A stretch of DNA of 64,000 nucleotides from Artocarpus heterophyllus (lineage: Eukaryota > Streptophyta > Magnoliopsida > Rosales > Moraceae): NCBI GenBank assembly GCA_025403435.1, contig CM046341.1, positions 7,401,219 through 7,465,218 of the forward strand. Direction: 5' to 3'. Position 1 is the stretch's first letter; every line of letters begins with the position of its first letter. Positions 1 to 64,000 of the stretch are shown here, one piece after another. The notes beneath the pieces were generated by a model. That model did not search any database. It saw only the letters and a list, made by a program, of their open reading frames with translations, and was not told the DNA's origin. A program made the translations under genes and the position numbers.

Positions 1-1728
1 GTTCCGAATGAAACCGTTTCGATCAGTGTAGAAAAACCAAACAAACCTAAACAACAACCTCAGGGGCTTCGGCGTAGTGGGAGGATCGGGCGTCAACTTG
101 AGAGGTATATGTTCAATGGGGAGGTCTTCTTGGCTAAACCAGATGAACATGACAGGGATCCTTATACTTACGCAGAAGCTATGGAGGATGTTGATTCAAA
201 ACTCTAGACAGAGGCCATGAACACAGAGATGAAGTCTATGGAGACTAATCAGGTCTGGAAGCTTGTGGATCTTCCTGAAGGGGTAAAACCCATAGGGTGT
301 CAGTGGATCTACAAGAGGAAAAGAGGAGTGGATGGAAAGGTCAAAACCTTTAAGGTTAGACTGGTAGCTAAGGGTTATACACAAAAGGAAAGAATCGATT
401 ATGAGGAAACCTTTTCTCCTGTAGCCATGCTTAAGTCCATCCAGATTCTCTTATCCATAGCTGCCGCTCTCGACTACGAGATTTGGCAGATGAATGTCAA
501 GACGGCTTTTTTGAATGGCTGTCTTGTTGAGTCCATTTATATGGAACAACCAGACGGGTTCAAGGTCACGGGTCAAGAGGGTAAGGTTTGTAAGCTGCTA
601 AAGTCAATTTATGGACTCAAGCAGGCTTCTCATTCTTGGAACATAAGATTTAATTAGGTGATCAAGACTTATGGGTTCTCACAAAATGTGGATGAACCAT
701 GTGTTTACAAACACATTAAAGATGGGAAGGTGGTTTTTCTGCTGCTCTATGTAGATGACATTCTGCTAATTGGCAATGATGTTGGGGCATTGTCATCGGT
801 CAAATTATAGTTGACCAATTAGTTTGACATGAAGGATTTAGGTGAGGTTAATTTTATTCTCGGTATCTAGATCTTGTGGAATAGGACGAACAAAATGATA
901 GCTTTGTCCTAGGCCGGCTACATAGATAAAATTCTCAGGAGGTTTGCAATGCAGGATTCTAAGAAAGGTGGGCAACCATCTAGATCTTGGATTACTCTTT
1001 CTAAGAAAGACTCTCCAAAGTCTTATGAAGAAAGAGAATACATGAAGAATGTGTCTTATGCTTCGACAGTGGGTAGTCTCATGTATGCCATGCTTTGCAC
1101 ACGACCGGATATTAGCTATGCGATCGGGATTGTAAGTCGATTTCAGGCGGATCAAGGACCGAACCATTGGGTTGCGGTAAAGCATGTTTTCAAGTACCTA
1201 AGAAGGACTCGAGGGTATATGCTTGTATATTCAGGTGAGGATCTGACTTCTCTAGGATATACTGACTTAGATTTTTAATCCTGTCTAGATTCTAAGAAAT
1301 CGACTTCGGGTTTTATGTTTACTCTAGGCGGCGGTGCCATTAGTCAGAGAAGTGCGAAACAAGGTTGCACTTCAGATTCAACGATGGAGGCCGAGTATGT
1401 GGCAGCTAGTGATGCTTCAGAAGAAGCAGTGTGGCTTCGCAAGTTCCTTGGAGATCTTGAGGTTGTTCCTGGTCTAAATAAGGCAGTATCACTGTACTGT
1501 GATAACAGTGCGGCAGTTAAGGAACCAAGATTTCACAAGAAGAGTAAGTATATCGATCGAAAGTATCATGTGATAAAAGACTTCGTTGAGGGCGGGCATG
1601 TCATGGTGTGCAAGATCGCATCAGAGGACAATTTAGCTTATCCATTTACGAAAACACTTATTGAGAGAGTCTTTGAGAGACATGAGGAAGCTATGGGGAT
1701 GCGAGATTTGTCATATTTACTCACTTAG
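1..1728 (+). pseudogene. Ty1/copia polyprotein remnant (reverse transcriptase + RNase H)
   Basis: This is the 3' part of a copia pol gene. It is read in one frame from base 1 to the stop at 1726-1728, with the 5' part cut off by the window edge. The reverse transcriptase (RVT_2 type) is visible from about 230, with FKVRLVAKGYTQ, LKSIYGLKQASHSW and the catalytic YVDD box in LLLYVDDILLIGND at about 745-785. RNase H follows, with STMEAEYVAASDA (about 1378-1416) and the CDNSAA and HVIKDFV segments. The frame is broken by seven stops at 205, 655, 808, 820, 868, 910 and 1276 (six TAG, one TAA), yet I see no frameshift over 1.7 kb. The element would have copied its own RNA into DNA; this copy cannot make a full-length product. 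The family assignment is secure; the exact lineage is not determined. Confidence 0.95.
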
Positions 1729-1730
1729 TG

Positions 1731-1742
1731 CAAGCGAAAGAT
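1731..1742 (+). other. Polypurine tract of the copia element
   Basis: CAAGCGAAAGAT lies directly between the pol stop codon and the TG that opens the LTR. This is the place and form of the copia plus-strand primer; many relatives read CAAGTGGGAGAT. Some purines look mutated. Confidence 0.7.
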
Positions 1743-3178
1743 TGTTAGACATGTACACCCTAAGGAGTAAAAATGTAATATGTTTTTGGAGACATTTTTA
1801 TCAACAAAGAATTTATTCATTATTTATATACCAAATCTTGTCCTCTTTACGTTCATATTTGTTGAATATATGTTAAGCAAATAATAGTTTGAGACTGTCA
1901 GTCTAAACCTTAAGAATTGGGCATATGATGAACGGATTATGCGGAAGACACGATTCTTAAGGTGATGGTCTAAATCATACGATCCGCAATCGAGGAAATA
2001 AAGTTGGGCGCTTTATTCATGCAAAGATTGTTATGTTGTCTATATTCCTTTTGAGAGATAGTTTGTCTTGACCATCGGAGGTGGACTCCATGAATAGAAA
2101 CATTGGCACGTTGTCATAAGTGACGATGTGTTGAATCAGGACATAAAGTGAATTGATTTGGATTAATAATTTTGTCTTAGTAAATAGATTCACTTTGGAC
2201 AATCATTTGTGTTGTATCTTAATCCTAAGATGAATAATGGGCCTGTTGTCTTGACTTATGTCTTTTGATGTACCAAAGGGTGACATCCACATCTTAATAG
2301 TGGTATACATGTCGGTACATTAGAGGCATGACTCTTGATGGCGTAGACTTGTTATTCATAGATATAGAATTCATAGCTCCTTTTTAGGAGTAATAATATC
2401 CTCTTATATGCGTTATCATGTAATTGAAAAACTGAAGCGCTCAACCATTTGGATACATAGGTGTAGCCGAATGATATACTGTCTTTGGATGGTAAGTTTT
2501 TTGATGGTGAGATGATAGAACGAAAGATAAAAATAATCAGGAATGTAAGATAGAACTTGTCCTTAAGCCGATTATGGATTATCATATAGGGATACGATAC
2601 ACTATGATATGTCATGGAGACTTAGCTATACGGGCTTTGTAATTCTATGTAGTTCGAGGGTGCAGCTCTAAGCTTTTAGTGGAATAGCATTAGAGTTGAT
2701 AATTATGAAATGTATATCTGGGATATTGGGTTTCGTAATTATCGGGAGCTTGAACTATGTAGGTCCATTTGGTCCCCTTTGTTAGCTTACAATATCCTGT
2801 AACGAACGACGTGTTTTTTCAATAATTCGTGACTTATGTCAGATTTATCAGATTGGTTAAAATTTGGAAGAATTAAATAATTCATGTCTGTTTATCGGTT
2901 GAATTAATTTTGTAATAAAATTAATTCTAGATAAACTCGTTGAATTATTGGGATCAGATAATTCTTGTTTGTTTATCGGTTGATTTAATTTTGGATAAAT
3001 TAGATCAGAATAAACTTGTAAAATTATTGGGAATTGATTTATTTTCTTAGAGATTATCTAGATAAAGTTGTTTTGATCAGATAACTTCTCTATTGGGTTA
3101 TTTGAATTAAAACTGAGACTTTATTCTATAGAATCTCGGGTGGAAAATAAAAGATTCGTGAAATTTTTTATTCGGCAG

Positions 3179-3235
3179 TTCGGCCTGCCGATGGGACCTG
3201 TTCGGCCTGCCGATCAGGTGGTTCGGCCTGCCGAT
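3179..3235 (+). repeat. Three tandem TTCGGCCTGCCGAT boxes in the copia LTR
   Basis: Exact 14-bp copies start at 3179, 3201 and 3222, with periods of 22 and 21 bp, close to two helical turns. A partial copy (TTCGGCAG) precedes them at 3171. Each core CGGC-CT-GCCG is a short inverted repeat. They are GC-rich islands in AT-rich DNA, 120-170 bp upstream of the LTR TATA box, so a protein-binding array is plausible. The same motif recurs in an LTR at about 60.3 kb. Confidence 0.85.
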
Positions 3236-3349
3236 CAGTGAAGGATAAGATCACGTGTTTCCACATAGATCTTATCAAACATTGATCCGAATTTGACTAT
3301 GATTTGAGTTTTGGGACTTAATCTGATAAGGACTGACCCTAGGACCAAC

Positions 3350-3363
3350 CTCTATAAATAGGG
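3350..3363 (+). promoter_or_regulatory. TATA box of the copia LTR promoter
   Basis: CTCTATAAATAGGG is a canonical plant TATA box in the expected place within the LTR (U3/R boundary). Confidence 0.7.
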
Positions 3364-3752
3364 AGTGATTCTCATAAGTTACTTAGATCAATTGAGAGAT
3401 TAAGAGTGATACTCTATTGGTGAGAATCTAAAAAACTCCCTGAGAGCTTTTGTTCACAAATCACAAACACTTGCTTTGGGTTCTCTCGATTGGTTGGAAG
3501 GAGAGTCACCGGTGGAAGAGCTGTACGTGTGAGCCCACACTCACTCCGGTCGTGGATAGAGAATAGCAAAGAAGACCAGTTGGTTGAGGCTCTTCTGGAA
3601 CGTTATTTCTCTTCATAGATTACGGAGGTTCTTCGGCACACAAAGGTTAGTAAGATATGGTTAATTTATACATATAGCATGTCAAACTTGTGTTTTGAAA
3701 ATTACTCTGATATAAAATTTTTAAAATTCCGCTGCGCACTCTTTTTCCAACA

Positions 3753-5480
3753 TGATCAAGTGCTTAATCACCGGATGAAAATTCTACTTGGTCCATTAAA
3801 GTTATATTGACTTGTCTTAAGGCAAAATTCTTTTAACTTCTATACTTTTTTCTCACTTGTTCAACTTATTATCTAATATCTTGGTTTATTGTTGTGCCTT
3901 CTAATTGAAAGTTCACGGTTATTCCTAAATTGGTTCAACATGCATGGTATGACTAAGCTTGTCATATTGTTGTTATCCTTGTAATTCTCACTGAAATGTG
4001 CTCATAAGCTCCAAACTTATACTTCTTATGAACTTAATGGTGTAGTTGTGAAAATTTTTTTAAGTAATTATATTTATTAATTACTAGGTTATTCCAGACA
4101 CTACAAGGTCTATGCCACCTCCTAAGTCCCTTGCCGCCGCCGTCGCCTCTCCTTGCTCCGCTCTTCTCTTTGTTTACCCAAACTCTTTCTCTCCATAACT
4201 CTACCCATCATGCCACGACCCCTACCGACTACCACCAACCACCATTAACTACCGCCACTCACTACCGCCTATAATCACCTCAGTTTTGTGGTGATTAAAT
4301 GTCAGTTTTTTTTTTGTCTTTGTTTTGTTTTTAAGAATTTGGTTTAATTAGGTGTTAATTTGATAAATAGTTATTAATTTGATTAGTTACTTAATTTTTA
4401 TTTTAGGTTTTGTAATTGGATTTATAGTGAAGTTTGATTTTTTTTTTTTGTTAATGTATTGAAAAATTGTTGAATGTAATTAATTTTGATAAATTTGGAT
4501 TATGATGTTTTTGTGTTTGGTTTTAGTTTTGGATATGTTAATTAGATAGATTTTGAATTAGTTTAATAGGTAATTTCAATATGTAAATTAGTTTTGAAAT
4601 TAATAGGCTTTAGATTTGATTAGTTTTCATGTTAGTTTTGATTACTATAGTTTTAATGTTAGTATTGAATATGTTTTGATTATGTGTGATTATGTTATGA
4701 TATTCTTTGTAATATATTATGTTGAATATGTGGTGGTTGTTAATAAGATTGCATAGTTTGTAATCATAAATAACGTAAGTTATCCAAGAGTAATAATGAA
4801 TAATATCAAGGTTAATCGTTATAAAAAGTTGGTACTAAAATTATTTTATGAATAATATCAAGGTTAATTGGTATAAAAAGATGGTACTAAAATTAGTTTT
4901 TTTGACAGGAAGCGGAAAAATTACCTAATAGTAATAAAAAAGTAGAGTAATTAATAATAATTAACCTAAATACAATTATTAAGTTAAATGAAATAAGCGT
5001 TACTTAAAGACAATTAATGAAAAATGATTAATTATTAGAAATTAAATTATATATAATTAGTTAGTAATAATAATTAATTTAAAAATTTAGTAATAATAAG
5101 GGAATGAGGATTAATAAAGATTAAATATTTAACAGGTAAAGCAGTTAACTGATAAAAAATAATCGGTAGCAATTAACAAAGTTATTATGAAAAATTTAAA
5201 AACTTAATAATTATTGAACATGAAACTAATAATAATTAGTTTAATGTAATAATAAAAAATAATTATTTAATAATGAATTATTTAGTAATAGTTAAGTAAA
5301 ACAAATAGATAGTAACAATTAATAAGTAATAATATTTAATAAGTAACAATTAATAAAAATTACATAAAATTGAACAAAACTTGAAAAGATTAAATAACAC
5401 TTGATAAAATTAGACAAATATTATGAAAATGTGTTAGCTCTGTTCTATTAGATAACAATTATGAAACTTTATAATAATGA
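3753..5480. other. AT-rich stretch with no gene recognised
   Basis: A short C-rich piece (about 4100-4275, CCGCCGCCGTCG and ACCACC runs) breaks otherwise very AT-rich DNA. 4900-5400 is low-complexity TAATAA/TTAATT. It may be the 5' non-coding part of the decayed CACTA element that follows, but I see no left terminus. Confidence 0.5.
4798..4901. repeat. 52-bp direct tandem duplication
   Basis: Two adjacent copies (4798-4849 and 4850-4901) both begin GAATAATATCAAGGTTAAT and carry TATAAAAAGNTGGTACTAAAAT. They differ at only a few bases. Confidence 0.85.
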
Positions 5481-5699
5481 TGTGCAGCATATGTGGATCA
5501 GTTGCCCCTTGTGTTGGATCAGTTGGGGGAGTTGAGCCCCCCACCAGGACATCTGACCACGTTACTGTCCCATTGTGAGTCAGTATGAATTTTCAATATT
5601 TCAATTTTTTCATATCTTTATTGATGTATTTTAATTCATAAACCTTAAATATACAGCATTGGTACCTCCCTTGTCGTAGGGTAGGGGGAATTAAGGGGT

Positions 5700-6910
5700 G
5701 TAGATATCGCCGAACGGTTAGATTTACATGGAAAATTATCTATGTAGTTTGACAAAATTGGCGACACTATGAAAGTTGTTGATGACAATGCTATCTGGCT
5801 TGCAAGTGCGGTGGGTGTACACATGAGGGATTATGTACCACCTTATTATGACAACTAGAGACTCATCCCAATGCAAGATAATAAGAAGATTCCTAACTGC
5901 ATGATGATAATACCCTTTTTTTAATTTCAATTCTTTTATGCTCGTTGTGAAGCTTTTTTTTTATTTTTTATTTTTATAAACTTATCAATAAAAATGCAAC
6001 AATGGTTTAAGATTAACCTAACATGTGAATTGGTTGCGTACATTATGCGTGAGGCCCAAAAATGCTAACTGGATGAAAGTGCGATCTCCATAGAAGGCTA
6101 GAATGCCTATATATATTAGAGAACCTAACCATTGGCAGCTATGTCGTGATCGGTTTAAGTTGCCGCAATTTCAAGTTTATTAATATGGTTAACATTGTAT
6201 ATTGTATTATAACACTACAACTTTTTTCATTACAAGCTAGATTCCAAACAAATGCAGTAAACCGCAAAGAGTCCAAGGGGGCAACCTATCAAGGGCAATC
6301 ATCTTACTTTCAAAATCGGTACAGAAAGGTAAGCAACTATATAAAGTTTTATTAAATAATTTTTATTAAAAAAATAATTGAACCCAATTACTAATCTAAT
6401 ATTACAAATAATCCTGAGACATGACAGTTGCAATCGTTGATTGATAACTGGCATGGCCAACATTTTCGCCTACTGTCGAAAATATGATATTATTTTATAA
6501 CTATTTCATTTGTTAATTATTAATTTTCTTTACTTCTAATTATAAGACCCAGTGGTTGACGAAAGGCAAACTTAAGTGTTGTAGTCCGGATCAAGCTCTT
6601 CTACCCCTATCGTCGATGAGGTTGTCATTCTTGAAAACATGCTTAGGTCACCGAAAGTGAGTGGAACCTATACTGAGTTAGAGATGGTTGGGTTCTAGTT
6701 CTTCTTCTTTAGGATCATAGTCTGGGTTCTAGCACGCTCAATTTCCTCTGGATGTGCAATAGTAGCTTGCATAAATACACACCACTAACTTGGAGATGAT
6801 TGCTCAAATGTGGCAATTTAATCCAAGACTTAATGTTAATATCCTTCCACCCCCACCTTCGCCCCTCGCGCCCCACTCCCATTGTGCCTCCTCCTGATGA
6901 TGATGAGGAA
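5700..6910 (+). pseudogene. Decayed TnpA-like (Transposase_24 type) gene of a CACTA element
   Basis: Pieces of the plant En/Spm accessory transposase can be read on the plus strand in changing frames. At about 5770-5890 there is ASAVGVHMRDYVPPYY followed by RLIPMQ, which resembles the family pattern xVGVxxRxxVPxxxxDWRxIP with Trp replaced by a stop. At about 6129-6185 NHWQLCRDRFKLPQFQ is followed by NAVNRKESKGATYQGQSSYF, resembling the NAxNRxKxxxxHTxGxxSF segment. At about 6795-6890 there is a proline-rich tail. Frameshifts and stops make it a relic. The family call rests on remembered motif patterns, so confidence is moderate. Confidence 0.5.
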
Positions 6911-7254
6911 GACAATGAAAAATGTTTACTTAGGGGATTAAATGGTGTGTATTTTATTAGAAATTCTTGTTTATTTACTATTAGACCTTATGTAGTGTAT
7001 GTTTTAATTTATGTTATGTTTTTTGACCTGATCATTGGATTCTTATTAATTGTTATTCCATTTATGTTATTTTAGTTAAATAATTAATACTTATTAATAA
7101 ATATATTTAATTAAATAATATGTTATATAAAAAATAAAGACAAATATTTTTAATAAAAAATTTAACTCAAATAATTTGGTACTGATAAACTAATTTAAAA
7201 TTAATTAATTATTTTCTTTTTTAAAAAAAATAAAATGATTTAGTGAAATGTGTT

Positions 7255-7665
7255 GCCACTAATTGTTGGATTGGTCAAACATATAGCTAAAACTGTAATG
7301 ACTAACAAAAATTTTTCAAAAGTATTTTAAAAAATCTAAAACTTTTAGCAACAACAAATTTAAAAATGTCGTCTTCATAAGTTTTACTGATGTCATACTG
7401 CATCTGTTCTTCGTAATTTGAAATATCGACTATATGCCGTTGCTAAAACTTAGTAACGACTATGAGCAAATTCAAAAATATAGTCGTTGTAAGTGTTGTT
7501 GATGTCATGTTGTATCTATTCATTGTAACATGAAATAGCTTAATGACGACACGTAGTTGTGGCTAAGATATTTTAGCAACTGTTTTTTGCAACTTCTGTC
7601 ATCGCTAAATTCTTTAATAGTGATGTCAACTTAATTTTTAGTGACGACGAATTTTTGTTGCAGTG
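7255..7665 (+). mobile_element. Right terminal/subterminal region of the decayed CACTA element
   Basis: The DNA ends in GAATTTTTGTTGCAGTG at 7665, whose reverse complement CACTGCAACAAAAATTC is a CACTA-type terminus. Inside lie subterminal repeats: two diverged copies about 120 bp apart (about 7350-7425 and 7470-7535) containing TGATGTCATNNTGNATCT, plus several AACGACTA/TTAGCAAC motifs. No matching left end is visible. Confidence 0.6.
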
Positions 7666-7668
7666 AAA

Positions 7669-8440
7669 GACTTTCTTTCTTCTTGTGGATAAAAGGATAA
7701 TAATTCCCCTGCAAAAATAAACTAGCAAAAAAATATAATTCTCTGCAATAATTGTAATCGTATACTAAAGATAAGTTGGTCTTAGATTTGGCTAATTTTT
7801 GTGCACAATAACATATACCACGTATGATTAAGAAATTAGATACATATTTTTTAGGAACAATATTTACAAAAAGGAAATTCTACTTACCTTTTTTACCCCA
7901 GCAAAAAATTTTTTCGACTAGAATTCTAATTACCAATGGAAATCAAAATTCTTATTGGCACACGAATTCAATATCCCAAATACAACCTACTCGTTGGCCT
8001 CACAATTCTAACCTTAAAATCAAGCACAAATTTATATTCTTTAATGACGGCGCAAGAAATCAAATTCTTAACCAAACTCAACTTGACAGGGTCGGTGCAT
8101 GAGTAAATATTTAAAGAAGTTTAAATACTATTAATTAAACAAAATTCAAAATTTATGCTTTCTTCAAAAATAATCGTAAGTCCTTGAATGATTATAAATT
8201 AACAATAGTCTGAATAAATATATTTAATTTCACTATCAAATAATAAAGTATTTTATCTATTAAATAGTGATATACTTTCTAATAACACTAAAAGGCATAA
8301 TACAAAAAGGGAAAACCCGTTAAAAATTATACTTATTATCGATCTAGATCTGTTGTGAATTTTTTTTTTCTTCTAGTGCAACGGTTACAATAATGTTTTT
8401 TTTTTTTTAAGATGTGAAGAGAAAAATTAACTCCAGCCTC
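7669..8440. other. Intergenic, nothing recognised
   Basis: AT-rich DNA without a convincing coding region; the 92-codon ORF at 7824-8102 has no recognisable domain. Confidence 0.4.
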
Positions 8441-8454
8441 TCACTATTTAAATG

Positions 8455-8572
8455 TAAAAATAAACTTATATATTTGTATAGATGTTGGACTACCTCATTT
8501 AACAGGTTAAACTTTTAAGATGGAAACTTAAGTCCTTAAAAAATTTAATGTTTATTATTGTATCAGAGTCCA
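8455..8572 (+). repeat. LTR/primer-site relic (copy 1)
   Basis: GATGTTGGACTACCTCATTT, AGGTTAAACTTTTAAGA and then TTGTATCAGAGTCC resemble a plant LTR-to-PBS junction, where tRNA-iMet primers pair with TGGTATCAGAGCC. A similar stretch without the primer site lies at 9105-9185, so this may be a very old small LTR element. Confidence 0.35.
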
Positions 8573-8672
8573 ATAAATTCAAACGAGTAGACTGATATCT
8601 CTAAACAGAACACTACCTTGCACAGGTGTAGGTAGAATAAACCCACCTTTCATATCATTAAATATATAAAAA

Positions 8673-9087
8673 GAGTCATCAACACCATTAGTCCCTAAAA
8701 TATAAGCGTAGTTACACTTTGATCCTTAAACTTTTAATTTTTGCCAGTTGAGGTTCCTGCCATTAAGTTGATTTAAAACTTAACGTAAATAATCACATTC
8801 ATATCACATAATACATTAAAAGATTACATACATAGTTACAATAAGTGCAAAATGCTCTAGGTTTTAATGGTTTTGATAATAAGAATAAGAATATTTTGCA
8901 CATAGCATTATGATTTCTATAAAATTTTCCGTGATGAGTGCATCATTAGCTATGTTAGATCAATTGAAGTGTCAATGACTAAAACTATGAAAAAACAAAA
9001 GCTTAGTACTAATTTGTCAAAATTAAAAGTTTAGAGACTAAAATATCATTATACTTATAATTCAAGGATTAGGAGTACTGATAACTC
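8673..9087. mobile_element. 415-bp MITE with long terminal inverted repeats
   Basis: The left end GAGTCATCAACACCATTAGT pairs with the reverse complement of the right end, GAGTTATCAGTACTCCTAAT. Similarity continues inward for about 85 bp through CTAAACTTTTAATTTT. It has no coding capacity. Long TIRs suggest a Mutator-like MITE, but I cannot find a clean 9-bp target duplication. Confidence 0.65.
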
Positions 9088-9104
9088 AATAAAATAAAAT
9101 ATAA

Positions 9105-9185
9105 AATATAAAAACCTTATATAGATATTAGACCACCCACTTTATACAGGCTAGGATGAAAGTTCAACCTCTTAAAAAGTCCAAT
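9105..9185 (+). repeat. LTR-like relic (copy 2)
   Basis: CTTATATAGATATTAGACCACC and the following CTTTATACAGGCTAGGATGAAAG parallel the stretch at 8455-8540 in the same orientation. The MITE 8673-9087 sits between them. Confidence 0.3.
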
Positions 9186-9189
9186 TTCC

Positions 9190-10300
9190 ATGGAAAGAAT
9201 GGCTTAGAGCACTTTCTAAAATAAAATGGCTCAGAAGAGATTGTTCATATATTTTTTTTCTTGTTATGTGTAAAAGATGGTAATTGATCTCGCATGAAGT
9301 CAATTTAGAAAAAGCTTTCCTCTATGGTGAAAAAGGCAATCATATGTACGTGTGAAAAAGACTAAGATATACCCAAATCAATTAATTCATGCAACATCAA
9401 TCTTTTCAACTACTTTAATTTCAAGAAACCCGATTCTTTTTCTTCTTTTAATTAAAGGTTACGCTAATTGACAATTGTACACCTTTAAAACAAGGACTTG
9501 TGAAGTCCCAAATTTCTTTCTTTTCCACTTCATGGTCAAAATACAAGCCAATGATAGCCATTCAAAGTGAATAAAATAAGCTGCAATTAAAGAACTAGAA
9601 GATGGCATGAGACAAAGAAACACTGATTTGATCTCAATCCAATGAGAAAAAGTACACGGAATCTGACTATGAAATATTCACTATATGCATACATATTGAC
9701 AGTATTCTTTTGACCTCGTGGGGCGTTATTACAAAAAAAAAAACTGAACTTTAATAATAGTTTTTAGCAAAAACTTTAAGTGAAAGTGTTTTTTTTTTTG
9801 TAATGCGTCCTAAAAACAACACTAATATTAGCTATCGGGCTATCAAAGAAAATTAGTAAGAAAATAAAAGATAGAAAAAGATAATATGCCTACGTCTACA
9901 GATTAGGGGAGCCAAAAAATAAAAAAAAGAAGCATTAGCAAGGAGCGTTATGAATGGGCTTTATATAAATACATATTACAAAATCATATAAATAGCTAGG
10001 TAAGTTAGCCGAAACTAAAATTAAGACATTTCATAATACAAAATTAAATACAAATAAAATTAAAACTATTAATAAAGAAACTTTCCCTAATATGTCCCTT
10101 CATGATAGAGCTTTGATAGGAGATTCTAAGTAAGGATCTTTTCATTTGCTTTTTTTTCTTGCCTTATCTTTTGCTTTTTTTAGTGCTTTAAAGAGAAAAT
10201 AAAGATATAAGGGAATAGTTGCACAGAGATGACAATCATAGAGGATGCTCGAATACAAAAAAAAAAGGATAAGGTGGAGTTGTTAAAAATGCACGTCTTG
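9190..10300. other. Intergenic, nothing recognised
   Basis: AT-rich DNA with poly-A/T runs; no domain-bearing ORF, RNA gene or element boundary seen. Confidence 0.4.
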
Positions 10301-10760
10301 AGAATAGAAGATTCATAGCCTAAAGGTTTGGAGGCACATGAGCTTAGGAGATGGAGGCGCGCGACCTAATGTATGAAGGCTCACAACCTTAGAGAGCGTA
10401 GCACACTGGCTAAGGTTTGGCGGCTCTTGACGTGATAACAACAACAAATGAGAAGGTAAAAGGAATCCTAACAAGGTTTGAAGAGTAAAATTCATAGCAA
10501 CATCCACACTTTCTTGTGACAATGAAGGTGAATATCAATCTCTAGGCTCCTTTTATAAGAGAGATTGTAATATATCTCTCAAATATAAAATGACACATTT
10601 GAATTTTTACGTTTTTATGTAGAAAACGTAACTAGTGTGTGCCACAGCACTAGAAAGTTGGGTGCTGCGGCACTGAAACATTAGTCGTGGCGCCTGTTTG
10701 TGTTTCTTCAAATATTGAAGAGTTGTGACATAACGTTGTTTCGACTGTTGTGTTATTTGG
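10300..10760 (-). repeat. Possible LTR or promoter fragment, minus strand
   Basis: Reading the minus strand, repeated CAGTGCCGCAGCAC/AGTGCTGTGGCAC boxes (10625-10690) are followed by CTTATAAAAGGAG at about 10545-10557 and then a leader-like segment. This order resembles LTR promoters elsewhere in the window. The 69-codon ORF at 10313-10522 has no recognisable domain. Ends are not defined. Confidence 0.3.
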
Positions 10761-10769
10761 TTATATAAA

Positions 10770-13160
10770 TTTTTATACAAACCTAAAAATATCTACCACC
10801 AACAGACATATTACGTCTTTACAAATGAAACATTGTACCATTATGTAAAAGGTTGTATAGATTGCATTGATTTTATCGCTATATGAAATTACACCACTGT
10901 CTTTTATTAAATATCTAGAATTTTACATATTTTACTTCTTGTTTTGTAACACATTATTATTGCTAGATATTATGTTCAAAATTTTGTCGTATTTTGGCGG
11001 TAATTTATTGTTAAACTCGTAAGTAAACTTTGTAAGTAAGGGCAAATAAAACCTCTAAGGAAAGTATTTATTATACGCCTCAAACCCATCTTTATTTTTC
11101 TTACAAACATACACCAATACCTTTCCCTTTGCTAATGGAATCTCACACTTCACTACTCCCTATACACTAGAGCATAATGCTTTTTTAAAACAGCGACATC
11201 GCCAAATTATCGAAACTGGTCTATCTCTTCTCTCCCATGCTTTCCTTCCCTAACCTTTTGGCTTATATCTTTGCTACCATAGTCTACCTCTTTAACCACA
11301 TGTGTACTCCTACTCTAGACATGTCGTCTCCCTAATCTAAAATCGAGATATTTTCTAAACTAATATCAAGACATTTTCAATTCCAAACTAAAATCAAGAC
11401 ATTTTTTTATACAAAAATAAGTACAAATAATGTCAAAGCTATTAAGATTCTTTTTCTAATATATTGTCCTTTTTTGAATGGTGGCCCTACTTGTTGGTCC
11501 CTTATGGGACCCACAGGTGGGGTCCACTTGGTATTAAGGAGAGGTTCGATAGTTTTAGTAGCAAAACTAGAGAATATTTTCAATAATGACAATATAGAAG
11601 AATCAGAGCTAATTTTATACTAAATAGGAACCTAATTATATTTTGTAACTAATAAGTGGGTCACAATATAATTTTTTCATTAAAAACTATTTTTCTCAAG
11701 GAAAAGAGTGTTTTTAATAAATGCCCGGATACAAAGTTAAAGCTACGTAAATGATTTTATATTTAAATCCAAATTTTGTCACGATGCATGTTCAAAGGAG
11801 TTCATTCACTTTCCAAGCCAATTTTATTTACTTGCTTTTGGTGATCTTTTCCTCCCTTTTTCTTCTTTTTCTTCGCTTAGAAAACTTGTCAAACTCACTG
11901 ATAGAAAACAAATATTTAAAATGGAGTCGGTGATTAATGTGCCCTCTCTAGCCAGTAGTCCTACCAAGTCTCTAATTATGACTAAAACTGGTATAAAATT
12001 AAATAGCTACCCATTTGGTAACCATAATCTGTATTCAAACGTGGTCAACGCATGAACTATAAATTGGATTCGCACCAGTAAAATCCAATTTGAATATGTC
12101 TATAGCATATAAAGATCAAGTTGTTTATTTCAGTTCAAACATGCATATATATACTAAATATTCTTAAATTGAACAAGTTTGAAATTGGGGTTACATTTTC
12201 ATCTAGGGGATGTATTTTCATAAAAGCCAAAATCGTGTTAATTTGGCTCGCTAGGTGACAACTAAGGTCGTTTATATATGATCATACGCGAGTATGGAAA
12301 TATTATTAAGACCAAAGTCCACTTTGCACGTTCATACTTGACTCAAACATGGAGCCGACGATATACATGCACGAATCAACCTTATGTCACCTATATAAGA
12401 TAAAAATGGAGAATTCGGAGGAAAATCTTATTATATTGTGGAAAATCAAATCATTCACATTTTGATAGTCAATAGACAATAAAAATTGCAACTTTATAAG
12501 AACAAATAGGAGCTCCGTCCATGCTAGTCCCCAGAGACTTATTATGTTTGGATTCATTGGTTTCAAATTTGGTGGTTTAGAATTTTTCATTCAAAATGAA
12601 AAGTTTGAAACAGGTGGTTTAAACTTGTATTTAGATCTAACGTGTTTAGATATACAGTTCATTTTGGGCTTGAAAAAGAGATAAAATTTGAAATTGTATT
12701 TCGATATATGTAGTAAGAGAGAGATGCAAGAGAGAAGGGTGAAAAAAGAGGGTTCAAAACATTGTTCAAAGGTCCTATCAAAGGTCAAAATGGGCATACT
12801 CTTTTTTTTTCGCAAATTACTTCTGGCATGAAAATTAGGATTTGAAACTCGTGAACCCTTGAAACAAATGGGCCGTTTGTTTTCTACTACCTCTCATGTG
12901 GCATCAAAATGTGGTCGTAATAACCTTTATTACCAGAACAAAAAAATTGTAGGTTAGGCCCCTCATATTGGAAGCTCTTTCAAAAGGCGTTGCTTCCTTC
13001 ACCAATCATAACATTAACACCCTACAAGGTAGGTTTGTGCAGATGTAATTTGCATACCTTAGCAAACAAATCAAGCTTGATTTCCTTTCTCTTTTGTTAT
13101 AATGGAAAGCACGTAACAATTAAGTCTTGCTTCCACTATTCAAAGTAAAGGCCTAGAAGG
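10770..13160. other. Intergenic, nothing recognised
   Basis: AT-rich DNA. The only structure noted is a short perfect inverted repeat, GGTCCC-TTAT-GGGACC, at 11496-11511, next to GGACCCAC and GTGGGGTCC, which could be TCP-factor-like sites. ORFs of 60-74 codons here are in AT-rich sequence and show no domain. Confidence 0.4.
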
Positions 13161-13310
13161 CGAATGAATACAAACCTTAGCCCTGAAAAGCACAACAATC
13201 TCTATAGAGATTTTTTTTTTTTTTTTCCTTTATTTCACATTATTTTATATGCAAATGTGATCGTTACCTCTAAAGATTGCAACTATTTAGTAACGATTTT
13301 TTATGGAGAG

Positions 13311-13323
13311 TTTTGTAGTAGTG
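13311..13323 (+). mobile_element. Orphan CACTA-type right terminus
   Basis: TTTTGTAGTAGTG is the reverse complement of CACTACTACAAAA, a typical plant CACTA end. No left partner is visible, so this is probably a truncated element occupying an unknown stretch upstream. Confidence 0.4.
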
Positions 13324-13737
13324 AACGCCTATCAATATTTCCATCTTTTAAATGCCAAGTTATATCATCGTATTGAATTTGAGAAATTTTTTGTACCCAC
13401 ATATTTTAAGCATTGCTGTAGTCTCTATATCAAATTCATAATATCTGTATTGTTAAGAACAAAGACATATTATTGAATACGCTATTTTGCCAATCACTAA
13501 ATAGGAGAATTATGCCGCATGGCAACAATATATTAAATATATATATACACATATATCTTACTGATACTTTGTAATTATGGACCTTTTGAGTTAATGAAAG
13601 CTCCTTAAGGTTCGCTCAGGTGGCTTCGGTATGTGAGTGTTATAACTAAAAATTTATTATTCCATGATAGTTTTTAACCGTTGTCAAAAGTTACCATGAC
13701 AGTTAAGATTCTATTGTGGAATCCACTGTTGTGGTAA

Positions 13738-15248
13738 GAGCATCTTCAATACAATGTTAAATTGATGTATTAATGGCAAATGTAATATTTGAGTGTAAAA
13801 AAATAATAAAAAAGCACTATCGAATGCAATATCATTTTTAATGCCAAATTTGCTATATGCTAAACTTTTTAGCAAATTTTTTACAAAGTTTAGCATTAGT
13901 AAATTTGGCATTTGATTCTTATTGGTTAGTAGATTGACTTTTTTGCTTTTAAAATTAATACATTCTTACTTTTTATTTTGTTTATTTATTTATTTATTCA
14001 TTATTTTTTTTGAAAAGTAAAGGTTTCATTCCAATAGGAGAGAAATACAAATGTGTAAAACCTAACAACAAAAGACATAGCCCTCAATACAAATTAGTTC
14101 TACTAAAATAATTTTGCTCTAATATGCTCATGCCAAAGGGAGAAAAGCCATGTCAGTGCCCAAGAAGAATGGGAAGCACCTCAACACACAAAGAAAAGAA
14201 CACACACTGCGCTCATTAATTAGGCCCACAGCAAGTGGTAGGAACAATCAAAATAATTATGGGGCACGACAATGTAGCACAAAGGCCACAACAACAAAAA
14301 AGCAAAAACCAAAACACACCACAAAGAACAAAACTCTTGCAGGAGGACAAACCTAACAACAACCAAAAATGAAAATACAAAAGCAAAACAATAAAACTAA
14401 CACTTAATATCAGGAAATAGACACGCCATTATTAAAAACAAACTAAAAAAGCAACACTATAACCAATCGAGAAAGTGGCACTGGTAGCCAAAAGCAAAGG
14501 AGAGGCGACATCAAACCCAACAACCACAATCCCAAGCCGAAACTACCACATCTCAAAAATAGCTACCACAAACCCAGCAAAGAGAACCAGCCACCACCAA
14601 GAGATAACAGACTCAGCCACAAGCCCTAGGAGGAGCAAAGTCATCGCTAGAGAAGAAGGCCGACCAAACCAGCCCAAGTCCCAACATCACCTAAGGAAAC
14701 GTCGCCCCATTCCTATGGCTAAGAAAACCTAGATCTCCCCCTATCCAGTCACGCCCGCCACAATCCAACCAGCAGTTCATCTCCTAGCCCCCACCACATA
14801 CCCAAAAGATCACATCTCCACAGCTTCAAGTGCCGATGCTACCCTCACTAGCCAGATGTTGCCAAAAGCCTCCACATTAGGATGCTGCTCCTACTATTAG
14901 GTTGGATACCCAACAACCAGGCCAAAGTCGGCGTTGGAATCTGACCCCAAGGAGAGGGGGCGTCGCACACTGAAGAAGGAAAGTGAAATCCTAGCAGAGA
15001 GTGAGAATAGGAAGAGATGCCTTTTTTAGCAAAGCCTTTTAAGATAAAGATTACTTAATTTTTTTAATATTAAAAGTTTACCTTTACATGTTTAAAGGTT
15101 AATAATTATAACAAAAATAAATAAATATAGCATTTTAAATAGCATTATACATTAACATATAAAATAAATTAATACATCAAATATGTTATTTTTATATTTT
15201 TTAGTAGCAAATATAATATTGACATTGACATTTCTATTAAAGATGGTC
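13738..15248. mobile_element. Harbinger-like MITE split by a LINE-like insert
   Basis: The left end GAGCATCTTCAATA (13738) matches the reverse complement of the right end, GACCATCTTTAATA (15248), at 12 of 14 positions. Both ends are flanked by TAA (13735-13737 and 15249-15251), the TWA-type duplication of the PIF/Harbinger superfamily. The parts outside the insert are AT-rich, non-coding, and repeat GCAAATTT/TAGCATT motifs. Confidence 0.7.
14010..15030 (-). mobile_element. LINE-like non-LTR retroposon fragment inside the MITE
   Basis: Read on the minus strand, this 1-kb GC-richer block ends in GGAATGAAACCTTTACTTTT followed by an A-tract. That is a common form of plant LINE 3' end, and the block differs sharply in composition from the AT-rich MITE around it. 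There is no endonuclease or reverse transcriptase domain, so it is truncated or non-autonomous. Target duplications were not resolved. The plus-strand ORFs inside are lysine- and threonine-rich antisense readings. Confidence 0.5.
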
Positions 15249-15251
15249 TAA

Positions 15252-16265
15252 CATATAATATTCCATGACAGTTTCTTTAATCGTCATTGAAAGTTAATTT
15301 TCACAATAATTTTTTGTCGTGAAAACTTTGAAATTGCAAGCATTTGGTGTAGCCTACAGATATTCAATGACAGTTTCAACAGTAAACTATCATGCTATGT
15401 TGGTCTGTAAAAAAATAATAATAATAATAAATAAATAAATAAAAGGTCGAGAATGAACCTTGTGATTCCGCGAGGACGGTGACTGTTTTCAGAAACTGTA
15501 ATGATATGTAGAAGTACAACGACAGCTTTCGTAATTCTCATCCGTGCTGCATTTTTAGCAGACGTAAAATGATTGTTTTTAGATAATTGTCATTAAAAAA
15601 TAATCGTTCATTAACAATTTTATTCCAGCATGTGCATATGTCACAGAGGTTGAATTCTAATGATTTGATCTGTTCTTAACATAAAGTATGAATCATACAC
15701 CCCACACCGTATAAAAAATAATAAATTATTTAAGCAGAGGCCCAGCTCTTATTTCTTCCCGTGTTGGCGGCCGAGGCTCGAGGAACCTCAGGTATTGTGT
15801 TAAAATTTTCATAAAAGTTTTTGTTATTATATTTTATTGGCTATAAGAACGTAACACGAATGATGGAATATCACGGCGTCTCTGCATGCGTAAGCCACGA
15901 GGATACAAATGCAAAGGACGTTGATTGCGGTCGGTCAAATTCAAGAGGTTCAAAAAGACAAAAAAAATAAATCAAAACTGGTCCACACCAATAAGATTTC
16001 CAACCCACTTCTTTTATTATATATTATTATAATAATTTTGATATAACAAGGAGCATAATTTTAAGAAAGAGCGTAAAAATAATTTATATAGAAAATGAAT
16101 TCATACTTTAGTTTTGACTTTTTGAATTAATGATTTCCCTCTGCTTACCTTTTTCTCTTTTTTTTTTCGCTGAATAAACCTTTATTTCATGGCTGAATAA
16201 AACTTTTCCTTTGCTTACTTGTACAATTAAAAGAATATATCATAGCCGTTAGGAAACGTATAAGT
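15252..16265. other. Intergenic with repeated GACAGTTT motifs
   Basis: CATGACAGTTT, AATGACAGTTT, AAACTATCATG, CGACAGCTTT and AACTGTAATG recur on both sides of the MITE (13600-13735 and 15260-15625). This suggests the MITE landed in the subterminal region of an older DNA transposon. A (AAT)n/(AAAT)n microsatellite lies at about 15414-15441. No termini are established. Confidence 0.35.
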
Positions 16266-16269
16266 TCAA

Positions 16270-17115
16270 ATCAAAAGCGTAAATATCGAGAATTTCAGGG
16301 AAAATTTCTGTTTTTTTGGAATAGTTTTCATTATAATATTAGTTTCGGCAAAATATCGAGAACATCGGTAATTATCGATTAACATGTTGATATTAGAAAA
16401 CTTTTTATTGTAATTTGTACAAATTTCAATACATATCGACAAAATCTTGATAATGTCGGAAATAACAAAATTAAATGGTGTTTTTCCTTCAAATAATTTA
16501 TCAATATTTTATACTTTCAATTATTGAGTATTTTTCCTTTAAATAATTTATTAGTATTTTATACATATGATGAAGATAATTTTTCTATAAGTTGGCTATC
16601 AATGAATGTGGGATCTTCTAATGACTTCTCTAATAAAGTTCCTCATACTTATTATCTATACAATCATAACTTTGAAAACTATGATGGTTATAGAATTTTC
16701 AATTATCTTCGTCTGAGCACACCACTGCCATGTCAGGCAAGTACAATTGAAGAATTCACAATTTCTCATTTATGAAAATATAGTGAGAGAAGTCAACAAA
16801 TCTAGATGTGACATATTTATAATTATATTTAGCACTATTTAAATAACATGTCATGGCACTAATTTTGTTTGAATCAAGATAAAATCCTAACTATGTTCAA
16901 GTCTCACAGAATTTTCTTTTAGTATTGACAAATCTAATAGGTATGGAGTTTATTATGTAAGTCGTTTTAATTTATGTTTCTTTTTAATGCTTATTGTATC
17001 TTAAAGTATTAAAATTATATTAAATAGAATATTTTCATAATTTTTATCAAAATTTCTCCCGATATCAATATTTTTTTGAATTTTCCATAAAATTGAAGTA
17101 TAAATTTTTCTATTG
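16270..17115 (+). repeat. Dispersed repeat, copy A (plus orientation)
   Basis: About 840 bp that matches 25590-26400 in inverted orientation. Both copies carry TTTCGGCAAAATATC near one end, a short ORF ending in IFNY (HTYYLYNHNF here, HAYYTYNQDF in copy B), and TATTGACAAATCTA followed by ATGGAGTTTATTAT. Both ends carry ATATCGATA-like repeats. The ORF (about 16600-16774) may be the C-terminal tail of a transposase, but I do not recognise it. Confidence 0.8.
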
Positions 17116-17523
17116 ATTATGATATTTAATCCTTGGTTCATACCAAGAATTTGGATCAAAAGTATACAATTGATTAGGTGCCGAAATCAAAAGTATTACG
17201 TGCCCAAAATTGAAAGGGACGATAAGGAAATTTCTCTTGCTCTATAGACTAGGTGATCTTAAAAATATTTCCATTTCATCTCATCTTTGTTGTATCATGG
17301 GAGTTGAGATTTTGTTGAATAAATCTTTGAAATATGAACATTTTCTAGCAAAAATGCAAAAAATACCCTGCATAGTTACATGCATTTCAATCTTTTCTCT
17401 TTGTATGAAATCAATATTAGAAAACGTAATAAGGTATGGAATTTAAACATACAATGAGAAAAAACCGTCAATTCTATTAGTGTGAATCATGAATCCCGCT
17501 ATAAAAGACATTGGAAAGAATTA

Positions 17524-17931
17524 TAGGCCGCTTGGTACGTAGATTCAAAACCGTTTTAGACAGTTAGAATCATAACGACGGTTTAAACTGACGTTTGGTG
17601 GAGTAATAACTAAGGTCAGTTTAAACTGTAGATGTAGTTTTATAACAGACTAAACCCCTAAAATTCAAACTTTGCCCCCTCAAGTTTACATGGTTTGAAC
17701 CATTTTCTATAGTAAAAGTCATTTTTATTCTCTTTTTTCTATCATAAACAATAGTTTTCCAAACACCAATTCTCATTTTAAATTTGATGTGATGTTTTAT
17801 TCTCGTTTTAAACATTTTACATTCCAAAAGTCAGTTTAAAACTACCGCGTAAACCCTACAGTTTAGAACCCATAGTTCAAACTATAAATTTCTAAATTAC
17901 ACCATTCCAAACCCGCTCACCAAACAAACCA
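17524..17931. mobile_element. 408-bp Harbinger/Tourist-like MITE
   Basis: TAGGCCGCTTGGT at the left and the reverse complement of the right end, TGGTTTGTTTGGT, form imperfect TIRs of the GGGCCTGTTTGG type. TTA flanks both sides (17521-17523 and 17932-17934). The interior is non-coding. Confidence 0.6.
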
Positions 17932-17934
17932 TTA

Positions 17935-20900
17935 ATTATTATTGTTTCTATTTGAGGTCTTTTTATGATATGAAGGCCATTGATAGAATTTTATTTCTTA
18001 CTTTTGAATCTAGATATCTGACAGCTAAAAGCAAATATTTATCGATTTAGAAATCTTTTTCAAGAGTGTTTTGGAATCAAGTTTAAGCTTATACTAGAGC
18101 ATGTGAGAGCTTTACATTGTTCTCAAAGTGGGAAATGATGTTAAGATTTTGACAAACAATAAAGTAGTCTTTCCAATGTTTGATCATTTTCATTTTTCTG
18201 TCAAATCCACTGCCGTAAAAATATCTTTCTTGAACTTTCAATGTTAGGCGCTTACGTTCATACTGGTATGCATGCGATTATGCATATCAAATTTACACAT
18301 GATGACATAAATATCATGGGGTTTAGAAGCCTCTTTAAGAGCTACTTCTATTTCTAGCCATTGTAAAAAATTCACTATAATGAAGAAGAAGCTTATAAAA
18401 AAAAATTTAAAAATCACACATCACTTTACTCTTCATGTTTTTTCTAAAACCATTATTCGCCCCATGTTGATCCTTATAATTCTTTGCTTACAATAATAAT
18501 TCGACATGGTAATAAATTAGGGTCCACAAAGTTAACAATATCTCGCTTCCTTACAATAAGAAAATCAAATGATCATACAGCCAATTGGTTACATGCGAAG
18601 CAAACTCACCTCAAATGGTGTGTATATCTTTAGAAACACTCTAATTCACCCGACAGGGTTTGGACCCCATAGGAAACAAAAGATGGGCCCTAGTCGTCGG
18701 TTTATATAGCAATGCTCATATATTTAGCACCTGTTGACGGCTGTAGGCATGGGCATTCTTCTAGCATTTCAGAAAGTCCGCTTCTTGACAGTCACATTTA
18801 GGGCTTTCTGTGCAAATTCTGAGCATCCGACCACCATATGTGTTGCCTTCTAACTATTGAACCATCTCAAGCGTCAACGTTGCAAAATACTTACACCGAT
18901 AAAGTATTAATTTTGCGACTGTCAGGGTGTTTAAGGAAGGTCTTGCGCCATTAGCATCCAAAAGGAGAGAGCAATGGGAGATGAAAGGGAGAAAAATAAG
19001 AAGAATAGGGAATTATGAGGAATAATTTGTTTTTTTTTTTTTTGTCTTTTGGTGTTATGTATAGCTCTTGCGATTTCAATATTTACTTAGTATGTAGTGA
19101 ATGTGAATGTAAAAGTTCAAGCAAAATTTTCCAGTCTAACTAACTAAAGGGAAGGATTTGAAGAAAATTCAAACTAAAGATTTTTTTTTTCCTTACACAA
19201 TTTCTGGATATCGGTAAATATATTAGACTTTAATAGTAATTACCATTGTACAAAATTACTTATTATAAATTTGAAAAATTATATGAGCAGGCATGATATC
19301 AATGGAATATATTAGCACAAATTTGTTTAGATAAAGGAACAGGGAAGGTTGTTCCCAAAAAAGACATAATTAGGGGAGCTTCGATTTTGGTCTTTTAAAA
19401 AGTTGTATGAGTTTTTTATTCTTTTATTTTATTTTATTTACCCTTTAGTAAGATGGAGAATTTTTTGATGGGACAAGAACAGTATCTGCAAGAGACAATC
19501 TTCAAATTCTTTGATCCTATCAGAAGTATGCACATCACATTTAATGAATTTTGAAAAATTAGCGGAATTTTTCAAAGATCTGATGGTTAAATGTTGTATA
19601 TGGGCTTTACGTACCTCTACTAATAAATAATGCAAAAGTTACATCTATTTTTATCCACCACAAAAAATTTACTACATATGAAAAAGTTTATAAGAGAAAA
19701 TTGTACACCTCAAATTTTCTGTATTTTCTCTATCTTCTTTAATTTAACCCCAAAGACCAATGCTCAGATTGCGTATACTAAGATCCTATTTTCTGGTTAT
19801 TAGAACGATGCAAGCAAGACCAATCGCGATTTAAAGACAAAGGGCTAAAAAGTCAAAATAGAGGGTTCAAAATTCCCCATCTAGTTTGGGGCAGAAAACA
19901 AATCGACATCTTGATATGATACAACCTTTTCTTTTTTAGTTGGGGAGGCACGACGAAGTTCATCTGAACCATTTAATTATGAATAGAGGAAAGCAAACAA
20001 CCAATAGCAAATGAGCACATGCGTAACAGGTTGGGCTGAGCTAAATATGAACGAGGGTAAGCAGCCACTTCTCTGAACTTGTTTTCTTTTAATATTGTAT
20101 ATAAATTTTATAAAAATTACATTCTGTCTTCTTTAAAGTTTTAAGTCTCTTTCACTTAATTTTTGCTAATAATGTTAGTATGCTCTCTACCCTTGACTAA
20201 TTTTTCTGGCTCTGCCTCTAGTAACGGACAAAGAGAAAAAAAAATGTGGAGGAGGAGGAGCAGCCAAACTCATTCCCTTCGCTTCCTACTTTATATATTA
20301 AAAAAACTAGGGCATGGAATTTTTACAAATGTGATATTTCCAACTTAAAATTACTCCAATTAATTCATAGAGGGTGACAAATTATCCAGAGGCCAAACAT
20401 CTCTGTTTGAAATACTGAAGAGCCAGACACTAGACCCTTTCTTTTCTATACATATGCTTTTAGTCTGTTGTTTTTATTTTGAAACCAAAACCCAAAGATA
20501 TTACACAATTGGTAAAAATATTCTTATTCCATGTAATCTATCATGTAAATCGATATTCCAGTGGATCCAATTTGGCTTATCTTTGATATGGGTATCAAGT
20601 CTTGCTCCCCAAAATATTCCATTTGTAACTTGGTAAATCACAAAAAGACAGAATCCAAATATTTCAGCACAGTTTCACTGCCCGGGTGAAAAAGAGAAGC
20701 TATTACGATAGCAACAAAATCTATCATTCCAGACTAACAATGTACATAAAGAAAAAAAGAAGCTAAGCTAAGCTAATCTTAGCTAGAATCCGAAACCGAC
20801 ATATAAAAAATAATATGCCTATCACCAAAAAGGAGATTTACAATACTTTTTTCCTTTTTTTTTTCGCTAAATGAATATAACAATTTGCTCATAGAAAGAG

Positions 20901-20960
20901 TCGAAGAATCGAATTTTTACACTTCTAATATATCAAGAACCTTCCAAGAAAGAAAGATGG
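17935..20960. other. Intergenic region upstream of the first ERF gene
   Basis: AT-rich, poly-T tracts (for example 19030-19041). ORFs of 60-65 codons have no recognisable domain. Nothing else is supported. Confidence 0.4.
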
Positions 20961-20975
20961 GGATATTAGTCAATC

Positions 20976-20981
20976 CACGTG
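20976..20981. promoter_or_regulatory. G-box CACGTG upstream of the first ERF gene
   Basis: A perfect palindromic CACGTG in the context ATCCACGTGCCT, about 200 bp before the ATG. This is the core bound by plant bZIP and bHLH factors in stress, light and hormone responses. That it is used here is inference; the second ERF gene has two such sites. Confidence 0.5.
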
Positions 20982-21038
20982 CCTCTCTCTATTGCATATG
21001 TTTTCATCTGTAGACCAAAATCAAATTCAAACGCACCA

Positions 21039-21069
<31 letters not shown>

Positions 21070-21079
21070 CACACACACA
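21039..21079. repeat. (AT)n-(CA)n compound microsatellite
   Basis: About 24 nt of AT repeat followed by about 16 nt of CA repeat, 100-140 bp upstream of the ERF start codon. It may act as a length-variable part of the promoter or leader. Confidence 0.9.
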
Positions 21080-21178
21080 ACCAATAAACTTCACACCCAC
21101 AACTTTGAGACCACAAAGAAAAATTAGAAAAAAAAAATAATTAACCATCAAAAGATTACTTTAGTACTAGCTGCTTAC

Positions 21179-21694
21179 ATGGAAGACCCTAACAGAAGGG
21201 ATCAACACCAAGACCAACAAGAGAAAGATAGTCAAGAGGGAACCGTGAGATATCGCGGCGTTCGGAGGCGGCCATGGGGGAAGTTTGCGGCAGAGATAAG
21301 AGATCCTTCGCGGCAAGGGGCTCGGCTATGGCTTGGCACGTTTGACACAGCCGAGGAAGCGGCTAGGGCCTATGATAGGGCTGCTTTTAACTTTAGAGGT
21401 CATCTTGCTATACTTAACTTCCCTAATGAGTACTATTCTAGGGTCCTGGGGTCTCCTCCTTATCCTCCTCACATATCATTCTCTACTTCTGCTTCTGCTT
21501 CTGCTTCTAGTTCGGGTTCTGCGTCTTCTGCTCGCCGTTTGCCGAGGGGTTTCGAGCGGGGAGACTCGTCCAGATCCTCACAGCCGCCACCGGCGGCTGC
21601 AGCTGCGCAGGAGAGGCAGGTTTTTGAGATTGAGTGCTTGGATGACAGGGTTTTGGAGGAGCTTCTTGGTTCCGAAAAGGAGAAGAAAAAGTGA
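21179..21694 (+). CDS. AP2/ERF transcription factor, group IX (ERF095/096/098-like), 171 aa
   Basis: An intronless gene for a small nuclear transcription factor of the ethylene response factor family. One AP2/ERF DNA-binding domain spans about residues 24-83. It begins [18 protein letters not shown] and continues through [19 protein letters not shown] to the end of the fold. The Ala and Asp that mark ERF rather than DREB proteins are present ([20 protein letters not shown]), so GCC-box binding is expected. A Ser-rich linker (100-135) leads to the C-terminal EDLL motif, [16 protein letters not shown] (148-163), a strong activation motif known from Arabidopsis ERF98/TDR1 and relatives. The first Met fits the family's short N-terminus. 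Relatives act in jasmonate/ethylene, pathogen and salt responses; a role here is inferred only from family. The paralogue at 56192-56602 lies 35 kb away, facing it. Confidence 0.97.
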
Positions 21695-21899
21695 TGTGAT
21701 TGCCAGAGAGAAGACTAATGATCAGTACTTGATCTGAAACCCTTTTTTTTGTTAAGTTTTGGTATTTCTTTGCTCTTCTTGATTCATGGATTTCAGTTTT
21801 TGTTGGGTCTTTCTTTACTTCTTTTTTTTTTGTGCCCTTTTTCCTTCTCTTCTTATATGACACATGGTAAAATTGGAAACACAGGAATGTACCAAGAGT

Positions 21900-21905
21900 A
21901 ATAAA
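21900..21905 (+). terminator. Putative polyadenylation signal of the first ERF gene
   Basis: AATAAA about 205 nt after the stop codon, within a T-rich 3' region. Confidence 0.4.
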
Positions 21906-21906
21906 T

Positions 21907-24900
21907 TAAAAGTGTGATCAGTGGTTTTCTAGCACATAATATTGTATGATTTGAGTTTTGAAGCCATAATTAAAGCTTCGTAAGGAAGATGAATTGCATT
22001 TATAAGGAAGATGTGAAAATGTGACATTAATCGATCATTTGATTTGATTTGCTGGAAGGACGAAATTAAAAGCTTTTTAATGTGAAATCGAATTTTGGGA
22101 AACTTGAAGAAATGAAAAGAAATGGAAATAATCAAGTGTTATTATTGCATAATTATAAATATTGACGATAATGAGATGTGCTAATTCGTTTAATTTTGTT
22201 TTTCTGTAATTGGGAGGAGCTGAGAAATTTTCTGCAAAGTTAATTTGAATATATGGGCACTTTCATTAATAGTTAAAACATTGTGATAGTATTTAGAAAT
22301 TCAGAACTATGTCTTAATCTTGAATGACACGCCAGGATAGAGGGAATATTGTTTTTTAGTCAACTTCAACTCATTCCATCTCTCCAACAACTGAACTATT
22401 TTGGTCATAATCATAGATGCGATAAGTTGAAAGGACCTTTTGTCTGAAAAAGGTTTTCCAATAACTGTTGCAAGCAGAAAATAACACTAGTTAAAACTAC
22501 TAATAGAGGATATTAAAGTTTTACAACTCTTGCTATATTGGCTCTCAAATTTTAGAAAAGTTCAATTAAGCCCTTTAACTTTTGAAAATGTGGCATTATG
22601 CTTAAAATTTGTAACTATGATTGTTGTTGAAAGAAAAACATTAGACGAATTGAGGATGCCATACAAAAATAAGCCAAAGGTGAAGCCGCCCCCTCTGGCA
22701 TGAGTCTTAACATATTTGTCTCCCTAGGATAGCGTTTGGCAAAAACAGCTCTCACACAAATACTGTAAAACTCTTACATGATATAATGTAAAGCAAAAAT
22801 ATGCTATAAAGTTCCCACATACAATAATACTTTCAGTTCTAACTCTCTTCCCATACAACTTATACTCCTCAATCATCATAATAAGACTGACTCAAATCTA
22901 GACTTATGGAGGAGAACGACTAGTTACAAATAGCTAGATTCCTTATAATTTGTCTTTTCAATTCACCCTATGAGTTTAATTACATACAAATTGCTTAAGA
23001 CAATCAGACAGATGACTTTCACCTGCCTCTTCTTCTCTGAATTACATATAGCGAATGTAATAAAAACTTCACCTTCGGATTTAAGTCATAAGTGCTAAAG
23101 TTCTGAATTTGTTCCTGCACATAAATAGAGTAGTAAAAAGTAACTAAAAAAACGCTACGTAAATCCAAACCACAAATAATTATGCCATGAAATTAGAAGA
23201 CGATTAAAGAAAAAAAATGTCATGTCACCTAAATTTTTTCTCAAACATAGAGTTACGCTTGGAGCTTTGCTAGAGTGTTTAAAATAAATTTAAAGGCTTC
23301 CTTGAGAAGTTTGTATTAGGGACCTGCGAGAAGTTTGTATTAGGGACCTGCCCAACCAAAATTGAACCATAATCGATAATTTTTAAACATTCGTCGTTTT
23401 TTCAATCATTAACATCCATGACTCAAGATTTAATTATCTAATCCATAATTATTAAAATGTAAAGTATCCAGATTGTTAAAAAAAATATTGTGTGTGGAAA
23501 GGTATGGAGAAAGACATTAAAGAGAACGTCGAGGCCTGCGTGAGTGAGTGGGTGAGGTTAAGTGGTTAAAGAATGAAACCCTACAAATTTTAAAAATTCC
23601 CTACAAACAAATCTGTCCTAAACAGTGAGACATTTAATAAGCTACCTAATTATATTTTGTCAAATTCATAAAATATATATAATAGAAGTTGGTTTAATTT
23701 GGTTTGGGTTTTTAGAAGTAAAATTTAAATCAAACGAACTTAATTGGTTTCTTAAATCGAATTTTTAGCACTACTGCACATATTGTATGTTCTAGAAAAT
23801 TTCCCCCCTAACTTTTAATTTGGCTATTAACTTCTTACACTTGTCTAGCCACTGTAATTTGAACCGAATTAACAACTCCCTTTAAACTGATGATAAAAAC
23901 ATCGACATACTCCTCAGCTTTTTGGCAATTTACCTTATGATCTTTTTCTTGTTTTGAAAACCCATACCAATTTTAACAATGTTTTCAACTTGGGCCACAT
24001 ATCAACGATTTAACAGGTCTACGGTTTGATTGACGAAATTGAAAGTTTAGAATATTACTTAATGTTTGGGGGATAACCCTTTTGATAATTCAAACTAACC
24101 TGAATAGATTTGTTTGGTTACTTTGTATGGTTTTGTCGGTTTGATGGATTTAATGGTTTCGTGAACCCTTCTTAATTTAAATGATAGCCAAATTGAGACA
24201 AAATGTAAAGTTAAGAAACATATGTAGTTTTAAACCAAAAATAAATAGATAAATTCATCTTTGTCCGTTAAACTGTCAATCATGTCACTTTATCTATTGA
24301 CTTTTAAAATACACCATAAATCCCTTCAAACTTTGTTCTGTTAGCAAAAAAATCTCCTTCCATCGAACTTCCATTAGATTTAACCATCTTTTGCTGACTT
24401 AGACATCTAATTTTAACGTAGGTAAAAAAAAAATTAATAATACATACCTTCCCTCCAAAAAACAATTCCCCCACCCATACTCTCTTTTTATTGATTTTTT
24501 ATTTTGATTATTCAAGTCAAAACTTTTTTCTCCCCTGAACTTTATAGTTAAAAATCTTACGAGGTAAATGATATAAATATAAGCGTCAAATGCTCATCAT
24601 AAGTCTAGTATAGTGAATTACCAAAGTGATTATAGTTGAATTTGGATCTGTGAATGGAAAAGAAGAGAGATAGAGAGAGAGAGAAACCAACTCAAATGAA
24701 TATAAATTTACTTTGTTTTCAAGAACTAACATAAAAATATTCAATTGATACAAAAAGACAACTAAGATGATTCCGTATGCATGTATGTTCGAACGTAAAT
24801 ATGTATGTATGTATCAAACATCAGACACGTACTTATTAAAAATCAGACTATATAGGTGTGTCGTGTACAATCTTAGGTTATAGTTTCTAGGGCTTTTTGG

Positions 24901-25589
24901 AGTAATTTTATTTTTCCGCCAATATACTAATAAATCAATCTTAAAATGATTAATTTACCCTTTTTTAATTGTTTATGTTACCGTTAAAACAGCAAAAGTT
25001 GGTCACATTAAATAGAAGCTGGATGAAATGAAGTTTTTTGCTAAGCAAACAATGTTTAAAGGGATAACATGGTAAATTTTAAGAGTCAAAAGGAGTGCGC
25101 AAAATAACATAAATGACATAGTTTGGGGACAAAGATAAAAATTATCTAAAATAAATAAATAACTGACACTAAAAAAAGGAAAAGAATAAAAAAGATCAGC
25201 TTTCTATAAGCAGCAATAGTGAATATCTTGTCCAGATGTGTCTACTGTTTCTATAAGCCGCCATAGCCAAGATCTTGTCTAGATATGTTTTCTTTTCTTC
25301 TTTCATCATGTTCCCCATATGGCAAAATATTTTCAAAACAAGTACATATTGGTATCCCCTTTTCCACTACGAAATTACAAATTGAAAAAAAAATATTCTC
25401 GTTACTGATTAACAAAAGAAAAAAATCTCATTATCAATTTCACACGTCCCCGTATAATAGTGTACATGTCGAGGTCTTGAGGGCAAATAATTTAAACAAG
25501 AGTATTTGAGGTATAATAAGAGTTCATAAGGGACAATAGGGTTCCATTAATGGTGGCTTACTCATGGTTGGACTTATAGCAAGGATGAA
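21907..25589. other. Intergenic, no gene recognised
   Basis: AT-rich DNA with short tracts such as GAGA (24665-24685) and ATGT (24781-24815). No coding region or element termini could be supported, apart from the tandem duplication listed separately. Confidence 0.4.
23304..23351. repeat. Perfect 24-bp tandem duplication
   Basis: The unit starting GAGAAGTTTGTATTAGGG occurs twice with no spacer and no mismatch (23304-23327 and 23328-23351), so the duplication is recent. Confidence 0.95.
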
Positions 25590-26400
25590 AATATTGGTAT
25601 TAGTGAAAATATCAGTACTTTAATTTTATAGAAATTTAGAGAAAAATATTGATATCAGTAGAAATTTAGACAAAAATTATGGAAATTACAGAAATTTTAT
25701 ATTAAATATATCTCTAATACTTTATAATACAATAAAAATTAAAGAAACATAAATAAAAATAATTTATATAATAAACTCCATACATAATAGATTTGTCAAT
25801 ACGAAAAAGAAGTTCTGTGAGGCTCAAACATGAGCGAGATTCTATCTTGATTCAAATAATATTAGTGTCATGACATATTATTAATTAAGTAGTGTTGAAT
25901 ATAGTTATGAATATGCTACATATAGGTTTCTTGACTTCTTCTCACTGTATTTCTATAAATGAAAAATTGTGAATTATCCTAATTGTTTGATTGAGATGTG
26001 CCAGTATACTCAGATGATAATTAAAAATTCCACAACCATTATACTTTCTAAAGTCTTGATTATATGTATAATAAGCATGAGGAGCCTTATTAGAAGAGCT
26101 GATATAATTGGATCCTAAATTTTTTGATTGTAAACTCATAGAAATATTCATTTATTGAAAATATAAAATACCGATAGATTATTTAAAGGGAAAAATTATT
26201 AAATTTATAATTTTCAACATTACTGAAATTTGGTTAAAATTTCTACAATATGTATCAAAATTTTATACAAAATACACTACAAGTTTTCGATATCGATATT
26301 TCAATCAATATTTACTGATATTTTCAATATTTCTCTGATATTTTGCCGAAATCAATATTACAGTGAAGAGATATTTTGATGCCAAAAATTTTAAAAATTT
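25590..26400 (-). repeat. Dispersed repeat, copy B (minus orientation)
   Basis: The reverse complement matches 16270-17115 over essentially its whole length, including TTTCGGCAAAATATC, the ORF with HAYYTYNQDF (25942-26151), and the distal TTGACAAATCTATTATGTATG block. The two copies are about 8.5 kb apart, inverted, and flank the first ERF gene. They differ by many substitutions, so they are old. Confidence 0.8.
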
Positions 26401-26771
26401 CGCCTAAATTTACATCTATGACTTATAGGAACATTCGAATAAATTGGAATCAAATTATGGGGCAACAAAAAATGACAAAAGCTTGTTAATTATCTACAAT
26501 ATTAGTCACATATGATAATGCATAGGTATAAATAACCTTAAACTTGAGTTGAGAAGGGTAGGTATGACTCAAATTATTTTACGGACTATATAATAAACGT
26601 TAGAATTGTTTTGTAGTAAATATCATTTTTATTTTAAATCGTTAGTAAATAGAAGATTTAAAAGTTCAAAAAAAAAAAAACTATTTGTCTTTCTCATTTT
26701 ACCCTTTTTTAATATACAACATCTTTGAAACCTAAAAAATCCCACAAAAATTAAAATTATGGACTTGCCCC

Positions 26772-26818
26772 ACTCTCTCTCTTTCTCTCCCCTCTCACTC
26801 TCTCTCTCTCTTTCTCTT
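26772..26818. repeat. CT-rich microsatellite
   Basis: A run of (CT)n with TTT and CCC interruptions. It gives rise to the spurious Arg/Glu-rich ORFs on the minus strand. Confidence 0.85.
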
Positions 26819-27059
26819 GACGATGACAATAAACAGATCTCATCCTCAATATCATCTTCTCAGGCGCAGGCAACGGGTGACGATGTCTATGATAGGTGAT
26901 GAATCTCATCCTCCACGTTGTCTTCTCCTCTTCAGCACAGGCAACGTCAAAGTACAAGATCTCTTGATGACAATCTTTTGCCTAGACTCGTAGAGAAATA
27001 TTATCTCCTTTATTCTCCCTTTATTTTATTTGGATTATGTTATTATTTTGTGAGTTTGA

Positions 27060-27356
27060 GGTAGGGTTAAAATTTTGGCCTATTAAGTGCCTATAAATAA
27101 GTCTTTTGTGTAGGATTTTATGTGGTTAGAGAATACGAAGAAAAGAGTGCCTCCTTGGACAAAAAGAGAGAAGAGTGAGAAGAGAGATCGGCAAAAGGTG
27201 TAATAGGCTTTGGTTAGAGAGAGAAAGGTTGAAAAAGATTGTGCTTGTAATTCTTGAGGTTTTAGTGAATTTCTTCTTCCTCTGCCATGATTTTTTCTTA
27301 ACTTTTACTTTAATTTATTTTTCTGCTTGTAGGTATAGGGTATGTTTTTCTCCAAC
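27060..27356 (+). repeat. Possible 3' part of a copia LTR
   Basis: CCTATAAATAAGTC at about 27089-27102 looks like an LTR TATA box. It is followed by a leader with GTGCTTGTAATTCTTGAGG and an end TTTTTCTCCAACA at about 27344-27356, the form of many copia LTR 3' ends. No primer binding site follows and the 5' boundary was not found. Confidence 0.35.
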
Positions 27357-27359
27357 AGA

Positions 27360-28740
27360 GGGTAACAACTCCGGGGGAAAACTAGTGTCCATGAGACTCA
27401 ATTTAGGATTTACATATTCATGCTTGGTATCTCAAAAATAATGTAGAGATCAAAACCAGTTTAGATTCCCTTAAAATTTTCACCTTTTTTTAGAGATTTT
27501 TTGAAAAGTATTAGAAAAAGTAATCCACCATTTGATTTATATAAAAATATGATTTTGACCAGACTTAATAGTGTAAATATGCGCTATGTACATGCCCATA
27601 AGAGATGGGACCTTTTGTCGTAGTTGATGGTGTTTTCATGGATATTATCAAATATATCATGTCATGGGGTTGGTAGGTAGAGGCAACCTTTTTCTCATTT
27701 TGTTTTTCCTCAATAAAATTACACCTCGAGGACGATATCTTGGCAAAAAAGGTACAGGATAACAAATCATTATGGGCAGATCGCATATGTCTAAGTAAAC
27801 TATGTGATTATTATAGCTTTGTTTGTAATTCGATAAAATCCGAACTGAGCTACCAATATTATGATTGCTCATTTGGACTCTTTTCCCCATTATTGACCTT
27901 ATATTATTTGGCGGTTTGCTGGGTTTCAAATTGTAGGATAAGTACTTTAAATGACATTCAAGGACATATACGAAACTGAAATTTTTTGTTTGAAAAAATA
28001 ATTTGCCATGAGAAAATTCTTTATGATGCAATGACCAAATTCAAAACGATGGTGAAACTTGAGAAAATTAATGCATAATGTTGTGCATGCTCGCCGCCTT
28101 GTGATAAATTTATCCTAAATTTGAGCCAATCCTAATTAAATTTGTGCACCCTCAAATATTAGTCAACGAAATCAGTCATGCTGAGAATAATTCTTCCAAC
28201 TTAATAAAAATATTATGCAGTACTTTGTACTTTACTCTAATTTTTATATGTCATTAGCAAATCCAGTGACGAGCTAATTCGAGTAAAAACATAGTTTAGC
28301 AATCTAACTTAAATTGAGGTCAATATACTAATCACGTTATATAGATTAGCTAAAGTACATACCCTAATTATATTAAACTGCGCATTATAATGGAACCATG
28401 TAGCTGCATGATTGTGAACCAAGTTTGGATACTGGGAGTTCTTGACGATAGCAGTTCGCAGAAAGACTATTTGAACCCCCCAAAAAAAAATTCATTTTCC
28501 ATGAAATTAACATTATAAATATTATCTAAACAAAAAATAAGATAGTAGAGTCTACATGTCAGATAGTGATTAGAGGAGTGTAAAAGAAAGTGAAGAAAAG
28601 AGGGCAACTAGCATTTCTCTTTCTTTAAATTAGGTTATTTGAACCAAGTAAGCAAAAATCACCAAAGATTTTCAAAAAATATTATTATTTTAGTGGCATA
28701 TAATCTCATAATTGCTAGTACTGTAACAAATCATGACCAT
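27360..28740. other. Intergenic, no gene recognised
   Basis: ORFs of 73-124 codons at 27565-28031 (minus) and 27740-27979 (plus) overlap on opposite strands and show no domain. No coding call is made. Confidence 0.4.
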
Positions 28741-28749
28741 CTAGATAAT

Positions 28750-29750
28750 TCAAATGAGATGAGATTTTGAGAATGAATTTTGGGGTCCAGTAGATCCGCA
28801 GGGTGTGATGTGTTCGTGTAGCACACGCATATATCTCCGATTCGTTGGTGTTGATGTTGACGTGGCTAGAGCAACTAGCAAGTCCATACAAAGTGTCTTC
28901 GGTAGGACCTCCAATAGGGTATTGAGGATGATTAGGCCCAAAATGAGCTGAAGAAAATAGTTTCTAGGACCCACTCCATTGCCGAACGACCAAAAAGACT
29001 TGTTACAATACCAAGAGAAACACAAAACATAGTAATCAAGGAACTAACATATGCAAAGATGGTGGAAAAAGTAGTCAACATTTGATGAAGGACTAGGTTT
29101 GAAGGGTATATACAAAGCTATCTCCATCAGGGTTGGAAGCAAAGCTGCCTCCATCGTTGGATCTTGGCTATTTTCATATAGCAGAGTAAAGAGGTTTGGT
29201 GACCGTAACTAAGGAGATGAAGTTTTTGGCCTCCTTCAGTTTTCCAAAAATGTGTTCCAGAGGAAAGTGTAGGTCATCTCTAGAGTTGGGCTTGAATTGC
29301 CTAAATATGAAGCTTGAGGTTCGGAATCTCGTAAGGATGGTGTGGGACTTTGGTTAGTTCTTAAGTGTTTTGGTGACACTCTTGTAAGGTTCGAAGAGAC
29401 TGAAATTATGGCAGAGGACTTTCTTGGCAACTTTTTCAAGTGTGAAGAACATAAACTTGGAAGAAGATGAAGATTATTTTATAGAGTTTTAAGAGTGAAA
29501 ATGGTGTAGAATATATGGGTGTAAGCCTTTCACATGGGTTATGTTGAATGCTAAAGATGGGGGTATTTATAGTGAAGGTTGGAGGCCTGTTCTAAAGCTA
29601 GTTCTCTTGTGCTTTAACGCCACATGCTGCACTTTGTTTCCCTCTGGAGCAAACGACACCAAGCACTTTTGAGAATAGATTATGGAGTTGGCTAAAAACA
29701 CCATGCATCTTGGCTATTCCGGGTTCTTGTGTTGAACTTAGACTTTCCTC
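28750..29750 (-). other. Minus-strand promoter-like region with short ORFs, unrecognised
   Basis: Read on the minus strand, CACTATAAATACCCCC at about 29550-29565 is a good TATA box. About 125 bp downstream starts a 67-codon ORF (29439-29236), and a second ORF of 91 codons lies at 29025-28750. Neither resembles a family I know. The arrangement and the neighbouring copia LTRs suggest part of a retrotransposon LTR and leader, but a decayed host gene cannot be excluded. Confidence 0.3.
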
Positions 29751-31957
29751 TGTTGGAAAAATTGATTAGGGGATATAGCAAGATTTTTTAAAAAAATTTC
29801 TTAATCACTCAAAATCGAACTTAGGTTGCTATAAACAATAAATAGAATTCTAATTAAAATGCTCCAATTGAAGACTGGAAGAAGCATGTTTGATTGATCA
29901 AAAGAAAATCTCAATTTTTAGATCTTTAATGCTATGGCTCTTCCTTCAAGCTGTTGTGTGCGTAGGTGTAACTTAGCAGACCTTCACCACAACTTCTCTC
30001 ATTCCAATTGGATTATGTGCTAGAGGAATTATGAACACTAAAAGGGAGTGTTCAAAGCTCTACTCTCTAAAAATTGCACTATAACAGTCTAAGAATAAAT
30101 GAGGACTTGACCTTTATTTATAGAATTGGTTGAAGGAGTTAGAATTCTATCAGGATAAAAGGAGAATTTTCTCTCCTCTCTTAGTATCACACACCAATTT
30201 TACTGTGCTCTTTCTAGTGTCACATGCCTATCACCAGTAGAAGGGAATCCAAATTTCAGTGAATCACAATGTAAGGCTTTAGAATTATCTACAACATCCA
30301 AGATAACTCTTATCCAAATAATTCTATTTAAATTAGAATTCAATTATTCATGACAATTTTCTAATTTAACTAATTATAAATAATTATCCTTTATTTAAAT
30401 TCAAATACAATAAATTAATTATTTAAATACAAATAATTAATTATCACAAAATCCCAACAATTGATTTTAAATAAATAATATTTTGAAATTAATTAACTAA
30501 ATAATCAATTTCCAAAATGGCCCTACTGAAGCGCCAACGGTCTAGCTAGACTGAGCCTAGCAGCACTCACAATTTAATTGGGCTTTGAGTGTGCACACTG
30601 ACAGGTCCAATAACCACTTTGATGTAACCTCATGTATTACCGCGGTAAACTGCATCCACACAGCTTGTCAAAGAATTCATGTGCTAGTATTGGGACCCGA
30701 TGGATATATATTTATTAATCTCTAATAATAATAGATGGATTAATCCATGATTAATTATCGATTGAATTATTAACTTTGGTGTCACTCCATTAAAAAACCA
30801 AAGCCATACTCTTGATAATACATCATATTACAAGACTATGGGCCCATTTAGCATTGCTTTTGGAGGCTACTTTTATATTCTATAACCGCCTACAATAGTT
30901 TAAAGTGTTTAGTAAACATTGCTTTTGAAAAGTTGCTTCTAAAAACTGTTGCTTAATAGAAAAAGGTAAGAAGCAGGTCTGAGGTTGCTTTTTTTTTTTT
31001 TACAGCGGCTTCTGCTTTTATAATTTTAATTTTTCAAACTAACCTTAATAATAATAATAATAATAATACATAATTCTCAATCTACCTATTTTTTCCCTAA
31101 TAATTAAAATAAATCAACTAACACATTTAAAAAATAAATTAAAAAGTGATTTTAAAATTTAATTGAAATTAATTAAAACAAACATACTACTTCTCAAAAA
31201 TTTAAAAATAAAGACAAATGTATTGTCCAAAAAACAAACGAATTACCTAAAAAATGAATTAAGTAATAATAAGATTCTTCTAGAAATCCTCCAATATATT
31301 TTCATTTGCCTAAAACCTATCAGCTTCAAAATATATTAAATAATAAAAAAATTAAATTTTTAGCACTTTAATGTACAATATTACGTATGTTAACTTAAAA
31401 ATTAAAATTAATTATAAAACAAAACTATAAATATGCTTTGCAAAATTTGTCTATTTTCCTCATTACACATCTCTACAGCAATTTTATACATACTTTACTA
31501 AATACCTACAATTCTACTTCTAGTTCTCATAGCAGCTTTGGAAAAAATTTATGAAATGCTCACTTGCTTCTAGTCCACATCTCAGCATTGCTGAAGCTAC
31601 AGCACAACACAACCTAGCAATGCTAAACTGGCCCTATAATAACATCTTGTCCATGACCTCTCATTTATATGTATATCCCTATAGGTTACCCATAATCGGA
31701 TGAAGGACTTAGTTCCGTTCTATCTTTTGATATTTTATCTTAAAGTTCTATTATTTTACTTATTTGGAAAATTCTGATTATAGTAAATACAAATGAAAAA
31801 TCATCTAGTTACCATATGTATCTAGATGACCAAAGCATTCTTCTTTTCCAAATTCCCAAATAATCCCTTTGAAAGGATAGCATTTTCTTTGTTAGAGAGC
31901 TATAGATTTCATATCTATAGATTATGCTATCATCAAATATAGGTTACATCTCCAACA
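29751..31957 (-). repeat. Copia-type LTR on the minus strand, apparently solo, split by a MITE
   Basis: In sense orientation it starts TGTTGGAGATGTAACC (31957) and ends TTTTTCCAACA (29751), the standard copia LTR form. TCTATAAATAAAGG at about 30112-30126 is a TATA box on the same strand. Neither a primer binding site nor a polypurine tract lies next to it, and the flanking pentamers (TCCTC, TACCG) do not match, so it is a solo or rearranged LTR. Without the MITE it would be about 1.4 kb. Confidence 0.7.
30840..31634. mobile_element. 795-bp MITE inside the copia LTR
   Basis: The left end GGGCCCATTTAGCATTGCT and the reverse complement of the right end, GGGCCAGTTTAGCATTGCT, match at 17 of 19 positions. 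The trinucleotide TAT flanks both sides. The interior is AT-rich and non-coding, with an (AAT)n run at about 31047-31068. The superfamily (Harbinger-like or hAT-like) is not settled. Confidence 0.8.
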
Positions 31958-32540
31958 TACCGAAAATCGAGCCTTTGATCATTGGAACTCTTGCCTGTAG
32001 CATATCAAAAGATACAAGCTACAAACATGGAGGCTTGAATCTACTTCAGGATTAAGATTACATATAGATGATTATCAAAGTGAATTGATTTAATTTAAAT
32101 AGAATTATTATTAAATCAATTACACTTTAGGTCGAGTCTAATGTACGACCATCACTAGGTCAACTACACCAATGTATCTACCATAGAGTCGAACCTTTCT
32201 AACAACTTGGATAAACTATCTTTCCAATTGGGCGTAGATCCCTATTTATGGTCTTATCATATATAGAGTGTTCAGCTAAATACATAGACTTAGGACTATA
32301 TAATTTAGATTATTAATCTCAAGACCATATCTATACCGCATACAAACTCCATATATGCCTAATCTCAATATTTGTTATAACGGTCACAGATCACATGTGT
32401 GCTTAAACGCTTATTCATAATGGTGAAAGCAATACGATGGCCATTATTAGCACATGAATTTTTTATTCATTTATGAATTTAATCCAAAATGTCTATAATT
32501 ACAAATAAAATATTTGTTTCTTAGAGCATCGATCTTAACA
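31958..32540 (-). repeat. 5' fragment of a second copia LTR
   Basis: In sense orientation it begins TGTTAAGATCGATGCTC at 32540 and continues through copia-like non-coding sequence until it abuts the start of the next LTR at 31957. The remainder was not found to the left of 29751, so it seems truncated. Confidence 0.5.
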
Positions 32541-34433
32541 TACTGTAGGCATGATGTTCCTAAGGGAGTTTGACCCTTTATTTTTAGAGGTTTGATGAGC
32601 ATGTTTCTTCCTCCAATGCAAGGTTTCTCCATTTTCATCGTTTAAAATGTCTGATGCATTATCAGATCCCTTCAAAAATTCACCCAGGAACCCATGACGA
32701 AGCACGCATGCATGGTGCCTTTGACAGCAGACTTGTGACTCAAGCAAAAACGATGGTGACATGAACGAGACTTGTTCGGAGATGCACATCAAGAGGAAAA
32801 TGTTGGGTGCCCTAAAGGCACACCTGATGCTCCGTAACTATTTTTTCTTAGAATTTTTGCTATGCAAAAGGTTTTGGGGCTAGGGTTTCAATTCCTTGGG
32901 CTATGTTAAGACAAAAATAGAGATTTTGGGACTATTTTTAAAGTCAAAAGGAAGGTTTCTTAGGGTTATTTTCCTCCATCACCTATCTATTCTAGTTTAG
33001 TTAACTTTAAAATCCTCTAAAGCAGGATTTGAAATCAAATCAAACTACAATAAATTGACCCGTTTGACTACTCATGGCCTATTAAACCACGAGCCACATT
33101 AGTTCTCCAAGTGTAGCTTATGTCCACGGAACGAGCTCATTGGTATTGTAGGATGAGAATGTTGGGCTAAGGCCTTCGAAGAGGCCTAGTACAACATCAA
33201 CCATCAACAATGAACAAATCCTTATCAATTTAGATCATCTTCTCAGCCCAACTCAATGCTGAGTTTAAATGTTGTGACGCTACCAAAGGTTAACAATGAG
33301 GTTTTGTATGAGAATGTTGAATTGACTCTAATCCATCTTTACATTGACCTTTAAAGAAAAAGCTTAAGACCTCAAAAAAGAATCAACTCTTGTTATTTCT
33401 AAAGAGTCTTGGGGTGGTTTGGCTACTATAGAAGATTGGAAAAATTGAGAGCAATTAAAGAGTATAAATCAGGTATGTTGATAAAAATTAATTATGCATT
33501 TCCTCAAAAAGAAACATAGAATATTATCTCAGGATAAATTGACAGAGGTTGATAATTTGAAAAGGGTACTACTGATCCTGAAAAGAAAAGGCCCTATACT
33601 TTTCGTGTTCAAAGCGAATCATGCACTCTCTTTCTCTTTATCAGGCTTTCCCCCCATGGTTTTATTAGTAGGTAGTTTTAATGAGGTCTCTCTTAATTTT
33701 TCAATTGAGAGAGTAGATCCTCTTTTACTTTGATTGTTGTATTCAGTTGTCTTTCGTGTAGGGTTGTTCTTTGTTTGTCTTTCTTATGTTCTTATTTTAT
33801 TAGCCTTTAGATGGTTGATTTTTGAATTTCTTTACTTTTCTATCTTCTTCTCAAAATTATTAATGTAGGGTAAATTTCTACAATCTGTTTATATTTGAGG
33901 AAAGGTGTTCTTTCTTAGCCCTAATAGGAGTTTGATTGTCAAGAAGCGCCCTAATTTGTCTAATACTCTGCAACTATGAATTTCTTCTCTATTATTATCT
34001 CTTTCAACATTTCCCAAGCTCTCTTGTACAATTCTCTCTATACATTGCAAATACCCAAGTATTACATTAGACATAATTCTTACATTGAGAGTAAGCACTA
34101 CATATTCATATCTTCCTTTATTGTTTGCACATACATATTTAAGTTGTTTCACAACTATTCTAGCCAATATTGAATGCTTTTGTAAGCTTCAAGTGGTTGA
34201 TGTCCTTGATCTAGCTGAATCAAGTTGACAGATGGATTTAAAAGATTAAGGGACGAAATCATGCTCCCCGAATAATAAATTAAAGTAAGAGATTTGTTAT
34301 ATCATGAGTTATTTAATGGGTGTACTCTTAATTGAGATGTGCTAAATTTCTCTTCTATCAATTGCCTTCTCTCCATAACAACAACAATAATAGAATTTAA
34401 CGGTTCAAATAACAATTATATATAGAGTAGAAC
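32541..34433. other. Intergenic, no gene recognised
   Basis: The ORFs at 32535-32792 (minus), 33494-33733 (plus) and 33889-34167 (minus) show no known domain. The DNA is mixed, with no clear element boundary before the CACTA element. Confidence 0.4.
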
Positions 34434-36034
34434 CATTACTACAAAATAAAGAATAGCAGACAATGAGAGAATTTAATAGAGGATGGATTTTGTTTAAACC
34501 GTCTTTTACGAGATTATGGAATTGCCGCGAGTGGTTTAGCGAAATTGTGTGAAAATTATAGAGGATGGGTTTCACACGAATTGTCTTCTCTTGTGGGTAC
34601 ACCATCCTCTTTTATGAAAAAAAATATAAGACCTTTTCTAAAACCATCTTCTATTGTTGTTTCACAAATGATATCTTATCGAATAAAAAATACGATTCAA
34701 ATGAATCTAAAAAAAAAGAGTATGATTCGAATAAAAAAACAAAAAATATAGATAATAAGATAGGTTTTATCTAAAACACCATTACAATGACCCTTAAAAA
34801 ACAAAACATGATTACAATGACAAAAATGAAAATTAAAAATACAATTGATTTTCATTCTAATTCATGTAAATCTTAATCTCCATCTCATACTCAAACACAT
34901 TATCTATAGCCCTATTAAAGTCACTATTTTTTGCGTTTCATAGTGCTTATTTATAATTAATCAACAAAATCATTTCCTTTCATCTTTTTCTCTTTCAAAC
35001 TCACTCACTCTCCATCCCTTTGTAGTTTGCTTGTCCCTAGCTTTCTCTAGTAGTCGAAGACTCCTTTGCGTGAAGAAACACTGGACAAAAATAATTACGA
35101 GTTAATTCAGTTAACCATGTGCAGGTTAGATTTTCTCTTCCTTTTTTATTTTTTTTAACTTTGTTTTTATAGACTTTTGAGTTAATATTTGTTCAATAGT
35201 TTATGCTCTGTTTTTCACTTTTAAACAATCATTTCTTGCTTTTATTCTTTTCTATGACGTAGCAATTTTGTAGCTATACATGAAACAATGTTGTTTCAAA
35301 TATATTTTTGTTTGTTGTGGTTGTTTATTCAAAACTGTAAACTATATATAAAAAGATTTTCATTCATAAGTAGACAGTAGTGGACTTTTCTCTAATTTGT
35401 AAAATAAAAATAATAGCTTTCTCACATTTTCCTACTTCTAAAAAGCCGTGTATTTTTATTTCTTTTTATAAAGAATCAACCGTACATGTTTATGAGAAAT
35501 ATTTTTTGAAGTATGCAATTTAGACCCTTTAATCTTTTTTTAAAATAGTAGTTTGATTTTTTTTTTTAAAGAATGTTTGATATTCAAACGTTTTTGAAGA
35601 GTCCCCTTGAAAAACGTGTTTGAAGAATGCTCTTTTTTTTTTTTGGCAAATTTATGCTGCACGTTATATTTCATGTTAGATTTCCAGTTTGCAAGGTTTA
35701 AATAAACGATAATCTTCTATTTTTTAATACAAAATTAGAATTTTTTTAAGAAATTAAATTTGAAATAATTCATATACTACTTTTCTTTAGCAAATCAACA
35801 CTTATTTGAGCATATGTTGTACTATTCCCATTTTATAGTAAATTCATTTTTGCTCATGAACATGAATACCAAATTTGACCAACATAGAAATAACTAGTAT
35901 TTTTCTTTGTTATTATACTTTTGCATGAAATTATTAAAATAATATATTAAATATTTTCAGGTAATTTGCGAGTTATCAAATAAAATATACTTTATAGAAA
36001 ATGGATGAATACAAGAAGAACAACAACTGACTAA

Positions 36035-37901
36035 GATGAATGGGTTAATTTTTTTCTTGACTTTACTGAGAAGAATGCTGGAGATTGTGATACTATAAGA
36101 TGTCCTTGTGTGAAGTGTTGTAATCTAGAGATAAATACTCAAGAAGAGGTAAGAGGGCAAATATATTTTAATGGAATTGATCCAAGTTATACAAAATGGG
36201 TATGGCATGGTGAAAATTTACCTACTTTTTCATCAACTAGAGAATTTGGAATTCAAAGAGGATTTTGTTGATGAGGATACTGAGGACAATGTGATAGACA
36301 TGATAATTGATGCAGAGGAAAGATTTGCTAACCATCTAGAACAATTTCAGAGTTTGTTAGAGGATGCCAACACACCACTGTATGGAGTCTACCAAGTTCA
36401 CCAACTTGTCAGCATTGGTGAGATTGTGAAATTTAAAAGCTGGGGAGGATGGACTAATACGAGTTTTACGTTGCTTTTGCAACTCATAAGTGAGATGCTA
36501 CCAGATGATAACAAACCTCCTGCATCTATATACGAGGCAAAACAATATTATGTTCTTTGGGAGTGGAATACAAGAAAATGCATACATGGTCTAATGATTG
36601 CATTCTTTATCGAAAGGGGTATGCAGATGAATCTATTTGCCCTACATGCAAGGTGTCAAGATGGAAGACTGGAAAAGGCTCTTCGAGTGAGAAAACTTTG
36701 GTTGAGAAAACTGGAGTTCCTGTAAAAGTATTGTGGTATTTACCAGTGGAACCATGATTAAAGCGGTTATTTTGAAATGCATCTCATGTTAAGAGTTTGA
36801 CATGGCATGCTCGTAGAGGATATTCTGATGGTTTACTTAGACATCCGGCCCTAAATTCAGTAAACAAGAAAGGAATATTCATTTTGGACTAGCTGCTGAT
36901 AGGATCAATCCACATAGCAACTTTAATAGCAGGTATAGCTGTTGGCCAGTTATTTTAGTTATTGACTACTTTCCCTACTCGTTGTGCATGAAACGAAGAT
37001 TTATGATGCTGACATTGTTAATTTTGAGGTCAAAACAACCAGGGAATGATATTGATATGTACTTAGCCCTATTGATTCATGAATTAAAGATGTTGTGGGA
37101 AACTAGAGTAGAAGTTCTAGATGTTCATAAAGGGAATACTTTTATGGTTTGAGCTATGTTGCTATGGGCAGTTAATGATTTTCCGCGTATGGAAATCTTT
37201 CTAGATACAGTGTAAAAGGTAAAATAGCCTGCCCATATTGTGGAGAAAAAACATGTTCTTCATGATTGACAAATGGAAAAAAGACAATATATATTGGTCA
37301 TAGAAACTTGTTGGATAAGGACCATTCATATAAAAAAAACAAAAGCAAAAAAAGACAATTTAATGGAAAACCAAAACATGGAATGCCTCCACGCGCGTTA
37401 AGTGGTGAAGAAGTATTTCAAAAGGTTCAGAATTTGAAAGATCATGACACCTGATGGACTATGGAAGAAAAGGTCAATTTTCTGATCTTCTATATTAGAA
37501 AACACTTTTTATATGCCACAGTCTTGATGTTATGGATATTGAAAAGAACGTTTGTGATGCTTTAATTGAGACATTACTTGATATCCTTGGGGAAACAAAG
37601 GATGGGATCAAAGCCCGCTTGTACCTTAAAGAAATGAAAATTAGAGAGCAATTGGCTCCTACTTTGTGAGGAAACTGCACGTTTCTACCTCCAGTAAAAT
37701 ATACGTTATCAACGAATGAGAATGAGAAAAGAGACTTTTGTATATAGTTTCAGAAGTTAAACTGCCTGGTTACTCTTCTAACATAAGGAGTTTAGTTTCC
37801 ATGAAAAATTTGAAGCTTATTGGCTTAAAATCCCATGATTGCCATGTTTTCATGCAACAAATACTACATGTTGCTATTCACTCTGTCTTATCAAAACAAA
37901 A
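36035..37901 (+). pseudogene. TNP2-type CACTA transposase, N-terminal and central parts
   Basis: The catalytic transposase of the element, in pieces. At 36035-36260 lies the transposase-associated domain with WVNFFLDFTEK, RCPCVKCCN and YTKWVWHGE. At about 36490-36760 lies the TNP2 core, with DDNKPPASIYEAK and, in another frame, SNDCILYRKGYADESICPTC and ending in VLWYLPVEP. At about 36880-37420 follow LAADRINPHSNF, CWPVILVIDYFPYSLCMK, GNDIDMYLALLIHELK and YIGHRNLLDKDH. Stops (for example TAA 36032, TGA in FMV*AM) and frameshifts break it throughout. The reading reaches GLKSHDCHVFMQQ at about 37820-37862, where the LTR retrotransposon cuts it. Confidence 0.9.
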
Positions 37902-37906
37902 GGAAG
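37902..37906. repeat. Target-site duplication GGAAG (left)
   Basis: GGAAG immediately before the left LTR; the same pentamer follows the right LTR at 46113-46117. This is the 5-bp duplication made by a retroviral-type integrase. Confidence 0.95.
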
Positions 37907-39879
37907 TGTAACGCCCCTATATGGGGGTTAACAGTTTTTAATGAGATAAAATAAAAATAAATAATAAAAGTAAAACCTTAAAAATAAAATTTGCCCGGGA
38001 CTTAAATGAAAACTCTCAACTCAAAAATAAAAATATAAACGATAAATAAACCACAGTTTTAATGTAGCACCTTAAATTTAATAATATAAACTGTTGTCAT
38101 CATCATTTTAACCCTCAACACATTGTAATACAGTCACAGAAAGTAACAATTGATGCTTACATTATCATGAAGAACATTCTCAACAATTGAAGCAGTCCCA
38201 ATGTAATATAGCTACATCACTTCCTCAACTATATTTCTCGTAGCCACCTCACACTTATTGAGTCCTGAAAAGATAAAAATATAAGGGTATGAGCAACACT
38301 ATGCTCAGTAGAGAAAGCCATTACTCACCTTTAGGTTTTTATCATTACCACATTAAAACCTGCATGGTTAGTAAGTCACATCATATTCCAGATTATGAGG
38401 TTTATTATGATCACATCTTATGGATACCGTAGTTAATCATTACCAAGTGTCATAATTACACATTTATACAAATATTACCAATCATCATTGTTCCTAGGTA
38501 TCCATGTTAAATTGAGTATCACTCAACTCATCGAAACTCAAATGGGCGCACTTGATCACCCTATAAACATTCCAAGGGTGTTCCGGTGAGGGGACATCAA
38601 GCCCCGAGTCCTCACCAAATCGATTCCTGTACAGTGTGTTCTGGGACTTTCAACCCAAGGAAGCGTCATCACCTTCCCCCTATTTTACCTTTTAGGGTAT
38701 TCATGCCCAAGGACGTAATCGCCGCCCTCTTCATGTCTCACCATTTCTCTATATTAAATCATTATTAATAGAGTCAGTTTTCCTAACCATGCTTCTCAAT
38801 TTATAACATGTGTCAATTCATTATGTTCCTCGCCGTACAATACAAGACGAGTCCATGTCATAGTTTCATATGTGATAATCATATAATATCAGTTCAACAT
38901 AGATATATATATATTGCGGCAAAACAATCAATTTTAATTCTATAAAAACCTCACAAAAGATGAGTAATAGAATCCCTACCTTTCAAGCTTATCAACAGTC
39001 TCTTAATCCTGGAATCAATTAACGTTAGCTCCATACTCCCTTGATCCTAAGGCGTGCATAAGGACAATTAAAACTAAAGCACAACATACAACTACATTCA
39101 TAAAATTTATTTTAATTTAATCTTAGAATTTCAAGAAATAACCACTGCCCATAGAGGTATTATAAAGTTTAACAATATAAATTTTCTGTCTAGGGCATAT
39201 ACACTTAGACTTCATACATATGCTCCAAAATAGCAACAAACATATACTTAGGTTTAAGAACGTAAATTTGAATAATCCTTTAGTATAAAAGAAAATTTAT
39301 AAATGAAAGACTAAATTTGTTCATAAGATTCTAACCTCGGATTATGGTTAGTTGGAAGCTTGAAATGGCTTCAAAACAGGTTCCTTTACTTCGGTATGAC
39401 TGAAATTCTTGCTCAAATGGAGGTGATGGTGGCTGATTTTTATGGCTGCCTTGAAGAAGTTCTCTAAGTATTTTGCTTCAGCAAAGAAATGAGAAGAAGA
39501 GTGTGGGAACCGTGGAAGAAAAAGGAAGAAAAGATGAAGTCTTTGAAAAGAAGTGATAGAAACAATTATAGAGGAGACATGTTGAAGCATGTCACGGAGG
39601 AAATAAAGAAAATGAGGGTCAAGAGTAGTTGGAAAAGATATCCTTATGTCTCATCTAAAGACTTTAACACACATAATGCCAATATGACATTTTTGAGATT
39701 TATTAGAAGTTCTAAGGCTTTTTAGTAATCATACTAAATAAATATAGGAGAATTTTAGAAAATTTAAAAATAGATAAAAATAAATATTATAAAATAAATT
39801 TAAATGAAGCAATTTTTTTTATACATTAAAAATTAATTTAATTACCTCAATACCCGTTAGAAGAATAACAGGTGTCACA
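37907..39879 (-). repeat. 3' LTR (left copy, 1973 bp)
   Basis: The plus strand reads TGTAACGCCCCTATATGGGG to GGTGTCACA. By eye it matches the right copy except for one base near the inner end (AACAGG against AACGGG) and one T fewer in the poly-T run at about 39813-39820. Three short ORFs in it are identical in both LTRs and are not thought to be genes. Confidence 0.97.
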
Positions 39880-39893
39880 GCTCTACCCCCCTT
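39880..39893 (-). other. Polypurine tract
   Basis: The minus strand reads AAGGGGGGTAGAGC directly against the LTR, the plus-strand DNA primer position of Ty3/gypsy elements. It fixes the element's orientation. Confidence 0.9.
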
Positions 39894-40833
39894 AAAGAAA
39901 TTTCGTCCTCGAAATTTCAATTCTAGCAATACTAGTAAAAATTATGATTCCACTATGATTCCAATTCTGAGTCTAAACCGTTAATGTTGTTTGTCTTCCA
40001 AATTTAAGTTATCGTATCTCCACTTATTTACTTGCATAATAAATCTTACTCCTAAATCCCTCAATGAGAGTATTTCTGACAAGTTTCAACTTATAACACC
40101 GTATAATAGTCTAAGAATCTGATCAGGCCTACATATTGACCATATCATGATTCCAGTCCTTCATTGTCCATGGACTGTGATTTACAATCACATTTAAGGA
40201 GATTGCCAGAGAAATTTTATATACTTCATCTTTAGGTTCCTTTTCCTTTTTGAGTAAGGAAAAGTCAAATATATTTGATTTCATACCTCAACTAATAAAC
40301 TAAAACATAATCATAAAACATATATCACAAACACTTATATTCAAAACCATACATTAAACTTATTCATAGAGATATTAAACGGAATCTCTGGTTGCAAACA
40401 TACCCGACATATTTTTCATTAAACAGCTATCCTCATGACACAAACATTCAATCCAAATAATATACTCATATTTCATATGGAATATCCCCATAACTGACTT
40501 TGGTACTTCCACATAATATTAACAGAATATTACACATTACAAACATGATACGGATACGTTTCGAGAGTACAAGGCACTCCGTATACCAGCTATCCATATC
40601 ATGCATGCTTAGAGGATACAAAAACATCGATAAACAAAAGATCGGACCTTAAGAAGGATGCGTTTCGAGAGCATCAAGTACTCCTTATCCAACCATCCCG
40701 GCATTAGGCTCAATGAATCTAAAAGATTGAACAACAACGTACCACAAGAAACACAGAATACAAGGCAAACGGTTATTCGTAACACACGAAATACGGACAC
40801 ACATGCCTACATGCCAAAGATAAAACAAAAAGA
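39894..40833 (-). other. 3' untranslated region of the retrotransposon
   Basis: Non-coding sequence between the LOG ORF and the purine tract. It contains an imperfect direct repeat of about 50 bp (40555-40605 and 40660-40710, sharing CGTTTCGAGAG and ACTCC-TAT). GGACGAAATTTC next to the purine tract is typical of this part of chromoviruses. Confidence 0.6.
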
Positions 40834-41523
40834 TTACAGATGGAGATTCAAATCAATTGGCCGCTCCCGGCTTTCCCTTTCCCATTCAAGCTTGGATGTT
40901 GCAGTGTCGGATTCTGGATGTATGATTTGCATTTTATCTATCAATTCCTCAGCTGTTGAAGCAGTGACAAAGATTTGTCTCTCCGATTCTGTAGTGATGT
41001 TTTCTTCCACAGCGTAATCTAGAAATTTCAAAAGACCGTCATAAAAACCCTTTACGTTCAGCAGTCCCAAAGGTTTGGAATAAAAGCCCAACAATTGCCC
41101 ACAAGCAACTATAAATATTTCCTCAAGAGTACCTAGACCACCAGGTAATGCTATAAAAGCATCAGAATTATAGATTATGTCTTTAAAATTTTTAGGGATA
41201 CTCCTGACTCCTTCTCCCTTACCTATGGCTTCCTTACAAAGGTTTCCTTCAACTGGAATATGAGGCCAAATTCTTACATCAGTAGCGTCACTAGACCTAG
41301 CTGCTAGTGCCATATTTACCATCATTTTTATACTACCACCCCCATAGATTATGTTAATCTTCTTGCGTGCTAGGACTTGCCCTAAGTGATTTGCAGCTTC
41401 TAAATAAGCTTTATCTTTTCCAAGGCTGGAACCACAAAAGACACAGACATTCTTTATTTTCTTCGTGGACTGGGAGGTAGACATATTTGGTTTATAGAAG
41501 TGGTTGCTTAATGTCTGCTCCAC
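40834..41523 (-). CDS. LOG-family protein carried by the retrotransposon, 229 aa
   Basis: Family: LONELY GUY enzymes, cytosolic/nuclear phosphoribohydrolases that release active cytokinin bases from cytokinin riboside 5'-monophosphates. Visible motifs are VCVFCGSS (26-33), the nucleotide-binding turn YGGGS (60-64), DAFIALPGGLGTLEE (121-135) with the family PGGxGTxxE signature, and PLGLLNVKGFYDGLLKFLD (151-169). Length fits plant LOGs (about 210-230). Odd points: the usual GLMG after GGGS is KMMV; the MHxRK segment, which carries a catalytic Arg, reads SIPKNF (108-113), so that Arg is lost; and the C-terminus ends in LNLHL (225-229), matching the LxLxL EAR repression motif. The ORF has no intron, whereas plant LOG genes are usually split, which suggests capture through RNA. 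A second Met at residue 14 could be the true start. Activity is uncertain. Confidence 0.9.
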   Translation of the reverse strand: MEQTLSNHFYKPNMSTSQSTKKIKNVCVFCGSSLGKDKAYLEAANHLGQVLARKKINIIYGGGSIKMMVNMALAARSSDATDVRIWPHIPVEGNLCKEAIGKGEGVRSIPKNFKDIIYNSDAFIALPGGLGTLEEIFIVACGQLLGFYSKPLGLLNVKGFYDGLLKFLDYAVEENITTESERQIFVTASTAEELIDKMQIIHPESDTATSKLEWERESRERPIDLNLHL

Positions 41524-42127
41524 TTAGACTTCGGGTTCTACATGAGTTTTTAAAGATGAGAAATATACAAAAAGGGCTAAAGAGATAGACAAGTAGGTAA
41601 TGAAAAGGTAATCCAAAGATTTAAACAAAATCTTGTGCGGATAAGAAAGTAAGATAAGGTGATTGATAGTTTACAGAAAATTTGATTCACTTTTTGAAAA
41701 AGATTAGACTCTAATTGTATAACTTTTGACAATTGAGAACAATTCGACAGAAGACCCTCATGACACAACTGTAGACTTTTTGACAAATATACACCAAGTC
41801 TAGAAATTTAATATAAACGACAAATACTGTAGAACTTTTGAAATTTGAGACACAAATCTTGAAATATCTGGATAAGCTTTTCAAAATTCAAACATATTAC
41901 TGTACCGTATGTGACGTGTCTGATAAGATAATATATTTTATTATATATATATTTAAGAAAATCATAAATTAAATAAGATATTAACACTTACTGTATCAAT
42001 CTAATAATCACAATTATTTCAAACACAAAAGCAAATATTTTGAGTAAAAGAAAAACACAAACTGTTGAACATCAGCTAAAACTGCTTCAAATAAGTAAAG
42101 ACTAAATAACCTTTATAGAGCGATGAC
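41524..42127 (-). other. Spacer between the two retrotransposon ORFs
   Basis: About 600 bp, AT-rich, without a recognisable domain. It is long enough that the LOG ORF would need its own transcript, splicing, or reinitiation to be translated. Confidence 0.5.
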
Positions 42128-42649
42128 TTATTCCCCATCCAGTTTTCTTATGGCTTGGCAAACAGGATCTAAAAATACCATATTCCTGAGGCGTTGTCTT
42201 TCTGTATAAAATTTAGGCCAGAGTTTAAAAATAGCTCCTTGAACATATCCACTAGGGTGACCGTGGAGAGGAGGATGGATGCTATCCAAGTTCTCCTTTG
42301 AAAGTCCATCCCTACAAAACCTTATTTTATCCTCTCTATTCGTAGACATATAACCAGGTGAAGTACATTTACCGTTACAATTTTGTCTTCCACATTTGTT
42401 ACAAGTGACCACGATGGCACGAGCTCTTCTTTTCATTGCACTACGACTGGTACCTGTTCCTGGTAAACCGACATCTTGACTAAAGTCACTCGGACGGATT
42501 TTCCCCTCTATTAACATTCTCACATCACAAGGGATGCCAAAACGCATAAGAATCCACAACCGAGTAATTCTAGCCTTGTATTTCTTTCTAAGAATCTTTT
42601 GGGAGAGTGATGGGAAATACTTTCTCAGGTGTTGGTACTTTGGGTCCAT
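42128..42649 (-). CDS. Unrecognised 173-aa protein with a four-Cys motif, first ORF of the retrotransposon
   Basis: An intact ORF on the element's sense strand, about 1.5 kb downstream of the primer binding site, in the position gag would occupy. The N-terminal half is basic (KKYKAR, AMKRRARA) and contains RLWILMRFGIP. A cysteine cluster CNKCGRQNCNGKC spans residues 83-95 (C-x2-C-x4-C-x3-C), similar in size to the gag zinc knuckle (C-x2-C-x4-H-x4-C) but with Cys in place of His. The C-terminal part has HPPLHGHPSGYVQGAIFKLW. I do not recognise the family. It could be a captured host gene, like the LOG next to it, or a diverged nucleic-acid-binding protein that helps mobilise the element. Confidence 0.75.
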   Translation of the reverse strand: MDPKYQHLRKYFPSLSQKILRKKYKARITRLWILMRFGIPCDVRMLIEGKIRPSDFSQDVGLPGTGTSRSAMKRRARAIVVTCNKCGRQNCNGKCTSPGYMSTNREDKIRFCRDGLSKENLDSIHPPLHGHPSGYVQGAIFKLWPKFYTERQRLRNMVFLDPVCQAIRKLDGE

Positions 42650-44119
42650 GATGAGATGAAAGAAGAGTAAATAGAAAGGAAAAATTAAGATAGTAAATTG
42701 CAGAATCCTAGAATTCCTTCTTCTTTTAGAGAAAAAGAAGAATTTTTAATGAAAAAGAAGAGGATTTGCGATTTAGAGAGAAAATAACAAATTAAGAGAG
42801 AAAAAGTGAACTCGGAGAAATAAGCTCCTATGCACAGTAAACGTATTTGTAAACATTAATTAAACCACTGTTTATGACACGTATAGAGACCACGTGGGAG
42901 AGACAGTGTGAATCAAACTGATTTAGGATTTAAACTAGGCCCAAATGTTCTTAGTTGAAAATGGTCAAGTTGTTTCGGGCCTTAACACATTTAGAACGAG
43001 TTAAATAACAAACATAAAATTGAAAACCAATTTGTATAAATCTTAAACCCAATTTAAAGCCCACTATAGATAAAGTTAACTATGAACAACAAATCTAATT
43101 TAACGACAACAAGGATCTTCCTGAATGATATTTAAAATCATTTCATAACAACATAATCTTCCAGCAACTCAAATAATTTTGTTTTAATCAAAACCTTATT
43201 GAACAATGCATACACCCATATGTTATTCCTAATACTCAACATCTATCAATGGATTCATCATCATTACTACCAAGGGTTTAGAATGCGACTAACCTTGAAA
43301 TCAATACGATTTACGTCTTTCAACGTAGACCATATCAATGAACAAAGACACTTGATGTTACTACTTAAGAACATCTATAATCCCCACAATTCTACTCATA
43401 CAATATATAATTTCCTCATATAACAAAACCTTAGGTAACCAAAAGATTCACTGATACACTTAAATACAATGTACGTAACGAAATATTTCAATTTTGAGAT
43501 TCATGCATTCTAGACTTTACACAGTCTCAACAGACCAAAAGTCTAACATTTATCTCTCTCAAGATTCAATACCATGATTCCCAACTTATATCATATTCCT
43601 CAAATATATAGAACTTTTAAGAAAAGACATTGACACTTATGTGCTCCATCGAATCCACACATAATCATTACTTAGGTTTGAATCAATTACGAAAAATTTG
43701 GCATATCTATGTCAAACTTTAAAATCAATAAATCAAGCCTTATATTTCTTATTATTTTTCACGAGACAAAAGGCTTTTAAATCCTCGTATCTATACGAAT
43801 TTCTCATCGTTTATACGAATTAGATATGCTTATAGATCCAAATATTATACGAATCTCTCATAAGCATTCTACTTATAAACTCATTCCATATAATTATCAT
43901 TCCCTTATAACTATTAATACTTTCCTTCTATATAATTATTGTACTCATATAACTATTGATATTTTCATTCTATGGCCTTTCCATGTTACATCCTTCTAGA
44001 CTGTATAAATCAATGTGAAGGTTCATTTTGATGATGACAATAAAAATTTAGCTTCAAAACCATCTCAGAAATATATTTTTTTAAAGTGGTGCTACATTCC
44101 CTAGGTTAACCGAACCTAG
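42650..44119 (-). other. 5' leader of the retrotransposon
   Basis: A non-coding leader of about 1.5 kb between the primer binding site and the first ORF. It contains short direct repeats (TATACGAAT with CTCAT, 43793-43860; CATATAATTAT/CATATAACTATTGAT, 43888-43965). Packaging and dimerisation signals would be expected here but cannot be identified from one copy. Confidence 0.5.
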
Positions 44120-44131
44120 GCTCTGATACCA
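44120..44131 (-). other. tRNA-iMet primer binding site
   Basis: The minus strand reads TGGTATCAGAGC, complementary to the 3' end of initiator Met tRNA, seven nucleotides inside the 5' LTR. Confidence 0.95.
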
Positions 44132-44138
44132 AAAATTC

Positions 44139-46112
44139 TGTAACGCCCCTATATGGGGGTTAACAGTTTTTAATGAGATAAAATAAAAATAAATAATAAA
44201 AGTAAAACCTTAAAAATAAAATTTGCCCGGGACTTAAATGAAAACTCTCAACTCAAAAATAAAAATATAAACGATAAATAAACCACAGTTTTAATGTAGC
44301 ACCTTAAATTTAATAATATAAACTGTTGTCATCATCATTTTAACCCTCAACACATTGTAATACAGTCACAGAAAGTAACAATTGATGCTTACATTATCAT
44401 GAAGAACATTCTCAACAATTGAAGCAGTCCCAATGTAATATAGCTACATCACTTCCTCAACTATATTTCTCGTAGCCACCTCACACTTATTGAGTCCTGA
44501 AAAGATAAAAATATAAGGGTATGAGCAACACTATGCTCAGTAGAGAAAGCCATTACTCACCTTTAGGTTTTTATCATTACCACATTAAAACCTGCATGGT
44601 TAGTAAGTCACATCATATTCCAGATTATGAGGTTTATTATGATCACATCTTATGGATACCGTAGTTAATCATTACCAAGTGTCATAATTACACATTTATA
44701 CAAATATTACCAATCATCATTGTTCCTAGGTATCCATGTTAAATTGAGTATCACTCAACTCATCGAAACTCAAATGGGCGCACTTGATCACCCTATAAAC
44801 ATTCCAAGGGTGTTCCGGTGAGGGGACATCAAGCCCCGAGTCCTCACCAAATCGATTCCTGTACAGTGTGTTCTGGGACTTTCAACCCAAGGAAGCGTCA
44901 TCACCTTCCCCCTATTTTACCTTTTAGGGTATTCATGCCCAAGGACGTAATCGCCGCCCTCTTCATGTCTCACCATTTCTCTATATTAAATCATTATTAA
45001 TAGAGTCAGTTTTCCTAACCATGCTTCTCAATTTATAACATGTGTCAATTCATTATGTTCCTCGCCGTACAATACAAGACGAGTCCATGTCATAGTTTCA
45101 TATGTGATAATCATATAATATCAGTTCAACATAGATATATATATATTGCGGCAAAACAATCAATTTTAATTCTATAAAAACCTCACAAAAGATGAGTAAT
45201 AGAATCCCTACCTTTCAAGCTTATCAACAGTCTCTTAATCCTGGAATCAATTAACGTTAGCTCCATACTCCCTTGATCCTAAGGCGTGCATAAGGACAAT
45301 TAAAACTAAAGCACAACATACAACTACATTCATAAAATTTATTTTAATTTAATCTTAGAATTTCAAGAAATAACCACTGCCCATAGAGGTATTATAAAGT
45401 TTAACAATATAAATTTTCTGTCTAGGGCATATACACTTAGACTTCATACATATGCTCCAAAATAGCAACAAACATATACTTAGGTTTAAGAACGTAAATT
45501 TGAATAATCCTTTAGTATAAAAGAAAATTTATAAATGAAAGACTAAATTTGTTCATAAGATTCTAACCTCGGATTATGGTTAGTTGGAAGCTTGAAATGG
45601 CTTCAAAACAGGTTCCTTTACTTCGGTATGACTGAAATTCTTGCTCAAATGGAGGTGATGGTGGCTGATTTTTATGGCTGCCTTGAAGAAGTTCTCTAAG
45701 TATTTTGCTTCAGCAAAGAAATGAGAAGAAGAGTGTGGGAACCGTGGAAGAAAAAGGAAGAAAAGATGAAGTCTTTGAAAAGAAGTGATAGAAACAATTA
45801 TAGAGGAGACATGTTGAAGCATGTCACGGAGGAAATAAAGAAAATGAGGGTCAAGAGTAGTTGGAAAAGATATCCTTATGTCTCATCTAAAGACTTTAAC
45901 ACACATAATGCCAATATGACATTTTTGAGATTTATTAGAAGTTCTAAGGCTTTTTAGTAATCATACTAAATAAATATAGGAGAATTTTAGAAAATTTAAA
46001 AATAGATAAAAATAAATATTATAAAATAAATTTAAATGAAGCAATTTTTTTTTATACATTAAAAATTAATTTAATTACCTCAATACCCGTTAGAAGAATA
46101 ACGGGTGTCACA
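44139..46112 (-). repeat. 5' LTR (right copy, 1974 bp)
   Basis: Near-identical to the left LTR, with one substitution and one homopolymer length difference noticed. In sense orientation it starts TGTGACACCCG and ends GGGGCGTTACA. Transcription should start within this copy and run leftward. Confidence 0.97.
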
Positions 46113-46117
46113 GGAAG
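46113..46117. repeat. Target-site duplication GGAAG (right)
   Basis: A perfect match to 37902-37906. Confidence 0.95.
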
Positions 46118-46560
46118 TCAGTATGCAATTTCTAAAATTTATTATTTTTTCAAGGCTATTGTGCAAGAGTGGTGGATCCACCAAGGTTAGATTCATTACA
46201 ATCAGAGCTGGTGAAGACATTGTGCTTATTGAAAAGTTCTTTCCAACATCATTTTTTGATATTGTGATGCATTTAACAGTTCATTTAGTTCGAGAAGCCA
46301 AATTGTGTGGGCCAGTTTACTTTAGTGGGATTTATCCCTTTGAAAGGTACATGAAAATATTAAAAGGTCATGTGAAAAATCGGAATAGACCCGAAGGTTG
46401 TATAGTAGAGAGTTATATCAATGAAGAAGCAGTTGAATTTTGCTCTAAATACTTGACCAATACTGAACCTATTGGAATCCCAAAGAGAAAACATTCCTTG
46501 AATTTGAGCGGGAAAGGTATTTCTACAGGTGTTTCTTTTGAAGTGGATTGTGAGGCGTAG
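46118..46560 (+). pseudogene. TNP2 C-terminal region, DUF4218
   Basis: Continues the CACTA transposase after the insertion. The frame after GGAAG (VSMQFLKF) follows that before it (LSKQKE) once the retrotransposon is removed. It contains the DUF4218 pattern: FFPTSFFDIVMHLTVHL, CGPVYFSGIYPFERYMK and PEGCIVESYINEEAVEFC. A TAG stop lies at 46558. The function of DUF4218 is unknown, but it regularly follows TNP2 in plant CACTA elements. Confidence 0.9.
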
Positions 46561-46674
46561 CAACAACCACATCTCTACATTTTGAAAAATTCACACGAGG
46601 TTGTTTCATACATCATTGAACATTTGAATCACTTAAAAGAAAATAATCCAAAGAAATCTAAAGTTGAGAAATAG

Positions 46675-47390
46675 TTGCAAAATGAGCACAATCAAACTTT
46701 TGGTAGTTGGTTAGAAAATCATATAAGTGCTAAAATGGAAGATTTAAATCATGGTGTACCTGATGACTTGAAATTGTTAGCACATGGTCCTTCAACGACA
46801 GCTACAAAATACAGGTCATACTCTATCAATGGTTGTTGCTTCTACACACGTGCAAGAGATACGAAACATCCTGTACGAAATAGTGGTGTTAGTTTGATGG
46901 CAGAAGCAATGCACATAGCGAGCGCAAAGGACAAAAACCCGATGTACGGGATGTGCTATTATGGAGTTATTGAAGAAATATGGGAAGTAGTTATTGTTCT
47001 CTTGAAGGGCCTCTATTTAAGTGTAAAAGGGTTGACAATGGTGCTGTGATAGTTGATGAAGGGCTTATATGTGTGGATTTGCAGAGGCAGGGCTACAAAG
47101 ATGAGCCTTTTATCTTGGCATTACAAGCTAAGCAAGTGTTCTACATAGACCATCCATATAAGAAGAATCTAAAGGTTGTAATGCCAACGAAATCAAAAGT
47201 CTTCCAAGAAGAGATCAATGAGCTAGAGGGTCACTGCCATGAGGTCCAATCTGTTAGTGCAGGTTTGCTACCAGTTGAGGATGTTGATAAGTTGGATGCA
47301 CATATGTTTAGTGAAACAAATTTAATTCCAAAAGAAGGTGAGTGGATATGTGCTGAAAAATCAAAGAGAAGGAAAAACAAATATCTAAGT
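46675..47390 (+). pseudogene. TNP2 C-terminal region, DUF4216
   Basis: NEHNQTFGSWLENHI, NHGVPDDLKLLAHGPS and YSINGCCFYTRARD lead into the DUF4216 fold. It continues in a second frame after about 46985 with QGYKDEPFILALQAKQVFY and an IDHPYKKNLKVVMPTK tail. The frame change between the two overlapping ORFs (46675-47049 and 46980-47489) is a frameshift that disables the gene. The tail EWICAEKSKRRK is followed by a splice-donor-like site and T-rich DNA. Confidence 0.85.
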
Positions 47391-47489
47391 AACAATTTTA
47401 GTTTTTTTTTATTTTTTTTAATATCATCATCATTATTATTTTTCAATCATATTTATTACTTGTTATGTTTTAGGAGACTACTAGAATAA

Positions 47490-48985
47490 TTGATTTTTTA
47501 TTTTATGTATATGCATATATATTTATTTTTTGAAGATAATAAAATTCTGACGTTAAACACTTTTTTTTTTTGAGCTCTACTTATTTTCTTTTCAAGTAAA
47601 AGGTTTTTTTTTTTCCTTAATCATTTAAAAAAAACGAAAAAGAAAAGTTAAAAAAAAAAGAGGAACAAATACCGCCAAATGTTTTCTAGAAAATGGTTGA
47701 TCCTTATAGGAAATTAAAAAAAGCACCCAAAAAATGATTTATTTAGATTGAGAACCGCTAAACTGTAAAAACCCTAGCTAGTATTCATTTTTTACCTAAC
47801 ACAGTCCTTCTCTGTTCTCTTTTTGTCCTCTATATTTCTCTACTGCTATTGTCTTGCCTTGGCCAAACTCGAACACGAGTGACGCTTTACCCAAATTCGG
47901 ACGTTTTGCATTTTTGAATCAACACTAAAAGTAATATATTTTCTTCAAAATTGATCATCTGCAATTGGAAGAATTTTTGTGGCTGGGTGTGTTTGGGTTT
48001 CAATGATTTTTATTTACTACAGTGATTTGTTCAGAAAATTCGTTATTTGGATTTCTCCTTATATTTTCTTCATGGAATTTCATTCCTAAATTAGTTTATA
48101 GTCGGTGCATGTGCTGAAAATTAAACAATTACTTTATGGATTTCATTGAAATGGAAGATACTTTTCTTTTTTTTCCTCGCCCTCCTAGTTCTTCTCTATA
48201 CAGATATGGTGGTTATGCAATTTTATTTACATTTTGATTTCGCACCAATAGAAAGAATTTTTATTGGTTTATTTTTTTTTAATGAATGAAATCAATACAT
48301 ATATAGAAGTCAAAATCCATAATTAGATTTGTGTATAGGAGTAGGGACGGACAATTTCTGAATAAGTTTGTTTTATAATATTTTCTTTTCATTGAGTTTA
48401 ATATAGTTATGAGCCTTGTGGGTAGGAATGTCCATTTTTAGTAACTATTCATCTTTTCTTCTGATATTTCCTTAACCAAAGAAAAAAAGAAGGTTTTGAG
48501 TAAATATTTATGTAGATCTAGCATGTTAAAGTTTCAACCTGCTATTTTACAGTCTTAGATTAAGCCTGTATATATGGATTTGCATTTTGTTTTTCCACTT
48601 AATCCAAATTTTTGAATTGTTCAAGTTACATTTCATAACTTCATGTTGCTGTATAATTACCAATATAAAAACAATTTGGTATCAGTTTCCTGAAAGGTCC
48701 GTGCTTTATATAATTTCAAAAAGTTCCCCAAAAGTTAAAAGTGACAATTTGAATAAGAAAGCCATAAAAAAGGATAGGCCATAAAAAAGGATAGGGAACA
48801 GAACGTGACCGAATAGAAACATATTAGATTTGAATAGTTGGCTTCATTATTGGGAATGATTCCAATTAATATTATGAAAAGCTTATTTTAGTTGATATTA
48901 CTGTCTCTAGTTCACTTGTGGCTTCTAAAATTTCAGCTCCAGTATATGTATATATACATGCATAGTTTTTTTTTTTTTTTGACAG
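47490..48985 (+). other. Spacer/promoter and leader between TNP2 and the TnpA-like gene
   Basis: AT-rich, with a C/T-rich block at about 47800-47850 that looks like a 5' leader. A T-tract ending GACAG just before the TnpA ATG at 48990 fits a 3' splice site. Probably an intron-containing 5' UTR. Confidence 0.4.
48762..48795. repeat. Perfect 17-bp tandem duplication
   Basis: CCATAAAAAAGGATAGG occurs twice in a row without mismatch. Confidence 0.9.
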
Positions 48986-48989
48986 GTAA

Positions 48990-50500
48990 ATGGGAGATCC
49001 ACCAGAAAAAATAAAAGAAACCCGAGGTGCACGTAATTTGCACAAACTTATGAAAAAAAGGCAGAAAGGAGAAAAGGCAGACCTAGAATTCAATGAGGAC
49101 AATGTTGTAATTGGTCCTGAAGGGGCTCAGTTGCAAAGCTATATTGGAAGATTAACGAAGGATAAGAATAAGATATGGGCTGAAGTCCAGGTATTAGTAG
49201 TTATTTATCGTTTTATTATGTTTGGAATAATTTTTGTCTTCATTAAGTAACTTTTACTTCTTGTAATCGGAGACATTTAATATTGGTGATGAGCACAAAG
49301 AATCGCAACTAGTTCGTGCCAAAAAAAATGGAGGAAATGGAAAAGTGACATACGTAACAAATATTTCAAATATGAGGAAGAAGACTTCATAAATCCAAAA
49401 CTCAAAATACTGTACAAACACATTAGTGAATCAAAGTGGAAAGACTTTGTAGCGGTACGTCAAAGGAAAGAGTTTAAGGCGTTTTCTGCAGAATAGAGTG
49501 CTCGGAGAAAGAATTTTAATTATGAGCATAATATGTCACGCAAGGGTTATGCTAACTTATAAAGAGAGATGGTAATTTTATTTTTGTTTGACAATATCAA
49601 TCTTTATTTTATTTTAGTTTTAATATAACACTTGCATTTGTGGAAACATGCTAGACAAAATAAGAAGGGAGAGTATAAAAGTGAATCTACCATATCGATG
49701 GTTGATAAATTTGTAAGTTTAAAAAGCTCTGTAAAAAAATCATTTAATGAATTTATAAATGATATCGACTTGCTGATTTTTTTCTCCATAGGATTTGTGT
49801 TCTCAGCAACTTACAGATGGGACATTTAAATCGGATGGCAAGAATGATGTATTGACTGCAGCACTAGGGACACCAGAGCATCCTGGCCAATCCCAGTTTG
49901 TTACACAGAAGTCATATTTCCAAACAAGCCGTTTCAAAAATTCTAGAGCAAGAGATGCCGAAATAGCTTGAGTTAAAAGCTAATCTTGCGATGCTAACAA
50001 GGACGGTTGAAATCCTACAAAGGGAACGTAAACAACAAGGTGAAAATCAATGTGAAGATGTTGTAGACACAAGTACAACTGAGAATTGCAACAACAAAGA
50101 TTGTTCTACAACCAATCATCCCAACACACATGTTTCACCCCAATTTGATCCTAACATCGAAGAAATTGGAGAGGTGCACTTATATTGGAATTTATTAGTT
50201 TTTTGTTGCTCAAATTTTTTGTATTATTAATTTGTCAAGAACATGACTGTGTAGGGCATAGCTTGTATGCTAGCGGTAAAAAGTCCCGATAATATTGTTG
50301 CTCATGGGAAAGCTTATTTATTATGTGACGCGGACTCCTTGCTTCGTGGGAGGAGATTAGGAGAAGGAAAGTTTAGAGTTTACGTGAAGAGTCCCGTGCA
50401 ACCTAATGCATTAATTGATGCTGGAGAAACAATTATGGAAGTATGCAGTGGGCATATTGCATGGCCCGTGCATTTAGTTGGATTTGATGTGGTATGATTT
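48990..50500 (+). pseudogene. TnpA-like protein (Transposase_24 + DUF8039-like) of the CACTA element
   Basis: Exons with the plant En/Spm accessory protein pattern. Exon 1 (48990-49189) has RGARNLHKLMKKRQKGEK and IGPEGAQLQSYIGRL. The following exon (about 49274-49560) has ISESKWKDFVAVRQRKEF and NYEHNMSRKGYANL, with in-frame stops. Then come HLWKHARQNKKGEY and ALGTPEHPGQSQFVTQKSYF (about 49860-49920). A coiled-coil-like stretch follows at about 49980. Last, at about 50262-50497, CMLAVKSPDNIVAHGKAYL and RRLGEGKFRVYVKSPVQPNALI resemble the DUF8039-like domain. Such proteins bind subterminal repeats. Stops at about 49390, 49494, 49560 and 49970 make it non-functional as read. Confidence 0.8.
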
Positions 50501-50689
50501 ACAATTAAAGTGTATAAATTGAAAAATGATTTGTTTTAAGTACTGTTAATCAAAGTTATCTGCTTTATTTGTAGGAATAGTCAACAAAAGGGCGTTAAAA
50601 AAGAACATCAACTTGCCTTAGTCGATGCCCGCAACCGGAAGACATCAACAAAGAGAAAGGCTAACGGGATAGAGGTTGTAAATCCACAG

Positions 50690-51816
50690 TAACTGCTCCA
50701 AATATTTTGGGTTCCATTAGATGGTATGCAGAAAAAAAATGTATGGAAAATGGAGCCCTAATTCAGATAGAAATGGCCGAGGACATTGTTGGACATGAGC
50801 ATAATGTTTTCCTTGGTAAGGAGGAAAGCTTACAATTTACAACAAAGGTGGAAATAGACGTGAGTTGTATCTCGGCATACATTAAGTAAGTTTTTTTATA
50901 AGATTTTTTATATTTAATTTTTATAGAATCAACTTACATTAAGTAAGTTATGAATATTTTACAATTTTTAGATTTTACAATTTTTCTAACTAAAAATTAT
51001 AATGTGTTGATTTTCATTTAACAACTAATGACATTTATTGTAGGTGCTTGTACCTCAAATTTTTGAGTAGGAATATTTTGTCAAAGTTTGGTTTTGTGTG
51101 CCCTACTCGCCTTGGCTACATTGCTATCGAAAAAGGAAATTCAAAGGACGGAGGAGAGATGTTGAAAAAGGCTATGAAGAATGCTCCAAAAGGTCTTCCC
51201 TACAGTAGAGGGTAAGGATACTGTAATAGTTCATAACTTATTTTGATTTATAACGAAACAATGAGGAATCATATCTTATCTTACATGCACAAAGGGCGCA
51301 TTGGATGTTAGTTGTTACTGATCCATGGGGCAATGAGGTCTATTGGATTGACCCCCACTCGAGGAAACGTTAGGAGCGACATAAAGATGGTAATTCAATT
51401 GTAAGTTTTACAACCTAATCAATTAAAAATCAAATTAGGTTTCCTGTGGACTTTATATGTTTTGTATATAGGGCTCTTACAGATTTCAAATCTTCAAATA
51501 TTGGAGTGACATTCATCGCCCGCTTGGTCCACAAAATGGACAACTATACATGGTCCAGAACAAGATGGAAATGTTGAATGCGGGTTCTTTGTAATGAAAT
51601 ATATGCATGATATCATTGAGCATGCATGGTCAAGGGAAATTCCTATTGATGTAAGCATTTATATAAATCTCAATTACTAATCATTTTCCACGTTTATCTA
51701 ACTAATAGTTTACTTTTTTATTGCAGTTTCGTGGAATTTATGAATACATTGAGCAAGATATAGAGGAAATGCAAAGTGAATGGGCTAACTTCGTGCATAG
51801 TTCAATATGGCCATAG
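50690..51816 (+). pseudogene. Ulp1-like (C48) cysteine protease of the CACTA element
   Basis: The C-terminal protease domain seen in a subset of plant CACTA and Mutator-like elements, related to SUMO proteases. The lead-in is EDIVGHEHNVFLGKEE, and then RNILSKFGFVCPTRLGYI. Catalytic residues are present: His in AHWMLVVTD (51299-51301), Asp in YWIDPHS (51350-51352), Gln in PEQDG (51561-51563) and Cys in VECGFFVMKYMHDII (51579-51581). Introns with GT..AG ends are visible at about 51400-51471 and 51652-51727. A TAG at 51371 and a one-base frameshift at about 51540 disable it. The gene ends SSIWP-stop at 51816. Whether the substrate is SUMO or something else is unknown for these transposon copies. 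Confidence 0.85.
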
Positions 51817-52402
51817 TCATGATTATAGAATGGGTGGGTCTGGAAAAAGTTTTAGTTTTGTATTCACTAGTTGCAATCAGAGCTAGTTTTAAGTTTTGCA
51901 TACTTATGACTGCCTAGTTCTCATTTCTGTGGTATATATGTTTGCTTGCTGTTAATTTAGAATAGTAGTTGTTAGTTGTTTAATGTTAATTTCCATGCAA
52001 TATTGCAATGGAGAGAAGTTTACGAGTTACTCTTGATTTTTAAGTTCTCTTTCATATTTTGTTGATAAGTTTTGCAATGAAAATTGTATTTGTACGCAAT
52101 TTGTTTATTTTTTCAATATACAACTGGACAAAAGTTAGTAAAATATTGCAGCAAATGGTTTCCTGTTCCATGCCCGTAACAAGACAATTTTTGGCGTGAG
52201 CATCCTAAATTACAAGTCATAGAGGATGGTTTTTTTAAAATAAAATCCGTCCTTTAAAGTTATCATAAAGATAATTTAACTAAAAAACTGTCCTCTAAAG
52301 TGCTCCTTCTTCCTTCCAAAAACCCACAATAGAGTATACAATAAACGTCCTCTATTGTTACGTGAAATAGACGACAGTTGTATAGGAAGCTTTGTTGTAG
52401 TG
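51817..52402 (+). other. 3' subterminal region of the CACTA element
   Basis: Contains AGAGGATGG (52215), CGTCCTTTAAAG (52250), GTCCTCTAAAG (52302) and CGTCCTCTATTG (52348), the likely transposase binding repeats, and ends in the right terminal inverted repeat. Confidence 0.7.
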
Positions 52403-52439
52403 AACCAACCTTAACATTGTTCATAATATGTCATGATGA

Positions 52440-53531
52440 AACTCATGACCACCCCCCCCTTCCCTCTCTTGCATGAGCTTGGGTTGTGCGTACTTCTTTC
52501 TTACGGTCGAATTCCAGCATCTTTGTTTTGCTGGTCATCAAATTTATGACCCTGGAGACAAACAACTATCTGGTGGGGGTTCAGCCACTTGGCCAAAGAA
52601 GAGATTCTTTGGCTAAAAGGATGAAACGGGTGATCGGGGTTTCAGCCATCGGTGCCTGGCGTCTCTGCATTCTGGTGGGTTTGTGCCCTCAAGGTTTCTT
52701 CCTTCTCATAGTGGTAGTGTTGGAGGTCAAAGTTCGGGGTGGATGGCTGCTCAGCATTGCAGACGAACCATTAGGGCTTTGACCGTCGATGTGGGGTGCC
52801 TCCATAGTTTGATAAGTCTATACCCTCAAAGTTTCTTCGCTCTTACCAAGGTGGTGTTGGGCAAAGGCATGCATGGATAGGTGCTCAACGTCGAAGATGG
52901 TATCACGATTGTGTTCGTTAGTGAGGGGTGTATGGGGCTTTGAGTGGACCTAAAACTTGGAAGCAGTGGCGTGTAGATCTCACACAGTGTCAAAGAGGCA
53001 TCATTCTACGGTGTTTTCGGCTATGTACAACATTGTATTTCCTAGTCTCTCTACTCATTGTGATCGGATTCGCTTCGGTGGTTTTCTTCATGTTGGACCC
53101 TTGTTTCTGATTAATGGTAGATGTTTATGTAAAATGAAGGTGTTGTTACTTATGCCTTATAAATGTTGTTTAATATTGTATTTTTGTTTTGGATCTGTAA
53201 TAATAAAGTGATTTCCCCACTCACTGGTTTCTTTTGTAATTCCGGTACGTTAGAGTTGGGTTTTAACGGTGTTAAGGGAAGCACAAGTCTCTTGAAATCA
53301 ATCGATGATCGTAGTAAACTTGTTGAGAGAGCCACGTGCGTGTTGATCATCATGCGCCTTGCAGCTTCTCCTTGTGGGAACTTGTTGCATGTTTTATCTT
53401 CATGTATGTTTCATTTGAATTTATTAGTGGAAACAATCTCTGTGGCCAGGCTTAAGTTTGTTTGAGTTACGAGGTCTTTAAGTCAGCATTAGTGTGTTTT
53501 TCCTTAATTTGAAATACAATTACCTTTAAAA
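52440..53531 (+). mobile_element. LINE-like non-LTR fragment with internal repeats
   Basis: A GC-richer block lying just beyond the CACTA end and finishing in GAAATACAATTACCTTT plus a short A-tract, like many plant LINE 3' ends. It holds an imperfect repeat of about 150-bp period: GGTGCC...CCCTCAAGGTTTCTTCC (52648-52765) and GGTGCC...CCCTCAAAGTTTCTTCG (52796-52900). No endonuclease or reverse transcriptase is present; the ORFs of 60-100 codons have no domain. Confidence 0.35.
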
Positions 53532-53534
53532 AAA

Positions 53535-56110
53535 CATTGGTTGTAATGACATTCAAATTAATTATAAATGTGTGACAAGAAAAACGCTATTTTTACACCA
53601 AATGATCTCATACTTCTGAATTTCACAAGTACAAAAAATATTTATTAGAAAATTACAAGGCTAGCTATCAATTCATTATTTGTTTACCCCATTTGTTGTT
53701 GGAGAAAAATAACACTAATTAAGATCTCCTTCTGTCTATGCTAGTGTCACGTTTGTACAACAACGTTGACAAAAGGGTTCGATCGGCTGTTCTCTTATCA
53801 TGTCATGCATCTACTTTGATCTCTATGATCATGTATTGTTGTTCTCTTTAGTTTTGATAATTAAGTGATCCAAATCACAACGATAAGAAACATGAGATAT
53901 AGGTTCTAATTTAATGCGCGTAATTTTGATATTTGAAGTTGTTCTTATAGTTCATGTGTATAGTATTTCTCCTCTTTCCTGTTTTCATTTTACTTAATAA
54001 CTGATGGAGTGCACTTTTGTTCGTCTGGGTCTGTTTGAGGTTTTTTCTTTTTGTTTCCACGTATAAAGTAGAAACACTCTTTATTTTTTTTTAAGCTTTT
54101 TCGTTATTTCTATTTGGAGAATCCAATTAATTACACAGACCTTATAAATGGATAAGCGTTTAGTATTTTCCTTAGCTAAATGATCAAGATCTCTAATATT
54201 GTTATATGTCCCAAATAACACTTTGTTACGATATCATGTCAACTCTTTATAAAAGAGCCACACAGATTACACACACAGATATATATATTGAAATAGATAC
54301 TTGCATTTAATTTAAGGAAATACAAACATCAATACTAACTTTTATACACAAAAACGCTTAATCCCAATAGCAGATTGGTTCGAACAATACAATCCACTTA
54401 TACACAATGAATTCTATATGTATGAATAAGGCTTTTATTCCTTATTTATTTATATTATTATTTTTCTTCATTTCTCTCTATTCCTCTCTTTTCTTTTCTT
54501 TTCTTATCTTTTCTCTCTTCTTATTTTAATATTCAGTTTCTAATTTTTTTTTTATATCTCATCTTCTTACTTGTCATTTCCTTTTTTTTCCTAGTTTATT
54601 CCTCAGTTCTTTTATGTTAAAAGTTTGATCCTCGAAGATATTAGCGTTGATAACAAACGATAAACGTACTAATATATGTAACTAATTATGTCATTGAAAA
54701 AAAAAAAAGCTTCTATAAAAATTACGACGTAAGTTTTAATGTCTATCTTTGTACTTATAGCCCTTAAACTAAAAAAAAAAAAAAAAAAAAAAAACACTTG
54801 TTTGCACCTTTATTGAATTCAAATCTTCGGACAATATTTCATTATACTAAGCAATTTTAGAAGTTTTACATCTTTAATCTAAAAAAAAAAAGAAGCTGTA
54901 TATATTTGTAACAATATGTTATTGTTAATGGATATTACAAACTTTACTTAGTTTTTCCATTATTTTGATTTATAAATTTTATCTTTGTTCACGCTTTATT
55001 GAAGTCAAATCCTAAATTCGCCACCAAACACCACCTTATGTTCGTCCAATAGAAGGCATTCCTGTTTGATGAACAATATTACAATGAAGAAATGTTCCAC
55101 ATATGATTGACGAAAAAAGTCCTTTTGACGATATTGTCGTCGGAGATTATATGTTTTCTGACAATATCTTAGCTATGAATGTAAAAATTGAAATACTATC
55201 TTATATTTGCTAATTAATTAATATTTATCCAAAAAAAATTTCAAATATTGATTTGTTCACATTTTTTGTGTGTTAGTTCCGTACACTACTTTGGATGCAA
55301 TATGATGCCGAATAAATAAGAATAAAAGTACACTATTGTAAAGGAAGAAAGACGAAAAAAAAAAAAAACCGTGCTAATTGTTATAGTGCTAATTTATTAA
55401 AAATTAGAACCGTGCTTCTAAATGCGGTCCGAAAGAAAAATAGTAAAACAGAGATAAAGAAGATTTGAGATAATATTGGCAAACTTGGTCAATGCATGTT
55501 GTAGCCAGAAAATCCCGGTTAAATAAAAAAGAAACGGCGGCTGTATAGATCCTCTGGCCCTAGCAGAACGGGTAACTGTCTACTTTACCTAAACTTTAAT
55601 GTACCTTTTGAAAAGTCAACTGTCAACTTATCCAAAAGACACTGTTCGTAGGTTCAGAAACTTAACATTAAATTTGATGGCATTTCCTTTTCTTTTCTTT
55701 TCTTTTTCCTATCAAACGTTAAATCAATACATTAAAAGAAGAAGAAAAAGAGAAGAAATGAAGTTCTGAAGTTGATTCTCTATTCAAAATATTATAACAA
55801 AGTAATTATTAAAAAAAAAAGTTTAAATGAAAAACCAAATTTCATTTCTCCTTATATATTCTTACATTGTGAGAGTACAATATGTACACACAACAGAGTA
55901 TTTGGGAGATCAAAGCCCAAGACAATATAATTGGAGTCACTCATCATGCAACCTCTGCATTTTGAAGACATGCTAACTTGTTTTCAAGAACACCAAAAAA
56001 AAGAAAAAAAAAAAGCAAACAAATTAACCAAAAAAAGTTCAAATTATAAGGTAATCAATATTATCAGTGCCTTTGTCATGATAAAAAAAAATACAAAAAG
56101 GAATAATTTC
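53535..56110. other. Intergenic, no gene recognised
   Basis: AT-rich with homopolymers, including a run of about 24 A at 54771-54794 and TTTTC repeats at about 54480-54520. Nothing coding is supported. Confidence 0.4.
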
Positions 56111-56116
56111 TTTATT
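56111..56116 (-). terminator. Putative polyadenylation signal of the second ERF gene
   Basis: TTTATT on the plus strand (AATAAA on the minus) about 75 nt beyond the stop codon. Confidence 0.4.
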
Positions 56117-56191
56117 ATACTAAGTGAAGAAAAATTCCAAAAAAAATAATCTTGGCAAATTAAATAATTAATTTTCCCAATTAATTAAACT

Positions 56192-56602
56192 TCAACCTTT
56201 TTTGATGTTCTTCTCTTCATCCTCGAGAAGTTCCTCCAAAAGCTTATCATCCAAGTACTCAAACTCAATGACTTGTTTTCCATGCTGACTACTACCTCTG
56301 CCTTCCCCAGAGCCTCGCATTGATGAGGACGAAGAGGCAGCGGATTTAGAAGACGACGAAGAATACCCCAACCCCGCAGTCAAGGGGTATTCGTGGGGGA
56401 AATTGAGAATGGCAAGGGGGCCTCGCATGGCATAGGCAGCTCGGTCGTAGGCACGGGCGGCCTCCTCTGCCGTGCCAAACGTGCCGAGCCACACTCGTGC
56501 TCCGTGTCGTGTCGAGTCCCGAATCTCCGCCGCGAATTTTCCCCACGGCCTCTTCCTCACTCCCCGGTACCAAACCCCTCCAGAGTCCTTCTCTTGATCC
56601 AT
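56192..56602 (-). CDS. AP2/ERF transcription factor, group IX (ERF096-like), 136 aa
   Basis: A second intronless small ERF gene. The AP2 domain occupies about residues 12-70 ([37 protein letters not shown], then [12 protein letters not shown]) with ERF-type Ala/Asp residues. A Ser-rich linker (81-103) follows, then the EDLL activation motif, [20 protein letters not shown] (111-130). It is close in plan to Arabidopsis ERF095/096/098, small activators in ethylene/jasmonate, ABA and stress signalling. Compared with the 171-residue paralogue at 21179, it has a shorter N-terminus and linker. A TATAAAAT box lies about 120 bp upstream and two G-boxes about 230-265 bp upstream. Related ERFs are also clustered in Arabidopsis, so a local duplication is likely. 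Confidence 0.97.
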
Positions 56603-56716
56603 ATAATTTTTCTCTTTTTTTTAAATTCTTTCTTTTGTTTTTTTTTGCGTGTGTGTTTGGGTAATTTAACTAAATTTGCATGGCTTGTTTGTGTACAACG
56701 AAGCGGTGGGGTTTGG

Positions 56717-56724
56717 ATTTTATA
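56717..56724 (-). promoter_or_regulatory. TATA box of the second ERF gene
   Basis: TATAAAAT on the minus strand, about 115-120 nt upstream of the start codon. The leader between them is purine-rich. Confidence 0.6.
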
Positions 56725-56828
56725 CGAGTGGAAATTTCCAACCAAAAAAAATGAAAAGAAGAAAAGCACCTGTGGTTTAGGCCCAAGAGGAAAAAAAAAA
56801 AAAAAAGAAGTAGGGTCCACCAAAAATC

Positions 56829-56870
56829 CACGTGTCGAAATTCATGGCTACAAATGATTGTCCTCACGTG
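56829..56870. promoter_or_regulatory. Paired G-boxes upstream of the second ERF gene
   Basis: CACGTG at 56829-56834 (CCACGTGTC) and at 56865-56870 (TCACGTGTT), 36 bp apart. ACGTGT-type G-boxes are ABRE-like sites for bZIP factors, and close pairs often act together. Function here is inferred. Confidence 0.55.
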
Positions 56871-57789
56871 TTCAATAGGGAAGTAGAACCATTTCGAGAA
56901 CAACGATGGCAAAGTTTGAGTACAATGAATCTGGATGGTCAAGCCGGTGGCTGTCGAGTTTCATGAAGACCCCTTTCGGTATTCTCTCTCGTCACTTTTT
57001 GGTTTTATCCAGAAACCAAAACTTTAGCCCCGCGTAAAAATATAAAATAAAATAACATACTAAAAGCACAAAGTTGTGAAAAGACAATTTTGGTTAGGAA
57101 ACCACCATTGGGATTTTAATTTTCACTTTATGTAACTGTGTCACAACTTGTCTCGGGCTAGGAGTTCGTCAATACTTTTATGTTATTTTACACTTAATGT
57201 TTCAATTTTCCTTTTTGGTCGTCTCCCTCGGTGTTTTCCAAAAAGACTGTCGTTGTTCGAACCGTAAAAAAGAGGAAAGAGAAAATAAAATTTATGTTTG
57301 GCTCTAGGACCGATGCGACGTAACATCACAACTTGAAAACGACATGAATTTCTTCGGTTAATTTAAAGAATGCTTGTATTGCAGTTTTTAAAAAACGCTA
57401 CATAACACCAATTGTCAACCCTATTTGTTGTGTCGCGAGGTCTGGACCCACATATTTAAGTGTCGGGCTAATTTTCAGGCCCTTTATCATAATTAGGTGG
57501 TGCTAACGTCATCATGATGACCTCGTGTTATCTATATCCTCGTCCCATAAATCCTTAGCTTGTGAGAGGTTTTATTTTCACAATTTAAGCTTTTCTTGCT
57601 GTTGTTGTTTGTTATCTTCTTGGATAGATTCTTATGTCCACAAAGCTCTCTAATATTATTGGATGTGATAATGTGTCATTTTCTGTGCAACGAGAGAGAT
57701 GGATTTTGGGTGATCCTCGTGTCTTTATCTGTAACATATACAAGGAAAGAGTGAGTTTTCGGGTGGTCCTTTAAGGACGGTTTAAACTT

Positions 57790-57975
57790 GAAACGTTTTG
57801 GCGTTTTTTTTTTCAAAATATTTTTTTCTTTTTTTTTTTACAAAACGCTTCTTTTTCTTTTTTCTTACAAAACGTTTTTTCCCTCTTGTTCATTCTTTCG
57901 AAACTTTTTTTTTTCTCCCTTCTTCCAAAACGTTTTTTTCCTTTTTTCTTCCGAAATGTTTTTTTCCTTTTTAGT
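57790..57975. repeat. T-rich minisatellite with CAAAACGTTTTTTT units
   Basis: At least five imperfect units of roughly 25-35 bp, each with (C/G)AAA(A)CGTTTTTT followed by a C/T tract. Individual copies are visible at about 57840, 57867, 57898, 57926 and 57951. Confidence 0.75.
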
Positions 57976-58059
57976 TTTTTAACTTATTTTTCTCAATATT
58001 TTACTTTTTTTTTGGTTAACATGTTTAGTACGTTTGCACGAACGGCCTGTTTCAACTAT

Positions 58060-58081
58060 TATATATATATATATATATATA
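58060..58081. repeat. (AT)n microsatellite
   Basis: About 11 TA repeats. Confidence 0.95.
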
Positions 58082-58193
58082 GTTGCTCAAAAAATGGATG
58101 GTCTTTTATATACGATGCTACAAAGCCTCTTCTAGGCCTACAATACTCCCCACGAAGCATTGAATTCCCCCCTTTTTTCTTTAAAAAAAAAAA

Positions 58194-58235
58194 GAGAGAG
58201 AGAGAATTATATATATGTGTGTGTGTATATATGTA
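58194..58235. repeat. Compound (GA)n-(AT)n-(GT)n microsatellite
   Basis: AGAGAGAGAGAG, then ATATATAT and GTGTGTGTGT, then ATATATGT. Confidence 0.9.
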
Positions 58236-59360
58236 TTTTGTAGAATCTGATTCTTGTGTATCTAAGAATCAGAACTTTTCTTATGCTCATCTGGGTTCCC
58301 ATAAAGATGATTTGAATCACGAGATAAATTAGGGAAGACTCAATTAGGGGATATATGGCATAAAAAGAGAAAAAAGGAAAAAGTAGCTGGAATCTTTGTC
58401 TGAACCATATATATATAGAAAACCGTCAAAAGAATACAGTCTAAAGCCGTCATTTGAGAGTGATTGTTGGGAAACTTAAAATTTGAAACTTAAACATTGT
58501 AACATATAAGTTTTATAATATAGCATATTTTTATTTTATACATTAACACATGAGAATTTAGTTTATATTGCAACAGTTGAAGTTTTCAAGTTTCAACTTA
58601 GTTCTCTAACTTTCTTTTTGTAGTTTAAACTAATCATCTGTTTTGATAAATAAGTTCAAACATTTAAAGGTTTGAATCATAAATAGTGAAAAGTAAAAGT
58701 ATCATATAATATAAAGCCCTTATATGTTACAGTGTTTGAGTTTAAACATGTCTGCTAAACACTTTTTTAACTTTGTCGAATTAATCATATTATACTAAAA
58801 AAGTGTGAAAATATTTTAAAACTTAATAAAAATTGTCAGCTTAAAACTGTGTACGACCTCCATTTTATGCTCTTTTTATGGTGTTTGCTATTGTTCAAAC
58901 CAAGGAAATTAGGAAAATTGAGGGTCAACAATTTGCTTACGTGGCACTGAAGGCCGTCTACTTCGTCAATTCTGATACACTATGGTGGCTAATGTTTATT
59001 TTGTAGACGGTCTTCTATCTTCTCGTCTGCAAATTTGTTATTTTGTGGTTTATGTATTTCCATCTCATCTGCAACTTAAATTATTATTCTTGAATTTTGT
59101 GGCTAGCGTAGTCTTGTCCATCAAATTCTTGGTGTTTCTATTTAATGCGTCGTTGCCCATGAGGATTAGCGGTTTGTTTTATAATACATAATTATTCATG
59201 AAGACGAAGTTGAAAGAGAAAATATTAAAACAGAAAAATCCCCTGTATCCTCCAATGTAGCATGACGTAAAAGTAGAAACCGTGATTTACAATCATTGAA
59301 CGTAAAGGTGTAACATCAAGAAATTTACGTTAAAAAATTATTATTACCTTCAATGAATTT

Positions 59361-59465
59361 AATGTTGCATTTTTCACCTTTATATATTATGAAGAAAGAA
59401 CATCAAACTAATGTTAATGCTGCGTTTTTTACCTTTATATGTTACAATGAAAGAACATTAAACTA
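59361..59465. repeat. Imperfect 55-bp direct repeat
   Basis: AATGTTGCATTTTTCACCTTT (59361 on) and AATGCTGCGTTTTTTACCTTT (59416 on) both continue through TATAT.TTA..A.GAAAGAACAT.AAACTA. Confidence 0.8.
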
Positions 59466-59487
59466 AAAGGATTAAAAAATCAAAATC

Positions 59488-59491
<4 letters not shown>

Positions 59492-59519
<28 letters not shown>
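59492..59519. repeat. (AT)n microsatellite
   Basis: About 13 AT repeats. Confidence 0.95.
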
Positions 59520-59685
59520 AAGACACGCATGCAGTAGGCTTGAGATCATTTGTTCGTTAAGTCGTTTGCTAATTTGTGTCTATTTGTCAGTTACAAATCA
59601 GCCTTGCTTGGTAATACCATTTAAAATTTAACTCAAGGACAAAAAAAACAAAAATGTAAATCAATCAAGTCAAGGAAAAGACTTA

Positions 59686-60070
59686 GGGTCCGTTTGGTAA
59701 ATAGATTTAAATTAGTGATTTAATTTGAGTTAGTGTGATTTGAATTAAGATTTGAGTTAGTGATTTGAATTGTTATCTGAATTGACGTTTGGATGGAAAT
59801 TTAAATTTTAATCTAAGTATAGAATAAAATTGAAATTTATATTTGGAGTAGTAGTGAAAGTTGTTTTTGATTTATCAACAAATCTAATAAAATCTTAATG
59901 ATAATAATCCTAAAAAATATATAATATGGATCTTAATTATTCTTCTCTTCACTAGGAAGATAATGAAAAAAGAATCATCTCAATTAGATAATAAATGAAG
60001 AAGTTCATAATTTTTTTCCTCAAATATAGGAGAGAGAATTTTAATTTTTACTGTAGCAGAGATATCCGAG
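59686..60070 (+). mobile_element. Truncated Harbinger/Tourist-like MITE
   Basis: It starts GGGTCCGTTTGGTAAATAG after TTA, the usual left end and target site of this group, followed by repeats of AGTGATTTGAATT. No right inverted repeat is found before the gypsy LTR at about 60095, so the element is cut off. Confidence 0.5.
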
Positions 60071-60328
60071 TATCAAAAGTTTAGGGGGAGTCAGGTAACG
60101 CCCCCTTACGGACACCACATATGTCGTTACATTCATTCTTATTATCATTATATAAATTAAACTGTTTGTATGAAACCCAATTTGAAAACATATCCCAAGA
60201 TCTGTGCATACATTTTTTTTGAATTGCATGATTATAAACATTCTTTAGTTAGTTAAATATTCCAAATAATAACATTATAATTTAAAATGAAAACGTCACA
60301 ACATTTAAAAATCTGCTCTCACTGTTTG

Positions 60329-60430
60329 ACAGGCCGAACTTGAGACTTTGGCAGACCGAAATTTATCCATCGGCAGGCCGCCCGAGGCTCTGCAACAGGG
60401 TTTATAAAATTTGCTAAGTTCGGCAGGCCA
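60329..60430 (-). repeat. Cluster of TTCGGCCTGCC boxes in the gypsy LTR
   Basis: On the minus strand: GGCCTGCCGAACTT, GGCGGCCTGCCGATGG, TTTCGGTCTGCCAAAG and AGTTCGGCCTGTCAAA. The second contains CGGCCTGCCGAT, the core of the boxes in the copia LTR at 3179-3235. Confidence 0.75.
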
Positions 60431-62107
60431 ACCAACTTAAAAAAAATAAGAAATTAATTTAAGACGAGTTCCAAAACTTCAATATGCGGAAGACAAATAT
60501 ACTTAAAAAGAAATAAGATAAAACATAGTTCATAAATTCTTTAAAACTTATCAAATAAACATGTTCAAATTATAACACATAGTTTATATCTTTAAAACTT
60601 CATTCTTTGGCGTTCTTCCGTTTACAATTCATCTTGCTTAGCTCACACGTCTTTCCTTGCCATCCACCTAGTCCATAACTTTTTTACCTTTATCTACAAT
60701 ATGATATAAAACTGAATAAGCCAATGCTTAATAAGTATATTTATATCTCACAACTTAAAACATTTTATGAATATCATCATCATAATAGTGCACTAGGCAC
60801 AATTTCATAAGGAACATATCTTTCAATGCATAGTCCACATTAAAACTTTATTCATTTTATCTTAAGGGCCCAAGTGTTGCACCATAATCATCATTGTAGG
60901 TGCACCGTCATGAGAGAAGAAGGGCAGTTAATCCTAAACCAAACATGACATCATAACATATCATAACATAACATTGGTGTGCAATATATTCATATTTAAA
61001 CTTTCATGCTTTGAAATACGTCATCATCATACATGCATAACTTTTTTATCATAAAAATATTTCATAAGTAATGAAATCATCTTAAAATCATCATAGATAT
61101 CATCATGATCATAATTTCAAACATATCATATTACAGATGAGAATTTACTTACTTGTGTAGCTTACTTAACCTTAATTTTTGTTGGTGACGTCACCGCGGT
61201 CTTGATGTGCTTGCCCTTAGTGTGTCATACATTCATTTAAAATAATAATTAACAATTAATTCAAAGAATTAATCATCACATCATAACATTAACCATACAT
61301 ATATTCATCTCTTGAATCATAAATTTAGAACATGTTTCATTAGCCAAAGATTATTACAATAAAATTATCATCACAAATACCTACTGACCTCCATGAATTC
61401 AAATTTCATTAACCTAACATTCACACACAATTTGAGCACCACACTTAGCAGGGACAAAGATTTCATATAAACATATTATCATGATTTTTCATTGAACATA
61501 AAAATTCCATTTAGTATTTAAAATAATTCACATATCTCATGACCCAAAATCTGCCAGTAATAGTTAGCCAGTGAACAACTCAAAACTTAGGTCCGTTACT
61601 TACATTTTGATGGCATAGAAAAATCTACAAAAATTAACACGTATAATAGACATATAGAACTCTAACATATCCAAAAATCACTTTTAAATAAAATCCAAAA
61701 CAATCCAAACCATGCATTAGAAGGCAAAGACAATATTAACTTTCAATGTGTCAGGCAGTGAGTTGCATGAAATCATCATATTCCATTAATTAAAATAAAA
61801 CTACTATGACCCTAAAATTCATATACGGCAATTTATTAACATGTAACTACAAAGCACATAAATTCTTGTCACCAAATAAAATCATTTAATCATACATCAA
61901 CTGCATAAAATAACAGTCCATCAACCCATTGATAAAACAGTTCCCTGACCTAGTCTTAATGAAAATTCCATAACTCATAAAATATTTATCGAATCATCAC
62001 CAAACTTTCAAGTCCATAACTTAACATATACTTGAACATATTTGCCAATTTTTGTAAAAATCCAAGCACATTTGGCCCTTGAACAAAAACCATGTTTTTG
62101 TGTAACA

Positions 62108-62446
62108 TAAACGATCAGCATCAATTCATTATGAGGTGCAAAGCATGAACATTTAATATCTCAGCCTACACGACACCAAATAGCACGAAATTTGGAGCAA
62201 TATCACATAGCATATACTGAAAATCATATTAAAAATTCAGAGCAAACGAAGATTTGTAGACAAAGTTATAGGGGTCAAAACATAGAGACAAAACAACGTT
62301 ACCGATCAGCATTAATTTACAGTGAGTGGCAAAAAAAAGAAAATTCGTATCTTAATGTAGAAAAATCAAAATAACATGAAACTTGGAGGAAAATCACAAT
62401 CACATAACACATAAATGAACATCATATTAAAATTTCAGAGTAAAAG
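62108..62446. repeat. Diverged tandem repeat, period about 190 bp
   Basis: CGATCAGCATCAATTCA...GAAATTTGGAGCAATATCACA...CATATTAAAAATTCAGAG (62112-62242) is repeated as CGATCAGCATTAATTTA...GAAACTTGGAGGAAAATCACA...CATATTAAAATTTCAGAG (62302-62440). Confidence 0.75.
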
Positions 62447-64000
62447 TGTCACAACCCGCCTTTTTGGGCTGTGATAAAACTCTTTCTTACTTACTTTAGG
62501 GCAAAAATTTTGGCAATATTTTTTTTTAAACGGGAATAAATAATTTACTTACATTAACTTGATAATTCTCAAAATACTTTCACATACTTGTATTTACATA
62601 ATTAATACTTTTACTTTCATAACATCTTTCTTTCAAACATTTCTTTCAAAATACCTTAAAACACCATACAGTGGAAAACATACTGTGGCAGAAACCATAC
62701 ACAGTCTGCACACATCATCCGTCCGCCAGCTCATCATTACGAATTATTCTGACCTTTTCGTCAGAATACCTACAGCATGAAAAACTTAATGAGCTAATGC
62801 CTAGTAAGTCCCATAAATCCCACATGGATATTCATATGAATGCATGAGTCAATTATTCTTTCTTATAGACTTTCTTTATCCTCATCATTTCTTATCTTTA
62901 CTAGGGCCCAAGTGTTCGTACCATTGCGTAATTTCATTTAGGTCTACGTAACACCGTGACCGTAACATATCCTTTAAACTCCCCTTGAGTTAGAAGTCGG
63001 TACGACACTTTTCTTAATTTCTGGTGATACATTTACCAGTCCCTTTATTATGGTTGACATACCATGCATGAAGTGATAATCACATATTATCCATAAAACA
63101 TAAATTCTCTTGCATAGCATAGTACACACAGGTACTTACTTTTTATACACACTGGTATACATTAATATACGCACAGGTATATAGCATAATGTACTCACAG
63201 GTACTTAACATCAAATGTACACACAGATACCTACTTTATACATACTCAAGTATTTATCATTGTACACACAAGTACGAAATCATGATACACATGCTCATTT
63301 TCATTATTGTACACACAAGTACATAACATATTATACACATAGGTACAAAATCATGGTACACATGCTCATTTTCATTATTGTACATATAAGTACATAACAG
63401 CTTGTACACACTGGTACACATTAATATGCTCACACTTATTCATACATAACTATACCCCTAGGTATTCATATCATGGCAAACATACAAGTTTACACTTAAT
63501 TATAAGCACAGGAATACATATAGATACATTTCTTTCTAAACCTACATTTCATACTGTAGGTAGGAAGGGTACTTACTTGATGCGAATGTCAGGCAACTTA
63601 ACCTCGATTTTCCTTCTCCTAGACTCCTAGGATCCTGTTGGCCAATTACAAAGCCATTAGCCAAATTTCACTATGTTTCGATACGAAACATCCGTTAGTT
63701 AACAAATTGAGTTGTATTACTATGTACAACTCTAAAAACCACTGGTTTTTTTCTTATTTTTATCTAACTTTACCCTATCGTTTCTAACGAATGGCGGGAA
63801 CCCTTTCTAGTCGTTTTCTTATTCCATTGGAAACATTTCAAAACGGTTCGGGTTATTTGGACAAAACTGACAATTTTACCCTTCGTGGGTCCACTAACCT
63901 ACCCGAGCTCGATTTCGTTATTCTTATAAAAATAACCACATACTAATTTCAAAATAACACCCTAGTGGGTCAAATCCCTTTATTTCTCAATTATGCCCCA
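62447..64000 (-). repeat. Second gypsy LTR, running off the window
   Basis: It opens TGTCACAACCCGCC at 62447 and shares landmarks with the LTR to its left, so it is a diverged relative inserted into it. AAAAG precedes the insertion, but the far side is outside the window, so the duplication cannot be checked. Confidence 0.55.
63125..63430. repeat. TACACACAGGTAC minisatellite in the second LTR
   Basis: More than ten degenerate copies of TACACACARGTAC spaced about 20-35 bp. Inside it, a longer unit (TACAAATCATGGTACAC-like, then ATGCTCATTTTCATTATTG) is nearly duplicated at about 63278-63318 and 63343-63380. Confidence 0.8.

Follow-up and report, generated by a model that had tools for sequence, protein, structure and literature searches.

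The window, i.e., the whole stretch of 64,000 nucleotides analysed from Artocarpus heterophyllus, contains an LTR retrotransposon that encodes a nucleic-acid-binding-protein relative (ORF1, NABP) and a LONELY GUY-like protein (ORF2, LOG) and is inserted in a decayed CACTA transposon (Table 1). The element has near-identical direct LTRs with TG...CA ends, a short target-site duplication and a PBS and PPT in the correct places. In agreement with the preliminary description, which had called it a young LTR element with a GGAAG duplication, a PBS and a PPT, the two LTRs (approximately 1.97 kb) differ by one substitution and one indel. A six-frame scan of the interior against Pfam gave no gag-pol match at E ≤ 1, which confirms the absence of pol domains also reported there, and the sense strand of the leader contained neither an ATG-started ORF of at least 45 aa nor a gag match. 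The PBS presumably pairs with the 3' terminus of initiator tRNA-Met, and the PPT may resemble that of the chromovirus (Tekay/Del) lineage. According to the available text of PMC6317226, a tRNA-Met PBS fits most chromoviruses and also Ty1/copia and is absent from non-chromovirus Ty3/gypsy elements.

Table 1. Features of the LTR element in the Artocarpus heterophyllus window.
Feature	Position	Strand	Remarks
Whole LTR element	37907-46112	-	Sense on the minus strand
Target-site duplication, left copy	37902..37906		GGAAG
3' LTR	37907..39879	-	1973 bp
Polypurine tract (PPT)	39880..39902	-	AAGGGGGG; adjoins 3' LTR; read from sequence
3' noncoding part	39903..40833	-	LOG stop to PPT; contains 33-nt imperfect repeat
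ORF2 (LOG-like, LONELY GUY)	40834..41484	-	216 aa; intronless
Spacer between ORF1 and ORF2	41485..42127	-	643 nt, noncoding; order and spacing conserved across the family
ORF1 (NABP)	42128..42649	-	173 aa; Carla_C4/Viral_NABP plant relative
Leader	42650..44119	-	About 1.47 kb
Primer binding site (PBS)	44120..44131	-	tRNA-Met-type; 7 nt from 5' LTR; read from sequence
5' LTR	44139..46112	-	1974 bp, TG...CA; 99.9% identity with 3' LTR
Target-site duplication, right copy	46113..46117		GGAAG

Copy number and coding constraint in the family

The window element belongs to a family without gag-pol that is very large and has been multiplying recently. Genome-wide, 36-mer patterns with up to two mismatches identified 3,172 NABP and 3,156 LOG sites, and exact LTR-PBS junctions numbered 2,104, with reversed-pattern controls of 0 in each case. 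Among exact sites on contig C1, LOG was located 1,248–1,260 nt (approximately 1.25 kb) downstream of NABP at 60 of 67 NABP sites, and NABP and/or LOG was present at 53 of the 55 exact LTR-PBS junctions, so that any helper with this junction would be expected to be rare; no autonomous partner was found from exact junctions genome-wide or from junction contents on contig C1. Median LTR divergence was 0.0004 (range 0–0.0096) for the 17 copies in which both LTRs were located, out of 20 taken from the LOG match list, and perfect target-site duplications were noted in 13 of these 17, sampling for an intact LOG or an intact NABP being biased toward young copies. Among the genomic matches to LOG, the best 150 all had an open reading frame and the same protein sequence, and the frame was also open in all 8 copies picked via NABP. 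Recurrence of LOG across the family, on which the preliminary description depended, is thereby established, and a one-off passenger is ruled out by the numbers of NABP and LOG sites together with at least 150 identical LOG copies. One LOG cluster and one NABP cluster were each on a contig of length 8,723, a suggestive observation with a jittered-length chance of 7%.

Constraint was clear for NABP and, in the case of LOG, was evident from identity of the protein across diverged copies. For NABP, pN/pS was 0.08 relative to the window (19 copies) and 0.27–0.39 by segregating sites, and distinct variants over 30 rows comprised 20 synonymous and 25 nonsynonymous changes (p 0.008). NABP was intact in 25 of these rows and broken in 5, and since four of the latter had a common stop at codon 138, copies with truncated NABP also multiplied. 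The noncoding DNA of 29 copies with identical LOG differed from that of the window by 1.35–2.58%, a divergence at which the mean chance of an unchanged LOG protein under neutrality is 0.0002 per copy. The corresponding number of identical copies expected among 3,156 was about 0.6 to 3.5 (from mean and maximum chances) or, with lower synonymous divergence, about 10. Distinct LOG variants in the 8 NABP-picked copies (8 synonymous, 15 nonsynonymous; p 0.29) showed no departure from neutrality. Gene conversion is another way in which proteins can be kept alike.

The NABP and LOG-like proteins

The identity of ORF1, a 173-aa frame left unidentified in the preliminary description, is a bigger find than LOG. 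As judged from its sequence, ORF1 is a plant relative of the cysteine-rich/nucleic-acid-binding proteins (CRP/NABP) of flexiviruses. Its own Pfam score (16.3 bits) was under the cut-off of 23, so that placement in this family rests on its relatives. A profile search gave 856 proteins at E ≤ 0.1, 120 of which were listed, and named NABP relatives among the matches listed were on chromosomes of Populus, Xanthoceras, Acer, Rhamnella, Orobanche and Hibiscus. Of 16 aligned members, 14 were matched by Carla_C4 and 13 by Viral_NABP at the same threshold (lowest E-values 3.5e-7 and 1.9e-7, respectively). In ORF1 a basic stretch precedes a cysteine cluster, and in an alignment of 59 NABP sequences K73, R75, A76, C83 and C95 were conserved at ≥90% while C86 and C91 were invariant. 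Viral CRPs, as described in the accessible parts of PMC8742542, have an NLS adjoining a zinc finger; roles in silencing suppression or nuclear transcription are reported for viral members alone, there and in those of PMC12172455. In chrysanthemum virus B, according to the latter text, the protein related to NABP is a transcription factor and induces hyperplasia. Structural searches with ORF1 gave nothing significant, either by sequence against PDB or by fold against BFVD (9 matches), although the top three of the latter, at non-significant E-values of 0.24, 0.42 and 4.6, were betaflexivirus NABP, CRP or suppressor proteins. Three scans of IMG/VR with NABP turned up no relative. An origin of ORF1 in the window element by viral integration was rejected on the basis of named relatives on plant chromosomes, one of them adjoining pol, and none in IMG/VR. 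A literature search by titles and abstracts, with subscription journals mostly outside its range, found no account of plant LTR elements with NABP genes.

The relative adjoining pol is at locus L001, which encodes RNase H and integrase, presumably of Athila/OTA type, and, 0.2 kb downstream of pol, an NABP that clears Viral_NABP with 30.3 bits. A sense ORF after pol, i.e., in the accessory-ORF position of Athila/OTA elements, was thus seen for the NABP homolog of L001, the window element being without pol. Of three pol copies in the Artocarpus heterophyllus genome that are related to the L001 pol, two showed a short match to the NABP tail at the equivalent position; these matches, of 15 and 11 residues, came from two near-alike copies and are apparent remnants. 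The third own-genome pol copy, which belongs to another family, gave no NABP-tail match. A scan of IMG/VR with the L001 pol gave no hits. NABP may derive from the accessory position after pol of another retrotransposon lineage.

Membership of ORF2 in the LOG family, as first proposed, was borne out by TIGR00730 (130.4 bits, cut-off 96.35), by an SLOG/Rossmann fold together with sequence-family assignment, and by retention of the PGGxGTxxE motif. At the column of the catalytic Arg (Arg99 of the C. glutamicum enzyme), ORF2 has Asn while 112 of the 119 other homologs listed, as counted by eye from the alignment, have Arg; the adjacent Met and Lys have changed as well. In the available text of PMC4979012, Arg99 is a proposed catalytic residue of C. 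glutamicum LOG, and alanine substitutions in the active site almost eliminate LOG activity. ORF2 also departs from the consensus at 12 of 50 near-invariant columns, more than any other of 41 sequences, has the longest terminal branch in a quick tree, and is 37–47% identical to 40 aligned homologs and at most 49% identical, by local alignments, to any relative among those listed. The NCBI equivalog model NF058542 scored ORF2 at 85.6 bits, below its cut-off of 300, but this model fits plant LOG-like proteins poorly, since plant relatives P0065 (117.1) and P0020 (127.3) were below the cut-off as well. A scan of IMG/VR with LOG gave 17 matches, the best segments of which were 25–62% identical. That a functional cytokinin enzyme was recently captured, as the preliminary description envisaged, is unsupported because the Arg is lost and identity to listed relatives does not exceed 49%. 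In the comparison with listed homologs, recent capture of a host gene was rejected on the 37–47% identity and the long terminal branch, and an ordinary active enzyme is disfavoured by the lost Arg.

Related elements and viral genes

LTR elements with LOG/YgdH domains were reportedly described by Steinbauerova et al. in 2011. Published examples of LOG-like genes in plant LTR elements come from Citrus and Populus trichocarpa, where, in the available text of PMC9289625, the LOG/YgdH domain is within Ty3/gypsy-type elements that carry pol, since they were found through reverse transcriptase. A LOG-family domain inside an LTR element is common to these and the window element. Compared with these elements, for which the comparison covers LOG and pol, the window element lacks gag-pol, has lost the catalytic Arg and pairs LOG with NABP. 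Ty3/gypsy elements of orchids, described in the same text, carry an extra ORF for an enzyme of a type shared with flexiviruses (an AlkB-type m6A demethylase) but differ in the protein concerned, in keeping gag-pol and in that the enzyme is active in vitro. Athila/OTA elements have, in the accessible parts of PMC7264820, a third sense ORF after pol (an env-like aORF), the position occupied by NABP in L001; the window element differs from them in being without pol and in its tRNA-Met-type PBS. Flexivirus-related sequence in nuclear DNA is also known from endogenised RNA viruses in plants, the single plus-strand case in the available text of the PMC3136472 survey being a betaflexivirus replicase-like sequence in cucumber, with no CRP/NABP seen there. 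The CRP/NABP of carlaviruses, allexiviruses and vitiviruses (PF01623, PF05515) and plant NABP have in common the basic stretch, the cysteine cluster and family-level Pfam matches, whereas plant NABP belongs to LTR elements of nuclear genomes, is mostly about 180 aa and has N- and C-terminal parts conserved within its own family. LARD and TR-GAG elements are non-autonomous plant elements with LTRs and cis signals but without pol that are thought to be mobilised in trans; unlike these, the window element has a coding interior with two conserved non-gag ORFs.

Explanations of the family and their significance

The reading that we favour, at a probability of roughly 0.6, is a large, young family without gag-pol that carries cis signals together with a two-protein accessory module, NABP and a LOG with an altered active site, the functions of both being predicted from homology. 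The element would supply LTRs, PBS, PPT and the module, i.e., a basic cysteine-cluster protein and a LOG-like protein, and since it is without gag-pol, the Gag and Pol proteins would be supplied in trans by another LTR element. NABP would act like its viral relatives, most likely by weakening RNA silencing directed at the element or by altering host transcription, while LOG would bind a nucleotide or cytokinin precursor, or pair with host LOG, and would not catalyse the ordinary LOG reaction. These roles are suggested by sequence relationships.

That a gag-pol-less derivative of a two-ORF parent instead spread passively on good cis signals, its ORFs intact through youth alone, is unlikely but agrees with the very low LTR divergence in 17 copies, with the spread of copies that share a truncated NABP and with the lack of significant constraint among LOG variants of the 8 NABP-picked copies. 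Divergence of noncoding DNA between copies was, however, far greater than LTR divergence within copies, which indicates that several source lineages existed, and yet at least 150 copies have an identical LOG protein where at most about 10 were expected; low pN/pS of NABP by either measure is likewise contrary to passive spread. An active, cytokinin-releasing LOG, by which expression of the element would raise local cytokinin and enlarge the pool of dividing cells with new copies, accords with retention of the fold and PGGxGTxxE, with protein identity in the best 150 copies and with the hyperplasia induced by the chrysanthemum virus B relative in the accessible parts of PMC12172455, but is made improbable by the Arg to Asn change, by changes in the adjoining Met and Lys and by the exceptional number of near-invariant columns broken. 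An ordinary host LOG between two LTRs by chance, the alternative to capture named in the preliminary description, agrees with family assignment alone; it is refuted by copies with duplications of their own and, given the target-site duplications, CACTA flanks, intronless ORF and thousands of copies, can practically be dismissed. More tentatively, and with the odds against it, flexivirus-type CRP/NABP could be an old and widespread family of silencing-suppressor/transcription-factor genes in plant LTR retrotransposons, exchanged with RNA viruses or sharing descent with them, NABP and the remodelled LOG being here a module by which an element without gag-pol promotes its own spread through host silencing and cytokinin or cell-division pathways.

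The usual view of non-autonomous retrotransposons is that cis signals are all they need. With about 3,000 copies that lack gag-pol but keep two accessory proteins, this family makes the role of such proteins for a genomic parasite directly testable. On the LOG side, a hormone-enzyme family has been remodelled within a mobile element. Surveys that require extra ORFs of at least 250 codons, as in the available text of PMC6317226, would overlook NABP, which links pathogenicity proteins of plant RNA viruses to a reservoir in nuclear genomes that in at least one case adjoins a retrotransposon pol. These findings suggest that a genomic parasite may retain virus-style helper genes.

Structure of the element and its site of insertion

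Judging by its genes and transposons, the window (contig C15, 7,401,219-7,465,218) is plant nuclear DNA. The preliminary description of a very young LTR retrotransposon carrying a LOG (LONELY GUY-like) gene in place of gag-pol was borne out by LTR comparison and a six-frame domain scan. The only differences between the two LTRs were a single substitution and a T gained or lost in a T-run, GGAAG was present on either side of the element as a target-site duplication, and no gag or pol domain was found at E <= 1 in the six frames of the interior, which contained two intact sense ORFs. In the sense direction, the 5' LTR was followed by a 7-nt spacer, TGGTATCAGAGC, which we take to be a PBS matching initiator tRNA-Met, a ~1.5-kb leader, ORF1 (NABP, 173 aa), a gap of 643 nt, ORF2 (LOG, 216 aa), a noncoding stretch of about 0.95 kb, a PPT and the 3' LTR. 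Both ORFs were longer than any sense ORF in 1,000 sequences generated by an order-1 Markov model, the longest of which reached 127 aa. According to a passage in PMC6317226, tRNA-Met primes most chromoviruses and Ty1/copia lineages and not non-chromoviruses; the vector may be of either lineage, chromovirus or Ty1/copia. A 33-nt repeat pair (79% identity, 104 nt apart) in the noncoding DNA 3' of LOG could form small hairpins.

That a normal host LOG gene had been framed by LTRs by chance, an alternative raised in the same description, was ruled out because the insertion interrupts a decayed CACTA element, with Transpos_assoc and a frameshifted Transposase_21 to its left, and DUF4218 and DUF4216 to its right.

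Coordinates of the LTR element and other features in the window
Feature	Position	Strand	Basis
LTR element, complete	37907-46112	minus	LTRs, duplication, PBS and PPT
LTRs	37907-39879 and 44139-46112	minus	sequence comparison
Decayed CACTA/En-Spm transposon, split by LTR element	35996-37433 and 46113-47168		domain matches
33-nt repeat pair	40552-40584 and 40656-40688		
AP2/ERF-like ORF	21128-21694	plus	judged by eye
AP2/ERF-like ORF	56192-56620	minus	judged by eye
Ty1/copia-like pol pieces	208-1728	plus	judged by eye
Inverted pair, ~600 bp, 77% identity	16530-17108 and 25606-26196		

Copies in the host genome and constraint on the two ORFs

Searches of the host's own 985-Mb assembly with 36-mers (two mismatches or fewer) indicated 3,172 NABP and 3,156 LOG sites, and the exact LTR-PBS junction occurred 2,104 times, reversed-pattern controls giving 0 for each of the three. 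Protein searches gave 6,120 first-look candidates for LOG and 5,822 for NABP; the best 150 scored were all 100% identical and open for LOG and all identical for NABP. The further copies sought by LTR and LOG thus number in the thousands, and the refuting condition named in that description, LOG missing from them or present only in decayed form, did not hold. Pairing of the ORFs was evident from exact sites on one contig (C1), where LOG lay 1,248-1,260 nt downstream at 60 of 67 NABP sites, NABP lay upstream at 60 of 64 LOG sites, and NABP and/or LOG accompanied 53 of 55 PBS junctions (neither at 2).

Twenty copies were fetched from the LOG list, and in 17 of them both LTRs were located via the window LTR ends, with a median within-copy divergence of 0.0004 (range 0-0.0096) and perfect 5-bp duplications in 13 of the 17. 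Several copies had an LTR start unlike that of the window or an LTR about 0.4 kb longer. The first ~835 bp of the LTR (element sense) in L044, L051 and L052 were unlike the window LTR, the rest and the ORFs matching, and are possibly swapped U3 modules. Another region (L039; C9:16,537,152-16,564,376) contained five LOG copies on the same strand at intervals of about 6.6 kb, a pattern that fits a tandem LTR-interior-LTR array of the family.

Among 19 copies chosen by LOG, NABP had a pN of 0.0033 and a pS of 0.041 (ratio 0.08), with a stop in 3 and an indel in 1. In a set of 30 rows that included the window and left out an empty row, distinct NABP variants comprised 20 synonymous and 25 nonsynonymous changes (p 0.008 vs neutrality, kappa 4), and NABP was intact in 25 rows. 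Four of the 30 (L033, L036, L055 and L060) had a common stop at NABP codon 138 and are a truncated-NABP sublineage that still multiplied.

LOG was open in all 8 copies chosen by NABP, with 16 synonymous and 23 nonsynonymous differences from the window (ratio 0.41) and 8 synonymous and 15 nonsynonymous distinct variants (p 0.29). A stronger point for constraint than these counts is the identity of LOG despite noncoding divergence, which was 1.35-2.58% between 29 copies and the window. The neutral chance of an unchanged LOG at such divergence is 0.0002 on average and at most 0.0011 per copy so that, by simple arithmetic, 0.6 to 3.5 identical LOG would be expected in 3,156 copies (about 10 if synonymous divergence, 0.011, is used instead), as opposed to at least 150 observed. 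Gene conversion or the sampling of young copies could account for part of this likeness.

Relatives of ORF1 and their position beside pol

Window ORF1 alone matched Viral_NABP and Carla_C4 of Pfam with scores under the cut-offs. A profile built from its 15 direct homologs matched 856 proteins at E <= 0.1, and organism-labelled relatives among the 120 listed were from chromosomes of Populus, Xanthoceras, Acer, Rhamnella, Orobanche and Hibiscus. Matches at E <= 0.1 were noted for 14 of 16 aligned family members with Carla_C4 (best 3.5e-7) and for 13 of 16 with Viral_NABP (best 1.9e-7). Four cysteines preceded by a basic stretch were conserved across a 59-sequence alignment, and window ORF1 retained 26 of 27 near-invariant columns. 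The predicted fold was of moderate quality (pLDDT 73, pTM 0.38), and its top three matches in BFVD, to NABP, CRP or suppressor proteins of betaflexiviruses, were not significant. The sequence comparisons place ORF1 among plant relatives of the nucleic-acid-binding proteins of flexiviruses. Passages in PMC12172455 and PMC8742542 describe viral NABP/CRP members as RNA-silencing suppressors and pathogenicity determinants and the chrysanthemum virus B member as a transcription factor that induces hyperplasia.

An intact pol-then-NABP arrangement was found in one contig only, L001 (DAIEQH010000041.1; 3,330 bp), which is catalogued in a bacterial MAG (Candidatus Nomurabacteria) and is evidently misplaced plant LTR-element DNA; its presence there is apparently contamination of the reference genome collection. 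In L001, RNase H and integrase domains were followed, after about 0.2 kb containing a splice-acceptor-like tract, by an NABP ORF 51% identical to window ORF1 and a PPT-like tract (both tracts judged by eye). Its pol, which gave no Pfam match to a chromodomain, presumably resembles that of Athila/OTA elements. The host genome also contained relatives of this pol, of which 86 were scored (highest identity 69%), and three copies were inspected for NABP over 1.2 kb downstream. Two near-alike copies matched the NABP C-terminus only, over 15 residues in one (E 8e-5) and 11 in the other (E 1e-3), about 0.13 kb upstream of a PPT-like tract; no NABP match was seen in that interval of the third copy, which belongs to another family. 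Most simply, NABP would be an ancient accessory ORF of L001-type elements, lost in those host copies and retained here by a different vector. Plant elements with sense ORFs past pol are described in a section of PMC7264820. A second host pol group, 61-62% to L001, had many 1,788-aa open frames with near-identical scores and is probably a further young element family.

Prior reports and proposed working of the element

LOGL4-like ORFs in Athila-like elements were reportedly described earlier by Steinbauerova et al. A passage in PMC9289625 shows that Citrus and Populus LTR elements with LOG/YgdH domains have already been published. No published report of NABP in plant LTR elements was found in a literature search; a survey like that of PMC6317226 would miss NABP because extra ORFs, as defined in a passage there, are called from 250 codons up. 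A survey of endogenised RNA-virus sequences in plants, PMC3136472, reports a single plus-strand example, a cucumber sequence resembling a betaflexivirus replicase.

The window element belongs to a large, young family without gag-pol, the two paired ORFs of which are at least partly constrained. As a whole, the results are best explained, at a probability of about 0.58, by a gag-pol-less family that is helped in trans and keeps NABP and LOG as an accessory module. Gag-pol proteins would be supplied in trans, NABP would act in silencing or transcription, and LOG would act by binding as opposed to the ordinary LOG reaction. The real puzzle is the selection that maintains proteins in an element dependent on trans help, the likeliest answer being that the proteins would act within the same cell and favour copies made there.
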